Assembly (NCBI GenBank): GCA_026014875.1
Contig: JAOZHO010000037.1
Span: forward strand, 186,001-250,000
DNA length: 64,000 bases
Direction: 5' to 3'
Origin: Candidatus Bathyarchaeota archaeon
GTDB taxonomy: Archaea; Thermoproteota; Bathyarchaeia; TCS64
Part shown: piece by piece, positions 1-64,000 of the stretch
Numbering within the stretch: the first letter of the stretch is position 1
Layout: every line of letters starts with the position of its first letter
Translations under genes and position numbers: made by a program
The notes under the pieces: generated by a model
Databases searched by the model: none
What the model saw: only the letters and a program-made list of their open reading frames with translations
What the model was told of the DNA's origin: nothing

Positions 1-20
1 CCGAATCCAGTACGGGCGCA

Positions 21-1298
21 ATGATCCGGGACATCCTCGTCATAGGAGCCGGGGTGCTGGGCCTCAGCTCGGCCCTCCACATCAAGCGGCTCAACCCCGA
101 GAGATCCGTGGCGGTCATCGACAGGCTCCCCGGTCCGGGACAGGGGAACACCGCTAAGGCCGCGGGTATCTACCTCAACCTCCACACGACCCGGGTCAAC
201 TACCTCCTCGGGGACTCCACCATTGACTGGCTCCACCACCTCCAGGGCGACCTCGGATACCAGATCGGACTCCACCAGTACGGCTACCTCTACCTCCTGG
301 ACGAGGGAAGATACGAGAAGCTGAAGCAGGCCATCCCCCGGGCCAGGGGGCTGGGGGTCGAGGTGAAGACCTACGAGGCCGAGGAGCTGAGGCCCCTCAT
401 CCCGGACCTCACATTGGAGTTCGGGGACGAGGAGGCCGAGCAGATGGGGCTCAAACCCATCGCAGGGGGGGTCCTCGGGGTGAGATGCGGGAACGTCGAC
501 CCCGACGCCCTCGCCCAGAGCCTCGAAGCCGAGTTCACCAAGCTCGGGGGCGAGGTGTTCTACGGGACGGAGGCCAAGGGACTCACCATCAAACCCAAGA
601 GGGAGCTGGGGCTCCCCGGCGAGCCGTACGTCTGGCAGGACCTCACGGTGACGGGGGCTGAGACTAGCCGTGGGCTCATCGAGGCGGAGACCACCGTCGT
701 CGCGGCGGGGGTCTGGGCGGAGAGGCTCCTCGCCCCCCTGGGGTTCGACCCCCTCATGAGGCCCAAGAACCGTGTGATCTTCGTCTTCGACGATCCCCGC
801 CTCAGAAGGCTGAGGCTGACCTCGGGGTTCAGCGAGGTTGGGTCCCTCCCCTTCACCAGTATTCCGGGGATCAGCGTCTACCTCAAGGCGGATCCCTCCG
901 AGGGGACCCTCTGGCTGGGGTGCGCCGACGACCTGGGGAGGAGGTATGGCCTAGAGGACGACCCCCAGCCCGAGCGGGGGCTCTACGAGGACGACATGTA
1001 CCACGCCCTGGTCAGGTATCTCCCCTGCTTCGAGGGGGTCCGCCCCGTGAACTCCTGGGCGGGGCAGAGGGCCGTCAACATGCTGGACAGGAGCCCCGTG
1101 GTGGCTCCGGGGCCAGGGATGATCTACGTCGGTTCCGCCTCGGGGTACGGGATCACCAAGAGCGATGGCCTGGGGAGGGTGGTGGCCGCGGTCTACGGGG
1201 GGGAGGAGGAGGCGGAGCTCTACGGGGGGAGGCGCATCAGGGTCAGCGACATAGGGATCGACGGGCGGAACGTGGGCAAGGAGACCTTCAAGGTCTGA
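21..1298 (+). CDS. FAD-dependent oxidoreductase (DAO / glycine oxidase-like family)
   Basis: N-terminal Rossmann motif DILVIGAGVLGLSSALHIKR; DAO-type C-term GSASGYGITKSDGLGRVVA. Confidence 0.85.
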   Translation: MIRDILVIGAGVLGLSSALHIKRLNPERSVAVIDRLPGPGQGNTAKAAGIYLNLHTTRVNYLLGDSTIDWLHHLQGDLGYQIGLHQYGYLYLLDEGRYEKLKQAIPRARGLGVEVKTYEAEELRPLIPDLTLEFGDEEAEQMGLKPIAGGVLGVRCGNVDPDALAQSLEAEFTKLGGEVFYGTEAKGLTIKPKRELGLPGEPYVWQDLTVTGAETSRGLIEAETTVVAAGVWAERLLAPLGFDPLMRPKNRVIFVFDDPRLRRLRLTSGFSEVGSLPFTSIPGISVYLKADPSEGTLWLGCADDLGRRYGLEDDPQPERGLYEDDMYHALVRYLPCFEGVRPVNSWAGQRAVNMLDRSPVVAPGPGMIYVGSASGYGITKSDGLGRVVAAVYGGEEEAELYGGRRIRVSDIGIDGRNVGKETFKV

Positions 1299-1372
1299 GG
1301 GCTCCTCCATCGCCAGCCGTTCCCCGGGGTTAAGGTTGATAAACCGCCGTTCTGCATGCTCTCAGGTTCGTT

Positions 1373-1777
1373 ATGGAAAAACGGTCTCAGATGATCGTCG
1401 TCTTCGCGGGGATGGTCCTCGCCGTAGCGGCGTACTATGTGCAGATGGGCTCGGGGGGCTCCGGCTACGGGAACGTCGATGTGGCGGAGGCCTGGGACCT
1501 CATCGCGGATAAGGCTGACCTCGTCATCCTCGACGTCAGGACGGTCTCCGAGTACGAGAGCGGCCACCTGGAGGGGTCCATCAACATCCCCGTCGAGGTG
1601 CTGAGAGGGCGCCTCTCGGAGCTCAACCCGGACGACGAGCTGCTGGTCTACTGCAGGACGGGGAACAGGAGCACCACCGCCGTGGGAATCCTCAGGGAGA
1701 ACGATTACGACCATGTCTACCACATGGACGGGGGCATAACCGCTTGGATGAGCGCGGGGTTCCCCACCGTCTCATAG
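1373..1777 (+). CDS. Rhodanese-like domain protein with N-terminal hydrophobic segment
   Basis: LVILDVRTVSEYESGHLEGSINIPV...LLVYCRTGNRS active-site Cys loop. Confidence 0.9.
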   Translation: MEKRSQMIVVFAGMVLAVAAYYVQMGSGGSGYGNVDVAEAWDLIADKADLVILDVRTVSEYESGHLEGSINIPVEVLRGRLSELNPDDELLVYCRTGNRSTTAVGILRENDYDHVYHMDGGITAWMSAGFPTVS

Positions 1778-1822
1778 ATCAGACTCTTTTCAAGCTGTTA
1801 TTCTCAAAAAAGATGGGTGGCG

Positions 1823-2389
1823 CTACCTCTGTCTAGTCACGACGCCCGGGGCGCCCTGGGCGAGGCGCTTCCCGGCGTGCTCGAGCATGGGGAGCTTGTG
1901 GTCCCTCGAGAACTTGGTGATTGTGACGAGGTCCACGAGCTCTAGGCCCACCCGCTTCAAATAGTCCTCGAGGTTGTGGAGGGCCCGCGCAGCCCCGTTC
2001 CCGCTCCCCCCGGCGGCTGTGACCCCTATGGTCTTGGTCCCGACGAACGTGTCCCGGCCGCTGAAGGTCTCGACCCTCCGTATGCGGTCCAGGAACCTCT
2101 TCGCGGACTCGCTGAGGTCGTGCCAGTAGACGGGGGTGACGAAGACGAACGCGTCGGCCTCCCTGATCTTCTCCCTGATGGTTTCCAGGTCGTCCTCCTG
2201 GATGCAGGTTCCTTCCCGGCACTGGCCCCAGCCCCGCTCGCAGGCCTTGCAGGGCTTGATGTCCATGTGGTTGAGGTGGATTAGCTCCACGTCGCCCCCC
2301 TCGGAGGCGAAGCCGTCGAGGACCGCCTGGGCGGTTGCCGCGGTGAGCCCGTCGGTGTTGGGGCTCGTCTGGATTGCTAGGCACTTCAT
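1823..2389 (-). CDS. NADPH-dependent FMN reductase / flavodoxin-fold protein
   Basis: AIQTSPNTDGLTAATAQAVLDGF, DIKPCKACERGWGQC, DAFVFVTPVYWHDLSESAKRFLDR. Confidence 0.85.
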   Translation of the reverse strand: MKCLAIQTSPNTDGLTAATAQAVLDGFASEGGDVELIHLNHMDIKPCKACERGWGQCREGTCIQEDDLETIREKIREADAFVFVTPVYWHDLSESAKRFLDRIRRVETFSGRDTFVGTKTIGVTAAGGSGNGAARALHNLEDYLKRVGLELVDLVTITKFSRDHKLPMLEHAGKRLAQGAPGVVTRQR

Positions 2390-2473
2390 GGTTCTACTCT
2401 CGGGGTAATCTATGAGATAAAGCTTATCAGGTCACCGGCGGATCCGGGTTATCCATTCGGAGGGCTCGGTGAA

Positions 2474-3649
2474 TTGGCGGGTGAGGGTTCGTTGAGGAGG
2501 AACGTCGGGGTCCTCGCGGGGGGCTTCCTCGCCTTCTTCTCCCTGAACATCCTGAACACCTCCTACTCCATCGTGATGGCCCTCATCAAGGCCGACCTCG
2601 ACCTCACATACACCATGAGCGGCGCCCTCACCTCAGTCTACTTCGTGGGCTACGCCATCGGGCAGGTCCCCTGGGGCGCCCTGGCCGACCGGATCGGGAG
2701 CAGGAGAGTGATGGTCGCCAGCATCCTGGGCATCGCAGTCAGCACCATCCTCTTCGGCTTCGCCCAGGGATTCTGGCAGGCAGCCCTCGCCCGGCTCGTA
2801 TCGGGGCTCCTCGGGGCGGGGGTCTTCGTCCCCGGTGTGAGGCTCGTCTCCGGGTGGTTCCCCCCGGAGGAGAGGGGCACCGCCCTCGGGATCTTCAGCA
2901 TCGGGGCGAGCGTGGGGCTCATCTCCTCCTCCACCCTCTCGCCCTACATCGCGAACATCATCGGCTGGAGGGCCACCATCATGGGGATCGGGTTGCTGGG
3001 GCTCACGTTGACGGCGGTGATGTGGGTGACCCTGAAGGACAACGAGGCGGAGGAGAGGACCGGGGGGGACGGGGACCTGAGGGACGTCCTCGCCGACAGG
3101 AGCTTCTGGGCCCTCGGGGCAATACAGATGGCACGGCTGGGGGCGAACTATGTCTTCATCGCCTGGCTCCCCCTGCTCCTCCAGGAGGAGTTCGGGATGA
3201 CCATCGTCGCCGCCGGGGCCGCCTTCTCCCTCTTCAACATCGCGGGGATGGTCTCCAACCCCCTCGGGGGCATCATATCCGACCGGCTGGGGGAGAAGAT
3301 CGTGCTCCTCGTCTCCTTCGCGGTCCTCTCGGTGGCCTCCTTCGCTTTCACCCTGGTGAAGGGGGGGCTCCCCATGTATCTGGTGATCCTGGTCATGGGA
3401 TGGTTCATCAACTTCGTGAGGAGCCCCAGCTTCGCGTTGATCCCGCGGCTCTACGGCGTCGAGAGGGCGGGGAGGGTCTCGGGGCTTCAGAACACCTTCG
3501 CGAGCATCGGGGCCCTTGTGCTCCCCTTCCTCATCGGCTACATCAGGGACACCACCGACTCTTACTGGGCGGGCTGGATCGCCCTCGCGCTGATCCTGGG
3601 AGCCGTGGCGGTCTCAGCCCTCTTCCTGAGGACTGCCCCAGAAGACTGA
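2474..3649 (+). CDS. MFS transporter (TTG start)
   Basis: ~12 hydrophobic segments; GALADRIGSRRVM MFS loop 2-3 motif. Confidence 0.9.
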   Translation: MAGEGSLRRNVGVLAGGFLAFFSLNILNTSYSIVMALIKADLDLTYTMSGALTSVYFVGYAIGQVPWGALADRIGSRRVMVASILGIAVSTILFGFAQGFWQAALARLVSGLLGAGVFVPGVRLVSGWFPPEERGTALGIFSIGASVGLISSSTLSPYIANIIGWRATIMGIGLLGLTLTAVMWVTLKDNEAEERTGGDGDLRDVLADRSFWALGAIQMARLGANYVFIAWLPLLLQEEFGMTIVAAGAAFSLFNIAGMVSNPLGGIISDRLGEKIVLLVSFAVLSVASFAFTLVKGGLPMYLVILVMGWFINFVRSPSFALIPRLYGVERAGRVSGLQNTFASIGALVLPFLIGYIRDTTDSYWAGWIALALILGAVAVSALFLRTAPED

Positions 3650-3705
3650 CTGAAAACCCTAAATTCACGGCATCCCAGATCACCTGAACCGGGAGGAGCC
3701 TGTCC

Positions 3706-4557
3706 TTGTCGAGCGTAGACATCCGGGAGATGACCGCGGGAGACCTCGACTTCTGCCTCGAGATGTTCGGGATCACGGGTTGGGGGAACACCGCCGACGA
3801 CGTCCGAAGGATGATCTCCTACGAGCCGGGGGGCTGCTTCGCCGCCAGCCTGGGGGGCGAGGACGTGGGCATGGTGGGGAGCATCAGGTATGGGGAGGTG
3901 GGCTACCTGGGGAACCTCATCGTGCTCCCCGAACACCGGGGACGGGGGATCGGGGCCACACTGATGAAGGCGACCATGGGGCACCTCCTCGACTCCGGGG
4001 TAAAATCGATCCGCCTCGACGCCGTGCCGAAGGCGATATCCCTCTACGAGCGCCTCGGGTTCAGGGAGGAGAGCCTCTCCCTCAGGTTCACGGGGCGCGC
4101 ATCCGAGAAAGGGTCCACGGGATGCGAGCGGATGAGGGATTCCGATCTCCCGGCGGTCCTGAACCTAGATCAAGAATTCTTCGGGGCCCCGAGGGGCAGG
4201 GTCTTGAGGAGAGTCTACGAAGACTTTCCAGGGCTCTGTTTCGTGGCCCGGCAGGGCTCGAGGCTTGTGGGGTTCATCATGGCCAAGGAAGGGGAGGGTC
4301 GAAGCAGAATTGGGCCTTGGATCTGCGAGCCCGACGAGGGGGGGATCGCCGAGAATCTGCTGCATCGGCTAATGGACGAGGTGGCGGGTAGCATGCTGTG
4401 GGCTGGAGTTCCTGAGGGGAACCGGGGCTCCGTCGAGATACTGGAGCGGAACGGCTTCATCAGTGGCGCCTCCAGCCACCGGATGTGCCACGGCGAGGGC
4501 GGCGAGACTGGGATAATAGAGGGAATATTTGGCGTCGGCGGTCCCGACAAAGGCTAG
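3706..4557 (+). CDS. GNAT N-acetyltransferase, apparently two GNAT-type halves
   Basis: LPEHRGRGIGATLMKATMGHLLDSG acetyl-CoA motif; second degenerate half (LNLDQEFFGAPR...FVARQGSRLVGFIMA). Confidence 0.85.
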   Translation: MSSVDIREMTAGDLDFCLEMFGITGWGNTADDVRRMISYEPGGCFAASLGGEDVGMVGSIRYGEVGYLGNLIVLPEHRGRGIGATLMKATMGHLLDSGVKSIRLDAVPKAISLYERLGFREESLSLRFTGRASEKGSTGCERMRDSDLPAVLNLDQEFFGAPRGRVLRRVYEDFPGLCFVARQGSRLVGFIMAKEGEGRSRIGPWICEPDEGGIAENLLHRLMDEVAGSMLWAGVPEGNRGSVEILERNGFISGASSHRMCHGEGGETGIIEGIFGVGGPDKG

Positions 4558-4570
4558 TTAGCCCTAGCGG

Positions 4571-4996
4571 TTAGGCTTTAGTGATCTCGATGGTGTCTCC
4601 GACCTCGATGGGGCCTGCGTCGAGGGTCTCAGACTTCACGAGGACGTTCATGTGGTTGGGCATGTGGGTCATGTCGTAGCCCGCCACCCGGCCCAGCGGC
4701 CTGCCCCCTATCGAGACCTTGTCCCCGACGACGGCGAGGCCCCCCTCCGTGACCTCGAAGAACGCTATCGCAGAGACCCGGTCCGCTCCTCCCCCGGGGC
4801 TGACATCCTCCTCGTCTGTGATCATGAGCTCGTGGATCTCGTTCCTCCGGAGGCCCCTGCTCCGGGACGGGATGAGCTCCAGGTTCCGGTCCTCGAATAT
4901 GATATGGAGGAGAGCGACGATCTCCCCGGTGACGGGGCGGCGGTCCCCGTATACTGAGGGGGTGATGAGGTTGGGGTCGTATGGGGGCTCTGCCAC
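4571..4996 (-). CDS. Conserved protein of unknown function
   Basis: Intact 141-aa ORF, coding-like composition, in series with asparaginase family gene. Confidence 0.6.
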   Translation of the reverse strand: MAEPPYDPNLITPSVYGDRRPVTGEIVALLHIIFEDRNLELIPSRSRGLRRNEIHELMITDEEDVSPGGGADRVSAIAFFEVTEGGLAVVGDKVSIGGRPLGRVAGYDMTHMPNHMNVLVKSETLDAGPIEVGDTIEITKA

Positions 4997-5003
4997 GGCT
5001 TCA

Positions 5004-5969
5004 TTACTCCTTGACCCAGACGCCCTGTCGTTCCTCGGGCTCCTGGGAGTCGATGTCCATGTAGTAGTGGATGGACTCCCGGGATGTGGAGGCGGACATG
5101 GTGTTCCCGTCCTTGTCGAGGGAGAGGCAGTTCATCCCCCCGGTCTCGTTAAGGGAGATGATATCCTTCATCGCCTGGATGCACGCCTCCTCGACGCTCC
5201 TCCCGTTCTCCATGTAGCTTATTATGGTGCGGGCCGTGGAGCGCCTGATCGCCAATTCTCCCCTCCCGGTGCAGGCTGCTGCGCCAATCTTGTTATCGCA
5301 GTAGTTCCCGGCCCCGATGATGGGGGAGTCCCCTACCCGGCCCGGCATCTTGTAGGCGGTGCCGCTGGTGGAGACCCCGCTGCAGATGTTCCCCTCGGCG
5401 TCCATCGCCATGATGTTCACCGTGCCGTGCTGAGCGTCGGTGAGCTTCTCGTACCAGTCATGGAGCTTGAACCGGGTGTACCGTTGGGCCCAGTTGGTCC
5501 TCTGCTTGGTCTCCTCATCCAGCTCATCGAAGGTATCGTTCACGAACGCCTCGTAAGCGGCCCTGCTCCTCTCCGTGAAGAGATCAGACTTCTCGAACCC
5601 CTCCACCTCAGCGAACATCGCCGCCCCGGGACCCACCAGGAGGACGTGGGGGGAGACCTCCATGACCCTGCGGGCGACCGAGATGGCATGCAGGAAGCCC
5701 TCCAAGGCCGCGACGGCCCCGGAGCGCATCTTCTCCCCGTCCATGATCGAGGCGTCCATCTGGGGCACCCCCAGCATGTTGGGTAGGCCCCCCAGGCCGA
5801 CGCTGGTGTCCTCGGGGTTCTCCTCCACCGCGTTGGTCGCGGCCTCCACGGCGGATATGGCCGAGCCCCCGTTCCGGAGGATCTCAACCCCCCGGTGGAG
5901 CATGTTCTTCGAGTTGCGGGTGCCGATAATGAAAGGCTTCACCATCTGATCATCCAACTTCGGTACCAC
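5004..5969 (-). CDS. N4-(beta-N-acetylglucosaminyl)-L-asparaginase / isoaspartyl peptidase family (Ntn hydrolase)
   Basis: HGTVNIMAMDAEGNICSGVSTSGTAYKMPGRVGDSPIIGAGNYCDN: autoproteolysis-site context and GRVGDSPIIGAG motif. Confidence 0.9.
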   Translation of the reverse strand: MVPKLDDQMVKPFIIGTRNSKNMLHRGVEILRNGGSAISAVEAATNAVEENPEDTSVGLGGLPNMLGVPQMDASIMDGEKMRSGAVAALEGFLHAISVARRVMEVSPHVLLVGPGAAMFAEVEGFEKSDLFTERSRAAYEAFVNDTFDELDEETKQRTNWAQRYTRFKLHDWYEKLTDAQHGTVNIMAMDAEGNICSGVSTSGTAYKMPGRVGDSPIIGAGNYCDNKIGAAACTGRGELAIRRSTARTIISYMENGRSVEEACIQAMKDIISLNETGGMNCLSLDKDGNTMSASTSRESIHYYMDIDSQEPEERQGVWVKE

Positions 5970-6044
5970 GAGGTCCTATAAAAACAGGGGCCCGTGGCAA
6001 GTCTTATTATGGCTGCGGCGTGAAATGCTCCGCGTTGGATAGCC

Positions 6045-6614
6045 ATGTCGAATGAGGCCAAGACCGTCTACTTCAAGGGGAAAGGGAAGGAGTTCACCGA
6101 GGAGACGCTCCGCCTGGCGAAGGAGAGGGCGGACCAGCTCGGAATCAGGGACATCATCATCGCGAGCTACACGGGCTACACCGCCCTCAAGGCACTAGAC
6201 TACTTCCAGGGCTACAACCTGGTCGTTGTCGCCGGGGTCTTCGGGTTCAGGGAGCCCAACCAGGACAGGCTCCCCCCCGAGGTCAAGGCGGAGATCGAGG
6301 TGGGAGGGGGAAAGATCGTCCGGGCGGCCCACGCCTTCGGGACCCTGGGGAGGGCGGTGAACCGCCGCTTTGGGGTGATCCAGATAGACGAGATCATCGC
6401 CCACGTCCTCAGGGTATTCAGCCAGGGGGTGAAGGTGGGCTGCGAGTGCGCATGCATGGCCGTGGACGCGGGGCACGTCAGCGCCGGCGATGAGGCGATC
6501 TCCATCGGGGGCACCAGCACGGGCGCGGACACAGCCATCGTGCTGAAGCCCAGCAACACCCACACGTTCTTCGACACACGGGTGCTGGAGATAATCTGCA
6601 AGCCCCGGGAGTGA
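6045..6614 (+). CDS. Pyruvate kinase alpha/beta (C-terminal) domain-like protein
   Basis: TLRLAKERADQLGIRDIIIASYTGYTALKAL; VKVGCECACMAVDAGHV. Confidence 0.7.
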   Translation: MSNEAKTVYFKGKGKEFTEETLRLAKERADQLGIRDIIIASYTGYTALKALDYFQGYNLVVVAGVFGFREPNQDRLPPEVKAEIEVGGGKIVRAAHAFGTLGRAVNRRFGVIQIDEIIAHVLRVFSQGVKVGCECACMAVDAGHVSAGDEAISIGGTSTGADTAIVLKPSNTHTFFDTRVLEIICKPRE

Positions 6615-6625
6615 GAAAGCAGCGG

Positions 6626-7177
6626 CTAGGTCGCCGACTCCACGTTGCACTCGGTGATGTACTGGGAGAGCCCCGTGAACACCGAGAAGCTCACCGTGGT
6701 CCCGATATCGTTCACGTCGACGTTGCCGGGCCCCTTGACGTAGATCAGAAGCTCCCCGCCAGACATCAGCGGAATATCCGACGAGGCCTGAGTATAATTC
6801 TTCCCGTCAATGGTGACGCCCGCCCCGATCAGGTTGCTGTAGCTCGTAACGTTAAAGTCCCCGCCGATGGTGGTGCCCGAGGGCACCCTGTAATAATAGA
6901 CGTTGGACCACCCCGACTCGACCCCCCGGACCTCCATCTTGTCGATGAGGATGTCCCGTCCCCCGAGGTTCTCAACCCTGAAGGCCCCCACGGCCCCCGT
7001 GCTGTTGACCCAGACATGCTGCTTGCTGAGGCGGATCTCCTCGGTCTGGACCCGGGTGGAGATGAGGTTGACCGAGTAGTAGACCACGACCCCGGAGAGA
7101 AGAATGGAGACAACGAGAAGTATCAGTGTGGTGACCACCTGGGCTAACGCCCTCCTCCTCGCCGCCTCCGCGCTCAC
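6626..7177 (-). CDS. Archaeal type IV pilin / archaellin-like secreted protein
   Basis: Class III-like signal RRRALAQVVTTLILLVVSILLSGVVVYYSVN followed by beta-rich ectodomain. Confidence 0.75.
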   Translation of the reverse strand: MSAEAARRRALAQVVTTLILLVVSILLSGVVVYYSVNLISTRVQTEEIRLSKQHVWVNSTGAVGAFRVENLGGRDILIDKMEVRGVESGWSNVYYYRVPSGTTIGGDFNVTSYSNLIGAGVTIDGKNYTQASSDIPLMSGGELLIYVKGPGNVDVNDIGTTVSFSVFTGLSQYITECNVESAT

Positions 7178-7306
7178 ACGAACCCCGATCGGTGATCCAG
7201 ATTAACGACCTATATCGCTGTGTATGTAGCCCTGATCTACATCAATGACACTGATTACCGATCAGTGAACGCGGACACGCCCCTCATCCCGACGTGCGAA
7301 CGAGGC

Positions 7307-8191
7307 TCAGAAAGCCTCCCGTTGCATGAACTCCTCGACGACCTGACGGTCCTCCCCAGGAGGCAGAGGCCTGAGGGGCCGTCTCGGGACGCCCGCCGGG
7401 TGGCCCAGGGATGCGAGGGCGGCTTTCACGGCTGCGATCTGGCTGTGCTCCCGCACCAGGACCTTGTTGACGTAGGAGACCTGGAGCTGGAGCCTCCCCG
7501 CCTCCTCCAGGTCCCCCCGGAGGGCAGCCTCGTAGAGCGCGACGCAGGTCTCCGGGATTGCGTTGGCCACCGCGAGGATGGCGCCTTTGCCGCCCATGGT
7601 GAGGGTTGGGAGCGTCATGTCGGCGGCCCCGGAGAGGACGCTGATCTTGGAGCCGAATAGCCGTATGTTCTCCGCCTGGTTCCCGGGGTTCCCGCTGCTG
7701 TCCTTGATCCCCACCAGGTTGCTGCACTCGTCGGCGATCCTGTTCACCACCCGGGGCGGGACCCCGTATCCTGTGAACTTGGGGACGTTGTAGAATATCA
7801 CGGGGAGGTCCACGGAGCCCAAGAGGGAGGTGAAATGCCTGTAGACCTCCATATCCGTGGGCCTGTAGAAGAAAGGGGGAGCCACCAGGGCGGCCTCTGC
7901 CCCCGCCTCCTTGGCGTCCCGGGTGAGCTCGATGGTCTCCCGGGTCCCTATGGCCCCGGTGCCTGCGACGAGCCTCCCCTTCCCGCCCATCCTGTCCTTC
8001 ACATAGCTGATGAGTTCGACCCTCTCCTCCCGGGACAGCAGGGGCGCCTCCCCGGTGCTCGCGTTCACCACGATCCCGGAGACCCCCGCTCCGAGCCAAA
8101 AGTCCACGAGGTCGCCTAGCTTTTCGTAGTCGATGTGTCCCTGCCCGGTGAAGGGGGTGACGTTGGGTACGAAGATTCCATTCAGCTTCAC
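7307..8191 (-). CDS. Dihydrodipicolinate synthase / N-acetylneuraminate lyase family aldolase (GTG start chosen; upstream ORF extension is spurious)
   Basis: GIFVPNVTPFTGQGHIDYEKLGDLVDFWLGAGVSGIVVNASTGEAPLLSREER; LPVIFYNVPKFTGYGV; NLVGIKDSSGN. Confidence 0.9.
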   Translation of the reverse strand: MKLNGIFVPNVTPFTGQGHIDYEKLGDLVDFWLGAGVSGIVVNASTGEAPLLSREERVELISYVKDRMGGKGRLVAGTGAIGTRETIELTRDAKEAGAEAALVAPPFFYRPTDMEVYRHFTSLLGSVDLPVIFYNVPKFTGYGVPPRVVNRIADECSNLVGIKDSSGNPGNQAENIRLFGSKISVLSGAADMTLPTLTMGGKGAILAVANAIPETCVALYEAALRGDLEEAGRLQLQVSYVNKVLVREHSQIAAVKAALASLGHPAGVPRRPLRPLPPGEDRQVVEEFMQREAF

Positions 8192-8281
8192 GGATACCAC
8201 GCCAACTATTGAGGCCGCAGGAGATAAAACACTGGTGGGCGCCACGTTTTTAACGGGTTCACCCTCGTAGACTGTGAAGCC

Positions 8282-9961
8282 ATGGAGAAAGGCAGGCACC
8301 CCGGCGGCGTCCCCATCAGCATCAGCTACCCCGAGATTCCCCTCCACGCATTCCTCGAGAACACGGCCAGGAAATACCCCGACAGGACCGCCGCCATATT
8401 CTACGGCAACAGGATCTCCTACGGCCGCCTCTGGGACGAATCCCTCCGACTCGCAGGAGCCCTCAGAGGTCTCGGCCTCGAGAAGGGGGACAGGGTCGCC
8501 ATGCTCCTCCCCAACGTCCCCCAGTTCATCGTCGCCTATAACGGCATCCTCGCAGCAGGCGGAGTCACAGTCCCCATCAACCCTCTGAACCCCATCGAGG
8601 AGATCGCCAGAGAGATCACGGAAACAGGGGCCGAGACCCTCATCGCCCTCGACAGGCTCCTTGACAGGGTTCCTGAGGAGCCCCCGAAGAATCTGATCGT
8701 CGCCGAGGCCGCCGCCTACGTCCCCTGGCACCTGAGAATCCTCAGCCGACTCAGGGGAGACCGGAGGAGAACCGAGGGCTCCATGAGCTTCGAGGGGCTG
8801 CTGAAAGGCCCACGGATGAACGAGACGCCCTTGATCGACCCAGGGGAGGACCTCGCGGCCATCCTCTACACCTCGGGGACCACCGGCCCCCCCAAGGGCG
8901 TCATACTCACTCACCGCAACCTCGTCGCGAACGCCCTCCAGTCCTACCACTGGCTCAGGGGCTGGGGGTACAGCGCGAAGCCCCAGCCTGCGGGGTGGCC
9001 CGTCGTGGTCTGCGCCGTCCCCTTCTTCCACAGCTACGGGATGACCGTCGCCCTCAACGAGACAGTCCAGTACGGCTGCACCCTCGTCCTTGTCCCCGAA
9101 CCCGGCCCCGACGCCATCATGAAAGCAATCCAGGACCACCATGCCACCCACCTCCCCACCATCCCCCGGTTCATCCAGGAGATCCTCGACCACCCGGACC
9201 TCCCCGGCAGGGACCTCACCAGCCTCACCAGCATAGTCTCCGGAGGCGCACCCATCGAACCCGGCCTCGTCGAGAGGTTCGAGGAACTCACCGGAGCCAC
9301 GATCTACCAGGGCTACGGCCTCACCGAGGCGGGCCCCAGCACCCACTGCACCCCGATCGAGGGCTCCCCGAACCGCCGCACCGTGGGCCTCCCCTTCCCC
9401 GACACCGAGGCCCGGGTCGTAGACCTCCAATTGGGGGAAATAGAACTCGGCCCCGAGGAGAAGGGAGAGCTCCTAGTCAGGGGCCCCCAGATCATGAAGG
9501 GGTACTGGAAGGATCCCGAGGCGACCGCCCGGGTGCTGAAGGACGGCTGGCTCCACACCGGGGACATCGTCGAGAAGGACGAGGGGGGCTTCCTGTACAT
9601 CGTCGGGAGGAAGCTGGACCGGATCGTCGCAGCTGGGCACACTGTCTGGCCTTCCGAGGTCGAGGAAGTTCTGGGGGCTCATCCGGGCGTGGAGAGGGTC
9701 GTTGCCATCGGTGTCCCCGATCCCCTGAGGTGCGCCACCGACGTGGAGGCCTTCGTCATGCTGAGGACGGGCGTGGAGCCTGAAGGCATCGAGGAGGAAC
9801 TCTTGGATCTCTGCGCCCGGAGCCTCGACTACTTCAAGGTCCCCGCCAAGATCACCGTGGTGGCTAGCCTACCCCTCACTGCCCTCGGCAAGGTCGATCG
9901 CGTCGCCGTCGAGGCCGAGCTCGAGCGGCGCCTCCAGGAGCGCTGGGCCCCCGGTCCCTAG
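8282..9961 (+). CDS. AMP-forming acyl-CoA synthetase (fatty-acid-CoA ligase-like)
   Basis: AILYTSGTTGPPKGVILTHRN (P-loop), YQGYGLTEAGP, GWLHTGDIVEKDEGGFLYIVGRKLD. Confidence 0.95.
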   Translation: MEKGRHPGGVPISISYPEIPLHAFLENTARKYPDRTAAIFYGNRISYGRLWDESLRLAGALRGLGLEKGDRVAMLLPNVPQFIVAYNGILAAGGVTVPINPLNPIEEIAREITETGAETLIALDRLLDRVPEEPPKNLIVAEAAAYVPWHLRILSRLRGDRRRTEGSMSFEGLLKGPRMNETPLIDPGEDLAAILYTSGTTGPPKGVILTHRNLVANALQSYHWLRGWGYSAKPQPAGWPVVVCAVPFFHSYGMTVALNETVQYGCTLVLVPEPGPDAIMKAIQDHHATHLPTIPRFIQEILDHPDLPGRDLTSLTSIVSGGAPIEPGLVERFEELTGATIYQGYGLTEAGPSTHCTPIEGSPNRRTVGLPFPDTEARVVDLQLGEIELGPEEKGELLVRGPQIMKGYWKDPEATARVLKDGWLHTGDIVEKDEGGFLYIVGRKLDRIVAAGHTVWPSEVEEVLGAHPGVERVVAIGVPDPLRCATDVEAFVMLRTGVEPEGIEEELLDLCARSLDYFKVPAKITVVASLPLTALGKVDRVAVEAELERRLQERWAPGP

Positions 9962-10167
9962 TCTGCGAAGCGGATCATCGCCCCCACAGGTTCATCGCCG
10001 AGCAGCCTCAGAACGAAGGAACCGAGCTTCTCCACCTCAGCGGTTTTCTTCTCCCGGGTCGAGCCGTAGGAGATGAGGTTGAGTTCCCGTAGGATCCTGG
10101 CGTTGAGCTTCAGCGTGGATAGGGGGATCTCCCGTTCCTCGGAGAGATCCTTCAGTAGGCTGGTCAA
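9958..10167 (-). CDS. Winged-HTH-like regulator; true N-terminus unclear (see findings)
   Basis: LTSLLKDLSEEREIPLSTLKLNARILRELNLISYGS; same frame is open further upstream with HTH-like sequence but no ATG/GTG/TTG. Confidence 0.55.
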   Translation of the reverse strand: MTSLLKDLSEEREIPLSTLKLNARILRELNLISYGSTREKKTAEVEKLGSFVLRLLGDEPVGAMIRFAD

Positions 10168-10419
10168 TGACCGCCTCTGGGAAGCTACGCTTGTCAGGAT
10201 AAGAAGCTGGTTTTCGTTCAGGGTTCTCAGGATGAGCCTGCGGAGATCATTGACTCCGCCCGTAGATATTGGAGTTGATGCACATCCTCCACCTGCCCCT
10301 TAAAGAGTGGGCATTTGTTTTTAAGGATACTGGACATGCCACTTGACCGCGGAAAGCGTTTAATACCCATTGAGTGGGAAGGAAGTCATTCCACGGGGGA
10401 AGGGGACGCTGAGAGGGTA

Positions 10420-10980
10420 ATGGGAACCAAAGAAAGGAAGACCGTACGACTCACTGGGACAGCGATCCTCGCGGCCCTCGCCGTCGTCTTCGACTACGCC
10501 CTCAAGTTCTCGGGGTTGAAGATACCTTTCCCTTGGATGCCCTTCCTCAAGTTCGACTTCACAGGGGTTCCCATCGTGACCGCATTCCTCATGTTCGACC
10601 TCACATCCGGAACCATCACCACCATCGTCGCCGTCCTCGGCATAATCGCCAGGAGCGGCGACCTGGTTGGGGGGGCCATGAAGGGGATAGCCGAGGTCTC
10701 CACCGTCACGGGGCTGGCAGGGGGGAGGTACCTCTCACGTAGGTTGGGCCTCGGCGCGGGACCGAGCCGCTTCTTGTCCTATGTAACCGGGGTCGCCCTC
10801 AGGATAACCATTATGAGCGTATGGAACCTGCTCGTCCTCCCCCGCTACTATGGCATCCCCTTCAACGTCGCCGTGGGCATGATGCCCCTCCTAGCCTTGT
10901 TCAACGGGATGCAGGGAGCCCTCACCGTCGTCCTCGGGACCCTCCTCCACGAGGCCTACGTGAGGCGGGTACCCCGCTGA
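10420..10980 (+). CDS. ECF transporter S-component-like membrane protein
   Basis: LTGTAILAALAVVFDYALKFSGLKIPFPWMPFLKFDFTGVPIVTAFLMF typical S-component N-terminus; ATG at 10420 preferred over ORF start 10315. Confidence 0.75.
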   Translation: MGTKERKTVRLTGTAILAALAVVFDYALKFSGLKIPFPWMPFLKFDFTGVPIVTAFLMFDLTSGTITTIVAVLGIIARSGDLVGGAMKGIAEVSTVTGLAGGRYLSRRLGLGAGPSRFLSYVTGVALRITIMSVWNLLVLPRYYGIPFNVAVGMMPLLALFNGMQGALTVVLGTLLHEAYVRRVPR

Positions 10981-11026
10981 GCCCGGGGACCATTATTTTA
11001 TACCCTCTCAAAACGTTTCTAAGACC

Positions 11027-12451
11027 ATGTCAAAGGAAACAGCATTTTCCTGGATAGACGAGAACGAGAGAAAGCTCATCGGACTCAGCGACAAGGCATG
11101 GGAGTACGCCGAGGTGGGCCTCCTTGAGTACCAGACCTCCAAACTCTTCGCGGACGCCATCGAGAAGGAGGGCTTCAGCGTCGAGAGGGGCGTCGCCGGG
11201 ATGCCCACGGCCTTCGTGGCCACATGGGGCAGCGGGAGCCCCACCATCGGGGTAATGGGGGAGCTCGACGCCCTCGCTGGGGTCTCCCAGAAGGCGGTGC
11301 CCTACAAGGACCCCGTCGTGAAGGGGGGGCCCGGCCATGGCTGCGGCCACAACATCCACGGCGCCTCAGGGCTCGCCGGAGCCATCGCCCTCAAGACCGC
11401 GATGGAAGCCGACAACATCCCCGGCACCGTCAAGTTCTACGGCTGCCCCGCCGAGGAGACCCTCGTCGGGAAGGTCTGGCTGGTCCGGGACGGCTACTTC
11501 GACGGCGTGGACGCCTGCCTCAGCCACCACCCCAGCTCGGCGAACTCCGCTGGGACGGGGAGCAGCAACGCGATGAACAGCGTCAAGTTCCACTTCCATG
11601 GCAAGACGGCCCACTCCGCGGGGGACCCCGAGAACGGTATCAGCGCCCTGGACGCGGTGGAGCTCATGAGCAATGGTGTCAACTTCATGCGGGAGCACAT
11701 CATCGAGAAGGCCCGGATCCACTACGTCACCGAGGTCGGTGGAGACCAGCCCAACGTCGTCCCCGCCTACGCCAGGACCTGGTTCTATGTCCGGGCCCCC
11801 GAGCGGGAGCAGGTGGACTACATCTATGACTGGGTCCTCCAGATCGCCGACGGGGCCGACAAGATGGCCCGCACCACCCACGAGGTGCAGTTCCTCACCG
11901 GCTGCTACAACATGCTCCCCAACAAGGGGCTCGCAGACCTCATCGTCGGGAACATGAGGGAGATCGGGGCGCCGGTGCACACGGAGGAGGAGATGGAGTT
12001 CGCGAAGAAGCTCAACGAGTCCATCCCCGCGCTCTCCAAGAAGGAGGGGCTCCGCAAGTCGGAGCGCCCCGGATGGGAGAACATGCTCGACGAGCTCTTC
12101 GACGAGCGGGTCCTCGACGACTACAGGGCAGGCAAGGTGGGCGCGGGCAGCACCGACGTCTCCGACGTGAGCTGGGTCACCCCCACCAACGAGTTCGGCA
12201 CCACATGCTGCATCCTGGGCACCCCCGGCCACAGCTGGCAGTTCACCGCCCAGAGCGGGATGAGCATCGGGCATAAGAGCCTCATCTTCGCTAGCAAGGT
12301 CATAGCGGGCACAGGCCTAGACCTCATGACGGACGCGAGCCTTCTCAAGGCCGTCAGGGATGAGTGGAAGGAACGCCTCGCAGGGAGAATCTACGAGCCC
12401 CCCATCCCCGCGGACCTCGCCCCGCCCCTGGACCAGCTCAAGAAGGACTGA
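11027..12451 (+). CDS. M20-family amidohydrolase (AbgB / aminobenzoyl-glutamate hydrolase-like)
   Basis: GPGHGCGHNIHGASGLAGAIALK; GCPAEETLVGKV; SAGTGSSNAMNSVKFHFHGKTAHSAGDPENGISALDAVELM. Confidence 0.92.
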   Translation: MSKETAFSWIDENERKLIGLSDKAWEYAEVGLLEYQTSKLFADAIEKEGFSVERGVAGMPTAFVATWGSGSPTIGVMGELDALAGVSQKAVPYKDPVVKGGPGHGCGHNIHGASGLAGAIALKTAMEADNIPGTVKFYGCPAEETLVGKVWLVRDGYFDGVDACLSHHPSSANSAGTGSSNAMNSVKFHFHGKTAHSAGDPENGISALDAVELMSNGVNFMREHIIEKARIHYVTEVGGDQPNVVPAYARTWFYVRAPEREQVDYIYDWVLQIADGADKMARTTHEVQFLTGCYNMLPNKGLADLIVGNMREIGAPVHTEEEMEFAKKLNESIPALSKKEGLRKSERPGWENMLDELFDERVLDDYRAGKVGAGSTDVSDVSWVTPTNEFGTTCCILGTPGHSWQFTAQSGMSIGHKSLIFASKVIAGTGLDLMTDASLLKAVRDEWKERLAGRIYEPPIPADLAPPLDQLKKD

Positions 12452-12581
12452 GCGCCTCCCTTCCCCTTTTTCCCATTCTTTTGGTTTCAAACATGCAAGA
12501 TTGCGGGGTGCACATTTTTCTATTCGAGACCCCCTTTCAGATTAAAGCCCTCCCACGGGGCGATATGGAGCACAATCGGGA

Positions 12582-14165
12582 TTGAGCGAACTCGACAGGG
12601 CCGCCGAGAAATCTGCGAGGGGAAGCATCTACCTATTCATGGGTAACTTCGTCTCGGAGATCATCAACGCGGTCGGCGTGGTCCTGGTGGCCCGCCTCCT
12701 CACCCCCGAGGAGTACGGGGTCTACAACGTCGCGTTCGTCCTCCCGTTCCTATTCGTGATGTTCTCCAACTGGGGAGTCGGCGCAGCCCTGACGAGATTC
12801 CTCGCGAGGTACCAGGAGGAAGGAAAATGGAGCAAGATCAGAGGCATGGTAACGAAGGGCCTAGCGTTCAACGGCGGCCTCGCAGTCCTCCTGACCGCCA
12901 TCATGTACGTCTCCGCAGATTTCCTGGCCGAGACGATCCTCTTGCGGCCCGGCCTCGGCGGCCTCGTGAGGCTCACCGCAGGCATCGTGTTTCTCTTCTC
13001 ATTGTTCAACACGATTAACGCGATCTATTTCGGGCTCGAAAGGATGGATATCATCGCCGCCCTGACTGTGGTTACATCTCTTATCAGGTCAGTAATGTCG
13101 CCCCTCCTCGTGAGCATGGGCTACGGAATCCCGGGAGCCCTGATCGGGTACATGGTGGGATACGGTGTCGCTCTTTTCATCGGCCTGATACTCTTAGGCA
13201 GGGAGTTACGGAGAGAAGACCTGAGCGCCGACCTCTCGGGGGAGGGCTCCCTCGGGGACATGCTGAGGTTCGGCTTCCCCCTCTTCATCGGGAGCTTCGT
13301 CATGGGCCTCGGGCTCCGTTATCAGGGGCTCCTCCAGGTCTGGTTCGCATCGGACCTCGTGATCGGGAACCTGAATATCGCCACCAAGTTCAAGTCCCTG
13401 GCGGGGCTCTTCACGGTGCCCATCGCCTCCTCCATCTACCCAGCTTTCTCCAAGTTCAGATTCGATGAGAGGAGGGAGGAGATGGCCAAGATGTTCGGCG
13501 CCTCGGTGAGGTACGCGACGATGATTGTGATCCCCGTGACCCTCCTCGTCATGGTGGTAGCCGAGCCTGTCGTGGTCGCCCTTTTCGGGAGAGAGTACGC
13601 CCTGGCCCCCTTCTTCCTAGCTATCGCCGTGCTCGAGTTTCTCCCGGTGGGGCTCGGTTCCCTCTCGGTGCTCCCCTTCCTGAACAGCCAGGGGGACACC
13701 GGGACCACCCTCAGGCTCAACCTCGTGAGCGTGGGGATCATGGCGACCCTGTGCACGGCGCTCACCTGGCAGTTCGGCATCACGGGACTCCTGGTGGGGA
13801 TCGTGGTCTCGGCGGTGCTGGGGAACGCCTACAACCTCTTCAGGACTCTGAGGAAATACGAGCTGGGCTTCGACCTGCTCCAGACTCTCCGGGTCGCAGC
13901 CTTCTCCGTGCTGGCGGCGGGGTTGACATACGCGGTTATGGAGTACGTCAGCCTCGGGAACCCCCTCGTCCACGCCTTCGCTGCATCATTCATCTTCCTC
14001 GCCCTCTCCATGGTCCTCGCCCCGCTGACGGGGGCGTTGACCCAGCCGGACATCCAGATGATCAGGGGAATCATCCAGAGGGGGTTCAGGGGCTACTCCC
14101 TGTTAGCTCCATTTCTCGACCTCGAGGAGCGCATAATCCAGCTTTTCCAGAGAAGCAGCGAGTGA
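12582..14165 (+). CDS. Polysaccharide flippase / oligosaccharide exporter (MVF/MATE-like, Wzx type)
   Basis: GNFVSEIINAVGVVLVARLLTPEEYGVYNVAFVLPF; ~14 hydrophobic segments. Confidence 0.88.
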   Translation: MSELDRAAEKSARGSIYLFMGNFVSEIINAVGVVLVARLLTPEEYGVYNVAFVLPFLFVMFSNWGVGAALTRFLARYQEEGKWSKIRGMVTKGLAFNGGLAVLLTAIMYVSADFLAETILLRPGLGGLVRLTAGIVFLFSLFNTINAIYFGLERMDIIAALTVVTSLIRSVMSPLLVSMGYGIPGALIGYMVGYGVALFIGLILLGRELRREDLSADLSGEGSLGDMLRFGFPLFIGSFVMGLGLRYQGLLQVWFASDLVIGNLNIATKFKSLAGLFTVPIASSIYPAFSKFRFDERREEMAKMFGASVRYATMIVIPVTLLVMVVAEPVVVALFGREYALAPFFLAIAVLEFLPVGLGSLSVLPFLNSQGDTGTTLRLNLVSVGIMATLCTALTWQFGITGLLVGIVVSAVLGNAYNLFRTLRKYELGFDLLQTLRVAAFSVLAAGLTYAVMEYVSLGNPLVHAFAASFIFLALSMVLAPLTGALTQPDIQMIRGIIQRGFRGYSLLAPFLDLEERIIQLFQRSSE

Positions 14166-14171
14166 TGCGCC

Positions 14172-15824
14172 TCACAGCTCGATGACAGACCTCAGTCGGG
14201 TGGAGACGAAATATAGGGAGGCCAGTGATATCAGCCAGGCTCCGGCTATCCAAAGGGGGTTCAGTGTACTGTGGGGCACCAGACCGGAGCCCTCCTCGAA
14301 GGGCGCCGATGTGATGGGGTTGAGCAAGTTCTCCGCGGGGGCGTAGTCATCAGTCAAAACGAGTTCGCTGTCGGAGGCCAGCTCGAGGTCGAACAGTGTA
14401 TCTGCGTATCTCTCGAGGGGGACTCCCTCCACGGGGTGGGCCTCGGCCGCCTCCATCAGATCCACTTCGTTGAATCTGGTGGGGCTCTTGGTGGCGACGA
14501 GAATGATGTTCTGGAGAAGGCTGAGCTGCCCGCTCCTAGTGGGGAAGAGGTAGACCTGGGAGAGGACGCCGGCGACGGTGTTGACCTCAGCCTTGAGCAG
14601 GTCCGAGGTGTCCCCGATCAGTGAGGATATGAGGTTGGAGACCACGACGCCGCCCGGGGCCAGGTGCTCGTCGAGGGACTCGAAGAACTCCCGGGTCATC
14701 AGATGGAAGGGGACATATGTCTTCGAGTAGGCGTCGAGAACCACGATGTCATAGGTCCCCGCATCCCTGAGGAATGAGCGCCCGTCCATCATGAAGATTC
14801 TCATGCGGGGGTCATCGGTGACGCCGAAATAATCCTTGGCCACGGCCACAACGTCCGGGTCGATCTCCACCACGTCGACGGTCGCGTTGGGGTAGTGCTC
14901 CAGGAACTGCTTGGGGCCTGAGAAGCCGCCGCCCCCGAGGAATAGGACCCTCTCGGCCTCGGGGTTGAACAGGAAGGCCACGTTGAAATAGTCGGTGTAC
15001 CGGAAGACCGCCCTGTTGGAGCCGTTGAGGTACATGGCGCTGTGGGGCATGTTGTTCAGGTACATGGTCCTGATCCCCTTGGCCTCGCTGTCGATGACCG
15101 TCAGTGTGCTGTAGGGGGTGTCCTTCCGGATCACTGTGTTCCCCGAGATACCCAGGAAGGGCCCCCCGCCCGCAAAGAGGGAGGGCATCAATAAGACCAG
15201 TACCAGCGTGAAGATGAGGCCCTTCTCCACCCAGGTCATCCCGACGACGGCCACTGCAATGAGGACCACCCCCAGGGAGAAGACGATCTGCCGGACCCCG
15301 AAGCTGGGGATGAGGACGAAGACGGTGAAGAAGGTCCCGAAGATGCTCCCCGCCGTGGAGATGGAGTAGAGGCTCCCCGAGATGCCCCCCAGGTTGAAGA
15401 TGCTCTCCGCGGACATTCTCACCGAGTACGGGGAGATCATCCCCAGGAGAGTGGTGGGGACCGCGAGGAGAAGGAGGGAGGCGAAGATGGGCCCGTACTT
15501 ATCCCCCACCCCTGAGAGGTAGACCACCTCGAGGATGAGTGGAGAGGAGAGGGGGATGAGCATGATCAGCACCCCCGCCGAAACCAGGATCATGCTGAAG
15601 ACCCCGTAGCTGGGGCGCCGGTCCGCCATCCTCCCCCCCACGTAGTACCCCAGGGACAGGGCGGCCATGACCACCCCGATGAGGGCCCCCCAGACGAAGA
15701 TGCTGTCCCCGAAGACGGGGGCGAGGATCCTGCTCCCAACCAACTCCAGGGCCATGACTACGGCACCCGAGACGAAGACGTTGAACCTGATGCCCCAGAT
15801 CGAGCCCCGACCGACCCCCATCAA
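14172..15824 (-). CDS. Membrane protein fused to spermidine synthase-like methyltransferase domain
   Basis: N-terminal multi-TM; VLFLGGGGFSGPKQFLEHYPNATVDVVEIDPDVVAVAKDYFGV...DIVVLDAYSK. Confidence 0.9.
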   Translation of the reverse strand: MMGVGRGSIWGIRFNVFVSGAVVMALELVGSRILAPVFGDSIFVWGALIGVVMAALSLGYYVGGRMADRRPSYGVFSMILVSAGVLIMLIPLSSPLILEVVYLSGVGDKYGPIFASLLLLAVPTTLLGMISPYSVRMSAESIFNLGGISGSLYSISTAGSIFGTFFTVFVLIPSFGVRQIVFSLGVVLIAVAVVGMTWVEKGLIFTLVLVLLMPSLFAGGGPFLGISGNTVIRKDTPYSTLTVIDSEAKGIRTMYLNNMPHSAMYLNGSNRAVFRYTDYFNVAFLFNPEAERVLFLGGGGFSGPKQFLEHYPNATVDVVEIDPDVVAVAKDYFGVTDDPRMRIFMMDGRSFLRDAGTYDIVVLDAYSKTYVPFHLMTREFFESLDEHLAPGGVVVSNLISSLIGDTSDLLKAEVNTVAGVLSQVYLFPTRSGQLSLLQNIILVATKSPTRFNEVDLMEAAEAHPVEGVPLERYADTLFDLELASDSELVLTDDYAPAENLLNPITSAPFEEGSGLVPHSTLNPLWIAGAWLISLASLYFVSTRLRSVIEL

Positions 15825-15930
15825 CCGAACTCCTAGATTTGGAATGTAGATACATGGGCAGTTAATGGTTTAGAGTTTTCGAGGCCACCACCCGACCGAG
15901 AAAACGAGCCTCCCCCCGATTGAAGGGGCA

Positions 15931-17520
15931 TCAGAAATCCGCCTTCGCCTTGTACCTGAACTGAGCCTCGTAGAGCTCAAGGACCCTGTCGAGGGGGTCC
16001 GCATCCCCGGCGGCCTTGTCCTCCCTGATCCGGGTGACCCTCGCAAACCGGAGGGCGAACCCCGACGCGTAGTGGGGGCTCCTCTGGATCTCGTTGAAGG
16101 TGACCTCGACGACGAGCTCCGGGCGGACGTGGACGGTCCCCGGGGTCTCCCGGACCTTGAGGTCCTGAAGCCTCTCGGTCATCCAGAGGAACTCCTCGTC
16201 GGTGAGCCCCTTGAAGGTCTTCCCGATCACCCTGAACCCGCCGCCGTCCCTCGCCGCGAGATGGTAGTTGCTCAACCACCCCGTCCTCCGGCCGTAGCCC
16301 CAGTCCGCCGCCGCCACCACGAGGTCCAGGGTCTCCACGGGCTTGAGCTTGAACCAGCGCTTCCCCCGTTTCCCCGGGGAGTAGACGCTGTCCAGCCTCT
16401 TCGCCATGAGCCCCTCGTGGCCCGCCTCCACCGCCTTCCGGAGGAAATCCTCGACGAGTTCGATATCACCGGTGATGACTTGCTCCACTAGGAGTTCGGG
16501 GGGGCAGATCTTCTCCAGCAGCTCCCGCCGTTTGGTGTAAGGCTCGTCGATGAGCAGGGCACCATCCAGATACAGGACGTCGAAGAGGTGAAGACTCAAG
16601 GGGATCTTCTCCACCATCGCCTCGACGTCGTGGACCCTCCTGAACCGCCTCATCAAGTCTTGGAAAGGCAGGGGCTTCCCCCCCTCCCCGACGGCGACGA
16701 CCTCCCCCTCCAGCACCGCGTTCTCTGACACAACACTCTCATGGACGAGGGCGACGATGTCCGGGAGGCTCTCGGTGACGTCGGAGAGGCGCCTGCTGAA
16801 GACCCGTACCTCGGCGCCCCGCCGGTGTATCTGGATCCGGGCCCCGTCGAGCTTGAACTCGAAGGCCGACTCGCCGCCGTGGGCCTCGAGGACCTCGGCG
16901 ACGTCGTAGGACATGGAGGCGAGCATGGGTTTCAACGGGGTGAAGAGGCTCATCTCGACCCCCTTGAGCCCCGTCTCCCCGGACTTTAGGGCGATCTCCG
17001 CGACCCTCCCCAGGTTCCCGGTCATCATGAGGGCCCTCCTAACCAGGGAGGACTCGACCCCGGCGGCCTCGGCGATGCCCCCCAGCATCACTCCCTCGTT
17101 GACCCCTATGCGCATCTCCCCGAAGATGATCCTGACCAGCACCTCTGCCTCCCCGGGGTCGGCCTCGTTGAGGAGCCCCTGGAGGAGCCCCGTCTTGACC
17201 CGCCTCGACCCTGGGCCCCCCGCCTCAGCGATCCGCTCTAATGTCTCGTACACCCTCATGACGGTGAGGGGCTCGGAGAACAGGGTGGTCTGCCTGCTTC
17301 CCTCGAGGGCCCCCTTCACGGTCCTCCCTCCCACCTCGAGAGCCCGGGAGTCGAACTCGGGGAAAACGGAGCCTACAACTAAGAGAACGGAGGGACCTAC
17401 TTCCTCTGGCTCCAGTCCCCTCAGGAACTCGGCTAGGAGCCGGGTCTTCTCCTTGCGCTTCGGGGTCGCCTCTAGGGCCCTGCACAGCGCTGCCAACTCG
17501 GAGAAGGGCGTGGGTGTCAT
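15931..17520 (-). CDS. lig: ATP-dependent DNA ligase
   Basis: Nucleotidyltransferase motif EFKLDGARIQIHRRG, VLEGEVVAV, EGLMAKRLDSVYSPGKRGKRWFKLKP. Confidence 0.95.
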   Translation of the reverse strand: MTPTPFSELAALCRALEATPKRKEKTRLLAEFLRGLEPEEVGPSVLLVVGSVFPEFDSRALEVGGRTVKGALEGSRQTTLFSEPLTVMRVYETLERIAEAGGPGSRRVKTGLLQGLLNEADPGEAEVLVRIIFGEMRIGVNEGVMLGGIAEAAGVESSLVRRALMMTGNLGRVAEIALKSGETGLKGVEMSLFTPLKPMLASMSYDVAEVLEAHGGESAFEFKLDGARIQIHRRGAEVRVFSRRLSDVTESLPDIVALVHESVVSENAVLEGEVVAVGEGGKPLPFQDLMRRFRRVHDVEAMVEKIPLSLHLFDVLYLDGALLIDEPYTKRRELLEKICPPELLVEQVITGDIELVEDFLRKAVEAGHEGLMAKRLDSVYSPGKRGKRWFKLKPVETLDLVVAAADWGYGRRTGWLSNYHLAARDGGGFRVIGKTFKGLTDEEFLWMTERLQDLKVRETPGTVHVRPELVVEVTFNEIQRSPHYASGFALRFARVTRIREDKAAGDADPLDRVLELYEAQFRYKAKADF

Positions 17521-18549
17521 CTAGGGCCTCCCTACCATCCAGTCGCTGAGGCTCCTCTGCTTTTTGGAGCGCTCGATCCTCTCGACCACCGACTCCACCC
17601 GCTCCCTTGAGAAGCCTCGTTCGTCACAAAGGAAGCCGATAAGCCCTTCCCCGTCGAGCTCCCCGGGGGCGACGGTGTAATCGGCCGTGACCTCGGGCTC
17701 CAGGAAGAGCCGCCGAATCTCGGGGTACTCCGAGGGGAGCCGGGAGGCCACTTTCTCGGGCATATCCTCGAGGCGCCCATGCGTCCTCACCAACTTGAGG
17801 GCGGTTTTGGGCCCGACGCCCTTGATCCCGTCGTTGAAGTCGGTGCCCATGAGGATCCCGAGGTCCACCAGCTGCTCCCGGGTGATCCCGTGGTGCCCCA
17901 GAAAGGCCTCGAGGTCGATCAACTCGGGCTCCAGCCTCCTGGCCCTGCCCTTGCTGGGGAGCCACTCCTGGCCCTGGATGGTGAGGTACCTGACGAGCCT
18001 CGGGGTCCCTAGGAGGAGGGAGTCGTAGTCCCGGCTGCTCGAGGCCCAGACGTCCCCGCGCCGTGCCATGTGGGCGGCCTGGGCTTCCCCTTCGGAGGGG
18101 GCCTGGACCCAGGGGACCCCCAGGAGGTCGAGGAGTCTCTTGGAGTCCTCCACCATCTCCCGGGTGAGGCGCCCGGTCTGCACCGCCTTGGAGTGGGCCT
18201 TCGCGAGGTCCCCCGCCTCTATCGCCTCGGCGTACTCCTCCTCGGCCCGTCTCCTCAGCGCCCTCCGCCTGTCCACCTCGCCCTTTTTCAGCTGGGGCGG
18301 CTTTCCGTCGAAGACGAAGATGAGACCCATCCTGTGGTCTGCGATGAGGCGGGTGGTCCTGAAGACGAGGCCCACGAGGTGGGAGGTGACCCGGCCCCGG
18401 GGGTCGCTGAGGGGGGTGCCGTCCCGGGTCCTGATGAGGGCGAGGAACTGGTGGAGGACATTGAATGCGTCCACCGCCATGGATTTCCCGCTCAGGGCCT
18501 CTAGGCTGGTGACCCGCTTCACGATGATGGGGGTGAGGTTGACTCCCAA
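17521..18549 (-). CDS. fen: Flap endonuclease FEN-1
   Basis: MAVDAFNVLHQFL, FVFDGKPPQLKKGEVDRRRALR, VQAPSEGEAQAAHMARRGDVWASSSRDYDSLL, LGILMGTDFNDGIKGVGPKTALKL. Confidence 0.96.
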   Translation of the reverse strand: MGVNLTPIIVKRVTSLEALSGKSMAVDAFNVLHQFLALIRTRDGTPLSDPRGRVTSHLVGLVFRTTRLIADHRMGLIFVFDGKPPQLKKGEVDRRRALRRRAEEEYAEAIEAGDLAKAHSKAVQTGRLTREMVEDSKRLLDLLGVPWVQAPSEGEAQAAHMARRGDVWASSSRDYDSLLLGTPRLVRYLTIQGQEWLPSKGRARRLEPELIDLEAFLGHHGITREQLVDLGILMGTDFNDGIKGVGPKTALKLVRTHGRLEDMPEKVASRLPSEYPEIRRLFLEPEVTADYTVAPGELDGEGLIGFLCDERGFSRERVESVVERIERSKKQRSLSDWMVGRP

Positions 18550-18622
18550 CTGGACCGATCACGGTTCTCTCGGTACAGAATAAATCGATTTGCATCCAGC
18601 GAGCGCGAAAAAAAGGGGGGGG

Positions 18623-19918
18623 TTACTGTATCTCCACGGCCTGGAACCGGGCCACCCTGTGGTTCCCGTGGCCGAAGGACATGTTGTTCACGATGGTCCT
18701 GTCCCAGGCGGCGAGGCGGATGATGTAGCAGCAAGGGATGAGCTTGGGCTCCTTCCATGGCTCCCAGTCGATGTATCCCGTTTCCCCCTTCACAGCGGGG
18801 TTGCCGCCGTAGGTTTTGCTGTAGATGGGTATCGTGAGGCTGTTAGCGCCCATCGCGACGATGTCGAAGTAGGCAAAGTTCTCGTCGTGGACCTCGTAGG
18901 TGATCCTCAGCTTCCCCTGCTCTTTTGTGATGCCCTCGCAGAATATCTCTTCGAGGTCCCCGTCGGGCTGAAGTATCATCAGGTTCTGGAGGTCGATCGT
19001 GGGGCGGGTGTTGTCAATCATCACCGTGACGGCATCGCTAAAAAAATCGGAGCCCCCGGAGCGGACGGTGAGTCGTAGGTGGTGGGTTCCCTCCATCCCG
19101 GCAGTGTTCCAATGGGTCAGGAACTGGGGATCGCACATCTCGGACACCGTGTACCACCCGTTTGCGTCGGGGCTCATGGTGCCCAGGTTGAGGCAGGGCT
19201 CCTTGTTCTTGATGTTCGCCGAGATAGGGTTCCAGGAGCTGAGGTCCGTGGAGTGCTCCACCCTGTACTTTTCGGGGCTTGAGACGCGTAATCGCCCGTT
19301 TATGATGACCCTGCCGCCGAAAGGGTGGTGCCCCCTGCCCATGGAGTAGTCGTCCGGGGGTGTCGATGTGCCGTCGTAGCTGGGGCCGTCGGCGTATCCC
19401 AGGGTGTCGATCTGTTCGACGGGGATCCGGCCCACCTTGGTGATCTCGGGCATGTCGGGGCACAGTTCACGGCAGATGAGCCTGCACCGGTAGAAGGAGA
19501 ACCAGCGGCAGAGCTGCCTGCAGAAGGGCTTGAGCTTGTACTCCTCCACGAGGCTCCGCCACCTTTCGATGTCCTGGCGGTCGTAGGCTCCGATGAACTC
19601 CCTGAAGACTTTGGGGTCCTCGGTGATCCTGAGGGTGACCTGGGCGAACTCCATCATCTCTTCGATGGTGTCCTTAACTGCGATGTCTTCGGGGCAGAAG
19701 CGCCTGCAGATGAAAACGGAGACTTTGGTGCAGTACCAGCGGCACACCCAGCGGCAGATGGGGATCAGCTTCAGTCTGGCGAGGACGGCCTGGTAGGTCT
19801 TGGCGTCCCGCTCCTCAACCGCCTGGGCGACGGCTTTGAAGTCCTCGGGGTTCTCTAGGAGCACCTCGATGGCGTGCCTGAACTCCCGTAGCTTATCGAT
19901 GTCTAACTTCATTTTCAT
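18623..19918 (-). CDS. Uncharacterised protein with duplicated Cys-rich helical module
   Basis: ICRWVCRWYCTKVSVFICRRFCPED and FCRQLCRWFSFYRCRLICRELCPDM, then beta-rich C-terminal part. Confidence 0.8.
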   Translation of the reverse strand: MKMKLDIDKLREFRHAIEVLLENPEDFKAVAQAVEERDAKTYQAVLARLKLIPICRWVCRWYCTKVSVFICRRFCPEDIAVKDTIEEMMEFAQVTLRITEDPKVFREFIGAYDRQDIERWRSLVEEYKLKPFCRQLCRWFSFYRCRLICRELCPDMPEITKVGRIPVEQIDTLGYADGPSYDGTSTPPDDYSMGRGHHPFGGRVIINGRLRVSSPEKYRVEHSTDLSSWNPISANIKNKEPCLNLGTMSPDANGWYTVSEMCDPQFLTHWNTAGMEGTHHLRLTVRSGGSDFFSDAVTVMIDNTRPTIDLQNLMILQPDGDLEEIFCEGITKEQGKLRITYEVHDENFAYFDIVAMGANSLTIPIYSKTYGGNPAVKGETGYIDWEPWKEPKLIPCCYIIRLAAWDRTIVNNMSFGHGNHRVARFQAVEIQ

Positions 19919-20050
19919 TTAGCCTCCGGTAAAAGTCGTACCGAGGCGATCCGTTGTAGCCCGGATATCAGTTTAAAATGAGTGCCACCAGCGAATGGCC
20001 CTCGAATCCACTCGGGTTTTAAAAAAACCAGATTGAGGGTGGATCCCGGG

Positions 20051-21256
20051 CTAAGCGGGGATGCCCCCGTTCATGAAGATATAGTAGGCCATCGCTGAAA
20101 CATAGAGGGCGACAGCCGAGGGCATCAGGTATCGGTAGACCTTGCGCAGCTCCGACTTGTAGTAGCTATTGGTGAGGACCAGGCAGAGGTGCATCGGGGA
20201 GGCGAGGTAACCCGCGATGAGCCCCACGTAGATGATGCCCACGACGTAGACCCCGTAGTCCCCGAGGAGGGGCAGCAGGAGCGGGAGAATCATGCCCAGC
20301 CCCATTGTCGGAGTCCCGGAGATCGACCCCGCGAGCAGGGGGACCACCACCAATATCGCAAACAGGGGAACCCCTAGACCCGTCGCCGCATCGAAGAGGG
20401 CGACCACCGAGCTCGACGAGGCCACCACGAACCTGAAGAAGAACATGGAGACCGCCGCGGCGGCGAGGTCCCACTTTACACCTGCTTTGGTGATCTCAAC
20501 GGCTTCCCTCGACTGAACGCCTTTCAGGAGGAAGACCAGGGCGACGGCGGGCACCAGGGCGAGGCAAACGGGGACACCCACAAGGGTCAGTATAATAGCC
20601 GTGGCGATGGGGGTGAGGCCTCGGGCAACGCTCCCCAATCCACCCCCGCTCCCCCTTCCCACCCCCCCGTCCCTGATGAAAGTCCCCCCGACTATGAAGC
20701 CTATCGCGAGGACCACGGCGAGGAGGGGGAGCTGGGCCCTGAGGTACTCGGTGAGAGTAAAGCCCGCCAGGCTAGCCGCTAAGATAAGGGCAGGGGAGAG
20801 GGGGGAGGCCCAGTACCAGAGGTGGCGGAACCAGACGTTGATGTAGGTCTTCTGCTCGGGGCTGAGGCCCAGCCTGTCCGCCTCGGGCTCGTTGAAAGGC
20901 GCCGACATCAAGGCTCCCCCCGGCACCGTGAAGAGCCCAAACATCGCCGGGATGGCCGCCAGTAACACCCGGGCAGGGAGTATCCCCCTGAGCCCCTCAA
21001 TGAGCTCCGTCATCATGCCCGTCTCCTTGAGACTGTACCCCAGCACCGAGATCAGCACCACGGCCACGGTGAGGTTGATGGTGTCAAAGTCGGTCAGAGT
21101 CTTCTGGCTCGCCTCGACGAGGACCCCGACGGGGTCAGAGGAGGTCAGGGCGATGATGAGGGCCCCCGTCAGGATGGACAGAGAGAAATCTACGTTCCTG
21201 AGGCGGAGGGTGACGATCACCGCGAACGCGGCGAGGACGCCGAGGATATCTAACAT
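20051..21256 (-). CDS. DUF401-like polytopic membrane protein (permease-like)
   Basis: MLDILGVLAAFAVIVTLRLRNVDFSLSILTGALIIALTS; IPAMFGLFTVPGGALMSAPF; many TM segments. Confidence 0.75.
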   Translation of the reverse strand: MLDILGVLAAFAVIVTLRLRNVDFSLSILTGALIIALTSSDPVGVLVEASQKTLTDFDTINLTVAVVLISVLGYSLKETGMMTELIEGLRGILPARVLLAAIPAMFGLFTVPGGALMSAPFNEPEADRLGLSPEQKTYINVWFRHLWYWASPLSPALILAASLAGFTLTEYLRAQLPLLAVVLAIGFIVGGTFIRDGGVGRGSGGGLGSVARGLTPIATAIILTLVGVPVCLALVPAVALVFLLKGVQSREAVEITKAGVKWDLAAAAVSMFFFRFVVASSSSVVALFDAATGLGVPLFAILVVVPLLAGSISGTPTMGLGMILPLLLPLLGDYGVYVVGIIYVGLIAGYLASPMHLCLVLTNSYYKSELRKVYRYLMPSAVALYVSAMAYYIFMNGGIPA

Positions 21257-21343
21257 GCAGGGGACCCGTGATTTTCTTCACTAGGAGACATCGGTATAAA
21301 TGTCTTTCAAGAAGGAAAAAAAAGAAAGCATCCGGCTGCTGCG

Positions 21344-22570
21344 TCACTCGTTCTCCTGCGAGTTATTGGAGTGCCCTATCTTCAAGCCACCGTTGCTTTT
21401 GCCGTTACCCTTCCCCTTGTTGCCCTTGTCGGGTTTAGCGTTGGAGCCCCTGCCCTTCGGGTCCTCGCCTGTTTCCGGCTCTGGGTCGCTCGGGGTGGGA
21501 TCGACGCCCTCAGGTCCTCCCTTTTCCTCGTGGTGTGAAATTCTTGCCCAAACCTTGTAGGCTTTCTTCATGTACTTGGCGGTGTCCGTGTCGCCTTCTC
21601 CCAATATCTCGAAGATATCGTCGGAGCACTCCTGGAGACCTTCGAATCCGCTCAAGACGGCGCTCAGGTCGCCGCCCTCCAGCAGGTCTTTGAGTTCCCG
21701 GTTCTTCAGGTGGGCGTCCTCTAGCGCCTTCAGGAGGGCGTCAAAGTCCTCCGGCTCAAAGGAGAGGGGATCGATGAGGGAAAGGATCTCTTCCTCCAAG
21801 CGCTCTAGGCGCCACTCCGAGTTCGCGAGGAAACCAGCGGTCTTCATGGACATCAAGTCCTCGTTCAGGGTCTGCATCAATGTCATGGCGCCATCGAGGA
21901 CCGCGAACGCCGACTCGAGATCCTCCTCGGCTCCCTCGGCATCGCCCTGCGCCAGGAGTTCCTCGGCTTGGACGAGGAGGGCTTCGGCCATGTTCAAGAG
22001 ACCATCAACCTGTGACACATCGACTCCGGCCTCGGCCAGATCTCGAGCCGTATCGTTAACGTCGTTGAGATACGCGTACCCCCTATTCAGGGAGTCCCAG
22101 AGCTCCTGAGCATCCGAGGAATTTTCCTCCAGAATGCTTTCTAGAACCCCGTAGTTAGAGTCCAAGGCCATCTGGAGAACCTCCCCGTAGAGTTGGAGCG
22201 CCTCGGTGGCCTTCTCAGAGACCTCCGGGTACATCCCACTTTCCATGAGGAAGAGGGCCTCCGCCGCTGCTTCCTCGGCCAGGGAGAAGGTCACATATGC
22301 CGCGTTGGGTATCACTGCGCCGTCGAGGGCGAGTTGTTCGAGGATCGCCTCGACTTGGGAGCGGCTCGCATTGAGGAGGGAGAGGAGCTCCTCGGCGAGC
22401 TCGATTCCAGGGTCATCCACTGTATCGGCGAAGGCCGCGGGGCTGTATGAAAACGAAACGAACAGGATTAAAACTAGGATTGAAAAGTAAAATCTCGCAT
22501 CGAGGCAGAGATTTTTCCTAATCGTCAGAGAACGCAGCTCCGAGGGAACTGAATCTACCCATGAACTCAC
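21344..22570 (-). CDS. Secreted helical/coiled-coil protein with charged G/K/N-rich tail
   Basis: Signal-like FYFSILVLILFVSFSYSPAAFA; helical Leu/Glu-rich body; tail PKGRGSNAKPDKGNKGKGNGKSNGG. Confidence 0.7.
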   Translation of the reverse strand: MSSWVDSVPSELRSLTIRKNLCLDARFYFSILVLILFVSFSYSPAAFADTVDDPGIELAEELLSLLNASRSQVEAILEQLALDGAVIPNAAYVTFSLAEEAAAEALFLMESGMYPEVSEKATEALQLYGEVLQMALDSNYGVLESILEENSSDAQELWDSLNRGYAYLNDVNDTARDLAEAGVDVSQVDGLLNMAEALLVQAEELLAQGDAEGAEEDLESAFAVLDGAMTLMQTLNEDLMSMKTAGFLANSEWRLERLEEEILSLIDPLSFEPEDFDALLKALEDAHLKNRELKDLLEGGDLSAVLSGFEGLQECSDDIFEILGEGDTDTAKYMKKAYKVWARISHHEEKGGPEGVDPTPSDPEPETGEDPKGRGSNAKPDKGNKGKGNGKSNGGLKIGHSNNSQENE

Positions 22571-22710
22571 TTATGTCCGTCATCTTCCTGATGGCCGCGT
22601 CCTCGACATCCCGAGGACCCAGCAGGAAGGTCAGGAAGGCATCCATGAAGGACTCTTCAAGGCCGGAGACTTTGTGTGTTCGGGGCACAGAGAGGGTCTT
22701 TATCGCCAAG

Positions 22711-24084
22711 TTACTCACCATCCATAGCTGACCCATGGGTTTGATAATAAGAACCAGCCGGAACCATCTGGAACGATGGTCCCAGGAGCTCCGGGTCCAG
22801 GTACCTGGAGCTTATCCGGACGAAGGTCTCCCGCCCCACCTTCTTGGTCTCGAAGACCCCCTCCCCCTCCAGGCGGCGGATCATCCTCCAGCAGCTCGAC
22901 TTGGGGAGGCCGAGGTGGGACCTGAGCTCGGAGGCGAAGATGCCGCCCCCGTTCTCGGCGACCAGGGTGAGGGCCTCCTTGTCGTCCATCCTCAGGTACG
23001 GGTGTTCATCGAGGATCATGTTGATATCTATGTTTGGAGCCGAGGGCTCTACCGTGACCGCAATGGGTGCGCTCTTCCTCCTCCTCAGGAGATAGGCGGC
23101 GATCAACGGGGCTGTCGCCACGGAACCTAACAGTGGAACGACGGGGATGCCCGTGTACCAGGGGGCGGTGGTGGAGAGCTGGGCGATGATGGACGCCTGC
23201 TCCGCCCGACTTCTCGCCTCCAAGAAGCCCCCCTCATCATACAGGTTATGAGCGGCCTGAAGGGTCTCCCTCGCCTGGTCGAGGGACGAGGTTCTCCCGT
23301 CGTACTCGGCGGTGGATATGGAGGCAGCCGCGGCTTCTAGGGCCGCCATGGCGTCCCGGGAGGCGATCCGGGTCTCATCGATCCAGGCCTTGACATCCCC
23401 CGAGTACTCCTCAGCCAGGACGTAGCGCCCCTCATGAATGGCCTCCTCCGCCTCCTGTAGGAGGGTGTCGGCTTCCTCGACCTCGAAGCCCTCATCACGG
23501 AAATCCTCTACGGCGTCCTCCGCCTCTTTCTGGACCACGAGGGCGTGATCCTTGGTCCCCACGACGCCCTGGAGATAAGATACGGTGACCTCGCCCATGG
23601 GCATGGTGAGGCTCGTCCTGTCGTCGACGGTCCTGATTCGCAGCGGGGAGGGGCTGAGGCTGATGACAGTGGCGTCCCGAGGAAGCTGAACGTTGACGCT
23701 CATCGGGGTCAGGAGGCTGAGGCTCCAGAGGGCCCCCTGCTTGTCCGTGAGATCCGACGTGGAGTAGTCGATTTCCACCATGTCGGATCCAAGGGTGTAG
23801 ACGACCAGATGGCCCAGATGGACACTGTATTCAAGGAGGAGACCTTCTCCGTCCCTCACGATGAGGCTGCCAAAGGTCCACCCGAAAAGGGAGACGTTAA
23901 CCAGGGGGAGTGAAGGGTCCACCGCGACGCTGTAGTCCACGTCGACTACGCCATCGAAATATAATTTGAGGCTCAGAGCCTCGGGGGAGGAGGGTTCCTC
24001 GGCGCCGACGGGGAGAGCACTGGCTAGCATAACTATGATTAGCACTAGGCTGCAGTGAGGCCTTCCTAGCTGGATCTGGTTCAC
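22711..24084 (-). CDS. Membrane-bound one-component regulator: extracellular domain + TM + C-terminal winged HTH
   Basis: Signal peptide; TM IPVVPLLGSVATAPLIAAYLL; wHTH MDDKEALTLVAENGGGIFASELRSHLGLPKSSCWRMIRRLEGEGVFETKKVGRETFVRIS. Confidence 0.8.
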   Translation of the reverse strand: MNQIQLGRPHCSLVLIIVMLASALPVGAEEPSSPEALSLKLYFDGVVDVDYSVAVDPSLPLVNVSLFGWTFGSLIVRDGEGLLLEYSVHLGHLVVYTLGSDMVEIDYSTSDLTDKQGALWSLSLLTPMSVNVQLPRDATVISLSPSPLRIRTVDDRTSLTMPMGEVTVSYLQGVVGTKDHALVVQKEAEDAVEDFRDEGFEVEEADTLLQEAEEAIHEGRYVLAEEYSGDVKAWIDETRIASRDAMAALEAAAASISTAEYDGRTSSLDQARETLQAAHNLYDEGGFLEARSRAEQASIIAQLSTTAPWYTGIPVVPLLGSVATAPLIAAYLLRRRKSAPIAVTVEPSAPNIDINMILDEHPYLRMDDKEALTLVAENGGGIFASELRSHLGLPKSSCWRMIRRLEGEGVFETKKVGRETFVRISSRYLDPELLGPSFQMVPAGSYYQTHGSAMDGE

Positions 24085-24237
24085 CCTCTCCCCCGGGAGT
24101 TTCCGGGTTCGCTAAAGAACATTATGAACAGCTCTTACTGCCCGGAGAAACCGTGCTCTCCCATGGAACAAGGGTAGGGTTTAGAGCCTTTGAGCCTCCC
24201 AAGGGTCGCCGGAGAGGGCTAACTCAAATTATTTCTA

Positions 24238-25467
24238 GTGGATGAGAGGATAGGAGCCGTATCTGAGGTTTCACACGGGGCTGAGGGCGTGCTCGAGAAA
24301 AAATGGAGTTACAGCCACACGGTCCTCACCCTCTGCTGGTTCGGGTGGATCGCGATCTACCTCTGCCGCTCCGTCCTGGCCCCGATCCTCCCCGTGGTCT
24401 CGGGGGAGCTGGGGCTCTCCCACGCCCAGGCCGGGATGCTGGAGACCGCCTATCTCTTGGGCTACATAGTGATCAAGATGCCGGCGGGGGTCCTCGGCAA
24501 TAGGATCGGCATCAAGAGGACCCTCACCTTGGGAATGGTGGGCTACGCGCTCGCAACGGCCCTCAACTTCTTCGCGACGGGCTTCCTCCACCTCTTCGTC
24601 CTCCGGTTCCTGGTGGGCCTCTTCCAGGGGGTCCACCTGCCCCTGGCGAACACCCTCCTCTCCGAGAGGTTTGGGGACCGCCAGGGACGGGCCATCGGGT
24701 TCCACGAGTCGGGGCCCAACGTGGGGAACTCCATCGCCTATCCCCTCACCGTCGCGATCGCCTCCTCCTGGGGCTGGAGATACGCCTTCCTCCTCCTCTC
24801 CCTGCCCGCCTTCGTCCTAGCGGGGGTGGTGACACTGATCCTCAAGGACGAGAGACAGGGCTCCATGGTCGTGAACGAGGAGCCCGCTGGTGGAAACCAA
24901 ACCCTCGGAATGTACTTCCGCCTACTGGCCCCCCTCGCCCTAGCCCACGCCGTCTACAACCTCTGCCTCCGGGCTCTCCTCACCTTCGCCCCTTCCTACC
25001 TCGTGGAGTACAGGGGAATGGGGCTCGCCGCGGCGGGGTTCGTCGCGATGCTGATGCCCGCGGCGGGGTTCTTCGCCAAGGTCTCCAGCGGCTTCATCGC
25101 GGAGAGGGTTGGCGGGAGGAACTCGATCAGCGCCGCTATCCTGCTGAGCGGTGTCTTCATATTCACCCTCACGAGGGTCAGCGGCCAGGGACCTACCTCG
25201 GTGAATTTCGTCGCCCTCGGGCTCGCCCTCTACTCGTTCTCCCCCACCATCTACGCCTCGGTCACATCGGGGCTGCCGACGCATCTGAAATCCATGGGCT
25301 TGGGGGCGGTGACCATGACGGGGAATATCTTCGGGGCCTTCTCGGCCTCGCTGATAGGTTATCTCATCGATACCCTGGGTTACCAGACGGCTCTGACCAT
25401 GATCTCAGGGACGGTCATAGCTGCGACAGCATTGATCTATGCTGTGATGCGGGAGAGTCCCGGATAA
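24238..25467 (+). CDS. MFS transporter
   Basis: ~12 hydrophobic segments; GVLGNRIGIKRTL loop motif; SERFGDRQGRAIGFHESGPNVG. Confidence 0.9.
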   Translation: MDERIGAVSEVSHGAEGVLEKKWSYSHTVLTLCWFGWIAIYLCRSVLAPILPVVSGELGLSHAQAGMLETAYLLGYIVIKMPAGVLGNRIGIKRTLTLGMVGYALATALNFFATGFLHLFVLRFLVGLFQGVHLPLANTLLSERFGDRQGRAIGFHESGPNVGNSIAYPLTVAIASSWGWRYAFLLLSLPAFVLAGVVTLILKDERQGSMVVNEEPAGGNQTLGMYFRLLAPLALAHAVYNLCLRALLTFAPSYLVEYRGMGLAAAGFVAMLMPAAGFFAKVSSGFIAERVGGRNSISAAILLSGVFIFTLTRVSGQGPTSVNFVALGLALYSFSPTIYASVTSGLPTHLKSMGLGAVTMTGNIFGAFSASLIGYLIDTLGYQTALTMISGTVIAATALIYAVMRESPG

Positions 25468-25518
25468 ACCTGAGAAAACAAGAGAGAAAAAAGGGCTATA
25501 CGCCGAGTCTCGGCGTCC

Positions 25519-25833
25519 CTAGGCCGTGAACTTGTCGATGCGTTCCTCGAGGGCCGACTTTGGGTATGCGCCTATGGTCTTGTCCACGAGCTTCCCGTCC
25601 TTGAAGTAGAGGAGGGTGGGTATGCTCATTATGCCGTACTTCGTGGGTGTGCTCCTGTTCTGGTCGACGTCGAGCTTCCCGAAGGCGACCTCCCCCTTTT
25701 CCTGGGAGAGTTCCTCGATGACGGGGCTCAGCATTCTGCAGGGTCCGCACCAGGCCGCCCAGCAGTCGATGACTGCGTGCTTGTTGTCGGCGACGAAACT
25801 TTCGAAGGTCTCGTCGTTAACTTCCGTAACCAT
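25519..25833 (-). CDS. trx: Thioredoxin
   Basis: AVIDCWAAWCGPCRMLSPVIEELSQE with WCGPC active site; GIMSIPTLLYFKDGK. Confidence 0.95.
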   Translation of the reverse strand: MVTEVNDETFESFVADNKHAVIDCWAAWCGPCRMLSPVIEELSQEKGEVAFGKLDVDQNRSTPTKYGIMSIPTLLYFKDGKLVDKTIGAYPKSALEERIDKFTA

Positions 25834-25883
25834 TTAGATCGGGGATGTGGTCCGTTCGGGCGAAATATAAAGGTATTTAAAGG

Positions 25884-25902
25884 TGTTCAACATCATTGAA
25901 CA
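25884..25902. promoter_or_regulatory. Palindrome TGTTCAA-N5-TTGAACA, candidate operator
   Basis: Perfect 7-bp inverted repeat just upstream of the HTH gene ATG (25907), in trx/HTH divergent intergenic region. Confidence 0.5.
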
Positions 25903-25906
25903 TGTA

Positions 25907-26329
25907 ATGTCTCTGAAAGACCTCCAGTCCCTCATCACCACCCCCGACATGAGCGCCAACCAGATCATGAAATGCGCCCTCGGAGTCAGGACAACCGAGA
26001 TCGAGGCATACTGCACCATCGTCACCGGCGGAGCCTCCACGGTCCAAGAGGTCGCGGACAGGCTCGGGAAGAGCAGGTCCACGGCCCAGCGTATCCTCCA
26101 GAACCTTGTGGACAAAGGGCTCGCCCGGAGGGAGGAGAAGCTCATCGGCCTCGGGGGATACCAGTACGTCTACCGGCCCGTCTCCCCTGAGACCATGAAA
26201 AAAGCGGTCAGGCAATCCCTGGACAGATGGTATGAGAGGATGATCGGCGAACTGGATGCGCTCCCCGAGAAGATAGAGGAGATGGGGAGGAGCTGCATGG
26301 ACCGCTACGATCAGCAGCGCACTAAATAG
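25907..26329 (+). CDS. HTH transcriptional regulator (TrmB/MarR-like)
   Basis: GGASTVQEVADRLGKSRSTAQRILQNLVDKGLARREEKL. Confidence 0.85.
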   Translation: MSLKDLQSLITTPDMSANQIMKCALGVRTTEIEAYCTIVTGGASTVQEVADRLGKSRSTAQRILQNLVDKGLARREEKLIGLGGYQYVYRPVSPETMKKAVRQSLDRWYERMIGELDALPEKIEEMGRSCMDRYDQQRTK

Positions 26330-27693
26330 CGCTCCAGCTCCCACGTTGTGATCTCGGGTCTGCTCTCCGCCCAGCTCTTACCCGTGTACTCGCCGTACTC
26401 TTGGAACTCCTTCGCCTTCAGTCGGACCAGATTCTTGGTGAGGTAGCTCCCCAGAGCATCGGTGATCACCGAGTCCTTCACGAAGCAGTCGATGGCCTCC
26501 CCCAGGTGCTCAGGGAGAATCTCTATGTTCAGCTTGTCGAGCTCCGCTTCGGAGAATTCATACACGTTGTCGGAATGGGGCTCGGGGGGGTCGATCTTGT
26601 TCTTGACGCCGTCCATCCCCGCTTTGATCATCGACACCGCCGTGAGGTAGGGGTTGCAGGAGGGGTCGGGGTGGCGGTACTCGATCCGGGCCGTCTTGTC
26701 CATCCCCTCGGGGTATCGGGGCACCCTGACGAGGGCCGACCTGTTCTGGAACCCCCAGGCGATGTAGACGGGGGCCTCGTAGTGGGGCACAAGCCGTTTG
26801 TAGGAGTTGACCGTGGGGGCCACCACGAGGGACATGCCCCGGGCGTGGCTCAGGATGCCGCCGATGTATCTGACGGCCATATCGGAGATGCCCTCGTAGT
26901 CGCCAGACCCATTGAAGGCGTTCTCCCCGGTCTCCAGGTCCAGGAGGCTCTGGTGGACGTGGCAGCCGCTCCCGTTCATCCCCCAGAAGGGCTTGGGCAT
27001 AAATGTCGCGAGCTTGCCATGCTTCTGTGCGATGGTCTTCACGCACAGCTTGTAGAGTAGGACGTTGTCCGCGGTCTTGAGAGCGTCGGAGTAGCGGAAG
27101 TTGATCTCCTGCTGGCCCTGGGCAGCCTCGTGGTGAACCTTGTCCAGCTGGAACCCTGCGGCCTCGAGGCACATCATGGTCTCCATCTTGATGTCCTCGG
27201 TGGGGTCCAGCGGGGGGAGGTCGAAGTAGGCTCCTGAGCCGAAGGGGGCGTATCCCCCATTCTCCTCAGAGATGTAAAAGAACTCCAGCTCGGGGCCGGT
27301 GTTGAAGCCGTAGCCCTCATCCTCGAGCTCCAGGACAGCCTTCTTGAGGAGCCCCCGGGGGTCCCCCTCGAAGAGCTCCCCGTCAGGCTTACCGATGTAG
27401 CAGAACATTGTGGCTATGCCCGGGGTCTCCCACATGGGGACAAGAAACGTGGAAGGGTCGGGGTGGGCCACGAGGTCGCTCTCGTTCACATCCCTGAATC
27501 CGGCGATGCTGGAGCCGTCGAAGCCGATCCCCAGGGTGAGGGCGAACTTCATCTCGTACTCGGGGATGAGCTGGGCCCTCGGGTTGCCGTCGAGGTCCAC
27601 CACGATGAGCCTGATGTACTTGATGTCCCATTTCTTGAGCAGGCTGTCGATGTGCTCAAAGGCCTCCTCGTGGGTCAGCTTGAAATCAACCAT
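26311..27693 (-). CDS. glnA: Glutamine synthetase
   Basis: GFDGSSIAGF, DPSTFLVPMWETPG, NTGPELEFF, HHEAAQGQQEINFRYSDALKTADN, KPFWGMNGSGCHVHQSL. Confidence 0.97.
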   Translation of the reverse strand: MVDFKLTHEEAFEHIDSLLKKWDIKYIRLIVVDLDGNPRAQLIPEYEMKFALTLGIGFDGSSIAGFRDVNESDLVAHPDPSTFLVPMWETPGIATMFCYIGKPDGELFEGDPRGLLKKAVLELEDEGYGFNTGPELEFFYISEENGGYAPFGSGAYFDLPPLDPTEDIKMETMMCLEAAGFQLDKVHHEAAQGQQEINFRYSDALKTADNVLLYKLCVKTIAQKHGKLATFMPKPFWGMNGSGCHVHQSLLDLETGENAFNGSGDYEGISDMAVRYIGGILSHARGMSLVVAPTVNSYKRLVPHYEAPVYIAWGFQNRSALVRVPRYPEGMDKTARIEYRHPDPSCNPYLTAVSMIKAGMDGVKNKIDPPEPHSDNVYEFSEAELDKLNIEILPEHLGEAIDCFVKDSVITDALGSYLTKNLVRLKAKEFQEYGEYTGKSWAESRPEITTWELERYLVRC

Positions 27694-28052
27694 AATGACA
27701 CAGCCCAAAACTCTACTCATATATTAATATATTGAAGTAAAAACTAGATACGTGACTACTTTTCAAGTCAAATACTATACATTTGTTTAATTTCGAGGGT
27801 GATGGAGACGCTCATCTAAACAAAATCGTATTCAAGCCCCGGTCATCTTGAGGCGTCCGGGGGAGCGCCTCGCATGCAGAAATGGGAGCAGGGAGATCGC
27901 TCGAGGTCCCCAGGAAAACAGGGAGGAGATTTTCCTCGCGAATGTATAGGATATCTTCTCTGTGCTCAATATACATTCAGATAATGGGTAAATTCATATA
28001 CAACTGTTCAATAATTCACGATATCCAGCACATATGTATTGAAGGTGGAAAC

Positions 28053-28511
28053 ATGTTCGCATTGGACGAAATCGACAGGAAGCTCCTCATAGAGCTGCTC
28101 ATGAACTCGAAGAGATCCTTCAGGGAACTCGCAAAGTCCATCGGGGTCTCACCCGCTACGGTGATCAATCACGTCCAGAGGCTCGAATCGGGGGGCGTCA
28201 TCAAGGACTATTCGGTCCGGCTCGACCACGAGAGGCTGGGCTATGAGCTCACCGTGGTGACGGAGATCATCGTCTCCAAGGGGAAGCTCTTGGAGACCGA
28301 TGCCGAGATCGCGAAGATCTCCAACGTCTGCGCGGTCTACGACATCACGGGGGAGACGGATGCGATGGTGGTCGCGAAGTTCAAGAGCCGGAGCGACCTC
28401 AGCGATTTCACCAAGAAGCTCCTCTCGATGCCCTACGTGGAGAGGACTAACACCCACGTCGTCCTCACCACGGTGAAGGAGGACTTTCGGATGCAGGACG
28501 ATATCTCCTGA
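28053..28511 (+). CDS. Lrp/AsnC-family transcriptional regulator
   Basis: LDEIDRKLLIELLMNSKRSFRELAKSIGVSPATVINHVQRLESGGVIKDYSVRLD; ATG at 28053 preferred. Confidence 0.92.
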   Translation: MFALDEIDRKLLIELLMNSKRSFRELAKSIGVSPATVINHVQRLESGGVIKDYSVRLDHERLGYELTVVTEIIVSKGKLLETDAEIAKISNVCAVYDITGETDAMVVAKFKSRSDLSDFTKKLLSMPYVERTNTHVVLTTVKEDFRMQDDIS

Positions 28512-28545
28512 TCCCCCTTTTTTCTCAAAAAAATATTTTGAAAGC

Positions 28546-30123
28546 TCAGCGGCCTTTCCTCAGGGCTCTCCCGGGTAGAGCCCCGGTGTGTTCTCCCCCG
28601 TCCACCACGAGTTCCCCGTTCACCATCACGTAGGGGATGCCTGAGGCGAACCTGTGAGGGTCAACGAACGTGGCTTCGTCCTTCACCTTCTCCGGGTCGA
28701 AGACCGTGATATCGGCCTTGAAACCCTCCCTGAGGAGCCCCCGGTCCCTGAGGCCGAGGCGCTGGGCCGGGGCCGATGTCATCTTCCGGACAGCCTCCTG
28801 GAGGCTAAGGACCCCCTCCCTCACGTAGTGGCCTATGACCCGGGGAAAGGTGCCGTAGAACCGGGGGTGGGGCTTCCCCCTCCCCAGGATTCCCCACGGA
28901 GCGGCGGCGCTCCCGTCGGAGCCCACCATGCCGTGGGAGCTCCTCATGACGCGGCGGACGTCCTCCTCGGACATCCCGAAGCTCACCACCGAGACCTGGG
29001 CGTCCTCGGCGAGGAGGAGATCGAAGACAGTCTCGTAGGGCTCTTTCCCCTCGAGTTCGGCGATCTCGCTTATCCGTTTCCCCTCGTACTCGGGGTGGTT
29101 CTTCGCCGAGGCCACCATGATGATGTCCCATGTCCTGTAGATGCCGCCCTGGTCCTCCCTGATTCTCTCCCTGGTCTCGGGGTCCCTGAGCCGTTCGAGG
29201 AGCCTGTCGGCGCCCCCCTCCTGGGCCCAGCGGGGCATGTAGGCGGCGAGGCCCGTGCTCGAGGCGACGTAGGGGTACTGGTCGAAGGTGACGTCTACTC
29301 CTTTCTCCCGGCCCTCAGCCACGAGCCTCAAAGAGTCCACGGTCTTCCCCCAGTGGGGTTTCCCGGAGGCCTTGAAGTGGGCGATCTGGACGGGGACATC
29401 CGCCTCTTTACCGATCTGGACCGCCTCGTTGACCGCCTCGAGGAGAGTCTCTCCCTCACCCCGGATGTGGCTGAAATAGACCCCGCCGTACCTCCTGAGG
29501 ACCTTCGCGAGCTCTACGATCTCCGGAGTCCCCGCGTAGATGCTGGGGATGTAGATGAGGCCCGTGGACATCCCCCAAGCCCCGTCCTCCATGGCCCCGG
29601 AGACGAGCGCTTTCATCTTCCCGAACTCCGACTGGGTGGGCTCCCTGTCCTCGTAGCCCATCACGTTCTGGCGGACGGTTCCCTGGCCCACGAGAGGGAT
29701 GACGTTGAAGGAGGCCCCCGAGGCGTCGATGATGTCGACATAGTCCCCCATGGACTCCCAGTTGAATTGGAAGTCGTCGCCGAGGCGGGCCCTCATGTAC
29801 CTCTCCCGGTAGGCCCTGACATCGGCGTTCATGGGGGCGGCGGAGCTCCCGCAGTTCCCCACCACCTCGGTGGTGACCCCCTGGCGGACCTTGCTCTCCA
29901 CCCTGGGGTCGATGATGACGTTGTAGTCAGAGTGGCTGTGGATGTCGATGAAACCCGGGGCCACCACGAGCCCGCTGGCATCGATGATCCTCTCGGAGCC
30001 CGACCCCGAATGGGGCCCCACCGCCTCGATTTTATCCCCCTTCACGCCCACGTCGGCCTTGAACCAGGGGTTCCCCGTCCCATCGATCAACTTAGCATTC
30101 ACGAATAGAAAGTCTAGATCCAT
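28546..30123 (-). CDS. N-acyl-D-amino-acid deacylase (D-aminoacylase family)
   Basis: VAPGFIDIHSHSDY, GVTTEVVGNCGSSAAP, YFSHIRGEGETLLEAVNEAV, MVGSDGSA, KADITVFDPEKV. Confidence 0.93.
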   Translation of the reverse strand: MDLDFLFVNAKLIDGTGNPWFKADVGVKGDKIEAVGPHSGSGSERIIDASGLVVAPGFIDIHSHSDYNVIIDPRVESKVRQGVTTEVVGNCGSSAAPMNADVRAYRERYMRARLGDDFQFNWESMGDYVDIIDASGASFNVIPLVGQGTVRQNVMGYEDREPTQSEFGKMKALVSGAMEDGAWGMSTGLIYIPSIYAGTPEIVELAKVLRRYGGVYFSHIRGEGETLLEAVNEAVQIGKEADVPVQIAHFKASGKPHWGKTVDSLRLVAEGREKGVDVTFDQYPYVASSTGLAAYMPRWAQEGGADRLLERLRDPETRERIREDQGGIYRTWDIIMVASAKNHPEYEGKRISEIAELEGKEPYETVFDLLLAEDAQVSVVSFGMSEEDVRRVMRSSHGMVGSDGSAAAPWGILGRGKPHPRFYGTFPRVIGHYVREGVLSLQEAVRKMTSAPAQRLGLRDRGLLREGFKADITVFDPEKVKDEATFVDPHRFASGIPYVMVNGELVVDGGEHTGALPGRALRKGR

Positions 30124-30257
30124 CAGGATTCCTCGTATCAGACTCTTGGACGGGTCTTAAATCGTTTTTCAGGGTTCCATGTCCAAAGGGTGAAGTAAGA
30201 AGTGAATTGGTTGTCCAGACCCCTCACTGGTGACCCTCCGATGCTCTCCGGGTTCTC

Positions 30258-30464
30258 CTACTCCCGCTTCTTGGCCTTGAGGAAAGTCTGCTTCTTCTTG
30301 CTACCCGGGGTCGCATGCCTCCTAGAGGCCTCGACCAACCCCTTCTCGATGAGGCGGGGTATGACCCCCGCCATCTTGAGGGGGACATCCTTGGCCATCA
30401 GGTCCCCCGCGCGAAGGATGAGTTCGTAGACCGTCCTCTCGACCTGGGACAGGCTCTCAAGCAC
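30258..30464 (-). CDS. Small winged-HTH-like protein
   Basis: LSQVERTVYELILRAGDLMAKDVPLKMAGVIPRLIEKGLVEASRR. Confidence 0.6.
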   Translation of the reverse strand: MLESLSQVERTVYELILRAGDLMAKDVPLKMAGVIPRLIEKGLVEASRRHATPGSKKKQTFLKAKKRE

Positions 30465-30532
30465 AGGTTCGGCCCCCCTGGGCCCCCTGATCTGTCATTA
30501 GTCAATCAACATTAAAAATATAGCTCAGGGGC

Positions 30533-30733
30533 TCAGCCGCCCACGATGACCGGGAAGACGACAACCCGATCCCCGGGTTTAAGCCTCGCGGAGGGCCAGA
30601 GACGGCGACCATTCACGAGGAGCCAGACCACTTTCCTGTCGAAAGCGTACGGAACGTCCTAGCCGAGGGACGCGATGAACTCCCCGAGGGTGGAGGGCTT
30701 CACCACAATTGTGACTGTGAGGCGCGGGTACAT
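30533..30733 (-). pseudogene. MoaD/ThiS-family ubiquitin-like protein with in-frame TAG at codon 25
   Basis: Direct translation MYPRLTVTIVVKPSTLGEFIASLG*DVPYAFDRKVVWLLVNGRRLWPSARLKPGDRVVVFPVIVGG; terminal GG; not in ORF track because of the TAG (30659..30661). Confidence 0.75.
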
Positions 30734-30783
30734 CCATCATCCACGGGGAAGGCGGATGAATTGTTTTCGCGAGAGTATGAGGC

Positions 30784-31710
30784 TCATAGATTCTTGGGGG
30801 TGAAGCCGTTGAGCCTCAGAATGTTCCCCCGGAATATGGCGTCGATGTCCTCCACGCTCACGATGGCGTCGGAACCCACACTTAGCGACTTCACGGCCTC
30901 GTACTGCTGCTCAAGGATGTTGATCCTGAAGCCCCGGGGGAAGAACGTCGAGTCGGTCCCGAAGATCACCTTCTCCGCGCCCCCCGTGGTGATGGCTCTC
31001 TCGAAGATCTTCCTGAGGTCGAGGTCGTAGGGGAGGTACCTCATCCATGAGTTGGAGCCGCTGGAGTCCATGTAGACGTTGTCGGCCTGATACTGGAGCA
31101 GCAGGAGCTCCCTGAAGAACCCGGCCCCGAAGTGGGCGATGACGAAGTTAAGGTCGGGGAAGTCCCGGGAGGGAACCTGGATGTCCAGGGGGTTTCCGTG
31201 GCGGAGGTCCGCCTGGCCCCCGATGGTGATGCCGAAGTGGAGGAAGACGGGGAACCGATGCTTCAGGGCCGCCTCGTAGACGGGGTAGCAGGCCGCGTCG
31301 TAGGCGTGGAGCTCGGGCCATGAGGAGGGGTAGAGCTTGATGCCCTGGAGGCCGTCCCTGGCCGCCTTGTCGACCTTCTCTGCGGCCTCTGTGTCGCCGG
31401 GGTTGATGTTGGCGTATCCCATGAAGCGCCCGGGGAATCTCGCCTTAGCCTCGAGGAATTCGTCGTAGGCCTCAGCTCCCACCATGAAGCCCATCGCCGT
31501 TATCCCGTACCTGTCCATCTCGTCCACCCACATCTGGGCGACATCGGTGGACTCGTCGGGGAGCTCGATGGAGGTCATGTCTGTCCTGGAGCGGGTCCTC
31601 TGCTCGAAGCCCTCCCGGGTCCTCCCCCTCAGGTTCCAAGCCTTCAGCGTGCTCGCGGTGAAGAAGTGAGCGTGGGCGTCCACCACCTCGATCCCGACTT
31701 TCGACAACAT
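30784..31710 (-). CDS. Metal-dependent amidohydrolase (amidohydrolase-2 TIM-barrel type)
   Basis: VVDAHAHFF; LQGIKLYPSSWPELHAYD; FPVFLHFG; NFVIAHFGAGFFRE; KVIFGTDS. Confidence 0.85.
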   Translation of the reverse strand: MLSKVGIEVVDAHAHFFTASTLKAWNLRGRTREGFEQRTRSRTDMTSIELPDESTDVAQMWVDEMDRYGITAMGFMVGAEAYDEFLEAKARFPGRFMGYANINPGDTEAAEKVDKAARDGLQGIKLYPSSWPELHAYDAACYPVYEAALKHRFPVFLHFGITIGGQADLRHGNPLDIQVPSRDFPDLNFVIAHFGAGFFRELLLLQYQADNVYMDSSGSNSWMRYLPYDLDLRKIFERAITTGGAEKVIFGTDSTFFPRGFRINILEQQYEAVKSLSVGSDAIVSVEDIDAIFRGNILRLNGFTPKNL

Positions 31711-31946
31711 CTCAGATATCCGTCCTGCGGTTACCCTTGAATAGCGGAGGCCTGATTGATATCTTTACTGCCTTCAACATATGTGGAAAGGCCGTTTTCT
31801 CAAAGTGTCAGTTATTAGAGGCTTATTTCGGCTTGCTTTCGTCGTATCAACTTAATTTAGTCATTTTTCAGGTTATTCCCGCTGATTCAGGGTTCTAGTC
31901 ACGAATATTATTTATACAGTTCTCCCGAGCTTCGATATAGATACAA

Positions 31947-33332
31947 TTGAATGAACGTCAAAGAATCGGCAGTGGGGATGCTATCAAAGTTCTACACCTT
32001 GAAGACCCTGAGCAACTGAACTGCGTGAAGCGCTTCCTAGGGGAAATGGAGGAGAGCTTAGAGATCGAGTCAATTGCATCACCCGACGAAGTCCCCTCGA
32101 TGATTCTGAATGGAACGTTCGACGCTATACTGGCGAATTACAGGATGTTAGAGAGGAATGGAATCGAGTTCGAGGAAAGGGTCCGACGGATCAAAGACAT
32201 CCCCTTCATTGGGTACCCGGGGCCAGGGAAAGAGGCTGTGATGGATGCCAACCTTCGAGGTGCGGAAGCCCAGCATGAGACTGACCCGAGACACTTCAGG
32301 ATCCTCGCAGACAGGCTCGTCGAGGCCGTAAAGAAAGACAGGGAGATCAGATGTCAAAAGGTCTCCCTGAAGGTGTTCGAGGCCCTGACCCGGGGTTCGG
32401 ATCTCCAGTCAACCATCGGAGAGATCATGAGGATCGTCCGTGAGGCATTTGGCATCGAGGCTGTGGGGATCCGCCTCCAGGAGGGGGAGGACTATCCCTA
32501 CTTCGTCTTCGACGGTTTCCATGACGAGCACATCCTCTTGGAGAACGAGCTCTGCGTAACCGACCTGGAGGGGCAATTGATGCGGGACGACGTGGGGAAC
32601 CCCGTCCTCGACTGCATGTGCGGCAACATCCTCAGGGGGCGCTTCGACCCCTCCAAGCCCTTCTTCACCGAGGGGGGGAGCTTCTGGACCAACTCCACCA
32701 CCGAGCTCCTCGCCTCCACCACCGTCGAGGACAGGCTCGTCAGGACCAGGAACACCTGTCAGGGCGAGGGCTACGAGTCGGTGGCCCTCATACCCATCCG
32801 GGACGACGGCGAGACACTTGGGCTCCTCCAGATGAACGACCGCCGCCCCGGATGCTTCAACATGGAGACGATCGGATTCCTCGAGGGTCTGGGGAAGATC
32901 ATCGGGAACAGCCTGGGGAGGGACACCAGGGGGCAGGAGGCCTTGGAGGAGCTGGAGATTCACAGGGAGACCCTCAGGAGCGCGCCCATACCGTCCCTCG
33001 TAATCGATCCCGACGACATGTCCATCCTCGGCGCGTCCTACTCCGCGGCCCAGATGACGGGCATCCCACTTGAGGAGTTACATGGGATCCCCTGCTACGA
33101 GGCCCTCAAGGGCTACGAATCCGTATGCGAAGACTACGGCGAGGAGTGCCCCCTCATGCAGATGCTCGAGAGGCGGGAGCAGACCTCCACGACGGCGAAC
33201 CCCCGCACAGGAAAGAGCGGCAAGGGGGGATTCATCGAGGAGTCGGCGAGCCCCATCAGAGGCCCCGACGGGGTCATAGAGCTCGTCTATCTCATGGTCC
33301 GGGAAGACTCTGGCCCCTCTAGGGCGATATGA
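31947..33332 (+). CDS. Sensory protein: degenerate receiver-like + GAF + PAS, no kinase domain
   Basis: IKVLHLEDPEQLNCVKRFL...FDAILANYRM; GAF-like region with CMCGNILRG; PAS GIPCYEALKGYESVCEDYGEECPLM. Confidence 0.75.
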   Translation: MNERQRIGSGDAIKVLHLEDPEQLNCVKRFLGEMEESLEIESIASPDEVPSMILNGTFDAILANYRMLERNGIEFEERVRRIKDIPFIGYPGPGKEAVMDANLRGAEAQHETDPRHFRILADRLVEAVKKDREIRCQKVSLKVFEALTRGSDLQSTIGEIMRIVREAFGIEAVGIRLQEGEDYPYFVFDGFHDEHILLENELCVTDLEGQLMRDDVGNPVLDCMCGNILRGRFDPSKPFFTEGGSFWTNSTTELLASTTVEDRLVRTRNTCQGEGYESVALIPIRDDGETLGLLQMNDRRPGCFNMETIGFLEGLGKIIGNSLGRDTRGQEALEELEIHRETLRSAPIPSLVIDPDDMSILGASYSAAQMTGIPLEELHGIPCYEALKGYESVCEDYGEECPLMQMLERREQTSTTANPRTGKSGKGGFIEESASPIRGPDGVIELVYLMVREDSGPSRAI

Positions 33333-33759
33333 GGGATGGCTTCACCTGTTTGACCCCTTTCATCACCATCAGCTCCTGGGTCAGCCGTTTGATCTCCTCC
33401 ACCTCTCCCTCGACCGCTATGACCTCCATCACTTTGTTCTCCTCGACATAGAATTGCTGAGTAGACCGCACCACCTGCCTGAACCTGTGCTGCACGAGGG
33501 CCACCCTCTCGATAAGGGTGGGCTTGTTGAGATAGTATAGGACGAGGATGGTGCCGACCACTATCCCGGTCTCTCGTGTTTTCCATTGGACGTCGGTGAT
33601 GAAGCTCCTTATCGCGTCATGGACGGCCTTGGACCTGTTCTCGTACCGCACGCTCCGCCAGGTCTCGTCGAATTCTTCGACGAGGGTCGGGGGGAGGGAT
33701 ATGCTGAATCTCCTCACGCTGCCGTCGTTGGACAAACTAACACCGGAGATATGTTGCAT
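33319..33759 (-). CDS. NikR-like ribbon-helix-helix + ACT-type regulator lacking most canonical Ni ligands
   Basis: RRFSISLPPTLVEEFDETWRSVRYENRSKAVHDAIRSFI; C-term LVQHRFRQVVRSTQQFYVEENKVMEVIAVEGEVEEIKRLTQELMVMKGVKQVK. Confidence 0.85.
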   Translation of the reverse strand: MQHISGVSLSNDGSVRRFSISLPPTLVEEFDETWRSVRYENRSKAVHDAIRSFITDVQWKTRETGIVVGTILVLYYLNKPTLIERVALVQHRFRQVVRSTQQFYVEENKVMEVIAVEGEVEEIKRLTQELMVMKGVKQVKPSLISP

Positions 33760-33786
33760 GAGGAGGGGATAACGTTTTTTAAATGG

Positions 33787-33812
33787 TGTTACGATCGGAT
33801 TAACTCGTAACA
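33787..33812. promoter_or_regulatory. Palindromic operator candidate TGTTACGA-N10-TCGTAACA
   Basis: Perfect 8-bp inverted repeat in the divergent NikR-like/ECF intergenic region. Confidence 0.65.
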
Positions 33813-33831
33813 TTTACGGGTTGATTCAATC

Positions 33832-34353
33832 ATGAACAGGACTAAAGTGTTGACAGTCGCGGCTCTCATGGCGGCGTTATCGAATATCCTCTCGATGGAG
33901 CCCTTCACCATCCCGATAACCATTGGCCCCTTCGTCTCAAGAATCCACTTCACCCAGATACCCATATTCCTCAGCGGGTATCTCGCGGGTCCATGGGCGG
34001 GTCTGTTGACGGGGGCTATTGGCGGGTTGTACATGAGCTTCATGATGGTACCTTTCGTCTTCGGGGGGCTGGCTCTCCTCGGTTTCTCGACGGGCTACAT
34101 CGCTAAACGGCTGAAGCTTAGGCCGTTCCTCTCAGCGATCCTCGCGTGGGCCATCCAATCGGTCTACGTCTACATCACCGATTACTACTGGTTCGCCTCA
34201 GTGCAGGGGATGCCGGGGCATGTGGCGATGGGGGTCGTCACGTCGATCTTGACGAAATTGACGGTTGAAGCGGTGATAGCCGCGATCTTTGTCGAGGTTG
34301 TGATCCTCTCTCTGGGGAGAACGGGCCTCCTATCCGTTCTCGGTGAGCGCTAG
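33832..34353 (+). CDS. ECF transporter S-component-like protein
   Basis: KVLTVAALMAALSNILSMEPFTIPITIGPFVSRIHFTQIPIFLSGYLAGPWAGLLTGAIGGL. Confidence 0.8.
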   Translation: MNRTKVLTVAALMAALSNILSMEPFTIPITIGPFVSRIHFTQIPIFLSGYLAGPWAGLLTGAIGGLYMSFMMVPFVFGGLALLGFSTGYIAKRLKLRPFLSAILAWAIQSVYVYITDYYWFASVQGMPGHVAMGVVTSILTKLTVEAVIAAIFVEVVILSLGRTGLLSVLGER

Positions 34354-34409
34354 AAGTCAGGGCCCCAAGATAATTATACGCCTTTCCGGGATTACAGCTT
34401 GTATCTGAA

Positions 34410-35627
34410 ATGGTTGATGCCGATAAGTTCTATTCGGAGCTGGGGAAGACGTTTGAGCCCGGGATAATTACTCAGGTGGTCCTCGCCGCGATGGATTCGG
34501 CGAAGCAGGGAAAGAAAATCATCGGGTTGACGGGTGGCATGTACGATCCCCCGTCCCTGCCTGGAGAGGAGGTGAGCAGGGTCCTGGCTGAGGCCTCGGA
34601 GGAGGATTGGAGGGAGATGCTCCAGTACGGGGGCACCGTGGGCTCTTTGGAGCTGAGGGAGGAGCTCTCCAAGTTCATGGCGGGTCACGGGATCGAGGCG
34701 GACCCCAACGGGGAGATCATCGTCACCACGGGGTCTCAGCAGGCGCTGGACTTGGTGGCGAGGGTCTTCCTGGATCCGGGGGATGTTGTTATCGTCGGTG
34801 CCCCTACGTATCTCTCTGCGTTGGGGGCGTTCAGGCAGTTCAACCCGGAGATCAGGTCGGTGGAGATCGATGAGGGGGGGATGAACGTGGAGGCCCTGGA
34901 GGCGGAGCTCGGAAGGATCGAGGCGGAGGGGAAGTGGGCCAAGCTCCTCTATCTGGTGCCGTCGTTCCAGAATCCGACGAGCACGATGCTCACGGTGGAG
35001 AGGAGGAAGAGGATCGTGGAGCTCGCGGAGGAGCACGACTTCATCATCCTGGAGGACAACCCCTACGGCTACATCTGTTTCGAGGGGGAAATGCCTACCC
35101 CGGTGATGGGGCTGGACGAGGGGGGGAGGACGATGTATACCAGCACCTTCAGCAAGATCGTGTCCCCGGGTATGAGGATCGGTTGGCTGGTGGCCCCCAG
35201 GGAGTTCATCTCCAAGATGGTGGAGGCGAAGAGCAACGTGAGCATCTGCAACGACGGGATCACCCAGTATGTGGCGGCTCAGCTGTTCAAGAGGGGGGAG
35301 GTGGAGAGGCAGATCCCCAAGGTTACCGAGGTGTACAGGCGTAAGAGGGATCTGATGCTGGAGGCGATGAAGACGAGCTTCCCTGTGGAGGCGGAGTGGA
35401 ACGATCCGGAGGGGGGGTTGTTCCTCTGGGTGAAGCTGCCGGAGCACGTGAACACCACGGAGATACTGATGGAGGCGGTGGAGAACGGCGTCGCCTTTAT
35501 CCCGGGGTCCAACTTCTTCGCCGAGCCGGTGCACAACTATATTCGGCTTAACTATAGCTTCCCGTCTGAGGCGGATATCGTTGAGGGTATCCAGATTCTG
35601 GGCGGGCTGCTGAAGAAGGCGGTCTAG
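34410..35627 (+). CDS. PLP-dependent aminotransferase class I/II (2-aminoadipate aminotransferase / MocR-catalytic-like)
   Basis: ITTGSQQALDLVARVFLDPGD, LVPSFQNPTSTMLTVERRKRI, STFSKIVSPGMRIGWLVAP. Confidence 0.93.
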   Translation: MVDADKFYSELGKTFEPGIITQVVLAAMDSAKQGKKIIGLTGGMYDPPSLPGEEVSRVLAEASEEDWREMLQYGGTVGSLELREELSKFMAGHGIEADPNGEIIVTTGSQQALDLVARVFLDPGDVVIVGAPTYLSALGAFRQFNPEIRSVEIDEGGMNVEALEAELGRIEAEGKWAKLLYLVPSFQNPTSTMLTVERRKRIVELAEEHDFIILEDNPYGYICFEGEMPTPVMGLDEGGRTMYTSTFSKIVSPGMRIGWLVAPREFISKMVEAKSNVSICNDGITQYVAAQLFKRGEVERQIPKVTEVYRRKRDLMLEAMKTSFPVEAEWNDPEGGLFLWVKLPEHVNTTEILMEAVENGVAFIPGSNFFAEPVHNYIRLNYSFPSEADIVEGIQILGGLLKKAV

Positions 35628-35829
35628 GGGCCTTTCCCTCCCCCGTTTTTTTAGGGGGTTTTTGTTTGTTTTCTGGGTGTTTGACGGTGTTTTCGGGTTG
35701 CTTTCGGGGTTGTTTTGGTACTGGATAGCACTTGTATGGCTACTGAATGGCTTGAATGGGGGTGGGGCTGTTTTATCGCGCGGGCGTGGACAAGAGTTAT
35801 AGAAGGATGTCACCCATCAGTTCTTGAAT

Positions 35830-36339
35830 ATGAGACTGGAAAAGAAGGATCTCAGGCTCCTCACCGTGGGAGACATCATGGTAAAAAAAGTGTTCACCAT
35901 AGATGCCGACGAGTCGATAAGACACGCTGCCGATCTGATGACGAGGCGAGGAATCGGCTGTCTCGTGGTGACTGAGAATGAGGCGGAGGGCGGTATAGCC
36001 GGTATCTTGACGGAGTCGGACATCTTGGGGAGGGTCGTGGCCGTGGGAGCTGACTCGGGGGAGACGCGGGTCAGGGTTGTGATGTCGAGGCCCTTAGTGG
36101 TTGCCGGCCCCGAGCTTCCCCTGGCGGATGCGGTGCGGCTTATGTTCGTCCACAAAGTCAAGAAGCTGCCTGTCGTGGATGGAGAGGGGGGATCTAAGCG
36201 GCTCGTTGGGCTGGTGACGTTGACGGATATCGCGGGTGTGCAGCCGGCGCTGATAGCGACGTTGAAGGAACTTTATGAGGATAAAGGGGAGGCTCCGCCC
36301 CGGACAATCAAGAAAGTGATGGATTACTACATCGTCTAA
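35830..36339 (+). CDS. Paired CBS-domain protein
   Basis: TVGDIMVKKVFTIDADESIRHAADLMTRRGIGCLVV... and VMSRPLVVAGPELPLADAVRLMFVHKVKKLPVV. Confidence 0.92.
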   Translation: MRLEKKDLRLLTVGDIMVKKVFTIDADESIRHAADLMTRRGIGCLVVTENEAEGGIAGILTESDILGRVVAVGADSGETRVRVVMSRPLVVAGPELPLADAVRLMFVHKVKKLPVVDGEGGSKRLVGLVTLTDIAGVQPALIATLKELYEDKGEAPPRTIKKVMDYYIV

Positions 36340-36477
36340 AGAGCGCCGCGCACGTTTATGCGTAAAGTAGAACCATGTGTACTATAGTGTATGTGCAAAG
36401 TGACTCTTCTTTCCTCTTTTATTGATCTGTGATAGCACTGGCAGAATATGAAAAAAGATAGATTGCCGTCGTTTACT

Positions 36478-37002
36478 CTAGCTCCAATAGAATTCAGGGA
36501 ATCTGGGAACGTACAGGAAGACGTGGATGAAGAGGAAGGAGGCCCCCATGAGCACCAGTAGGATGGCTTTCCCTCGGTGGGACTTCAATATCCGGTGGGA
36601 GAGAAGCCCCCACGTGAACACGTAGAGATCGTTCGCCACGATGTAGACCGGCAGAGTGGCCCCCGCCCCGTTCTTGATCAGGTGTTCGGCATCGTTCATG
36701 TAGGGAATGACCGCGCCGACCACGGCGAAGATCGCCAAAGCCAGAACCCGGATGACCACCCGGTTCTCCCGTTCACCGTACCCGTAGAGCCTCAACGTAA
36801 GATATGTGCCCAGGGCGGCGAGGGAACCATTGGCCGCGTGCCCCCACACGGTGAAGCCCGGGGGGACCCACGGGCCATAGGGCTGGAAATTGAAGCCGTA
36901 AATGAGGGACAGGCCCCTGTCCAGGATCATGAAAGAGAAGTAGAAGATGCCGACCGTGAGGAGAGCGGAGACTAGGGAGTCTTTCTTGGGGATCCGTGAC
37001 AT
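36478..37002 (-). CDS. Polytopic membrane protein of unknown function
   Basis: Several hydrophobic segments; intact ORF. Confidence 0.65.
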   Translation of the reverse strand: MSRIPKKDSLVSALLTVGIFYFSFMILDRGLSLIYGFNFQPYGPWVPPGFTVWGHAANGSLAALGTYLTLRLYGYGERENRVVIRVLALAIFAVVGAVIPYMNDAEHLIKNGAGATLPVYIVANDLYVFTWGLLSHRILKSHRGKAILLVLMGASFLFIHVFLYVPRFPEFYWS

Positions 37003-37345
37003 CTGAAAGAATCTGGACGATGGAGATAATAAGATAGTTTACGCAGGCGATGCTAAGCTAGCTCCTAAATATCTGGGTGATTCTCCGGGTATTCCGCGCT
37101 TCGCGCACGAAAAAAGGGAGATGTCTCCGCTGGAGCGTACGTATAGTAAGAAACTGCGGGGGGGTCATGCGTCGCCTCCGGTACCCTGCATTCTCGCGTC
37201 AGCCTGTGGCCACAATGGTTTGGCGCCCATCCTGGGGGTGAACGGTCTCCAGGAGTATGCGAGGCGGAACACGCAGACTCATCCATAACACCAGCGGCCA
37301 CAATAGTCAAAATTTATAACTCATAAAGGAAGATTCGATCTGACA

Positions 37346-37669
37346 ATGTCCAAACCACTAATCTCAAGGGCACGCAGAGCGGGTAACCTCCTCTTCCTCA
37401 GCGGAGTGATCGGGAAAGGCGATGACAAGGAGTCCAAGTTCAGGGACACCTTCGAGAAGATCAAAGGAGTGCTGGAGGAGAACGGATTGTCGCTGGAGAA
37501 CGTCGTGAACGCAACCGTCTACCTGGAAGACATCGACGACAGACCCAAGCACCTGAACCCCCTGTGGAGAGAGTATTTCCCGGGCATACCCCCGACACGC
37601 ACATGCGTCGAGGCGGGCCTCAACGGAGGCCAGATAGAGATAACCGTCGTAGCCGCGATACCTGACTGA
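37346..37669 (+). CDS. RidA (YjgF/YER057c/UK114) family protein
   Basis: FRDTFEKIKGVLEENGLSLENVVNATVYLEDI...WREYFPGIPPTRTCVEAGL; TATA-like ttataa upstream. Confidence 0.93.
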   Translation: MSKPLISRARRAGNLLFLSGVIGKGDDKESKFRDTFEKIKGVLEENGLSLENVVNATVYLEDIDDRPKHLNPLWREYFPGIPPTRTCVEAGLNGGQIEITVVAAIPD

Positions 37670-37690
37670 CACCTACGCACGCGTCAATCA

Positions 37691-37715
37691 ACCCTTGACG
37701 CTCCATATCAAGGGT
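37691..37715. terminator. Perfect 8-bp stem-loop downstream of ridA-like gene
   Basis: ACCCTTGA-cgctccata-TCAAGGGT. Confidence 0.35.
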
Positions 37716-37836
37716 ATAGAAACGGGAGACATATCCACTAGGGGCAGGGTTCGAACCCCACATCCTCTACCTATTTTGGGACATTCATGTCATAAAATAT
37801 ATATTCGCCGTTCCTGCCACAGGTGGGGGAATCAAA

Positions 37837-38016
37837 GTGAAACCATGTAATGCGTGCATAGAAGCCTTCGGCGAACCCGCGTGCAACCCCATGAAACACT
37901 GTTCACTCGAAGACGTCCCAGGCCTGTCCCCCGAAGAGGCTCTAGCCCACGTAGTCTCGGCGAAGCCCCTGCCCGATATCAATCAAAAGATCGTCCTGAA
38001 ACTGGCTCAGGACTGA
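37837..38016 (+). CDS. 59-aa small protein with four Cys in N-terminal half (not in ORF track)
   Basis: GTG start after GGTGGGGG; translation VKPCNACIEAFGEPACNPMKHCSLEDVPGLSPEEALAHVVSAKPLPDINQKIVLKLAQD. Confidence 0.65.
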   Translation: MKPCNACIEAFGEPACNPMKHCSLEDVPGLSPEEALAHVVSAKPLPDINQKIVLKLAQD

Positions 38017-38054
38017 CCATGCATAGAAAAAGAATGTAGAAAAGGGCCGAGGGA

Positions 38055-38441
38055 TCAGTACTCGACCGGAACCTGCTGCATCACCTGGAACAGCCTGAGG
38101 AACGCCTTGCTGTACCGGATGATCTCGCTCATGTTCCCCTTGAACATGAGCTGCCGGGTCATGATCGCGTTGGCCCCCTCGATCTCCCCCTTGTTCACCT
38201 GAGTCCAGATATCGTAGGGACCCTCCAAGGTGAAATCGGTCTTCTCCCCCTCCGCGAGCTCCCTCACCTCGGCGACCTTCCCGTTATCGAATTTTAAATA
38301 GATCGCCGGGACATCCGAGCCCTCGGTGACATTGAAAGTGAAGCTCGCGACGAAGGTTCGGGCCTTGATCTCGAACTCCTCGTCCCCGTTCGCGATCTCC
38401 TCCACCTTCATCCAATAATCCAAGCCCAAAAATCTGACCAT
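38055..38441 (-). CDS. SCP-2 sterol-transfer-like domain protein
   Basis: FTFNVTEGSDVPAIYLKFDNGKVAEVRELAEGEKTDFTLEGPYDIWTQVNKGEIEGANAIMTRQLMFKGNMSEIIRYSKAFLRL. Confidence 0.75.
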   Translation of the reverse strand: MVRFLGLDYWMKVEEIANGDEEFEIKARTFVASFTFNVTEGSDVPAIYLKFDNGKVAEVRELAEGEKTDFTLEGPYDIWTQVNKGEIEGANAIMTRQLMFKGNMSEIIRYSKAFLRLFQVMQQVPVEY

Positions 38442-38577
38442 AGAATATCCTCCGATGTTCGATCAAGAAGAGAGAACTGATATTAAATTGATTGCATCGG
38501 GGCGCCCCTCCCTGGAACAGCCATTCCAATGGGTTCCGGGGGGTTCCTGATATTCAGCGGACCCCTCATTGAACACG

Positions 38578-38742
38578 ATGGACTCCCTGATCAGGTACAT
38601 GATCTTCTTCCTAGCCTGCATGGCGGTAATCGTCCTGCTCACGTATCTCCCGAACCGAGGAGACGAGAGATCCGAGGAAACAGAGGAACCATCAGAGACC
38701 ATGGAGCAGGGGCTCGATCCCCTGCATCAGATCGAGGACTAG
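38578..38742 (+). CDS. 54-aa small single-TM protein (not in ORF track)
   Basis: MDSLIRYMIFFLACMAVIVLLTYLPNRGDERSEETEEPSETMEQGLDPLHQIED. Confidence 0.45.
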   Translation: MDSLIRYMIFFLACMAVIVLLTYLPNRGDERSEETEEPSETMEQGLDPLHQIED

Positions 38743-38844
38743 CGGCGAGTCGGGTCTCCCCCTGCGGTCACGGGAGGCGAAGCCGGTCAGCCACCCAAAT
38801 TTATATAGGGATAAGGGGTTGTCTGATGAATCGTCTCAGAGGTT

Positions 38845-40275
38845 TTGTATATGGAAGCCAGGGAAGCCCTTGACAAGATACTGATGCCCAGGAGCGTCGC
38901 CGTCGTGGGAGCCTCCACCGACCCCTTCAAATGGGGGAACATGCTCCTCGCAGCCCTCCAGAAAACAGGCTTCGAGGGAACCATCTACCCCGTCAACCCC
39001 CGGGCAGAGGAGATCCTCGGACTCAAATGCTACGCCAACGTCCGGGACATCCCCGGCGACATAGACTCCGCCCTCGTCGTGGTTCCCGCCCGCTTCGTCC
39101 CCGGCGTCTTCGAGGACATGGTCGCCAAGGGCATCAAGGGAGCCGTCGTCATCACCAGCGGCTTCAGCGAGACCGGCGAGGAGGGGAGGGAGGCCATCCG
39201 GCAGATCAGGGAGACCTCCCAGGGGAAGCTCAGGTTCATCGGCCCCAACTGCATGGGGGTCACCAGCAGCCCCGGGAAACTCAGCGCCCTCATGATACCC
39301 TTCCTCCACGAGTCCGGGGACGTCGCGTTCATCAGCCAGAGCGGCGGCTACGGCCTCCAGCTCTACCTCCGCGCCTCCGCCCTGGGAGTCGGCGTCGGCA
39401 ACTTCGTGAGCAGCGGCAACGAGTCCGACCTCAAGAGCTGGGAGTACCTCAAATACTTCGGCGAGGACCCCGGCACCAAGATCATCGCGATGTACATCGA
39501 GGGCCTCAAGGCCGGCCGGAAGTGGTACGAGGAGGCCAAGAGGATCACCCCGGAGAAGCCCATCGTCGTCATCAAAGTGGGGATCACAGAGGAGGGCTCC
39601 AAGGCCGCCGCCAGCCACACCGGGAGCATCGCCGGCAGCGACCAGATCTACGACGCCGCATTCAAACAGGCGGGGGTCGTCAGGGCCGGGGACGCCGTGG
39701 AGATGTTCGACTACGTCAAGGGGCTCCTATACTGCGACCTCCCTCAGGGACCCAACATCGGTATCGTCTCCAATAGCGGGGGGGTCGCCGTGGAGACCGC
39801 GGACCGCATCATCCAGAACGGCATGAAGGTCCCCACGCTGAGCGACGAGGCCCAGGAGGAGATTCTGGGGGTCATCCCGGCCTTCGGGAACCCCAAGAAC
39901 CCGGTGGACCTCACCGCGACGCTGAACATGAACAGCTTCCTCAACGTCCCCGGGATGGTCCTGAAGCAGCCGGAGATCCAGGGACTGGTCACCATCGGCC
40001 TCGGCACCGCCATCCTCAAGACCATGTTCCCCGACGTCCCCCAGGAGGACCTCGCAGGCATCTACCAGTGGCTCAACGGCCAGCTCATCAACAGCTACCA
40101 GAAGCACGGCAAACCCGTGATAGTCATCGACCCCTCGGCCGACGTGGACCCCGAGTCCGCCAAGATCATGGAAGCCTCCCGGATACCGGTGTACACCACC
40201 CCGGAGAGAGCCGCCGACGTCATGGGGGTCCTCTACAGGAGGAAGCTCTACCTGGACAAGGTCAGGGGCGAGTGA
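38845..40275 (+). CDS. ADP-forming acetyl/acyl-CoA synthetase alpha-subunit-like protein
   Basis: KILMPRSVAVVGASTDPFKWGNMLL; IGPNCMGVTSSPGKLSALMIP; AFISQSGGYG; SHTGSIAGSDQIYDAAFKQAGVVR. Confidence 0.92.
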   Translation: MYMEAREALDKILMPRSVAVVGASTDPFKWGNMLLAALQKTGFEGTIYPVNPRAEEILGLKCYANVRDIPGDIDSALVVVPARFVPGVFEDMVAKGIKGAVVITSGFSETGEEGREAIRQIRETSQGKLRFIGPNCMGVTSSPGKLSALMIPFLHESGDVAFISQSGGYGLQLYLRASALGVGVGNFVSSGNESDLKSWEYLKYFGEDPGTKIIAMYIEGLKAGRKWYEEAKRITPEKPIVVIKVGITEEGSKAAASHTGSIAGSDQIYDAAFKQAGVVRAGDAVEMFDYVKGLLYCDLPQGPNIGIVSNSGGVAVETADRIIQNGMKVPTLSDEAQEEILGVIPAFGNPKNPVDLTATLNMNSFLNVPGMVLKQPEIQGLVTIGLGTAILKTMFPDVPQEDLAGIYQWLNGQLINSYQKHGKPVIVIDPSADVDPESAKIMEASRIPVYTTPERAADVMGVLYRRKLYLDKVRGE

Positions 40276-40289
40276 GCCCCGTCATCCAG

Positions 40290-40460
40290 TTTAAACGTAA
40301 TTTCGTTCAAGCCCTCCTCAGGAGGGATCTCTTCGAGATCTGGCTTGGCCGTGTAGCGTCATCTCAGGCGGTCTTCCACGGCGTAGGCGCGGTCAGGCCT
40401 CTTCACGAGGACCCTCCGCAGGGGCTCCACCATGCTCTGGCTCCCGTAGGGGACGCTCAT
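40290..40460 (-). pseudogene. Remnant of a dimethylargininase/amidinotransferase-family N-terminus
   Basis: Translation MSVPYGSQSMVEPLRRVLVKRPDRAYAVEDRLR*RYTAKPDLEEI; TGA at 40361..40359. Confidence 0.55.
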
Positions 40461-40480
40461 GGGATCTCCTCAGCCGGATC

Positions 40481-40780
40481 TCAGGATTGTCTGGCGTAGT
40501 TGATCTGGAGGTCCGCGACCAAAGACCTCAGGCCCGCCAGCTCCCCCTCCGGGAGTCTCGGAGCCAGCTTGTCCACCATCACCGAGATGCAGTCTATTGC
40601 GGCGGAGGCCTTCACGAGGTCCTTCTCCGCTTCCTCCTTGCCCGGGGAGAGGCGGAGGCCCATGTACTGCCAAGCCTTCGCGGATAGGATGCCTATGAAG
40701 AGGCCCAGGAGCTGGTCGAGGTCTAGGGCGGTGAGGTCGACGGGTTGCGGTGAATCCCCGGGGGGCTCAGGGTCTGACAA
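40481..40780 (-). CDS. DUF1844-like protein
   Basis: LGLFIGILSAKAWQYMGLRLSPGKEEAEKDLVKASAAIDCISVMVDKL. Confidence 0.75.
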   Translation of the reverse strand: MSDPEPPGDSPQPVDLTALDLDQLLGLFIGILSAKAWQYMGLRLSPGKEEAEKDLVKASAAIDCISVMVDKLAPRLPEGELAGLRSLVADLQINYARQS

Positions 40781-40953
40781 ATATATTCCTCAGGAATCTC
40801 TCTTCGCCGTCACAGGATAAAACTCTGTGGTTCCCGTTTCCAAGCGGGATTCCCGTTCAAGACCGGATGCTGGCTCGGATGGTACGCGTCCGTTCATGGA
40901 ACCTTGTTTCCACTGTTTGGATAAATAAAATAAAAAAGGGGGGAAGCGGGTGT

Positions 40954-43900
40954 TTAGCCCGCTATCTTTTTGCTTATCTGCATTAGAGATACTATCGCTG
41001 CGAGAGCTGCTATCAACGAGGCGCCTATCGCGCCGTAAACCAGGCTCTCTAGTCCTTTTGCAGCGTCGCCCGCACCCTCGGCCGCAGTCGCGGCGTCGGC
41101 AGCGGCGTCAGCTGCTTCTTGAGCTGCATCCAAGGCACTGTTCGATGCGTCCGCGATGTCGCCCATGGAGTCCTCGAGATCGCTAAAGGAGTCCTCCAGA
41201 TCCGCGACCGCGTCACTGGCGGCGTTGCCCGCGTCTGTTGCGGCGGCGATCTCGTCGGATAGGCCGTCGATGTCGTCCGCGAAGTCAGCGGATAGGCTGG
41301 CGATGTCGTCCGCAAAGTCAGCGGATAGGGCGTCCATGTCGTCCGCAAAGTCATCGCTCAGGCCAGCCATATCTTCCGCGAGACCGGATAGATCAGATCT
41401 GACGTCCTCTAGCAGGACGTCAACCTGGGCGGCTGTTGAAGGACCGACCGCGAATGTACCGTTCATCAGTTCATCGTCGGCTGTGTCGTAGAAGAAGTAT
41501 GTCCAGGTGCCTAGGGGCGCGTCGCTTGCGAGATCCATTGGGTTCTCGTTGGCAGTCTGTCTATAGTAGGGAACTGTGTACAGCAAGTCTGGTTGGATCC
41601 ACATATCCGCAACGAGCAGATCGGTAATCCACCATAGAGTATCGTCGGGACTGTAGATCTCGATGTAAGAATTGGGAAGATCGAAGTCGTTGCTGATGTC
41701 GAATTTGACAGTATTACCTCTATCGAAGAGCGCCTTAGTGGGGTTCACTTCGACGCGAGCGGCAACAACGCTGAAAGGCAGCTGGACGAGAAGTCCTTCG
41801 CTTCCAGTTATGTTGATGGTATATTCTCCGATGCTTAGTTCATCGAGGACTTCCCACCAGCCTGTGAAGTTACCGTCATCAGTCTCAACAGGGACACCAG
41901 GATCTCCGTTCATTCGGACATCCATGGGCCAATCATCTGTTGAGTTGTAAATCACCAGTTCTACAAGATCGTCTACATCTGCGAAGTTGTTACCTGAGAA
42001 GGTTATATTGTATTCATTCGGTGCCATAGCTGGATCAGCTGAAGCATAGGATGATTCTGTAACTGTAAAGTGTACTGTTAGCTCATTTTCAACTGAGTCG
42101 ATGACCATTACTTCGTAGGTTCCAGGATCAATATTTGGGATATAGAAGATATCCGAAATAGCTTCTCCTGTTACGCCATCGGAACCAACGCCATCCGTAT
42201 AGTCCTCGTATAGCTCGTCTCCGAATGTCAGATTGTAGAGGCCATTTTCAAAGCCAATTCCGGTAATAGCCATTTCAGTTCCAGCCGCGCCTGAGATTGG
42301 ATTCACGATCAATGCGATCAGACCGACCTTAAAGGCGTCATCTGCGTCGATGAAATACTCGTCAACGGCAGTTACAGTGTATGTAATGAATCCTACAGCA
42401 GGGGCCACGAACGTAGCCTCAAAGTTACCATTTGCATCTGTCTCAGCAGTAACTAAATCTGAAGTTGGGGTAGAGTCCAGTGTTACATAGACCTCGGTTC
42501 CGGCAATCTGTGTAAAGTTGGTTCCTGTTACTGTGATAACTGCGCCAGGAGAACCATAGGTCGGGTCAACCTCGATCTCTGGTTCACCATCAACCTCAAA
42601 GTCAGCCTTTGCAGTCTTCGCTCCATCATCGACTGTGATATCATAGTCATCCATGGCAACGTCAGGTATTACGAACTCGGCTTCAAATTCTCCTTCCGTT
42701 ACTTCAATCTCGTCTACATCACCATCAACCGGAAGCATATCTGTACCATCAAGCTTCACACTCGATAAGAAACCGTCTATGAAACCTCTACCGGTTATGG
42801 TCACGATAAATCCAGTTGGACCCTGATCGATGTCTGTAGTTATGACGGCTCCGATTGTGAAAGAACTCATGTTCCAGAAGTCTCCGCTACCGACACCGGA
42901 CACTGAGTGTCCGGTCTCGGCTAGATCAGGGATGTCAAAGGTGCTCGACCAGGACCCATCGTCACCGCTTGTAACGGTAGCGTCAGGACTGGTTAGATTG
43001 TAGATTATGCCTTCAACTTTTACATCATCGACATAATATGTTCCTACGACGCCCCAGCCTACCTGTGGACCGACAGCTGATAGGACCCATGAGTCAGAAC
43101 CACCCGATGCTGTATCGATGTCTGACACAGCAGTACCCCAATCAGCAGAGGTGCCGCTGAATGATGATCCATCAGCTTTGTTTCCAAACCACCAAACAGT
43201 GCCTGTCGCTATTGATGCAATCTGCCATGCGGTTGTTGGGTTAGTAGTTGTTGGTATGGTTATTTCAACGTGAGCGCGATTGTTGCTACCTGAATCATAG
43301 GGGTTAACGCAATCAGGATGGGCGAAAAGCAGCGCAATTTCAGGAGAAAGTCCAGTAGCTACCGACTTAGTATAGTAAATCGATAGACCAGTCAAGGACT
43401 CATCAAAGGCAACCAATGTCGGTGCATTAGAAGTCCTATTCATGACTAATGCAGCCGCATTGGAACCATCGACTCCGACAAGCTTCACAACGTCTTCAGT
43501 TCCTCCGATGACTGGGTCTGTGGCCCAATCTGCCGTAGAATCTCCATATCGTTCATCGAGTCTAACGGGAGGACTCCCGAAGTATATCGCGATATCGTCA
43601 TCGTCCAGGTATCCAGTGCCGTCCACCGTTAGCTCTTCGTCAACTAAACCTGAGGAAGCGGAGAGATCCACTTCAGGCAGTACGACTACTCGCACATTGG
43701 CTGTGAGGGATGTTTCCACGTCTTTGACCCAGATCCAGTGTTCTCCAGCGAAAGTATCGGGCACATCCAGCGAGACCGTGAAGGTTCCGCCTGCCGCACC
43801 TTGAGTGTTGTTCATGAGTCCTGCCGAAGTGACGAAGTCCCAATAGACGTTGATTGTTGCACCTGAGGTTACACCCCAGCCTTCAACTGTGATAGTATCA

Positions 43901-44037
43901 CCGACTAGGTACCGAGTGCCGGCAGTTGGAGCGGCTGAGTCAAGTGTAAGTGCGCTTGCTGGCATGATGGGTATCATGCTGATGAGGAATGTTGCGATTA
44001 CGATTATTGATATTGCTCTCTTACTTAGTTTATTCAT
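40954..44037 (-). CDS. Large surface (S-layer-like) protein: signal peptide, IPT/TIG-type repeats, hendecad coiled coil, C-terminal TM anchor
   Basis: RAISIIVIATFLISMIPIMPASA; YGSPGAVITVTGTNFTQIAGTEVYVTL repeats; LSDDFADDMDALSADFADDIASLSADFADDIDG; VYGAIGASLIAALAAIVSLMQISKKIAG. Confidence 0.88.
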   Translation of the reverse strand: MNKLSKRAISIIVIATFLISMIPIMPASALTLDSAAPTAGTRYLVGDTITVEGWGVTSGATINVYWDFVTSAGLMNNTQGAAGGTFTVSLDVPDTFAGEHWIWVKDVETSLTANVRVVVLPEVDLSASSGLVDEELTVDGTGYLDDDDIAIYFGSPPVRLDERYGDSTADWATDPVIGGTEDVVKLVGVDGSNAAALVMNRTSNAPTLVAFDESLTGLSIYYTKSVATGLSPEIALLFAHPDCVNPYDSGSNNRAHVEITIPTTTNPTTAWQIASIATGTVWWFGNKADGSSFSGTSADWGTAVSDIDTASGGSDSWVLSAVGPQVGWGVVGTYYVDDVKVEGIIYNLTSPDATVTSGDDGSWSSTFDIPDLAETGHSVSGVGSGDFWNMSSFTIGAVITTDIDQGPTGFIVTITGRGFIDGFLSSVKLDGTDMLPVDGDVDEIEVTEGEFEAEFVIPDVAMDDYDITVDDGAKTAKADFEVDGEPEIEVDPTYGSPGAVITVTGTNFTQIAGTEVYVTLDSTPTSDLVTAETDANGNFEATFVAPAVGFITYTVTAVDEYFIDADDAFKVGLIALIVNPISGAAGTEMAITGIGFENGLYNLTFGDELYEDYTDGVGSDGVTGEAISDIFYIPNIDPGTYEVMVIDSVENELTVHFTVTESSYASADPAMAPNEYNITFSGNNFADVDDLVELVIYNSTDDWPMDVRMNGDPGVPVETDDGNFTGWWEVLDELSIGEYTINITGSEGLLVQLPFSVVAARVEVNPTKALFDRGNTVKFDISNDFDLPNSYIEIYSPDDTLWWITDLLVADMWIQPDLLYTVPYYRQTANENPMDLASDAPLGTWTYFFYDTADDELMNGTFAVGPSTAAQVDVLLEDVRSDLSGLAEDMAGLSDDFADDMDALSADFADDIASLSADFADDIDGLSDEIAAATDAGNAASDAVADLEDSFSDLEDSMGDIADASNSALDAAQEAADAAADAATAAEGAGDAAKGLESLVYGAIGASLIAALAAIVSLMQISKKIAG
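41262..41361. repeat. Tandem ~33-bp repeats encoding an 11-residue (hendecad) unit
   Basis: gcgatgtcgtccgcaaagtcagcggatag-type units repeated ~3 times. Confidence 0.8.
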
Positions 44038-44158
44038 TTTTTTTCTTTCCTTTTTTCACTCGGTGGATATGAATGATTAAAATGGAATAAAACTCCACTT
44101 TATATCCATCATCTTCACCGATCGCATCCTTAAGTTTTATATGTATATTTAAATCTAT

Positions 44159-44387
44159 GTATACATGAATAGTGTCGTTGTATACATCAACATATTTTAT
44201 CTACATATTACGTTGATTTGTGGACAACACATATTATTTGGTATACATACTTAACTAAAATGTATTCAGAATAACATATTATATTACAAATCTTATTAAT
44301 TGTATATGGATATGCAAATAAGTATACAAATAATATTAGTATGTATACAAATATTGGCATCGGAACCTACTACATGAAACGGTATAC
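44159..44387. promoter_or_regulatory. Cluster of six GTATAC palindromes between surface-protein gene and RHH gene
   Basis: GTATAC at 44159, 44180, 44241, 44322, 44343 and 44382; consensus GTATACAWa. Confidence 0.6.
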
Positions 44388-44432
44388 AAAACCAAGATAG
44401 TTATATACTAATATCAGAATAACAGTAAACGA

Positions 44433-44624
44433 ATGGGAATGAGTGCTACCAAACAGGAAAAACGACGCCCAAGAGACACGCGCGTCGTCTCCGGAAGAGT
44501 CAGCCCCCAGATGTTCGAAGCCGTAATAAAAATAGTGGATTCAGGCAACTACGTCGACATGACAGACTATCTCAGAGACATGATCCGGAAAGACCTCAAA
44601 GAAAGAAAAGTAATCATACAATAA
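44433..44624 (+). CDS. Ribbon-helix-helix (CopG-like) small DNA-binding protein
   Basis: RDTRVVSGRVSPQMFEAVIKIVDSGNYVDMTDYLRDMIRKDLKERK. Confidence 0.75.
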   Translation: MGMSATKQEKRRPRDTRVVSGRVSPQMFEAVIKIVDSGNYVDMTDYLRDMIRKDLKERKVIIQ

Positions 44625-44977
44625 CGCGTAAAAACGTCACAAAATCAAAGAATAAAACAATCAACACCATCTCTAAAACGACCTAAACTAATAGACCCTT
44701 TCTCCTACATTATTCTACAAAAAATCAAATATTTAGAGATAAATAAATGAGATTAACCCACATTATCATAACCCCTCACCCATCCCGAGTTCAAACTCCT
44801 CTACCATAAAAACGGGATTAAAGTTCTAACAAAAAAACTAACGGAGTCAACATAAACAACATCCTTCGAGAGGAAACATAGCCAAAGCCCCCAATAAATC
44901 GACAAACAAAGTCACCCAAACGAACACCCTAATATCCACTAGTTGAAGAAAAAATAAAAAAGGGGGGGAGCGGGGGT

Positions 44978-47560
44978 TTAGCCCGCTATCTTTTTGCTTA
45001 TCTGCATCAGTGAAACGATTGCCGCAAGGGCCGCTATCAACGAGGCGCCTATCGCACCGTAAACCAGACTCGTCAGCCCTTTTGCAGCGTCGCCCGCACC
45101 CTCAGCCGCAGTCGCGGCGTCGGCAGCGGCGTCAGCTGCTTCTTGAGCTGCATCCAAGGCACTGTTCGATGCGTCCGCAATGTCGCCCATAGAGTCCTCC
45201 AGATCACTCAAGGAGTCATCCAGATCCGCGACCGCGTCACCGGCGGCATTACCCGCGGCTGTCGCAGCGGCGATGTCGTCAGCGAGGTCGCCGACGATCT
45301 CATCCTTCAGGCCGTCGACGTCGGATGCCACGTCCCCGATCTCCGAGGATAAGGCGTCGATGTCGTCCTCCAGGTCTGTTGTTACGCCTGCGATGTCGAC
45401 AGCGAGGTCAGCGATGCTTCCCTCGACGTCGGATAGCCGGGCGTCGACCTGGGCGGCGGTTGTGGGCAGTATCTCTATTGTGCCGTTCTTGATGACGTCG
45501 TCATCGACATCGTAGAGAGTCCAGACCCATGTTCCTGTGTCGCCGTCGCTCGGGATCATCAACGGATTAAGCGAGCCGTCCTGTACCTGGTTGGGTATCC
45601 TGACGACCTGCCATCCACTGATCTCCTCCCACTCAATTCCGGCGAATGTGCTGATGAAGATCTGTTCCTCGCTTGGATCAACGATCTCCAGATACGAGTT
45701 TACCTTTTCGAAAGTCGCCTTGATGGTGAAGGTTATCGTGTCACCGAGACTGTAGGACGCCTTGTTGGGATTGATCTCCACTTCCTCCTCGACTACTGTA
45801 AAGTCGAACTCGGCGTAGAGGTCGTTGGCATCTGTAACGTTCATGGTGTACGTGTTCCCCAGGAGCATTGTATCAGGTACGACCCAGTAGCCTGTGAAGT
45901 TACCGTCGGCACTCGACGTCGACGCGACACCAAAGGTCTCGTTAACGACAATAGCCGTGGTCATTCCCCACGTGGCATTGTATGCGTAGAAAGTCAGAGC
46001 TGTGGCGGCTACCTCAGTGAAGTGCTCACCGTAGATGCTCATGTTGTATCCAACGGCGATATCTGAGGGAGTTCCGGCCAGGCTCGTGGTTGCTGTAACT
46101 GTGAATGTTCTGGATAGTGTGTTCTCATCCTCGTCGACGACGGTCACGGTGTACGTGCCCGGATCAACGGTGGGAACGACGAAGTCATCGGAGATCTGTT
46201 CGGAGGTTACAGCCTGATTGTCTAGAAGCAGATCGTCTTCGAAGGTCATGTTATACAAGCCGTTGGTGAAGCCTATGCCTGTCAAACTGACTTCTGTACC
46301 GGAGGGTCCAGATTCCGGGTTGATGAGCATGGCTATGAGCCCGATCTTGAAGGTGTCTGTCGCATTTACTGTATACTCGTCCACGGCGTCTACATCGTGG
46401 GTCTTGAACTCGGTTGCAGGAGCGGTGATTGTCACGGTGAACGTACCGTCGGCTAGTGTATCAACGGTTTCGGTAGTTGTGTTCAGCGTGATCGTGACCT
46501 CTGTGCCAGCGATCTGAGTGAAGTTCGCACCAGTCACAGTGATTCCTGCGCCTGGAGAGCCGTAAGTGGGATCAACCTCTATGCTTGCTGTACCGTCGAT
46601 AGTGAAGTTGTCCTCAGCCCAGTTGGTTCCATCGGTAACCTGTACACGCCAGTCGCCTACGCCCCACGAGGGAGCGACGATCTCTCCTGTGAATTCGCCG
46701 TCTGCATTTATGTCGGGGTCATCGACCCAGGTTAGATTTCCATCAGATCCATAAGCACCTGCTGGACCGTCCCATGTGACGTTCCCAACGGTCAATGTTT
46801 GATCAGCCTCGAAGCCTCTGCCAACTATCTCGATGACGAAGCCCTCGGGGCCCTCGTCCTCGGTTAGCGTGATAGATGCACCGATAGTGAACGCAGTTGT
46901 GACGTTGAAGCTGTCACCGGCTGCGGCGCTGCTCACGTTGAAGAAGTAGTCATCGTATGTGAGGACCGAAGCTGGAATATCCACCTCGATCTCGAACGAA
47001 CCGTACACGTCCGTTTCCTCGTCGTTATCCACAACGAGGGCTACGCTTGTATCCATATTTCCTGCAGTTATGTTGAAGATCGAGACGTTGAATCCGGCCT
47101 CAGCATCGAAACCATAACCGGTAAGGGTAACGGTGTCTCCGGGCAGGCCGCTCGTAACATCGACCTCCAGCGTAGGATCTACGTTTACGTCTAGGGAGCC
47201 GTTGTTCAGGCCAGTCGCCACGTCAACGACCCAGATGTAGTGGTCACCGACTTCCGTTTCAGGCACATCGATGTTTACTTCGTATGAGCCGTCCGGGTCA
47301 CCCGTCGTGGTGTTCAGCAGCCAGGCGCTCGCGCCTGTGGCATAGTCCCAATAGACCTTAACCTCTGACCCTGATGTGACCTGCCCCGCTGCCCCCGTCA
47401 AGGTGATCGTGTCACCGACTTCATAGGGACCAGCCGGAGCGGGCGTGGGTTGATCGAGAGCGCTGACTGAGACGAATGGCACTATGAATGATAGAGTAAG
47501 TATAGCAATTACGATTATTGATAGCATTCCTTTAGAGTTTCTTTTCATTTTTCTTTTCAC
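44978..47560 (-). CDS. Surface (S-layer-like) protein, paralogue of 40954..44037
   Basis: Same signal/IPT/coiled-coil/TM architecture; C-terminal SNSALDAAQEAADAAADAATAAEGAGDAAKGLTSLVYGAIGASLIAALAAIVSLMQISKKIAG nearly identical. Confidence 0.88.
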   Translation of the reverse strand: MKRKMKRNSKGMLSIIVIAILTLSFIVPFVSVSALDQPTPAPAGPYEVGDTITLTGAAGQVTSGSEVKVYWDYATGASAWLLNTTTGDPDGSYEVNIDVPETEVGDHYIWVVDVATGLNNGSLDVNVDPTLEVDVTSGLPGDTVTLTGYGFDAEAGFNVSIFNITAGNMDTSVALVVDNDEETDVYGSFEIEVDIPASVLTYDDYFFNVSSAAAGDSFNVTTAFTIGASITLTEDEGPEGFVIEIVGRGFEADQTLTVGNVTWDGPAGAYGSDGNLTWVDDPDINADGEFTGEIVAPSWGVGDWRVQVTDGTNWAEDNFTIDGTASIEVDPTYGSPGAGITVTGANFTQIAGTEVTITLNTTTETVDTLADGTFTVTITAPATEFKTHDVDAVDEYTVNATDTFKIGLIAMLINPESGPSGTEVSLTGIGFTNGLYNMTFEDDLLLDNQAVTSEQISDDFVVPTVDPGTYTVTVVDEDENTLSRTFTVTATTSLAGTPSDIAVGYNMSIYGEHFTEVAATALTFYAYNATWGMTTAIVVNETFGVASTSSADGNFTGYWVVPDTMLLGNTYTMNVTDANDLYAEFDFTVVEEEVEINPNKASYSLGDTITFTIKATFEKVNSYLEIVDPSEEQIFISTFAGIEWEEISGWQVVRIPNQVQDGSLNPLMIPSDGDTGTWVWTLYDVDDDVIKNGTIEILPTTAAQVDARLSDVEGSIADLAVDIAGVTTDLEDDIDALSSEIGDVASDVDGLKDEIVGDLADDIAAATAAGNAAGDAVADLDDSLSDLEDSMGDIADASNSALDAAQEAADAAADAATAAEGAGDAAKGLTSLVYGAIGASLIAALAAIVSLMQISKKIAG

Positions 47561-47912
47561 ACTCTTTGTTTATCGTTCGAGCCCGGCAAAAGACACGCTC
47601 AGAGAGCCACCTCTAACCGACTCGACGATTGGTTCAAAAAACCATAAGCCGATTACTTAAGTCTATGTCTACAGGGACCACACCCGTGTATACAAACTGC
47701 GCAAAAAAACCGTGAAAACATGAAAGAAAAAGGGCGCCCGCATAGAAGTAGGTGCTTTTCACCCTCGAAAAACAGTATTAGAACCATAAGGAACGCCTCC
47801 GACGGAGAGCCCCCGTAGAAGAGGAGCGTCTAACCAGATTTACTTGAAGGTAAAGGAGTTAAAATCAAAGATTCACATTCATAAAATTAACAAATACGGG
47901 TAAAACCCCGAT

Positions 47913-48515
47913 TTATTTTCCGTTATACGTGCGGAAAACCCTCTCGAAGCTCAGCTTCGCCAGCCCCCTGATGAACTCCCCCTCCCTTCTCTCGTAGCCC
48001 AGCGATCCCATCACACCAACGACATAGCTCACCAGGAGCTCCGTCACCTCCTCGGAGAGGGAGAAGGAGGCGAGCCTCAGCTCCGCCTTCATCTCGTCGT
48101 GCCTCATATCGACCTCGTCGAGGTTCCAGGAGATCTTCAGGGCTCCCCCGATTACCTCGATGGCATTCTCGCCGAAGAGGGTTCGGAGATACTCCCCGTA
48201 CCATTTCCCGGTCTCGGCCCAGTCCGAGAGAGTCGCCTCCTTGTCTGAGGCGAAGAGGCTTTTCACCACGGTGTCGAGGCTCTGGCGTGGGACTTGGACT
48301 GCCCCCGCTGCGAGTTGGACCCGGAGGATCCGATACGATTCGATGGCCTCGTCGAGGGGCACGCCGTTGTCCTCGGCCTTGAGGGCTTCCTCGAGGTTCT
48401 CCGCAGAGTAAGCCGTCAGGGATAGGCCCTTCCGGGAGGCCGCTCGCTGGAGCCTGTCGACGAGCTCCTCAGGCAGAGATATGAGTTTAAAATCTGATTT
48501 GGTTCCGGGGATCAT
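47913..48515 (-). CDS. RHH-type N-terminus + C-terminal sensor-like domain regulator (paralogue of next gene); ORF-track extension to 48797 is spurious
   Basis: FKLISLPEELVDRLQRAASRKGLSLTAYSAENLEEAL; WAETGKWYGEYL. Confidence 0.7.
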   Translation of the reverse strand: MIPGTKSDFKLISLPEELVDRLQRAASRKGLSLTAYSAENLEEALKAEDNGVPLDEAIESYRILRVQLAAGAVQVPRQSLDTVVKSLFASDKEATLSDWAETGKWYGEYLRTLFGENAIEVIGGALKISWNLDEVDMRHDEMKAELRLASFSLSEEVTELLVSYVVGVMGSLGYERREGEFIRGLAKLSFERVFRTYNGK

Positions 48516-48520
48516 CGCGT

Positions 48521-49096
48521 TCACCGGGGCCCCGTGAATGTGAGCCGGATCATCCCCTTGCCGTTCTCGGTTTCGACGTGCTCCCAGCCGAAGGTCTCCA
48601 GGACCCCGCGGATGAAGAGTCCGTGCATCTCGGTGAACCCGTCGGTGTAGAGCTCCCCGACGCAGGAGACGACGAGGCGCCCCCCGTTCTGCTTCTCGAT
48701 GCTGGTGACGGGGTTCCCCAGGGAGAGGAGCTCCATCGCCTCCCTGAAGAATTCGATAGGGTCGCCCCCCTTGTCCGCAAAGTACCTCCCATACCACTTG
48801 CCCGTCTCGAGCCAGATCTCCCCGAGCTTCTTCCCGGCCTTGTCGTGGGCGAGCCCCACCACCTCGTAGAGGAGCTTCTCGATGGTGAACGTGAAGCCCA
48901 TCCCCTTGGCCTTCTCCATCTTCTCCCAGTTCTCGATGACGTAGTTGAGGTTGAGGCCCATCTCGTCGGCGCGGAGCGCCTGCTGGAGGATCTCGTTCAG
49001 CGTGCCGTAGACCGTGGAGCCCCGCCTCTTGGCGATCTCGACGATCTTGTTGGCTATGTCTTCGTCGGCGGCGAGCATCTTTCTCCTAGACGACAT
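48521..49096 (-). CDS. RHH-type N-terminus + C-terminal sensor-like domain regulator
   Basis: KMLAADEDIANKIVEIAKRRGSTVYGTLNEILQQAL; AGKKLGEIWLETGKWYGRYF. Confidence 0.7.
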   Translation of the reverse strand: MSSRRKMLAADEDIANKIVEIAKRRGSTVYGTLNEILQQALRADEMGLNLNYVIENWEKMEKAKGMGFTFTIEKLLYEVVGLAHDKAGKKLGEIWLETGKWYGRYFADKGGDPIEFFREAMELLSLGNPVTSIEKQNGGRLVVSCVGELYTDGFTEMHGLFIRGVLETFGWEHVETENGKGMIRLTFTGPR

Positions 49097-49296
49097 CTTG
49101 TGTCACCTCGTGGGGGCCGGTGCGCCCCCGCTCCATAATCTAGTGGATGATGCCCTCAAGTACCTTGCTGGTGTCTGCAACGTCAGCCGACCTTCTGCCA
49201 ACGAACCCGGTTTAATTTCCCCCGACTCATTATAAAGCTATAGATTAGAACATGGGGACGAGGGGTGGTTACAGTCACTCTTCCGTGAAGGTTAGG

Positions 49297-51336
49297 TTAC
49301 TCCCTTCTCCTGAGGTAAAAGACGATCCCTCCACCCGCGAGCCCCACGACCCCGATGATCCCATATAGGAAGGGGGGCTTGAGGAAAGGCGCAGCCCTCC
49401 CCATCAGCGCACCGGGGATTCGGGTGAGGGTGGTAGAGAGGCTGGGCTCGACCACCGTGAGAGAGAGGGGGGCGCTCTCCGATCCGGCGTAAAGGAAGCC
49501 GTCTCCGATTACCCTCGCATTGATGGTGTACTCGCCCTTGGTGGGTGGCTCAAAAGATCCCGTGAAGCATCCGAGAGAGTCGGTTTTTGCGATGATCTTC
49601 TCAGACTCGTTTCCATGGATGACGGAGATCTCGACGGTGACATCCGGCTTCTCCGGGTCCAGGGATCCGGTGACTGCCACGGTCTTACCCGACTCGACGG
49701 TCTCCAGATCGAGGCTGCAGGCGATGGATGTTTGAAGGCTTGAGACGGTTAGGTTTACGGGTTCGGTGTAGGCGGCATGGTACGCCTCGCTCCCGTTGAA
49801 ACTGGCTTGGAGGGTCCAGTTCCCCGTGGCCGTAGGCTTGAAGGGGTAATTGAAGCGCCCGTCGGGATCCGTTGCCAATGTCATGTTGATGAGTGTATCT
49901 CCGTTGATGATCGAGACGTTGATGGACTCCCCGCCTGGGTTCAGCCTCCCCCTGATCTCGGCCTCCTCCCCGGCCGTCAGCTCCTCCTCGCTGAAGCCGA
50001 TCTCGAGAGTCGATGTTCCCATCGCGTAGAAGCTTCCCAGGGTCTCGCCGCTGTTTCCCATGGCGTCCTCCGCCTCGATGATGTACTCGACGGTGGTTCC
50101 GGGGTTTACCGGGGGAAATTTGACCCTGAGGGTTCCGTTCCCGGTCGTGGAGGGGTTTAGCGTTCGAAGGGTCTCCCCTCCGTCGGTTGAGTAGCTGAAT
50201 TCTAGACCGGTGACCTCCGTCTGTTCGTTCACCTCGAATTCCAGGGGCGTCGGGTTATGGGCTTCGACGATCTCCGGGGGATCGAGGACGGTGACGTTGG
50301 GGGGGTCGAAGTCGGTCTGGACGATGAACTCGATGCTACCGATCCCGTACTCGGCGATGAGGGCGAGATGGTAGAGGATCTCTCCCTCTGCCTGGGCGGT
50401 GTAGTCGATGACCATGTCCTCGCCGCTCCTTTCGCAGCTCGCCATGGCCCCCACGTGTCTGAAGCCCGTCTGGTCGAGGTTGAAGCCGCCGTAGGAGCCC
50501 TTCAGCTCGCCCCTGAGCCCGGGCTCCCATGCCACGGGGATACCCCGGATCCTCTCCCCTATGCCTGCCTCGGGGTTGGCCATGGCGTAGAGCCTCGCCT
50601 CGTACATGTCGAGGGTGTCCGGGACGTCGATCTGGACTCTTATCCGGGGGGCGGTCGTCGTGAACTCGTAGGACCAGAATGTGGTGGGCTGGGGCTCCTC
50701 GTCTATCTTTCCCTCCATCCATCTCTCGTGCCACTCGTTCGTCTGGATGCTCTCGAGGACCATGAGGGTGCCGGGTTCCGCGGCGAGGCTCTCGAGGACG
50801 TCGTTCCTGACCGTGATGTAGTATAGCCCGGAGGAGTCGGGGGTGAAGAACCTGCCCCAGGGGTCGTTGCCCACCTGCTCCAGGAGGCCCGCGGCCTCGG
50901 TGTGGGTGGAGAGGAGGGTGGAGGAGTAGGCGTCGTACTCGTAGACGTAGAGGTCGTAGTCGGTGGCGTGATTCTCGGGGTCCGCCCATTCACCGGAGAG
51001 GTAGACGTGGTACGTGTGACCTTTCTCGAGCCTGTAAGAGTATGTGTGGGCCTCGCCGACGGGGATGAAGCCCTCCTCGATGACCACCGCCGGGACGGGC
51101 TCCCGGACCACCGTGATGCCTCCGAAGGGGTCTACGTTCTCGTCGCCCCAAGCCCCACGTATCGAGGATCCAAGGAGACTTGTGAGGACTAGGGCTGTGA
51201 CCGCGATTTTCAGCAGCGGAGCCCTTCTGAAGACTAGTAGGATGTGTGGGGCTCTTGACCAGTTCTCCATTTCTCGAGCGGAAAGATGTGACACAGGTAT
51301 CGATAAAGGGATTATGAACTCGTGATCTTTGTCCAT
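49297..51336 (-). CDS. Secreted, membrane-anchored beta-sandwich protein (Ig-like repeats, C-terminal TM)
   Basis: GEAHTYSYRLEKGHTYHVYLSGEWADPENHATDYDLYVYEYD; repeated Ig-like units; TM PPFLYGIIGVVGLAGGGIVFYLRRRE. Confidence 0.75.
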   Translation of the reverse strand: MDKDHEFIIPLSIPVSHLSAREMENWSRAPHILLVFRRAPLLKIAVTALVLTSLLGSSIRGAWGDENVDPFGGITVVREPVPAVVIEEGFIPVGEAHTYSYRLEKGHTYHVYLSGEWADPENHATDYDLYVYEYDAYSSTLLSTHTEAAGLLEQVGNDPWGRFFTPDSSGLYYITVRNDVLESLAAEPGTLMVLESIQTNEWHERWMEGKIDEEPQPTTFWSYEFTTTAPRIRVQIDVPDTLDMYEARLYAMANPEAGIGERIRGIPVAWEPGLRGELKGSYGGFNLDQTGFRHVGAMASCERSGEDMVIDYTAQAEGEILYHLALIAEYGIGSIEFIVQTDFDPPNVTVLDPPEIVEAHNPTPLEFEVNEQTEVTGLEFSYSTDGGETLRTLNPSTTGNGTLRVKFPPVNPGTTVEYIIEAEDAMGNSGETLGSFYAMGTSTLEIGFSEEELTAGEEAEIRGRLNPGGESINVSIINGDTLINMTLATDPDGRFNYPFKPTATGNWTLQASFNGSEAYHAAYTEPVNLTVSSLQTSIACSLDLETVESGKTVAVTGSLDPEKPDVTVEISVIHGNESEKIIAKTDSLGCFTGSFEPPTKGEYTINARVIGDGFLYAGSESAPLSLTVVEPSLSTTLTRIPGALMGRAAPFLKPPFLYGIIGVVGLAGGGIVFYLRRRE

Positions 51337-51374
51337 AATCCACGTTCTCGCCCAGGTGACGAGGGGCTTCCAGG

Positions 51375-51866
51375 TTACCAGGGATTGCTCTTTAGTTTCA
51401 GGGCCCAGGCGATTAGATTTGTTAGGTAATGGATGGGCATGGTCGCGACGAGGATGCCCACAGCCTGGTCCCAGGTGGGTGGCTGCTCCGTGAAGCTGAC
51501 CAAGAACACCGCGAATATTATGAATCCCATCTGGTCGATGACGGGGAGAAGGGTTCCCGGCTCCATGTTTATTCTCCGTTTGAAGAAGGAGCCGATGAGA
51601 TCGCCCCCGATGGCCCCGATGGAGAGGAGGGCCCCCCTGAAGGGGCTCCCCTGGGCGAGGCCGATGAGGAAGCCCGCCGCGAGGCCGGAGACGGTCCCAC
51701 GGAGGGTCTTGTGGTCCCCGAAGAGGGGTTTCCCGTCGATCCAGTTCCTGTCCCCGTCAAGGGAGCCTCCGCCGCTGAGTAGTACGGGGGTCGCGTTCGC
51801 GATGTAGGCGGGGAGGTAGACGTAGATGGTCTCCAGGAACCAGGTCAGGAGGGGGATGTTCACCAT
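51375..51866 (-). CDS. carS: CDP-archaeol synthase-like integral membrane protein (CarS family)
   Basis: YLPAYIANATPVLLSGGGSLDGDRNWIDGKPLFGDHKTLRGTVSGLAAG...IGGDLIGSFFKRRINMEPG...LPVIDQMGFI. Confidence 0.9.
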   Translation of the reverse strand: MVNIPLLTWFLETIYVYLPAYIANATPVLLSGGGSLDGDRNWIDGKPLFGDHKTLRGTVSGLAAGFLIGLAQGSPFRGALLSIGAIGGDLIGSFFKRRINMEPGTLLPVIDQMGFIIFAVFLVSFTEQPPTWDQAVGILVATMPIHYLTNLIAWALKLKSNPW

Positions 51867-51871
51867 GTCAT

Positions 51872-52552
51872 TCAGGCCTCCTCGATGCCCGCCTCGCCCA
51901 GCTTGAACCTGCACGACCTCCGCTCCTCCCCCGGCTTCTCGAGGATCGCCTGGCGGACGCCCTGGATGGAGGTGGTCTCGAGCTTCAGTATGGTGTCTGA
52001 CCAGTATCCTAGGAGCCTATGGGCCACGGGTTCCACCTCCGGGGGGTCCCTGTCCAGGATGCTGTGGACCTGCCCCGTGATGAGGATCGCAGAGTCTTTG
52101 GTTTTAGCGGTCTCGGAGAGGAAGCCCAGCTGCCTGTTCAGCTCCTTGTTGGCTCTGAATGTCTTGGCGGAGTTCCCCGCTTCGAGGCGGTAGGGGCCCG
52201 TGATGGAGTCGACCACGACCGGGATGTTCCCGTTGGGGAGGAGGTCGGGGAGGCTCTCGATGGTCCTGCCCTGCTCGGGGAAGTTCATCGACCTCCAGAT
52301 CAGCAGGCGCTCCAGGACCTGGGGGTCCTGGGTGATCTGGGTCAGCCGGTTGGTGGAGAGCTTGTTGTCCGAGTCGATGTAGTAGGCTTTCGCCCACGGG
52401 TCAGTCTCGAGGTGCCTCGTCAGGGTCGTGATGGCGAGGGTGGTCTTCCCCGTGGAGGCCTCCCCGTAGATGAGTGAGACGGCTCCGTATCTGAACCCTC
52501 CCCCCAGTATCTCGTCCAACGGGGTGAGTCCTGTGGGGAGGCGTCGTTCCAT
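51872..52552 (-). CDS. radB: RadB-like RecA-family ATPase
   Basis: LPTGLTPLDEILGGGFRYGAVSLIYGEASTGKTTLAITTL Walker A; VVVDSITGPYRLEAG. Confidence 0.88.
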   Translation of the reverse strand: MERRLPTGLTPLDEILGGGFRYGAVSLIYGEASTGKTTLAITTLTRHLETDPWAKAYYIDSDNKLSTNRLTQITQDPQVLERLLIWRSMNFPEQGRTIESLPDLLPNGNIPVVVDSITGPYRLEAGNSAKTFRANKELNRQLGFLSETAKTKDSAILITGQVHSILDRDPPEVEPVAHRLLGYWSDTILKLETTSIQGVRQAILEKPGEERRSCRFKLGEAGIEEA

Positions 52553-52582
52553 CTTGAATCCTGTTGATTATATTTCACGTGT

Positions 52583-53623
52583 TTATATAAGTCGCCTTCC
52601 GGACCGGATGCCGGCTCTGACTCTGTCGCCCTGATCCTTCATCAGGGAGTCGACGTTCTCCCGGGTCACCGCAGTTGTGGCCCCGGTGGAGGCGACGCAG
52701 GCGGCTCCCGCCGCGGAGCCTTTGAGCAGCATCGTCTTCGCGTCCTCGACGGAGAGTTCTCGGATATCGTTGAGGAGATCGGGGTGATCCAGCAGGGAAT
52801 CGATGACCCCCGCACAGAAAGCGTCCCCCGCCCCGGTAGGGTCCACCGAATCGACCTCGAATACGGGAACTCGGAGCAGGTTTTCACCCCATCCGGCCAC
52901 GAGCCCTCCGGACCCGAGGGTTACCATGACTAGCCCCGCGCCCCTCCGGACCAGGGTTTCGCAGGCGGTCATAGGGTCCTTCTCTCCCGTGAGGACTTTG
53001 GACTCGTATCCATTGCAGTGAAACACGTCGATGAGATCGAAGGCGGCGAGGAGACCGTCCCATCCCCCATTGTAGGGTGGAACGACGTCCAGCACCGTGA
53101 CCGCTTCCATGGCCTTCGCCTCGGATAGGATTGTGCCTATCTCGCGGTCCAGCAGTTTCAGGCCGCCCACGGTGCCTTGGTAGAGGACCTCGGGGCGGGT
53201 CTCATTCAGGGTCGACAGGACATGGCCCGGGGTGAGCAGAGTGTTCGCGGATAACTCTGCGTAGAATCGGCGGTCCTCTCCCTTGACGATGAGGACGAGA
53301 TTCTTGGCGGTGTGGGCCCCCGGGATCCTTTCGGGGTAGACTTGAAGGCCTCGGCGGATGAGCTCGGATTCGATGTAGCCGCCTAGGACGTCGTCCCCTA
53401 TGCCTCCGACCACCGCGGTATCTTTGCGTCCCAGCTGGGCGAGGTCGATGGCGACGTTAGCGGAGTGGCCTCCGGGGTGGAGGCTTATGCCTCCTGGGGG
53501 GTAGATGAGGTCTCCCGGGCTCCCCATTCCGGGGAGGTCGGCGGCGATGAAGTCGCAGATGAAGCTGCCCGAGCAGAGGACCCTCGTCAATTCGTTCCTG
53601 TATGGGTTTGAGGGTGCTTTCAA
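52583..53623 (-). CDS. PfkB-family carbohydrate/nucleoside kinase
   Basis: SLHPGGHSANVAIDLAQLGRKDTAVVGGIGDDVLGGYI; VDPTGAGDAFCAGVIDSL. Confidence 0.92.
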   Translation of the reverse strand: MKAPSNPYRNELTRVLCSGSFICDFIAADLPGMGSPGDLIYPPGGISLHPGGHSANVAIDLAQLGRKDTAVVGGIGDDVLGGYIESELIRRGLQVYPERIPGAHTAKNLVLIVKGEDRRFYAELSANTLLTPGHVLSTLNETRPEVLYQGTVGGLKLLDREIGTILSEAKAMEAVTVLDVVPPYNGGWDGLLAAFDLIDVFHCNGYESKVLTGEKDPMTACETLVRRGAGLVMVTLGSGGLVAGWGENLLRVPVFEVDSVDPTGAGDAFCAGVIDSLLDHPDLLNDIRELSVEDAKTMLLKGSAAGAACVASTGATTAVTRENVDSLMKDQGDRVRAGIRSGRRLI

Positions 53624-53706
53624 GGATTATGATCCATTGATCAACTGAGAGAAGAGAGTATAGATGATTAATAGGAGGGTCTTGCGGAGTCATAGATGAT
53701 GATAGC

Positions 53707-54267
53707 ATGGTCACTGCGGTTCTCGTTATCGACATGATCAAAGAGTTCGTCACCGGGAGGCTGGGAAACCCCCGGGCACAGACGATAGTGCCCACCGTGG
53801 CGAGGCTGCTAGAGGCGGCGAGGAGGGACGGGGCCCTCGTGGTCCATCTCACGGACAACCATCTCCCCGGGATCGACCCCGAGTTCGAGATCTGGGGGGC
53901 CCACGCCGAGGCGGGCTCCGAGGGGACCGAGATCATCCCGGAGCTCCGTCTCGAGGAGGGGGACCACCGCATCTATAAGCGCCATTACAGCTGCTTCTAC
54001 GCCACGGGGCTCGACGCACTGCTCAGGGAGCTCGGGGTCACGCGGATCGTCATGACAGGGGTCCTCACTAACGTCTGCATTCAGCACACCGCTGCAGATG
54101 CTTATTTCCGGAGGTATGAGACCGTTGTGCCCTCCGATTGCGTCGACGCCCTCACCGAGGAGGAGCACGTCAACAGTCTCGCCTTCATGGAGCGGATGTA
54201 CGGGATCGAGCTGACGACGTCGGATGAACTCATCGCCGATGGGCTCACGGGGGGAAGCAGCCAATGA
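53707..54267 (+). CDS. Isochorismatase-family hydrolase, probable nicotinamidase
   Basis: AVLVIDMIKEFVTGRLG; KRHYSCFYATGLDALLRELGVTRIVMTGVLTNVCIQHTAADAYFR. Confidence 0.9.
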   Translation: MVTAVLVIDMIKEFVTGRLGNPRAQTIVPTVARLLEAARRDGALVVHLTDNHLPGIDPEFEIWGAHAEAGSEGTEIIPELRLEEGDHRIYKRHYSCFYATGLDALLRELGVTRIVMTGVLTNVCIQHTAADAYFRRYETVVPSDCVDALTEEEHVNSLAFMERMYGIELTTSDELIADGLTGGSSQ

Positions 54268-55457
54268 GCGGTTTCCACGTGGCATCCGAGGAGGATATAA
54301 AGTCCGGGAGAACCACCGACGTTTACTTCAAGAGGACCAGAAGGGTCCTCGAGGCGAAGGGGATGACGGGGGTACGGGTGGCGGCGGAGGTCACCACGTC
54401 GTCGATCCCCGGGGGCTCGGGTTGGGGGGTCCTCGCGGGGGTCGAGGAGGCGGCCCGCCTCTTCGAGGGCGTCCCTGTGAACGTATATTCGATGCCGGAG
54501 GGGAGCGTCTTCCGCCCCGGGGACCACCGGGGGATGAGGGCGCCGGTGATGGTGGTGGAGGGAGCCTACTACGATTTCTGCGAGCTCGAGACGCCCCTAA
54601 TCGGGTTCCTGTGCCAGGAGTCGGGAGTAGCGTCCCGGGCGGCGGCGGTGCGCCTGGCGGCGGGGGACAAGCCTGTGGTCGCCTTCGGGGCGAGGAGGGC
54701 CCACCCGGCCCTGGCGCCCGCGCTGGACAGGGCGGCCTTCATCGGGGGGCTCGACGGGGTGAGCACCATCCTGGGGGCCGAGGCGATCGGGGAGGAGCCC
54801 ATGGGGACGATGCCCCACTCCCTGATGATCGTCTTCGAGGACCAGGTGAAAGCCTGGAAGGCCTACGACGAGACGCTGGGGGAGGAGGTGCCCCGTGTGG
54901 CCCTGGTGGACACCTACTGGGACGAGAAGGTGGAGGCGGTCCGGGCCGCCGAGGCCCTGGAGGGGCGCCTCTCCGGGGTGAGGCTCGACACGCCCAGCAG
55001 CAGAAGGGGAGAGTTTCCCACGATCATCAGGGAGGTGCGCTGGGAGCTGGACCTGAGGGGCTTCGAGGATGTCGGGATCTTCGTCTCGGGGGGGCTAGAC
55101 GCCGAGGCGGTGACACGGCTGGGGGAGGCGGGGGCCGACGGCTTCGGCGTCGGGACCTGGGTGAGCTGCGCCCCGCCGGTAGACTTCGCGCTCGACATAG
55201 TCGAGGTGGAGGGGAAACCCGCCGCGAAGAGGGGGAAGCTCGGCGGGAAGAAGCAGGTCTGGAGGTGCCACGACTGCCTCGTGGACACCGTGCTGAGATA
55301 TGAAGATGATGCGCCGGCCTGCCCGCGCTGCGGCGGGGAGACCGAGGCGATGCTGAGGCCCCTCATCGAGGCGGGGGAGATCGTGGGGGAGCTCCCGGAG
55401 CCCCGGGCGATCAGGGAGCACACTCTGGGGCAGCTCGGCAGGCTGCCGGGTGGCTAG
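54264..55457 (+). CDS. Nicotinate phosphoribosyltransferase-like, C-terminal zinc-ribbon
   Basis: SGRTTDVYFKRT; CQESGVASRAAAVRLAAGDKPVVAFGARRAHPALAPALDRAAFIGGLDGVST; CHDCLVDTVLRYEDDAPACPRCGG. Confidence 0.9.
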   Translation: MSGFHVASEEDIKSGRTTDVYFKRTRRVLEAKGMTGVRVAAEVTTSSIPGGSGWGVLAGVEEAARLFEGVPVNVYSMPEGSVFRPGDHRGMRAPVMVVEGAYYDFCELETPLIGFLCQESGVASRAAAVRLAAGDKPVVAFGARRAHPALAPALDRAAFIGGLDGVSTILGAEAIGEEPMGTMPHSLMIVFEDQVKAWKAYDETLGEEVPRVALVDTYWDEKVEAVRAAEALEGRLSGVRLDTPSSRRGEFPTIIREVRWELDLRGFEDVGIFVSGGLDAEAVTRLGEAGADGFGVGTWVSCAPPVDFALDIVEVEGKPAAKRGKLGGKKQVWRCHDCLVDTVLRYEDDAPACPRCGGETEAMLRPLIEAGEIVGELPEPRAIREHTLGQLGRLPGG

Positions 55458-55483
55458 GAATCTCCCACGGTTTCCTGTTCAGC

Positions 55484-56056
55484 CTACTTCATCAATGGGT
55501 TCTTGTAGTCCTTGCTATCGGGGCAGCCGTAGCACCAGTCGTTCTCGTATCGGTGGCAGTCGGCGCAGACCATTCCGCAGGGGGTTTCATCGAGGCCCTT
55601 CAGGTCGAGTCTGAGGATGAGGCCCCCCTTGATGGGGGAGCCCAGGTAGTTGATGTCGATGATGTCCACGTTGGAGATGTCCCTGAAGGACTCGACGGTG
55701 GAGTTGATCGTCTGGTCGTTCTCCCCCCAGACCACGAGCTCTAGGTTAGCCTTCTTGGGAGACCTGAATATTGCTTGGACCCTGGGGCATTTGCTCAGGA
55801 CCTCGATTGTCTCCTTGCGGCTCTCCTCCGTCTTGACCTCGAGGCCGACGACGGCAATCTTGTAGCCTAGGCTTATGAAGTTGAGGCCCCCCACGACCTC
55901 GAGGAGGCCCAGCTCCTTCATTCTTTTTAGGCGGTTGGTGACCGTGGGGCGGGACGACTGGGACTTTATGGCCAGGTCGGTTATGGATGTCCTGCCGTCC
56001 GTGGTCAGCTCCCGGAGAATCTTGAAGTCAAGGCTGTCTAGTTTATCTAGAACCAT
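55484..56056 (-). CDS. Lrp/AsnC-type regulator with C-terminal Cys cluster
   Basis: LDSLDFKILRELTTDGRTSITDLAIKSQSSRPTVTNRLKRMKELGLLEV; CGMVCADCHRYENDWCYGCPDS. Confidence 0.85.
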   Translation of the reverse strand: MVLDKLDSLDFKILRELTTDGRTSITDLAIKSQSSRPTVTNRLKRMKELGLLEVVGGLNFISLGYKIAVVGLEVKTEESRKETIEVLSKCPRVQAIFRSPKKANLELVVWGENDQTINSTVESFRDISNVDIIDINYLGSPIKGGLILRLDLKGLDETPCGMVCADCHRYENDWCYGCPDSKDYKNPLMK

Positions 56057-56206
56057 CTCCTAGTAGGCGAGGATTAAATATTTAACAATTTGTAAACATC
56101 ATCCATCCTAGAAGTTGATTTAGGGGAGCTGATCCGGGGGACTCCGTCCGTTTCCGGAGGGCTTTATTGCTCCAGTTGTTTTTCTGCAGTCTAGGCGGTT
56201 GCGGGG

Positions 56207-56689
56207 TCAGACGATCTCCTTGGGGCGACGGGTGTAAACGCTGGGGTCGTAGGCGATGGGCTCTCCTACGCTCCAGAGGAATATGTGGGCGGTGCCCGCG
56301 CCGACCCGTTTCATGAGGCTGCGGAGGGTCTTGACGACTCTGTCGTAGTTGTTGGATTTGTCGAGGGACTCGAGCCAGGCCTTGAAGCTTCCGTGGTCCC
56401 GTCGGATGCGCTGGAATTCCCGGGCGTTGTGGAGTGTGGCGAGGATCTTCTGGCGGTTCCGGATGATGGAGGCGTCCCCGTTGAGGCGCTTGATCTCCTC
56501 GACGCCGTAGGCGGCGACCCTGTCTACGTCGAAGCCGCTGAATGCGGGGGGAAAGTTGGGCCACTTGTTCGCTATGATGCGCCAGCTCATCCCGGCCTGG
56601 AATACGACGCGGGTGAGGTTCTCGAAGTAGGTCCTGTCGTCCTCGGGTTTCCTGTCCCGGTGAACCCACGGGGGGAGGTTCTCGGGCAT
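56207..56689 (-). CDS. HhH-GPD family, DNA-3-methyladenine glycosylase I-like
   Basis: DDRTYFENLTRVVFQAGMSWRIIANKWPNFPPAFSGFDVDRVAAYG...NRQKILATLHNAREF. Confidence 0.8.
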   Translation of the reverse strand: MPENLPPWVHRDRKPEDDRTYFENLTRVVFQAGMSWRIIANKWPNFPPAFSGFDVDRVAAYGVEEIKRLNGDASIIRNRQKILATLHNAREFQRIRRDHGSFKAWLESLDKSNNYDRVVKTLRSLMKRVGAGTAHIFLWSVGEPIAYDPSVYTRRPKEIV

Positions 56690-56876
56690 GGTTAATTCTC
56701 CTGGCTTGGGATACTAGTGGGTTTGGATTCGCCGGGGTCCTGGTGGCGTAAACGGGGGGATTCGGAGGGGGTCTCGGTGCGTGCAATGTCTTTCCCCTTT
56801 TTTTAAGGCGGCTCAGGCGTTGAATAGATTGGTAACGTTATTCTTTCGGCTTCGGTATGTGTGTACTCGAGAGCGG

Positions 56877-57545
56877 ATGCGTAGAGCGTTATGGGCGTCG
56901 CTGATACTGATCGTGCTCCAATTCGCAACGGCGTTCTATCTTTATCCCGGGATGCCTGAGAGGATGGCGGTCCACTGGGGCCCCTCCGGGGAGGCGGACG
57001 GGTTCGGCTCGAGGTTCGAGGGCCTCTTCATGATCCCCATAGTCTCCGCCGTTCTCCTCCCTATCTTCCTAGCGCTGCCTAGGCTTGACCCCAGCGGGGG
57101 GATCGAGAGATTCCGGGGCGGGTTCGACTGGTTCGTGTTCGGGATGTTGGGTTTCATGTCGTATCTCTTCGGGCTTACTCTGCTCTGGAATCTGGGGTGG
57201 AGATTCGACTTTTTGAGGGCCTTTGCCCCGGCCCTCGGGGGGATGTACTATGGTATCGGGGTGTTTATGGGGGGGTTTAGGATGAACTGGTTCGTGGGGA
57301 TCAGGACGCCCTGGACTCTTAGCAGCGAGGAGGTCTGGGACAGGACCCACGAGTTGGGTGGGAGGCTGTTTAAGGTCTGTGGGGTTCTGGCTCTGGGAGG
57401 GGTGTTGGTGGGGGGGTGGATGGCCTTACTGCTGACGGTGGCTCCGGTGATGACAGCGGTGATGTACTTGTTCTACTATTCATACGCCGAGTTTCACAAG
57501 CGGGCTCCGGACGTTTCCCGTCCGGGTGATGTCTCGCCCCCTTAG
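56877..57545 (+). CDS. SdpI/DUF1648-like integral membrane protein
   Basis: YPGMPERMAVHWGPSGEADGFGSR; NWFVGIRTPWTLSSEEVWDRTHELGGRLFKVCG. Confidence 0.88.
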   Translation: MRRALWASLILIVLQFATAFYLYPGMPERMAVHWGPSGEADGFGSRFEGLFMIPIVSAVLLPIFLALPRLDPSGGIERFRGGFDWFVFGMLGFMSYLFGLTLLWNLGWRFDFLRAFAPALGGMYYGIGVFMGGFRMNWFVGIRTPWTLSSEEVWDRTHELGGRLFKVCGVLALGGVLVGGWMALLLTVAPVMTAVMYLFYYSYAEFHKRAPDVSRPGDVSPP

Positions 57546-57587
57546 AGAGCCCTGAATCGGGTGTCTGTGCGTGGGATATTGGTTAGA

Positions 57588-58307
57588 TCATAGTTTGCCG
57601 AGTATTTCGGGTAGCGTGAGGATCTGGTTCAGCTTGGTGATCGTGTAGTCGGGTTGGGTATGTTCTGGGGCGGTTTTCCCCTCGGTTTGCACCCAGACGG
57701 CTTTCATCCCGATGGCCTGGGCTCCGGCGATGTCGGTCCTGAGGAGGTCTCCCACGTGGATGGCCTCGTGGGGCTCGGCGTAGAGTTCCCGGAGGGCTCT
57801 CCGGAATTGGGTGGGGTGGGGTTTGCAGTATCCCGTCTCGTCGGAGAATACGGTTGATGCGAAGTGGTGGAGGAGGCCTCTTTGGTCCAGGTGCCCCCTG
57901 ATGAGGGTTCCGGGGGTGACCCCTGTGTCGCTGATGATTCCGAGGCGGTATCTGCCGGTGAGGGCGTTCAGTGTCTCCTCGACCCCCTCCTTGAGGGTGG
58001 GGGGGTCCTCGAGGAAGCAGTCCTCGAAGCGGTTGATCATCTCCTGGATGAGTTCTTCCTCGGGTTTCACGTGGAGCCCCTGGAGCATGTGGCGTATCCT
58101 GCGGTCGACTGTCATGTGGCGGTGGTCTTCTTCCCACTCCCGGCGGTAGGCGCGGGCGGCGGAGCGGTAGGCCTCCTTTACCTCCTCGGGGCTCCTGGGG
58201 GTGCCGTGGTAGCGGAGGGCTTCGGCGGTGGCCTGGAGCCTGGGGGCGTTGAAGTGCTTGTCCTCGAGGAGGGTGTTCCAGAGGTCGAATGTGATGGCCT
58301 TGATCAT
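57588..58307 (-). CDS. HAD-superfamily hydrolase
   Basis: ITFDLWNTLLEDKH; LGIISDTGVTPG; KPHPTQFRRAL; VGDLLRTDIAGAQAIGMKAVWV. Confidence 0.92.
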   Translation of the reverse strand: MIKAITFDLWNTLLEDKHFNAPRLQATAEALRYHGTPRSPEEVKEAYRSAARAYRREWEEDHRHMTVDRRIRHMLQGLHVKPEEELIQEMINRFEDCFLEDPPTLKEGVEETLNALTGRYRLGIISDTGVTPGTLIRGHLDQRGLLHHFASTVFSDETGYCKPHPTQFRRALRELYAEPHEAIHVGDLLRTDIAGAQAIGMKAVWVQTEGKTAPEHTQPDYTITKLNQILTLPEILGKL

Positions 58308-58420
58308 GGGCTCCCCTGATATGTGGTTCGGGGTGTAGATGAATTTATCCCGTTGCGTCCGGTGGGACTCGTGAACGCGCGCGAACCGTTAAATGCGGTT
58401 GTGAGAACCGGTTGTCGGGT

Positions 58421-58915
58421 ATGCCTTTCACGCCATTCCACCTGGGTCCCGCCCTCTTGATGGGGTTCATTCTTCTGAGGTATCTGGATCTCCCCACGTT
58501 TATCGTGGCGAGCGTTCTGGTGGATCTCGAGCCCTTGGCGGTCCTGGTGTTTGGGTTGCCTTATCCGTTGCATGGGTTCTTCCATTCTTTCTTGGGAGCT
58601 TCCGTGGCGGCCGTTCTGCTGGCTGTGGTTGTGTCGGGGGTGAGGGGGTCTCTCGGGTTTTTGGATGGATTCCTTGGCCCGGGGGAGAGGCGGGGGCCCA
58701 GGGGGTTCCTGGTTGCAGCCCTGCTGGGGACGTGGTCGCATGTGCTTCTCGATGCTCCTCTCTACGGGGAAATGAGGCCCTTCTATCCGTTCGGTGGAAA
58801 CCCGTTCCTTGGGGCCGACCTGTACCTGGGCTTGGGGGCTTATCGTTTCTGTTTCCTGTCCGGGGTGGCGGGGGTTGCTCTGTTTGTCTTCAGATATCTC
58901 TGGACTCGGAGATAG
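58421..58915 (+). CDS. Membrane protein (DUF457/YdjM-like)
   Basis: MPFTPFHLGPALLMGFILLRYLDLPTFIVASVLVDLEPL...LHGFFHSFLGA...SHVLLDAPLYGEMRPFYPF. Confidence 0.6.
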   Translation: MPFTPFHLGPALLMGFILLRYLDLPTFIVASVLVDLEPLAVLVFGLPYPLHGFFHSFLGASVAAVLLAVVVSGVRGSLGFLDGFLGPGERRGPRGFLVAALLGTWSHVLLDAPLYGEMRPFYPFGGNPFLGADLYLGLGAYRFCFLSGVAGVALFVFRYLWTRR

Positions 58916-58960
58916 CTGGCGTGTGAGAGCGTGGGGTTTTCTGTAGTCGGGGACTTGATC

Positions 58961-59008
58961 TGCTGCGTAGGCTGCGAGGGCGAGGGGCCAGAATCTGTCG
59001 TTGTGGGT
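58961..59008 (-). repeat. Dispersed repeat copy 1 (terminase-like C-terminal coding remnant)
   Basis: minus-strand translation THNDRFWPLALAAYAAD. Confidence 0.8.
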
Positions 59009-59184
59009 ACACCACTGGTATTGCGAACGTGATCTCAGTGGGCTAGCGTTGCTCGTTTCTGGTCTTTTCTAGGGTGGCACGGTGGGGTGCGCATTCTGGT
59101 TCCTCTCGTGGGACTCGGTATCCGTCGGCTTCAGGTGCATCTTGGTTAAGAGAGATTGACCATGTGACGTTTGATGACAATGGG

Positions 59185-59958
59185 TCAGATGAACAGGAAC
59201 TTTGTCTGTTCTCTGAGAGGAGGGATTATCGCGTTGAATTCGACGTAGTCTAGGGTTAGGTGCCGTAGCTGCGTCCTCCAAGCCGATTCTATCCTTGCTA
59301 AGACGCCCTCGTCGAAGATTCTCGAGGGGTTATAGTCGTATTCTGTCAGGGCGCATTTTCTTTCGACCATCTCTCTCAGGGACTCGGCGTCTGTATTCGG
59401 CAGGTGCGCCCATAGGTCATAATAGTCTCGGGGGTTCTCTCGTGTCATCGCGGCCCTCAGTTTTTCCGCCATGAGTTCCTTGAAGCCTAGGACCCTGATG
59501 GATGAGGGTAGGTCCTCGCTGAACCCGGATTGGACTTGTCTCTCCTGGGGTGATTGGATGATGTCGTCTCTGAACGAGAGGTCGAGGCGTATGCTGTTCC
59601 TGTGGTTCAATGGGCCCGTGTATGGGAGCCTGTACCTTTTTCCTCCCCGGGTGTACCCTTCCTCGTATATCTCCGTGAATTTAATAGAGTTCACATCGAC
59701 GTTGTTCAGGGACTCTAGCATAGTCTTGGCTTCTTCTTCCATTAGATTCACAGTCGTGAAATCCAAGTCCTCCGAGAACCGGGCTCTGGGATAGTACATT
59801 TTCTTGATGGCGGTCCCGCCCTTGAATATCAGGTGGTTTCTCAGTTCACTTCTGGAGAGGGCGTACAGTGCGCATGTTATGGCTAGGTCTTTCTCGATTG
59901 TGCCTACGGGGACGGCTGTCTCCACGGAGAGTTCGCGAAGCTCTATGTCGTCGATCAT
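59185..59958 (-). CDS. AbiEii-type nucleotidyltransferase toxin
   Basis: LIFKGGTAIKKMYYPRARFSEDLDFTTVN; ELMAEKLRAAMTRENPRDYYDLWAHL. Confidence 0.9.
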   Translation of the reverse strand: MIDDIELRELSVETAVPVGTIEKDLAITCALYALSRSELRNHLIFKGGTAIKKMYYPRARFSEDLDFTTVNLMEEEAKTMLESLNNVDVNSIKFTEIYEEGYTRGGKRYRLPYTGPLNHRNSIRLDLSFRDDIIQSPQERQVQSGFSEDLPSSIRVLGFKELMAEKLRAAMTRENPRDYYDLWAHLPNTDAESLREMVERKCALTEYDYNPSRIFDEGVLARIESAWRTQLRHLTLDYVEFNAIIPPLREQTKFLFI

Positions 59959-59959
59959 G

Positions 59960-60757
59960 TTAGATGCTCCTTAGCGACTCGGATGGAATGTTGATTTTTA
60001 GGTTCCACGACGAGTTGTGCTTGAGGACCTCGTGGGGGGCTGTGGGGTCGAGCCAGCTGTAGCCTGGGCTTATCCCGGATCTCAGCCGCTTGATGACATC
60101 CTCGGAGACATCTGTCTCAAGGAGTTCGATGAGGTATCCCAGTCTCTTGTGCACGGTCCTGTTTCCTTGCCTGTCGGCGTACTCGATGATTTTGTTCCAG
60201 TCCAGTTCGTGGGAGAGGGCTTTGGCGACTCCTACTACTCCGCCCGCATACTGTGGGAGGTCGAGTGAGTCTATGACGGTCTTCTCGGGATCGGATACGC
60301 GGAACCGGTGGCGTCCTGCCTCCCCGGTGGTCCATCCGAAATACTTGTGGGGTTTTATGGTTATGAAGTGGACGGGGACAACCCCGTCGTAGACGAAGTC
60401 TCTCCTCCGGGTCGTAATGGCTATGAACGCTGTCCGTGGGATCTGTTCCGTCATGTGCCAGTGGTTCAGCGCGGTCCAGTAGCCCAAGTAGTAGTCCTCG
60501 AGGAGGCTGTCCACCAGCGCATGGATCTGCTCCCTCCACTTGGGTAAATAGCCGGCCTTCGCAGGGATGAGGATGTAGTGGCCTCTCTTTATACGTTGTA
60601 TCCTTCCCTTGAGGGTTAATCTATGCAGGAGCTTCCAGAGTACCTCATCGGAAGAATCCAACAATTCTCTGGCGTCGTCAACTGTGAAAACCGTCCTCTC
60701 ATTGCGTTCAAGGGTGAATATAAGCTCCGCTTCGAGACGACCCAGCTCATATTTCAT
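59960..60757 (-). CDS. AbiEi-type antitoxin (winged HTH N-terminus)
   Basis: KLLHRLTLKGRIQRIKRGHYILIP; YLGYWTALNHWHMTEQIPRTAFIAITTRRRDF; adjacent upstream of AbiEii-like toxin. Confidence 0.85.
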   Translation of the reverse strand: MKYELGRLEAELIFTLERNERTVFTVDDARELLDSSDEVLWKLLHRLTLKGRIQRIKRGHYILIPAKAGYLPKWREQIHALVDSLLEDYYLGYWTALNHWHMTEQIPRTAFIAITTRRRDFVYDGVVPVHFITIKPHKYFGWTTGEAGRHRFRVSDPEKTVIDSLDLPQYAGGVVGVAKALSHELDWNKIIEYADRQGNRTVHKRLGYLIELLETDVSEDVIKRLRSGISPGYSWLDPTAPHEVLKHNSSWNLKINIPSESLRSI

Positions 60758-60920
60758 GTAACGAAACTTCCCTTACAGTAAATTATTGTTACATGAAATA
60801 TTAATATACTTTGGTGGAAATAGGTTACCCACACCATAAGCGATTCTCATCAAGGGATTGACAGCCACTACACCAACGTCAGGCAGTCTTTGCCTCAGGC
60901 CTGCTAGCGGTAGGCTGCAC

Positions 60921-60968
60921 TGCTGCGTAGGCTGCAAGGGAGAGGGCCCAGAACCGATCGTCGTGGGT
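60921..60968 (-). repeat. Dispersed repeat copy 2; longer terminase-like homology to ~61025
   Basis: minus-strand translation LERYEFSTSGKLLFNHPQGTHDDRFWALSLAAYAAVQP. Confidence 0.85.
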
Positions 60969-61106
60969 TCCTTGAGGATGGTTGAAAAGCAGCTTACCTG
61001 AAGTTGAGAACTCGTATCGCTCCAGATTCAGCTCGTGTGCTTACCAAGATGTTGATATTCATTAGACCCTTGGGACGAGGCTTGAGATGTGAGGGGGGAT
61101 GGGGGG

Positions 61107-61379
61107 TTACTCGGGGGCTAAGCCCTTCGCCCGGATTAGTTCTTGGGTGTCCCCGGGGAGTGCGTTGAATGCGGGCCTCATCTGGTTCCAGTTCACCATC
61201 TCCCACCACACGGGTCTGGACAGGGTGACCCCGGGGTTGCGTATCTCTATTTTCACTATGTCCCCGTCTTTGAAGGGGAAGGTGGGGTTCTCGATGATCC
61301 CCTGGGGGATGTAGAGTCTGGCCCCGGATTTTTTGTAGTATTTGATCTGGGAGACGGCTATCTCGGCCTGCATATCCAT
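61107..61379 (-). CDS. Small uncharacterised protein (SpoVT/AbrB-like N-terminus possible)
   Basis: GARLYIPQGIIENPTFPFKDGDIVKIEIRNPGV. Confidence 0.6.
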   Translation of the reverse strand: MDMQAEIAVSQIKYYKKSGARLYIPQGIIENPTFPFKDGDIVKIEIRNPGVTLSRPVWWEMVNWNQMRPAFNALPGDTQELIRAKGLAPE

Positions 61380-61483
61380 CGGGTTTACGTAGTAAACGGA
61401 TCTATTTATGCGTTACTTAGTAAAGAGGTGTTTACTTAGTAATGATAGGGCTTTTAAGTATAAGTATGAGATACTGATTAAAC

Positions 61484-61765
61484 ATGTCGATGACCGGCGA
61501 CACCCTCCCTGAGATCGTGGCCGGTCTACTGGCGCTCTACTACGCGTGTGATGGATCGACTCGTGCTCACGTGCCTGTGCCGGGATTCAGGGCCAAACTC
61601 AGCAAGCCTTACAAACAATTCGCGAGGGCAATCCTGAAAAAGCTGAGAAAAGCAGGCTACATCCACGTGCATAAAGGTCGAGAAGAGTCCTATGGCATTA
61701 ATATGGCTGGCATCGATAAACTCAGAGAACTGGAAAACAGTGGCGTTATCGGGCCTCTTCATTAA
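61484..61765 (+). CDS. Small winged-HTH-like protein
   Basis: ARAILKKLRKAGYIHVHKGREESYGINMAGIDKLRELE. Confidence 0.55.
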   Translation: MSMTGDTLPEIVAGLLALYYACDGSTRAHVPVPGFRAKLSKPYKQFARAILKKLRKAGYIHVHKGREESYGINMAGIDKLRELENSGVIGPLH

Positions 61766-61806
61766 GTCGTTCTAACCATAGACCTACTCGCTGGTTTTTC
61801 CTGTTC

Positions 61807-61850
61807 CGCGGCGTAGGCTGCGAGGACGAGGGCCCAGAACCGGTTATTGA
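61807..61850 (-). repeat. Dispersed repeat copy 3
   Basis: minus-strand translation NNRFWALVLAAYAAE. Confidence 0.75.
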
Positions 61851-61944
61851 TCGTATGTTGGTGCACGCGTATACTTTCACATAAGACTTAAGCGGTTATG
61901 CGCTCCTTGTATAAGGTGCGATAAGCGAAGGGAGTGAGAAGGGT

Positions 61945-62349
61945 GTGAGCGCTAAGCCTTGGTGGTGGAAGCCTCTCTGGGTAACTACTATGCTTTCGAC
62001 CGGCGCTGTAGGGGTTGCGAGCTACTTTCTCTTTCATATTCCGTTAGAGAGAGTGGCGGGCGCATTAGCGATAACCCTTCTGGCGATAGGCTTCGCTTAC
62101 TACATCCGCATAAAACCGTCTAGAAGAGTGAACAGGGGCCTATACATATTCCTCGGATTCAGTCCCATCGGATTCTGCCTATGGTTACTTTACGCTTTTA
62201 GTGGGATCGGCCTCTTCCTGACCACGCTTGGACCTTTAGGATCCCTCACTTCTATGCTGTTTTTCCCCATCCCCTTCATCATGGGAGTGTTCATAGGCGA
62301 CTGGATAGGCAAGCGAAGGAACTATCGCCTTCCGCTGAGCCTCGGGTAG
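61945..62349 (+). CDS. Small membrane protein
   Basis: Several hydrophobic segments; IGDWIGKRR tail. Confidence 0.55.
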   Translation: MSAKPWWWKPLWVTTMLSTGAVGVASYFLFHIPLERVAGALAITLLAIGFAYYIRIKPSRRVNRGLYIFLGFSPIGFCLWLLYAFSGIGLFLTTLGPLGSLTSMLFFPIPFIMGVFIGDWIGKRRNYRLPLSLG

Positions 62350-62393
62350 AAGACCATGCATGCCAGGGAGGACCAGCGGAGGGATTGAGATAG

Positions 62394-62495
62394 GTGTTTG
62401 AGTGGGTTGGCACGACGGAGGCATTGGTCCTCCTTATGATAATAGTGATAATCGCCGGATTTGTGACGGTTTGGGCTGGGAGGAAAAAGAAATGA
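62394..62495 (+). CDS. 33-aa single-TM micro-ORF (not in ORF track)
   Basis: VFEWVGTTEALVLLMIIVIIAGFVTVWAGRKKK, downstream of membrane protein gene. Confidence 0.4.
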   Translation: MFEWVGTTEALVLLMIIVIIAGFVTVWAGRKKK

Positions 62496-62555
62496 CGCTC
62501 TACCCGCGCGCTATACCATTCTTGCGATAGGGCCGCTCATTGGCTGTATTTGATC

Positions 62556-62603
62556 AGCGGCGTAAGTTGCGAGGGCGAGGGCCCAGAACCGGTCGTCGTG
62601 GGT
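62556..62603 (-). repeat. Dispersed repeat copy 4; longer homology to ~62665
   Basis: minus-strand translation LER*ELLESGKLLFVPQRTHDDRFWALALATYAADQ. Confidence 0.85.
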
Positions 62604-62749
62604 TCTCTGGGGAACAAAGAGCAGTTTTCCAGACTCTAAGAGCTCCTATCTTTCCAAGACCAGTTCAGGGAGCTATTCTACGTTAATATAAGGTAATGCT
62701 GAAGTCTGGAATATCACTTTTAAATCCGAATATGTCCGCTTTTATTAGT

Positions 62750-63982
62750 CTATGATGAAATTATTATTTTTTTATTCTTTACAGTTAACCATCCCTTTTT
62801 TCCCTTCATTATATTCATAATATTTTTGGTAGTGATATTGGAGTTATCCTTCAGGTCATAAATCATGCATAAATCTATCGTTCTGGTTATGATCACATTA
62901 GTATTAATTGCTTTTTCAATTACATTCCGAGAAAATGGTTCCTGTTTAGCATCGACTGAATTAACCGTCATAAATGTATTAGCGACTAATAATGCTGTCA
63001 TGTTTGGTACTTGTCTTGCTTCTCTATGTTCATCTAATTTCGAAATATCTTGTCTAGTTAAATTTTTATTCTTACCTTTTATTTCAATAATTATTTGCCT
63101 CTCTTTTTTTTCTAAAATCCATAAATCCTCTTCAAATATCTCGTCAATGTGAGTTTCAAATCCTAATCTTATTAGAAAATCATTTACCGCTTCTACTAGT
63201 TTCTTATTTCCTAACCAAAGAATGGATTTTAGTTTGAGATATTTTCCAAGTTCTTTTTCTAAAGGAGTTATAGTCTCGCTTTTTATTCTCTCAATTTTAT
63301 CGCTTACGTCTTTTTCATTAGTAAATTTATAACAAGATATCCAATCTGGAGGTTCTAAGACCATTTTAGAATAATATGAGATTATCCCATTTGCAAGAGT
63401 CTCAGAAAGATTAATGATGTATTGTATTACGTTTGATCCCATTACACAAGGGAGAGATAATAACAACCCTTTTCCAATCTGCTTAGAGAATCCAACAACA
63501 TCATTATTGGGGGTAGTACAAAGTATTTCATCTAAAGATTCTCCACGTAATTTTATAGAGGTACTCCCAACATTTTCGAGAAATGGTTTAAACTCGGATC
63601 TACGAATTTTTAAATCACTAAATAATTGACCATCCCCAATATTTGAAAAATATATGCCATATGAATTTATTACTCTTGAAAATACGTAATCGTCACCATG
63701 AGCTCCAATAAAACACACTATTTTTCCAATTTCTAGTGCTTGACGAATTTCTTTTTCTCTTCGAATTGCTTCAGGAGGAGCATCAAGCATTATTTGTTGT
63801 TGAAAACGTCCAACTGAATATTCAAATTTAAAACTACCTACAAAATAAAGAAGAATATCAAAATTCATGAGATTTGATAAAATGGATTTATCTCCAAAAT
63901 GGATTTCTAGTCCCTTATTAATGTGAGGTCTTATGCCCGATACCCCAAAAACTAAGACTTTTCTGATATCCACCACGTTCAA
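62750..63982 (-). CDS. AT-rich accessory protein with C-terminal PD-(D/E)XK nuclease-like motif
   Basis: HIDEIFEEDLWILEKKERQIIIEIKGKNKNLTRQDISKLDEHREARQ; composition strongly different from rest of window. Confidence 0.65.
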   Translation of the reverse strand: MNVVDIRKVLVFGVSGIRPHINKGLEIHFGDKSILSNLMNFDILLYFVGSFKFEYSVGRFQQQIMLDAPPEAIRREKEIRQALEIGKIVCFIGAHGDDYVFSRVINSYGIYFSNIGDGQLFSDLKIRRSEFKPFLENVGSTSIKLRGESLDEILCTTPNNDVVGFSKQIGKGLLLSLPCVMGSNVIQYIINLSETLANGIISYYSKMVLEPPDWISCYKFTNEKDVSDKIERIKSETITPLEKELGKYLKLKSILWLGNKKLVEAVNDFLIRLGFETHIDEIFEEDLWILEKKERQIIIEIKGKNKNLTRQDISKLDEHREARQVPNMTALLVANTFMTVNSVDAKQEPFSRNVIEKAINTNVIITRTIDLCMIYDLKDNSNITTKNIMNIMKGKKGWLTVKNKKIIISS

Positions 63983-64000
63983 CCTCTCTTTATGATTATG

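Follow-up and report, generated by a model that had tools for sequence, protein, structure and literature searches.

A twin cysteine-ladder module joined to predicted FnIII/Ig-like domains in an archaeal protein whose gene lies in a block with an extra FEN1 and an ATP-dependent ligase

What does a protein do that carries ten of its 15 cysteines in two N-terminal repeats of a kind which none of the common family collections describes, and are these cysteines kept for metal, for disulfides or for a cluster? The question is raised by a 431-aa protein encoded in the window, the 64,000-nucleotide stretch of Bathyarchaeota DNA analysed here. Read on the plus strand, positions 18623–19918 contain six stops; the true open reading frame lies on the minus strand, from 19918 to 18623, and begins with ATG. 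An in-frame TAA immediately 5′ of this ATG and a GGAGG close upstream make a longer N-terminus impossible, so that no signal peptide can be hidden there, in agreement with the earlier note, to which none was evident. Inspection by eye picked out a possible TATA-like ATTTTAAAC within the 132-bp gap upstream of the gene and, on the coding strand, a run of eight T after the stop. An ortholog from the MAG Candidatus Bathyarchaeota BS750m-G27 is 91% identical and keeps 15 of the 15 cysteines; with an overall dN of 0.046 and dS of 0.232 (dN/dS about 0.2) the gene is under purifying selection.

The N-terminal part consists of two homologous modules, A (residues 7–78; 19685–19900, minus strand) and B (residues 85–156; 19451–19666, minus strand), which align without gaps at 30% identity and 55% positives (BLASTP E = 6e-14). 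Their Smith–Waterman score of 119 lies beyond all 5000 shuffles (mean 25.5, sd 5.1, maximum 58), and the helical part that lacks cysteines also scores above every one of the 5000 shuffles. The two homologous N-terminal units perceived in the earlier note are thus real, while its unit length of some 90 aa gives way to a measured 72 aa with a period of 78 residues. The duplication must be old, since at the DNA level the modules share only 53% identity. A relative in one further genome (G022) is a free-standing protein of 156 aa made solely of two modules, and its match to the first 156 residues of the window protein reaches a z of about 15 against shuffles. The window modules A and B match each other better than either matches the modules of G022; module A is nevertheless closer to the first G022 module than to the second, and B slightly closer to the second, a pairing which suggests that the duplication probably predates the split from the G022 lineage.

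All module cysteines fall on a single four-residue register (CxxxCxxxC and so on). Module A presents C55, C59, C63, C71 and C75 with the vacant position filled by Ser67, and module B presents C133, C137, C145, C149 and C153 with the vacancy at Ser141, so that the cysteine stretch is a tetrad, often C-R-x-hydrophobic, repeated six times. The chance that five cysteines spread over 21 residues fall into one such class modulo four is 0.4% per module. The pattern given previously, CRxxCRW...C...ICRxxCP, is better described by this register. Between the G022 and window modules the common core is CxxxCRWxC, and module A of G022 has lost most of the C-terminal cysteines of the ladder, including the second CX3C. 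Across the genome the short CxxxCRW pattern is matched 20 times, against 29 in a reversed control, and is therefore uninformative by itself; the significance of the arrangement rests on the repeat and the register.

An AlphaFold model of residues 1–156, for which three sequences only were available, is all-helical (pLDDT 86, pTM 0.71) and gives each module four helices, at residues 7–22, 24–35, 39–48 and 52–74 in A and 85–100, 102–113, 117–126 and 130–152 in B. The fourth helices bear the ten module cysteines, Cys75 and Cys153 sitting directly past the helix ends, and each is predicted to be continuous over 23 residues. Confidence in this model is weakest at residues 61–80, and a full-length model from seven sequences (pLDDT 67), with an all-helical N-terminus and a C-terminus of two sandwiches, ends the module A helix at residue 65. 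Structure prediction, which the earlier note had proposed as a check, thus supports a helical module. At 100 degrees per residue the ladder drifts by 40 degrees around the helix with every four-residue step, and the cysteines consequently wind round the helix and cannot all point to one core.

No family match for the modules was returned by searches of Pfam, NCBIfam, PHROGs and PADLOC with the Cys protein, the PDB holds no relative of them by sequence, and Foldseek against the PDB gave nothing at E 0.001, the best match (E 1.1) being a designed helical protein. We found no description of this twin module in the literature. The module had not been recognised when the sequence was first read, and that impression is borne out at the level of both sequence and fold; the search extended to matches with a characterised cysteine-rich family, by which the earlier note would have had its proposal of a new domain judged, and found none. 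Among 257 genomes of the class the modules occur in three, namely the window genome (G000), that of the 91% ortholog (G002) and G022. Module profiles run against 398 genomes of the phylum recovered only the modules themselves convincingly, the weak matches coming from reading frames interrupted by stops or covering helical stretches only. Viral contigs gave no match to the module, the relative or the beta part, tblastn against plasmids gave none above chance, and a further module-like sequence gave none as a query. A 43% identical piece from a Halalkalicoccus plasmid (H26) was rejected as a relative, as it belongs to an unrelated protein of 1137 aa. The twin module looks like a real, conserved and uncharacterised orphan domain.

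The C-terminal region (residues 157–431; 18626–19450, minus strand) is modelled as a low-confidence linker to about residue 200 followed by two tandem beta-sandwiches of the FnIII/Ig-like kind, which gives substance to the beta-rich region that had been noticed after the modules. It is homologous to the C-terminal ~275 aa of archaeal proteins of 715–869 aa from four genomes, G183, G194, G252 and G423 (reciprocal E = 8e-5), and carries the motifs of their ends, PFGG, DNxxP, C-x-Y and W-x-R-x-I. These longer proteins begin with two GEVED-like beta domains, whereas the window protein has the Cys modules in their place; in the G194 protein such a domain matches PF20009 weakly, under its cut-off, and no family profile describes the function of the group. 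Judged by sequence, the window protein belongs with this uncharacterised archaeal family by its C-terminal half alone, and since the same part is joined to different N-terminal heads it looks like a movable docking part. Foldseek relates the C-terminal half to tandem FnIII proteins including RbmA and fibronectin, at low TM-scores and 13–15% identity, and the likeness to Vibrio RbmA and other such proteins is one of common sandwich class only. RbmA is a secreted biofilm protein. Viral Foldseek matches were dismissed as generic FnIII/Ig. A gene for a papain-family (C1A) protease (L010 8274–9209, minus strand) lies near the G252 relative (L010 10070–12217); a papain-like protease association was dropped, as the gene is found near that relative only and none is present in the window genome.

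Our preferred reading, which we hold tentatively, is that the Cys protein is an intracellular thiolate-rich protein that would bind a soft metal along its CxxxC ladders and dock through its FnIII/Ig-like part. Each N-terminal module would fold as four helices, the fourth bearing a cysteine every four residues as predicted, and neighbouring cysteine pairs (i, i+4) would chelate a metal such as Cu(I), with Zn(II) and Cd(II) as possible alternatives. Chelation would take place along the ladder helix and, given the drift of the ladder, sites may also be shared between both ladder helices or between subunits. Such metal use may amount to buffering or sensing, while the two C-terminal sandwiches would provide the protein- or ligand-docking part. 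The fixed start without a signal peptide makes a cytosolic, thiol-keeping setting likely, and an intracellular setting together with the conservation of the cysteines would favour thiols over disulfides. The Bathyarchaeota lineage is generally held to be anaerobic, and the relation to an uncultured Bathyarchaeota MAG fits with such a setting. The free-standing 156-aa relative, which keeps CxxxCRWxC, is a further point in favour. Against this stand the winding of the ladder, the loss of ladder cysteines in G022 and a fold predicted from three sequences, as well as the lack of an adjacent metal-homeostasis gene at the locus and of any match to the metal-family profiles.

The closest precedent is offered by the copper-storage proteins Csp1 and Csp3 (DUF326, PF03860), which are all-helical with cysteines on the helices, Csp3 being cytosolic, and MtCsp3 has eight Cu(I) sites built from CXXXC motifs within a single helix (PMC5171941). 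Since a CXXXC motif lying in a single helix is known to bind Cu(I), the simplest interpretation of the overlapping CxxxCxxxC run is a soft-metal ladder; the window modules are likewise helical, and register and model place such pairs within a helix as in Csp. The differences are substantial, however, for Csp proteins carry 16–19 cysteines over four helices whereas the window protein has five per module, on the last helix only, and is fused to FnIII/Ig-like domains. The PF03860 profile matched neither the Cys protein nor anything else in the genome, while a Bacillus subtilis control matched, and Csp structures are not among the fold matches listed for the modules. Membership in Csp/DUF326 is rejected on the lack of a PF03860 match and on the confinement of the cysteines to one helix per module in the model. 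If the ladder does bind metal, it would represent a soft-metal scaffold with the cysteines concentrated on one helix of each four-helix module, which would differ from Csp, where all helices line one core, and it would come from an archaeal lineage hardly studied biochemically.

It is possible, though we consider it doubtful, that the modules are instead disulfide units, in which the twin CxxxC-x11-CxxxC or both ladder helices would be locked by disulfides in an oxidising place or after non-classical export. The spacing CX3C-x11-CX3C is exact in both modules (55/59...71/75 and 133/137...149/153), as in the small Tims Tim9 and Tim10, a family whose spacing is CX3C-x(11-16)-CX3C. In the mitochondrial small Tims disulfides lock the helical bundle, a hairpin being closed by two of them. 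FnIII/Ig-like domains are moreover usually extracellular, and in the beta part Cys327 and Cys396 are invariant in a four-member alignment with relatives at 25–29% identity, as paired disulfide cysteines would be; a disulfide or a shared site is possible for these two. However, a signal peptide is impossible, the odd count of five cysteines leaves one unpaired within each module, and the 156-aa model presents one continuous helix with no hairpin, although region 61–80 is where that model is weakest and the full-length model ends the module A helix at residue 65. In distinction from small Tims, the modules have an extra cysteine and a predicted continuous helix, and the second CX3C is not kept in module A of G022. 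With Pfam results read as far as E = 10, no Tim10/DDP profile match appeared, and assignment of the window protein to the small Tims is not supported.

A different kind of answer comes from the gene neighbourhood, which the earlier note had not taken up, just as it had not seen in the C-terminal half a separate domain pair that other archaeal proteins share. The Cys gene is the first of a co-directional block on the minus strand (15931–19918), followed after 73 bp by a second FEN1-family flap endonuclease (17521–18549; Pfam XPG_N and XPG_I), whose XPG acidic residues, inspected by eye, seem to be intact and which ends in a PIP-box-like QRSLSDWM, and by an abutting ATP-dependent DNA ligase (15931–17520; Pfam DNA_ligase_A_N, A_M and A_C). 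The block is flanked upstream by a DUF401 membrane protein (20051–21256) and downstream by a membrane protein with a spermidine-synthase-like domain (14172–15824), both on the minus strand. The other FEN1 of the window genome (G000:C39:18979-19968) is 49% identical to the block copy. The latter is present in G002 (89%) and missing from the sister genomes G001 and G003, as is the Cys gene; these each have one FEN1, 47–48% identical to the block copy, which corresponds to the C39 copy by sequence and, for G001, also by its neighbours. In G001, which lacks all three genes at this place, the DUF401 and spermidine-synthase-like genes are neighbours 314 bp apart. The trio resembles its flanks in GC and GC3 and thus bears no compositional sign of a recent foreign origin; a search for insertion scars found no shared 10-mers between the two flanks, and gain in G000/G002 and loss in G001 cannot be told apart. 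Between ligase and spermidine-synthase-like gene, G002 has an extra 274-aa zinc-ribbon gene (L012 4689–5513, minus strand). Beyond DUF401, towards a thioredoxin gene, three genes at 21344–25467, two with signal-like N-termini and one transporter-like, are also absent at the G001 locus, which indicates that the region is variable.

From this context the Cys protein could be an accessory factor of a second FEN1–ligase cassette, gained or lost as a unit, in which the Cys modules would be structural or metal-stabilised docking elements and the beta part would hold a partner or DNA; we regard this as unlikely, while noting that it is compatible with metal binding. In its favour, the three genes follow one another on the same strand in both G000 and G002 and are missing together as described, and among the beta-part relatives the G423 protein has an N-terminal helix-hairpin-helix (Pfam HHH_3), with similar sequence in that of G183. 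The G423 gene (L036 8040–10649, plus strand), which encodes two GEVED-like domains, adjoins a eukaryote-type topoisomerase IB (L036 11043–12647, minus strand). Conversely, the adjacency comes from two closely related genomes and possibly from one event, a gap of 73 bp lies between the Cys gene and FEN1, the neighbours of the G183 and G252 relatives are not DNA genes, and no DNA-binding feature is seen in the Cys protein. If the block works as a unit, it would point to an accessory cassette that processes DNA flaps together with a Cys-rich partner of its own. That the twin ladder is in addition a new metal- or redox-responsive part of such a cassette, through which flap cleavage and ligation in Bathyarchaeia-like archaea would respond to the state of thiols or metal, is improbable on present evidence.

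An Fe-S cluster protein, suggested by the many cysteines and the probably anaerobic lineage, is very improbable. The earlier note had thought of a metal/Fe-S or disulfide domain, and it is the Fe-S part that is disfavoured, as modules A and B contain no CxxC or CxxCxxC and no ferredoxin-type spacing; ferredoxin-type matches in Pfam and NCBIfam are also absent, and the model puts the module cysteines on a straight helix. A modified-peptide (RiPP) precursor of repeated leader–core units, which the succession of a helical leader-like and a Cys-rich stretch in each unit might recall, is hardly credible with a folded 275-aa C-terminal part following, no adjoining modifying enzyme and no leader profile matched in Pfam or NCBIfam. 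Elsewhere in the window, two minus-strand genes at 40954–44037 and 44978–47560 encode proteins of 1027 and 860 aa with similar starts and signal-like N-termini, which are probably surface proteins.
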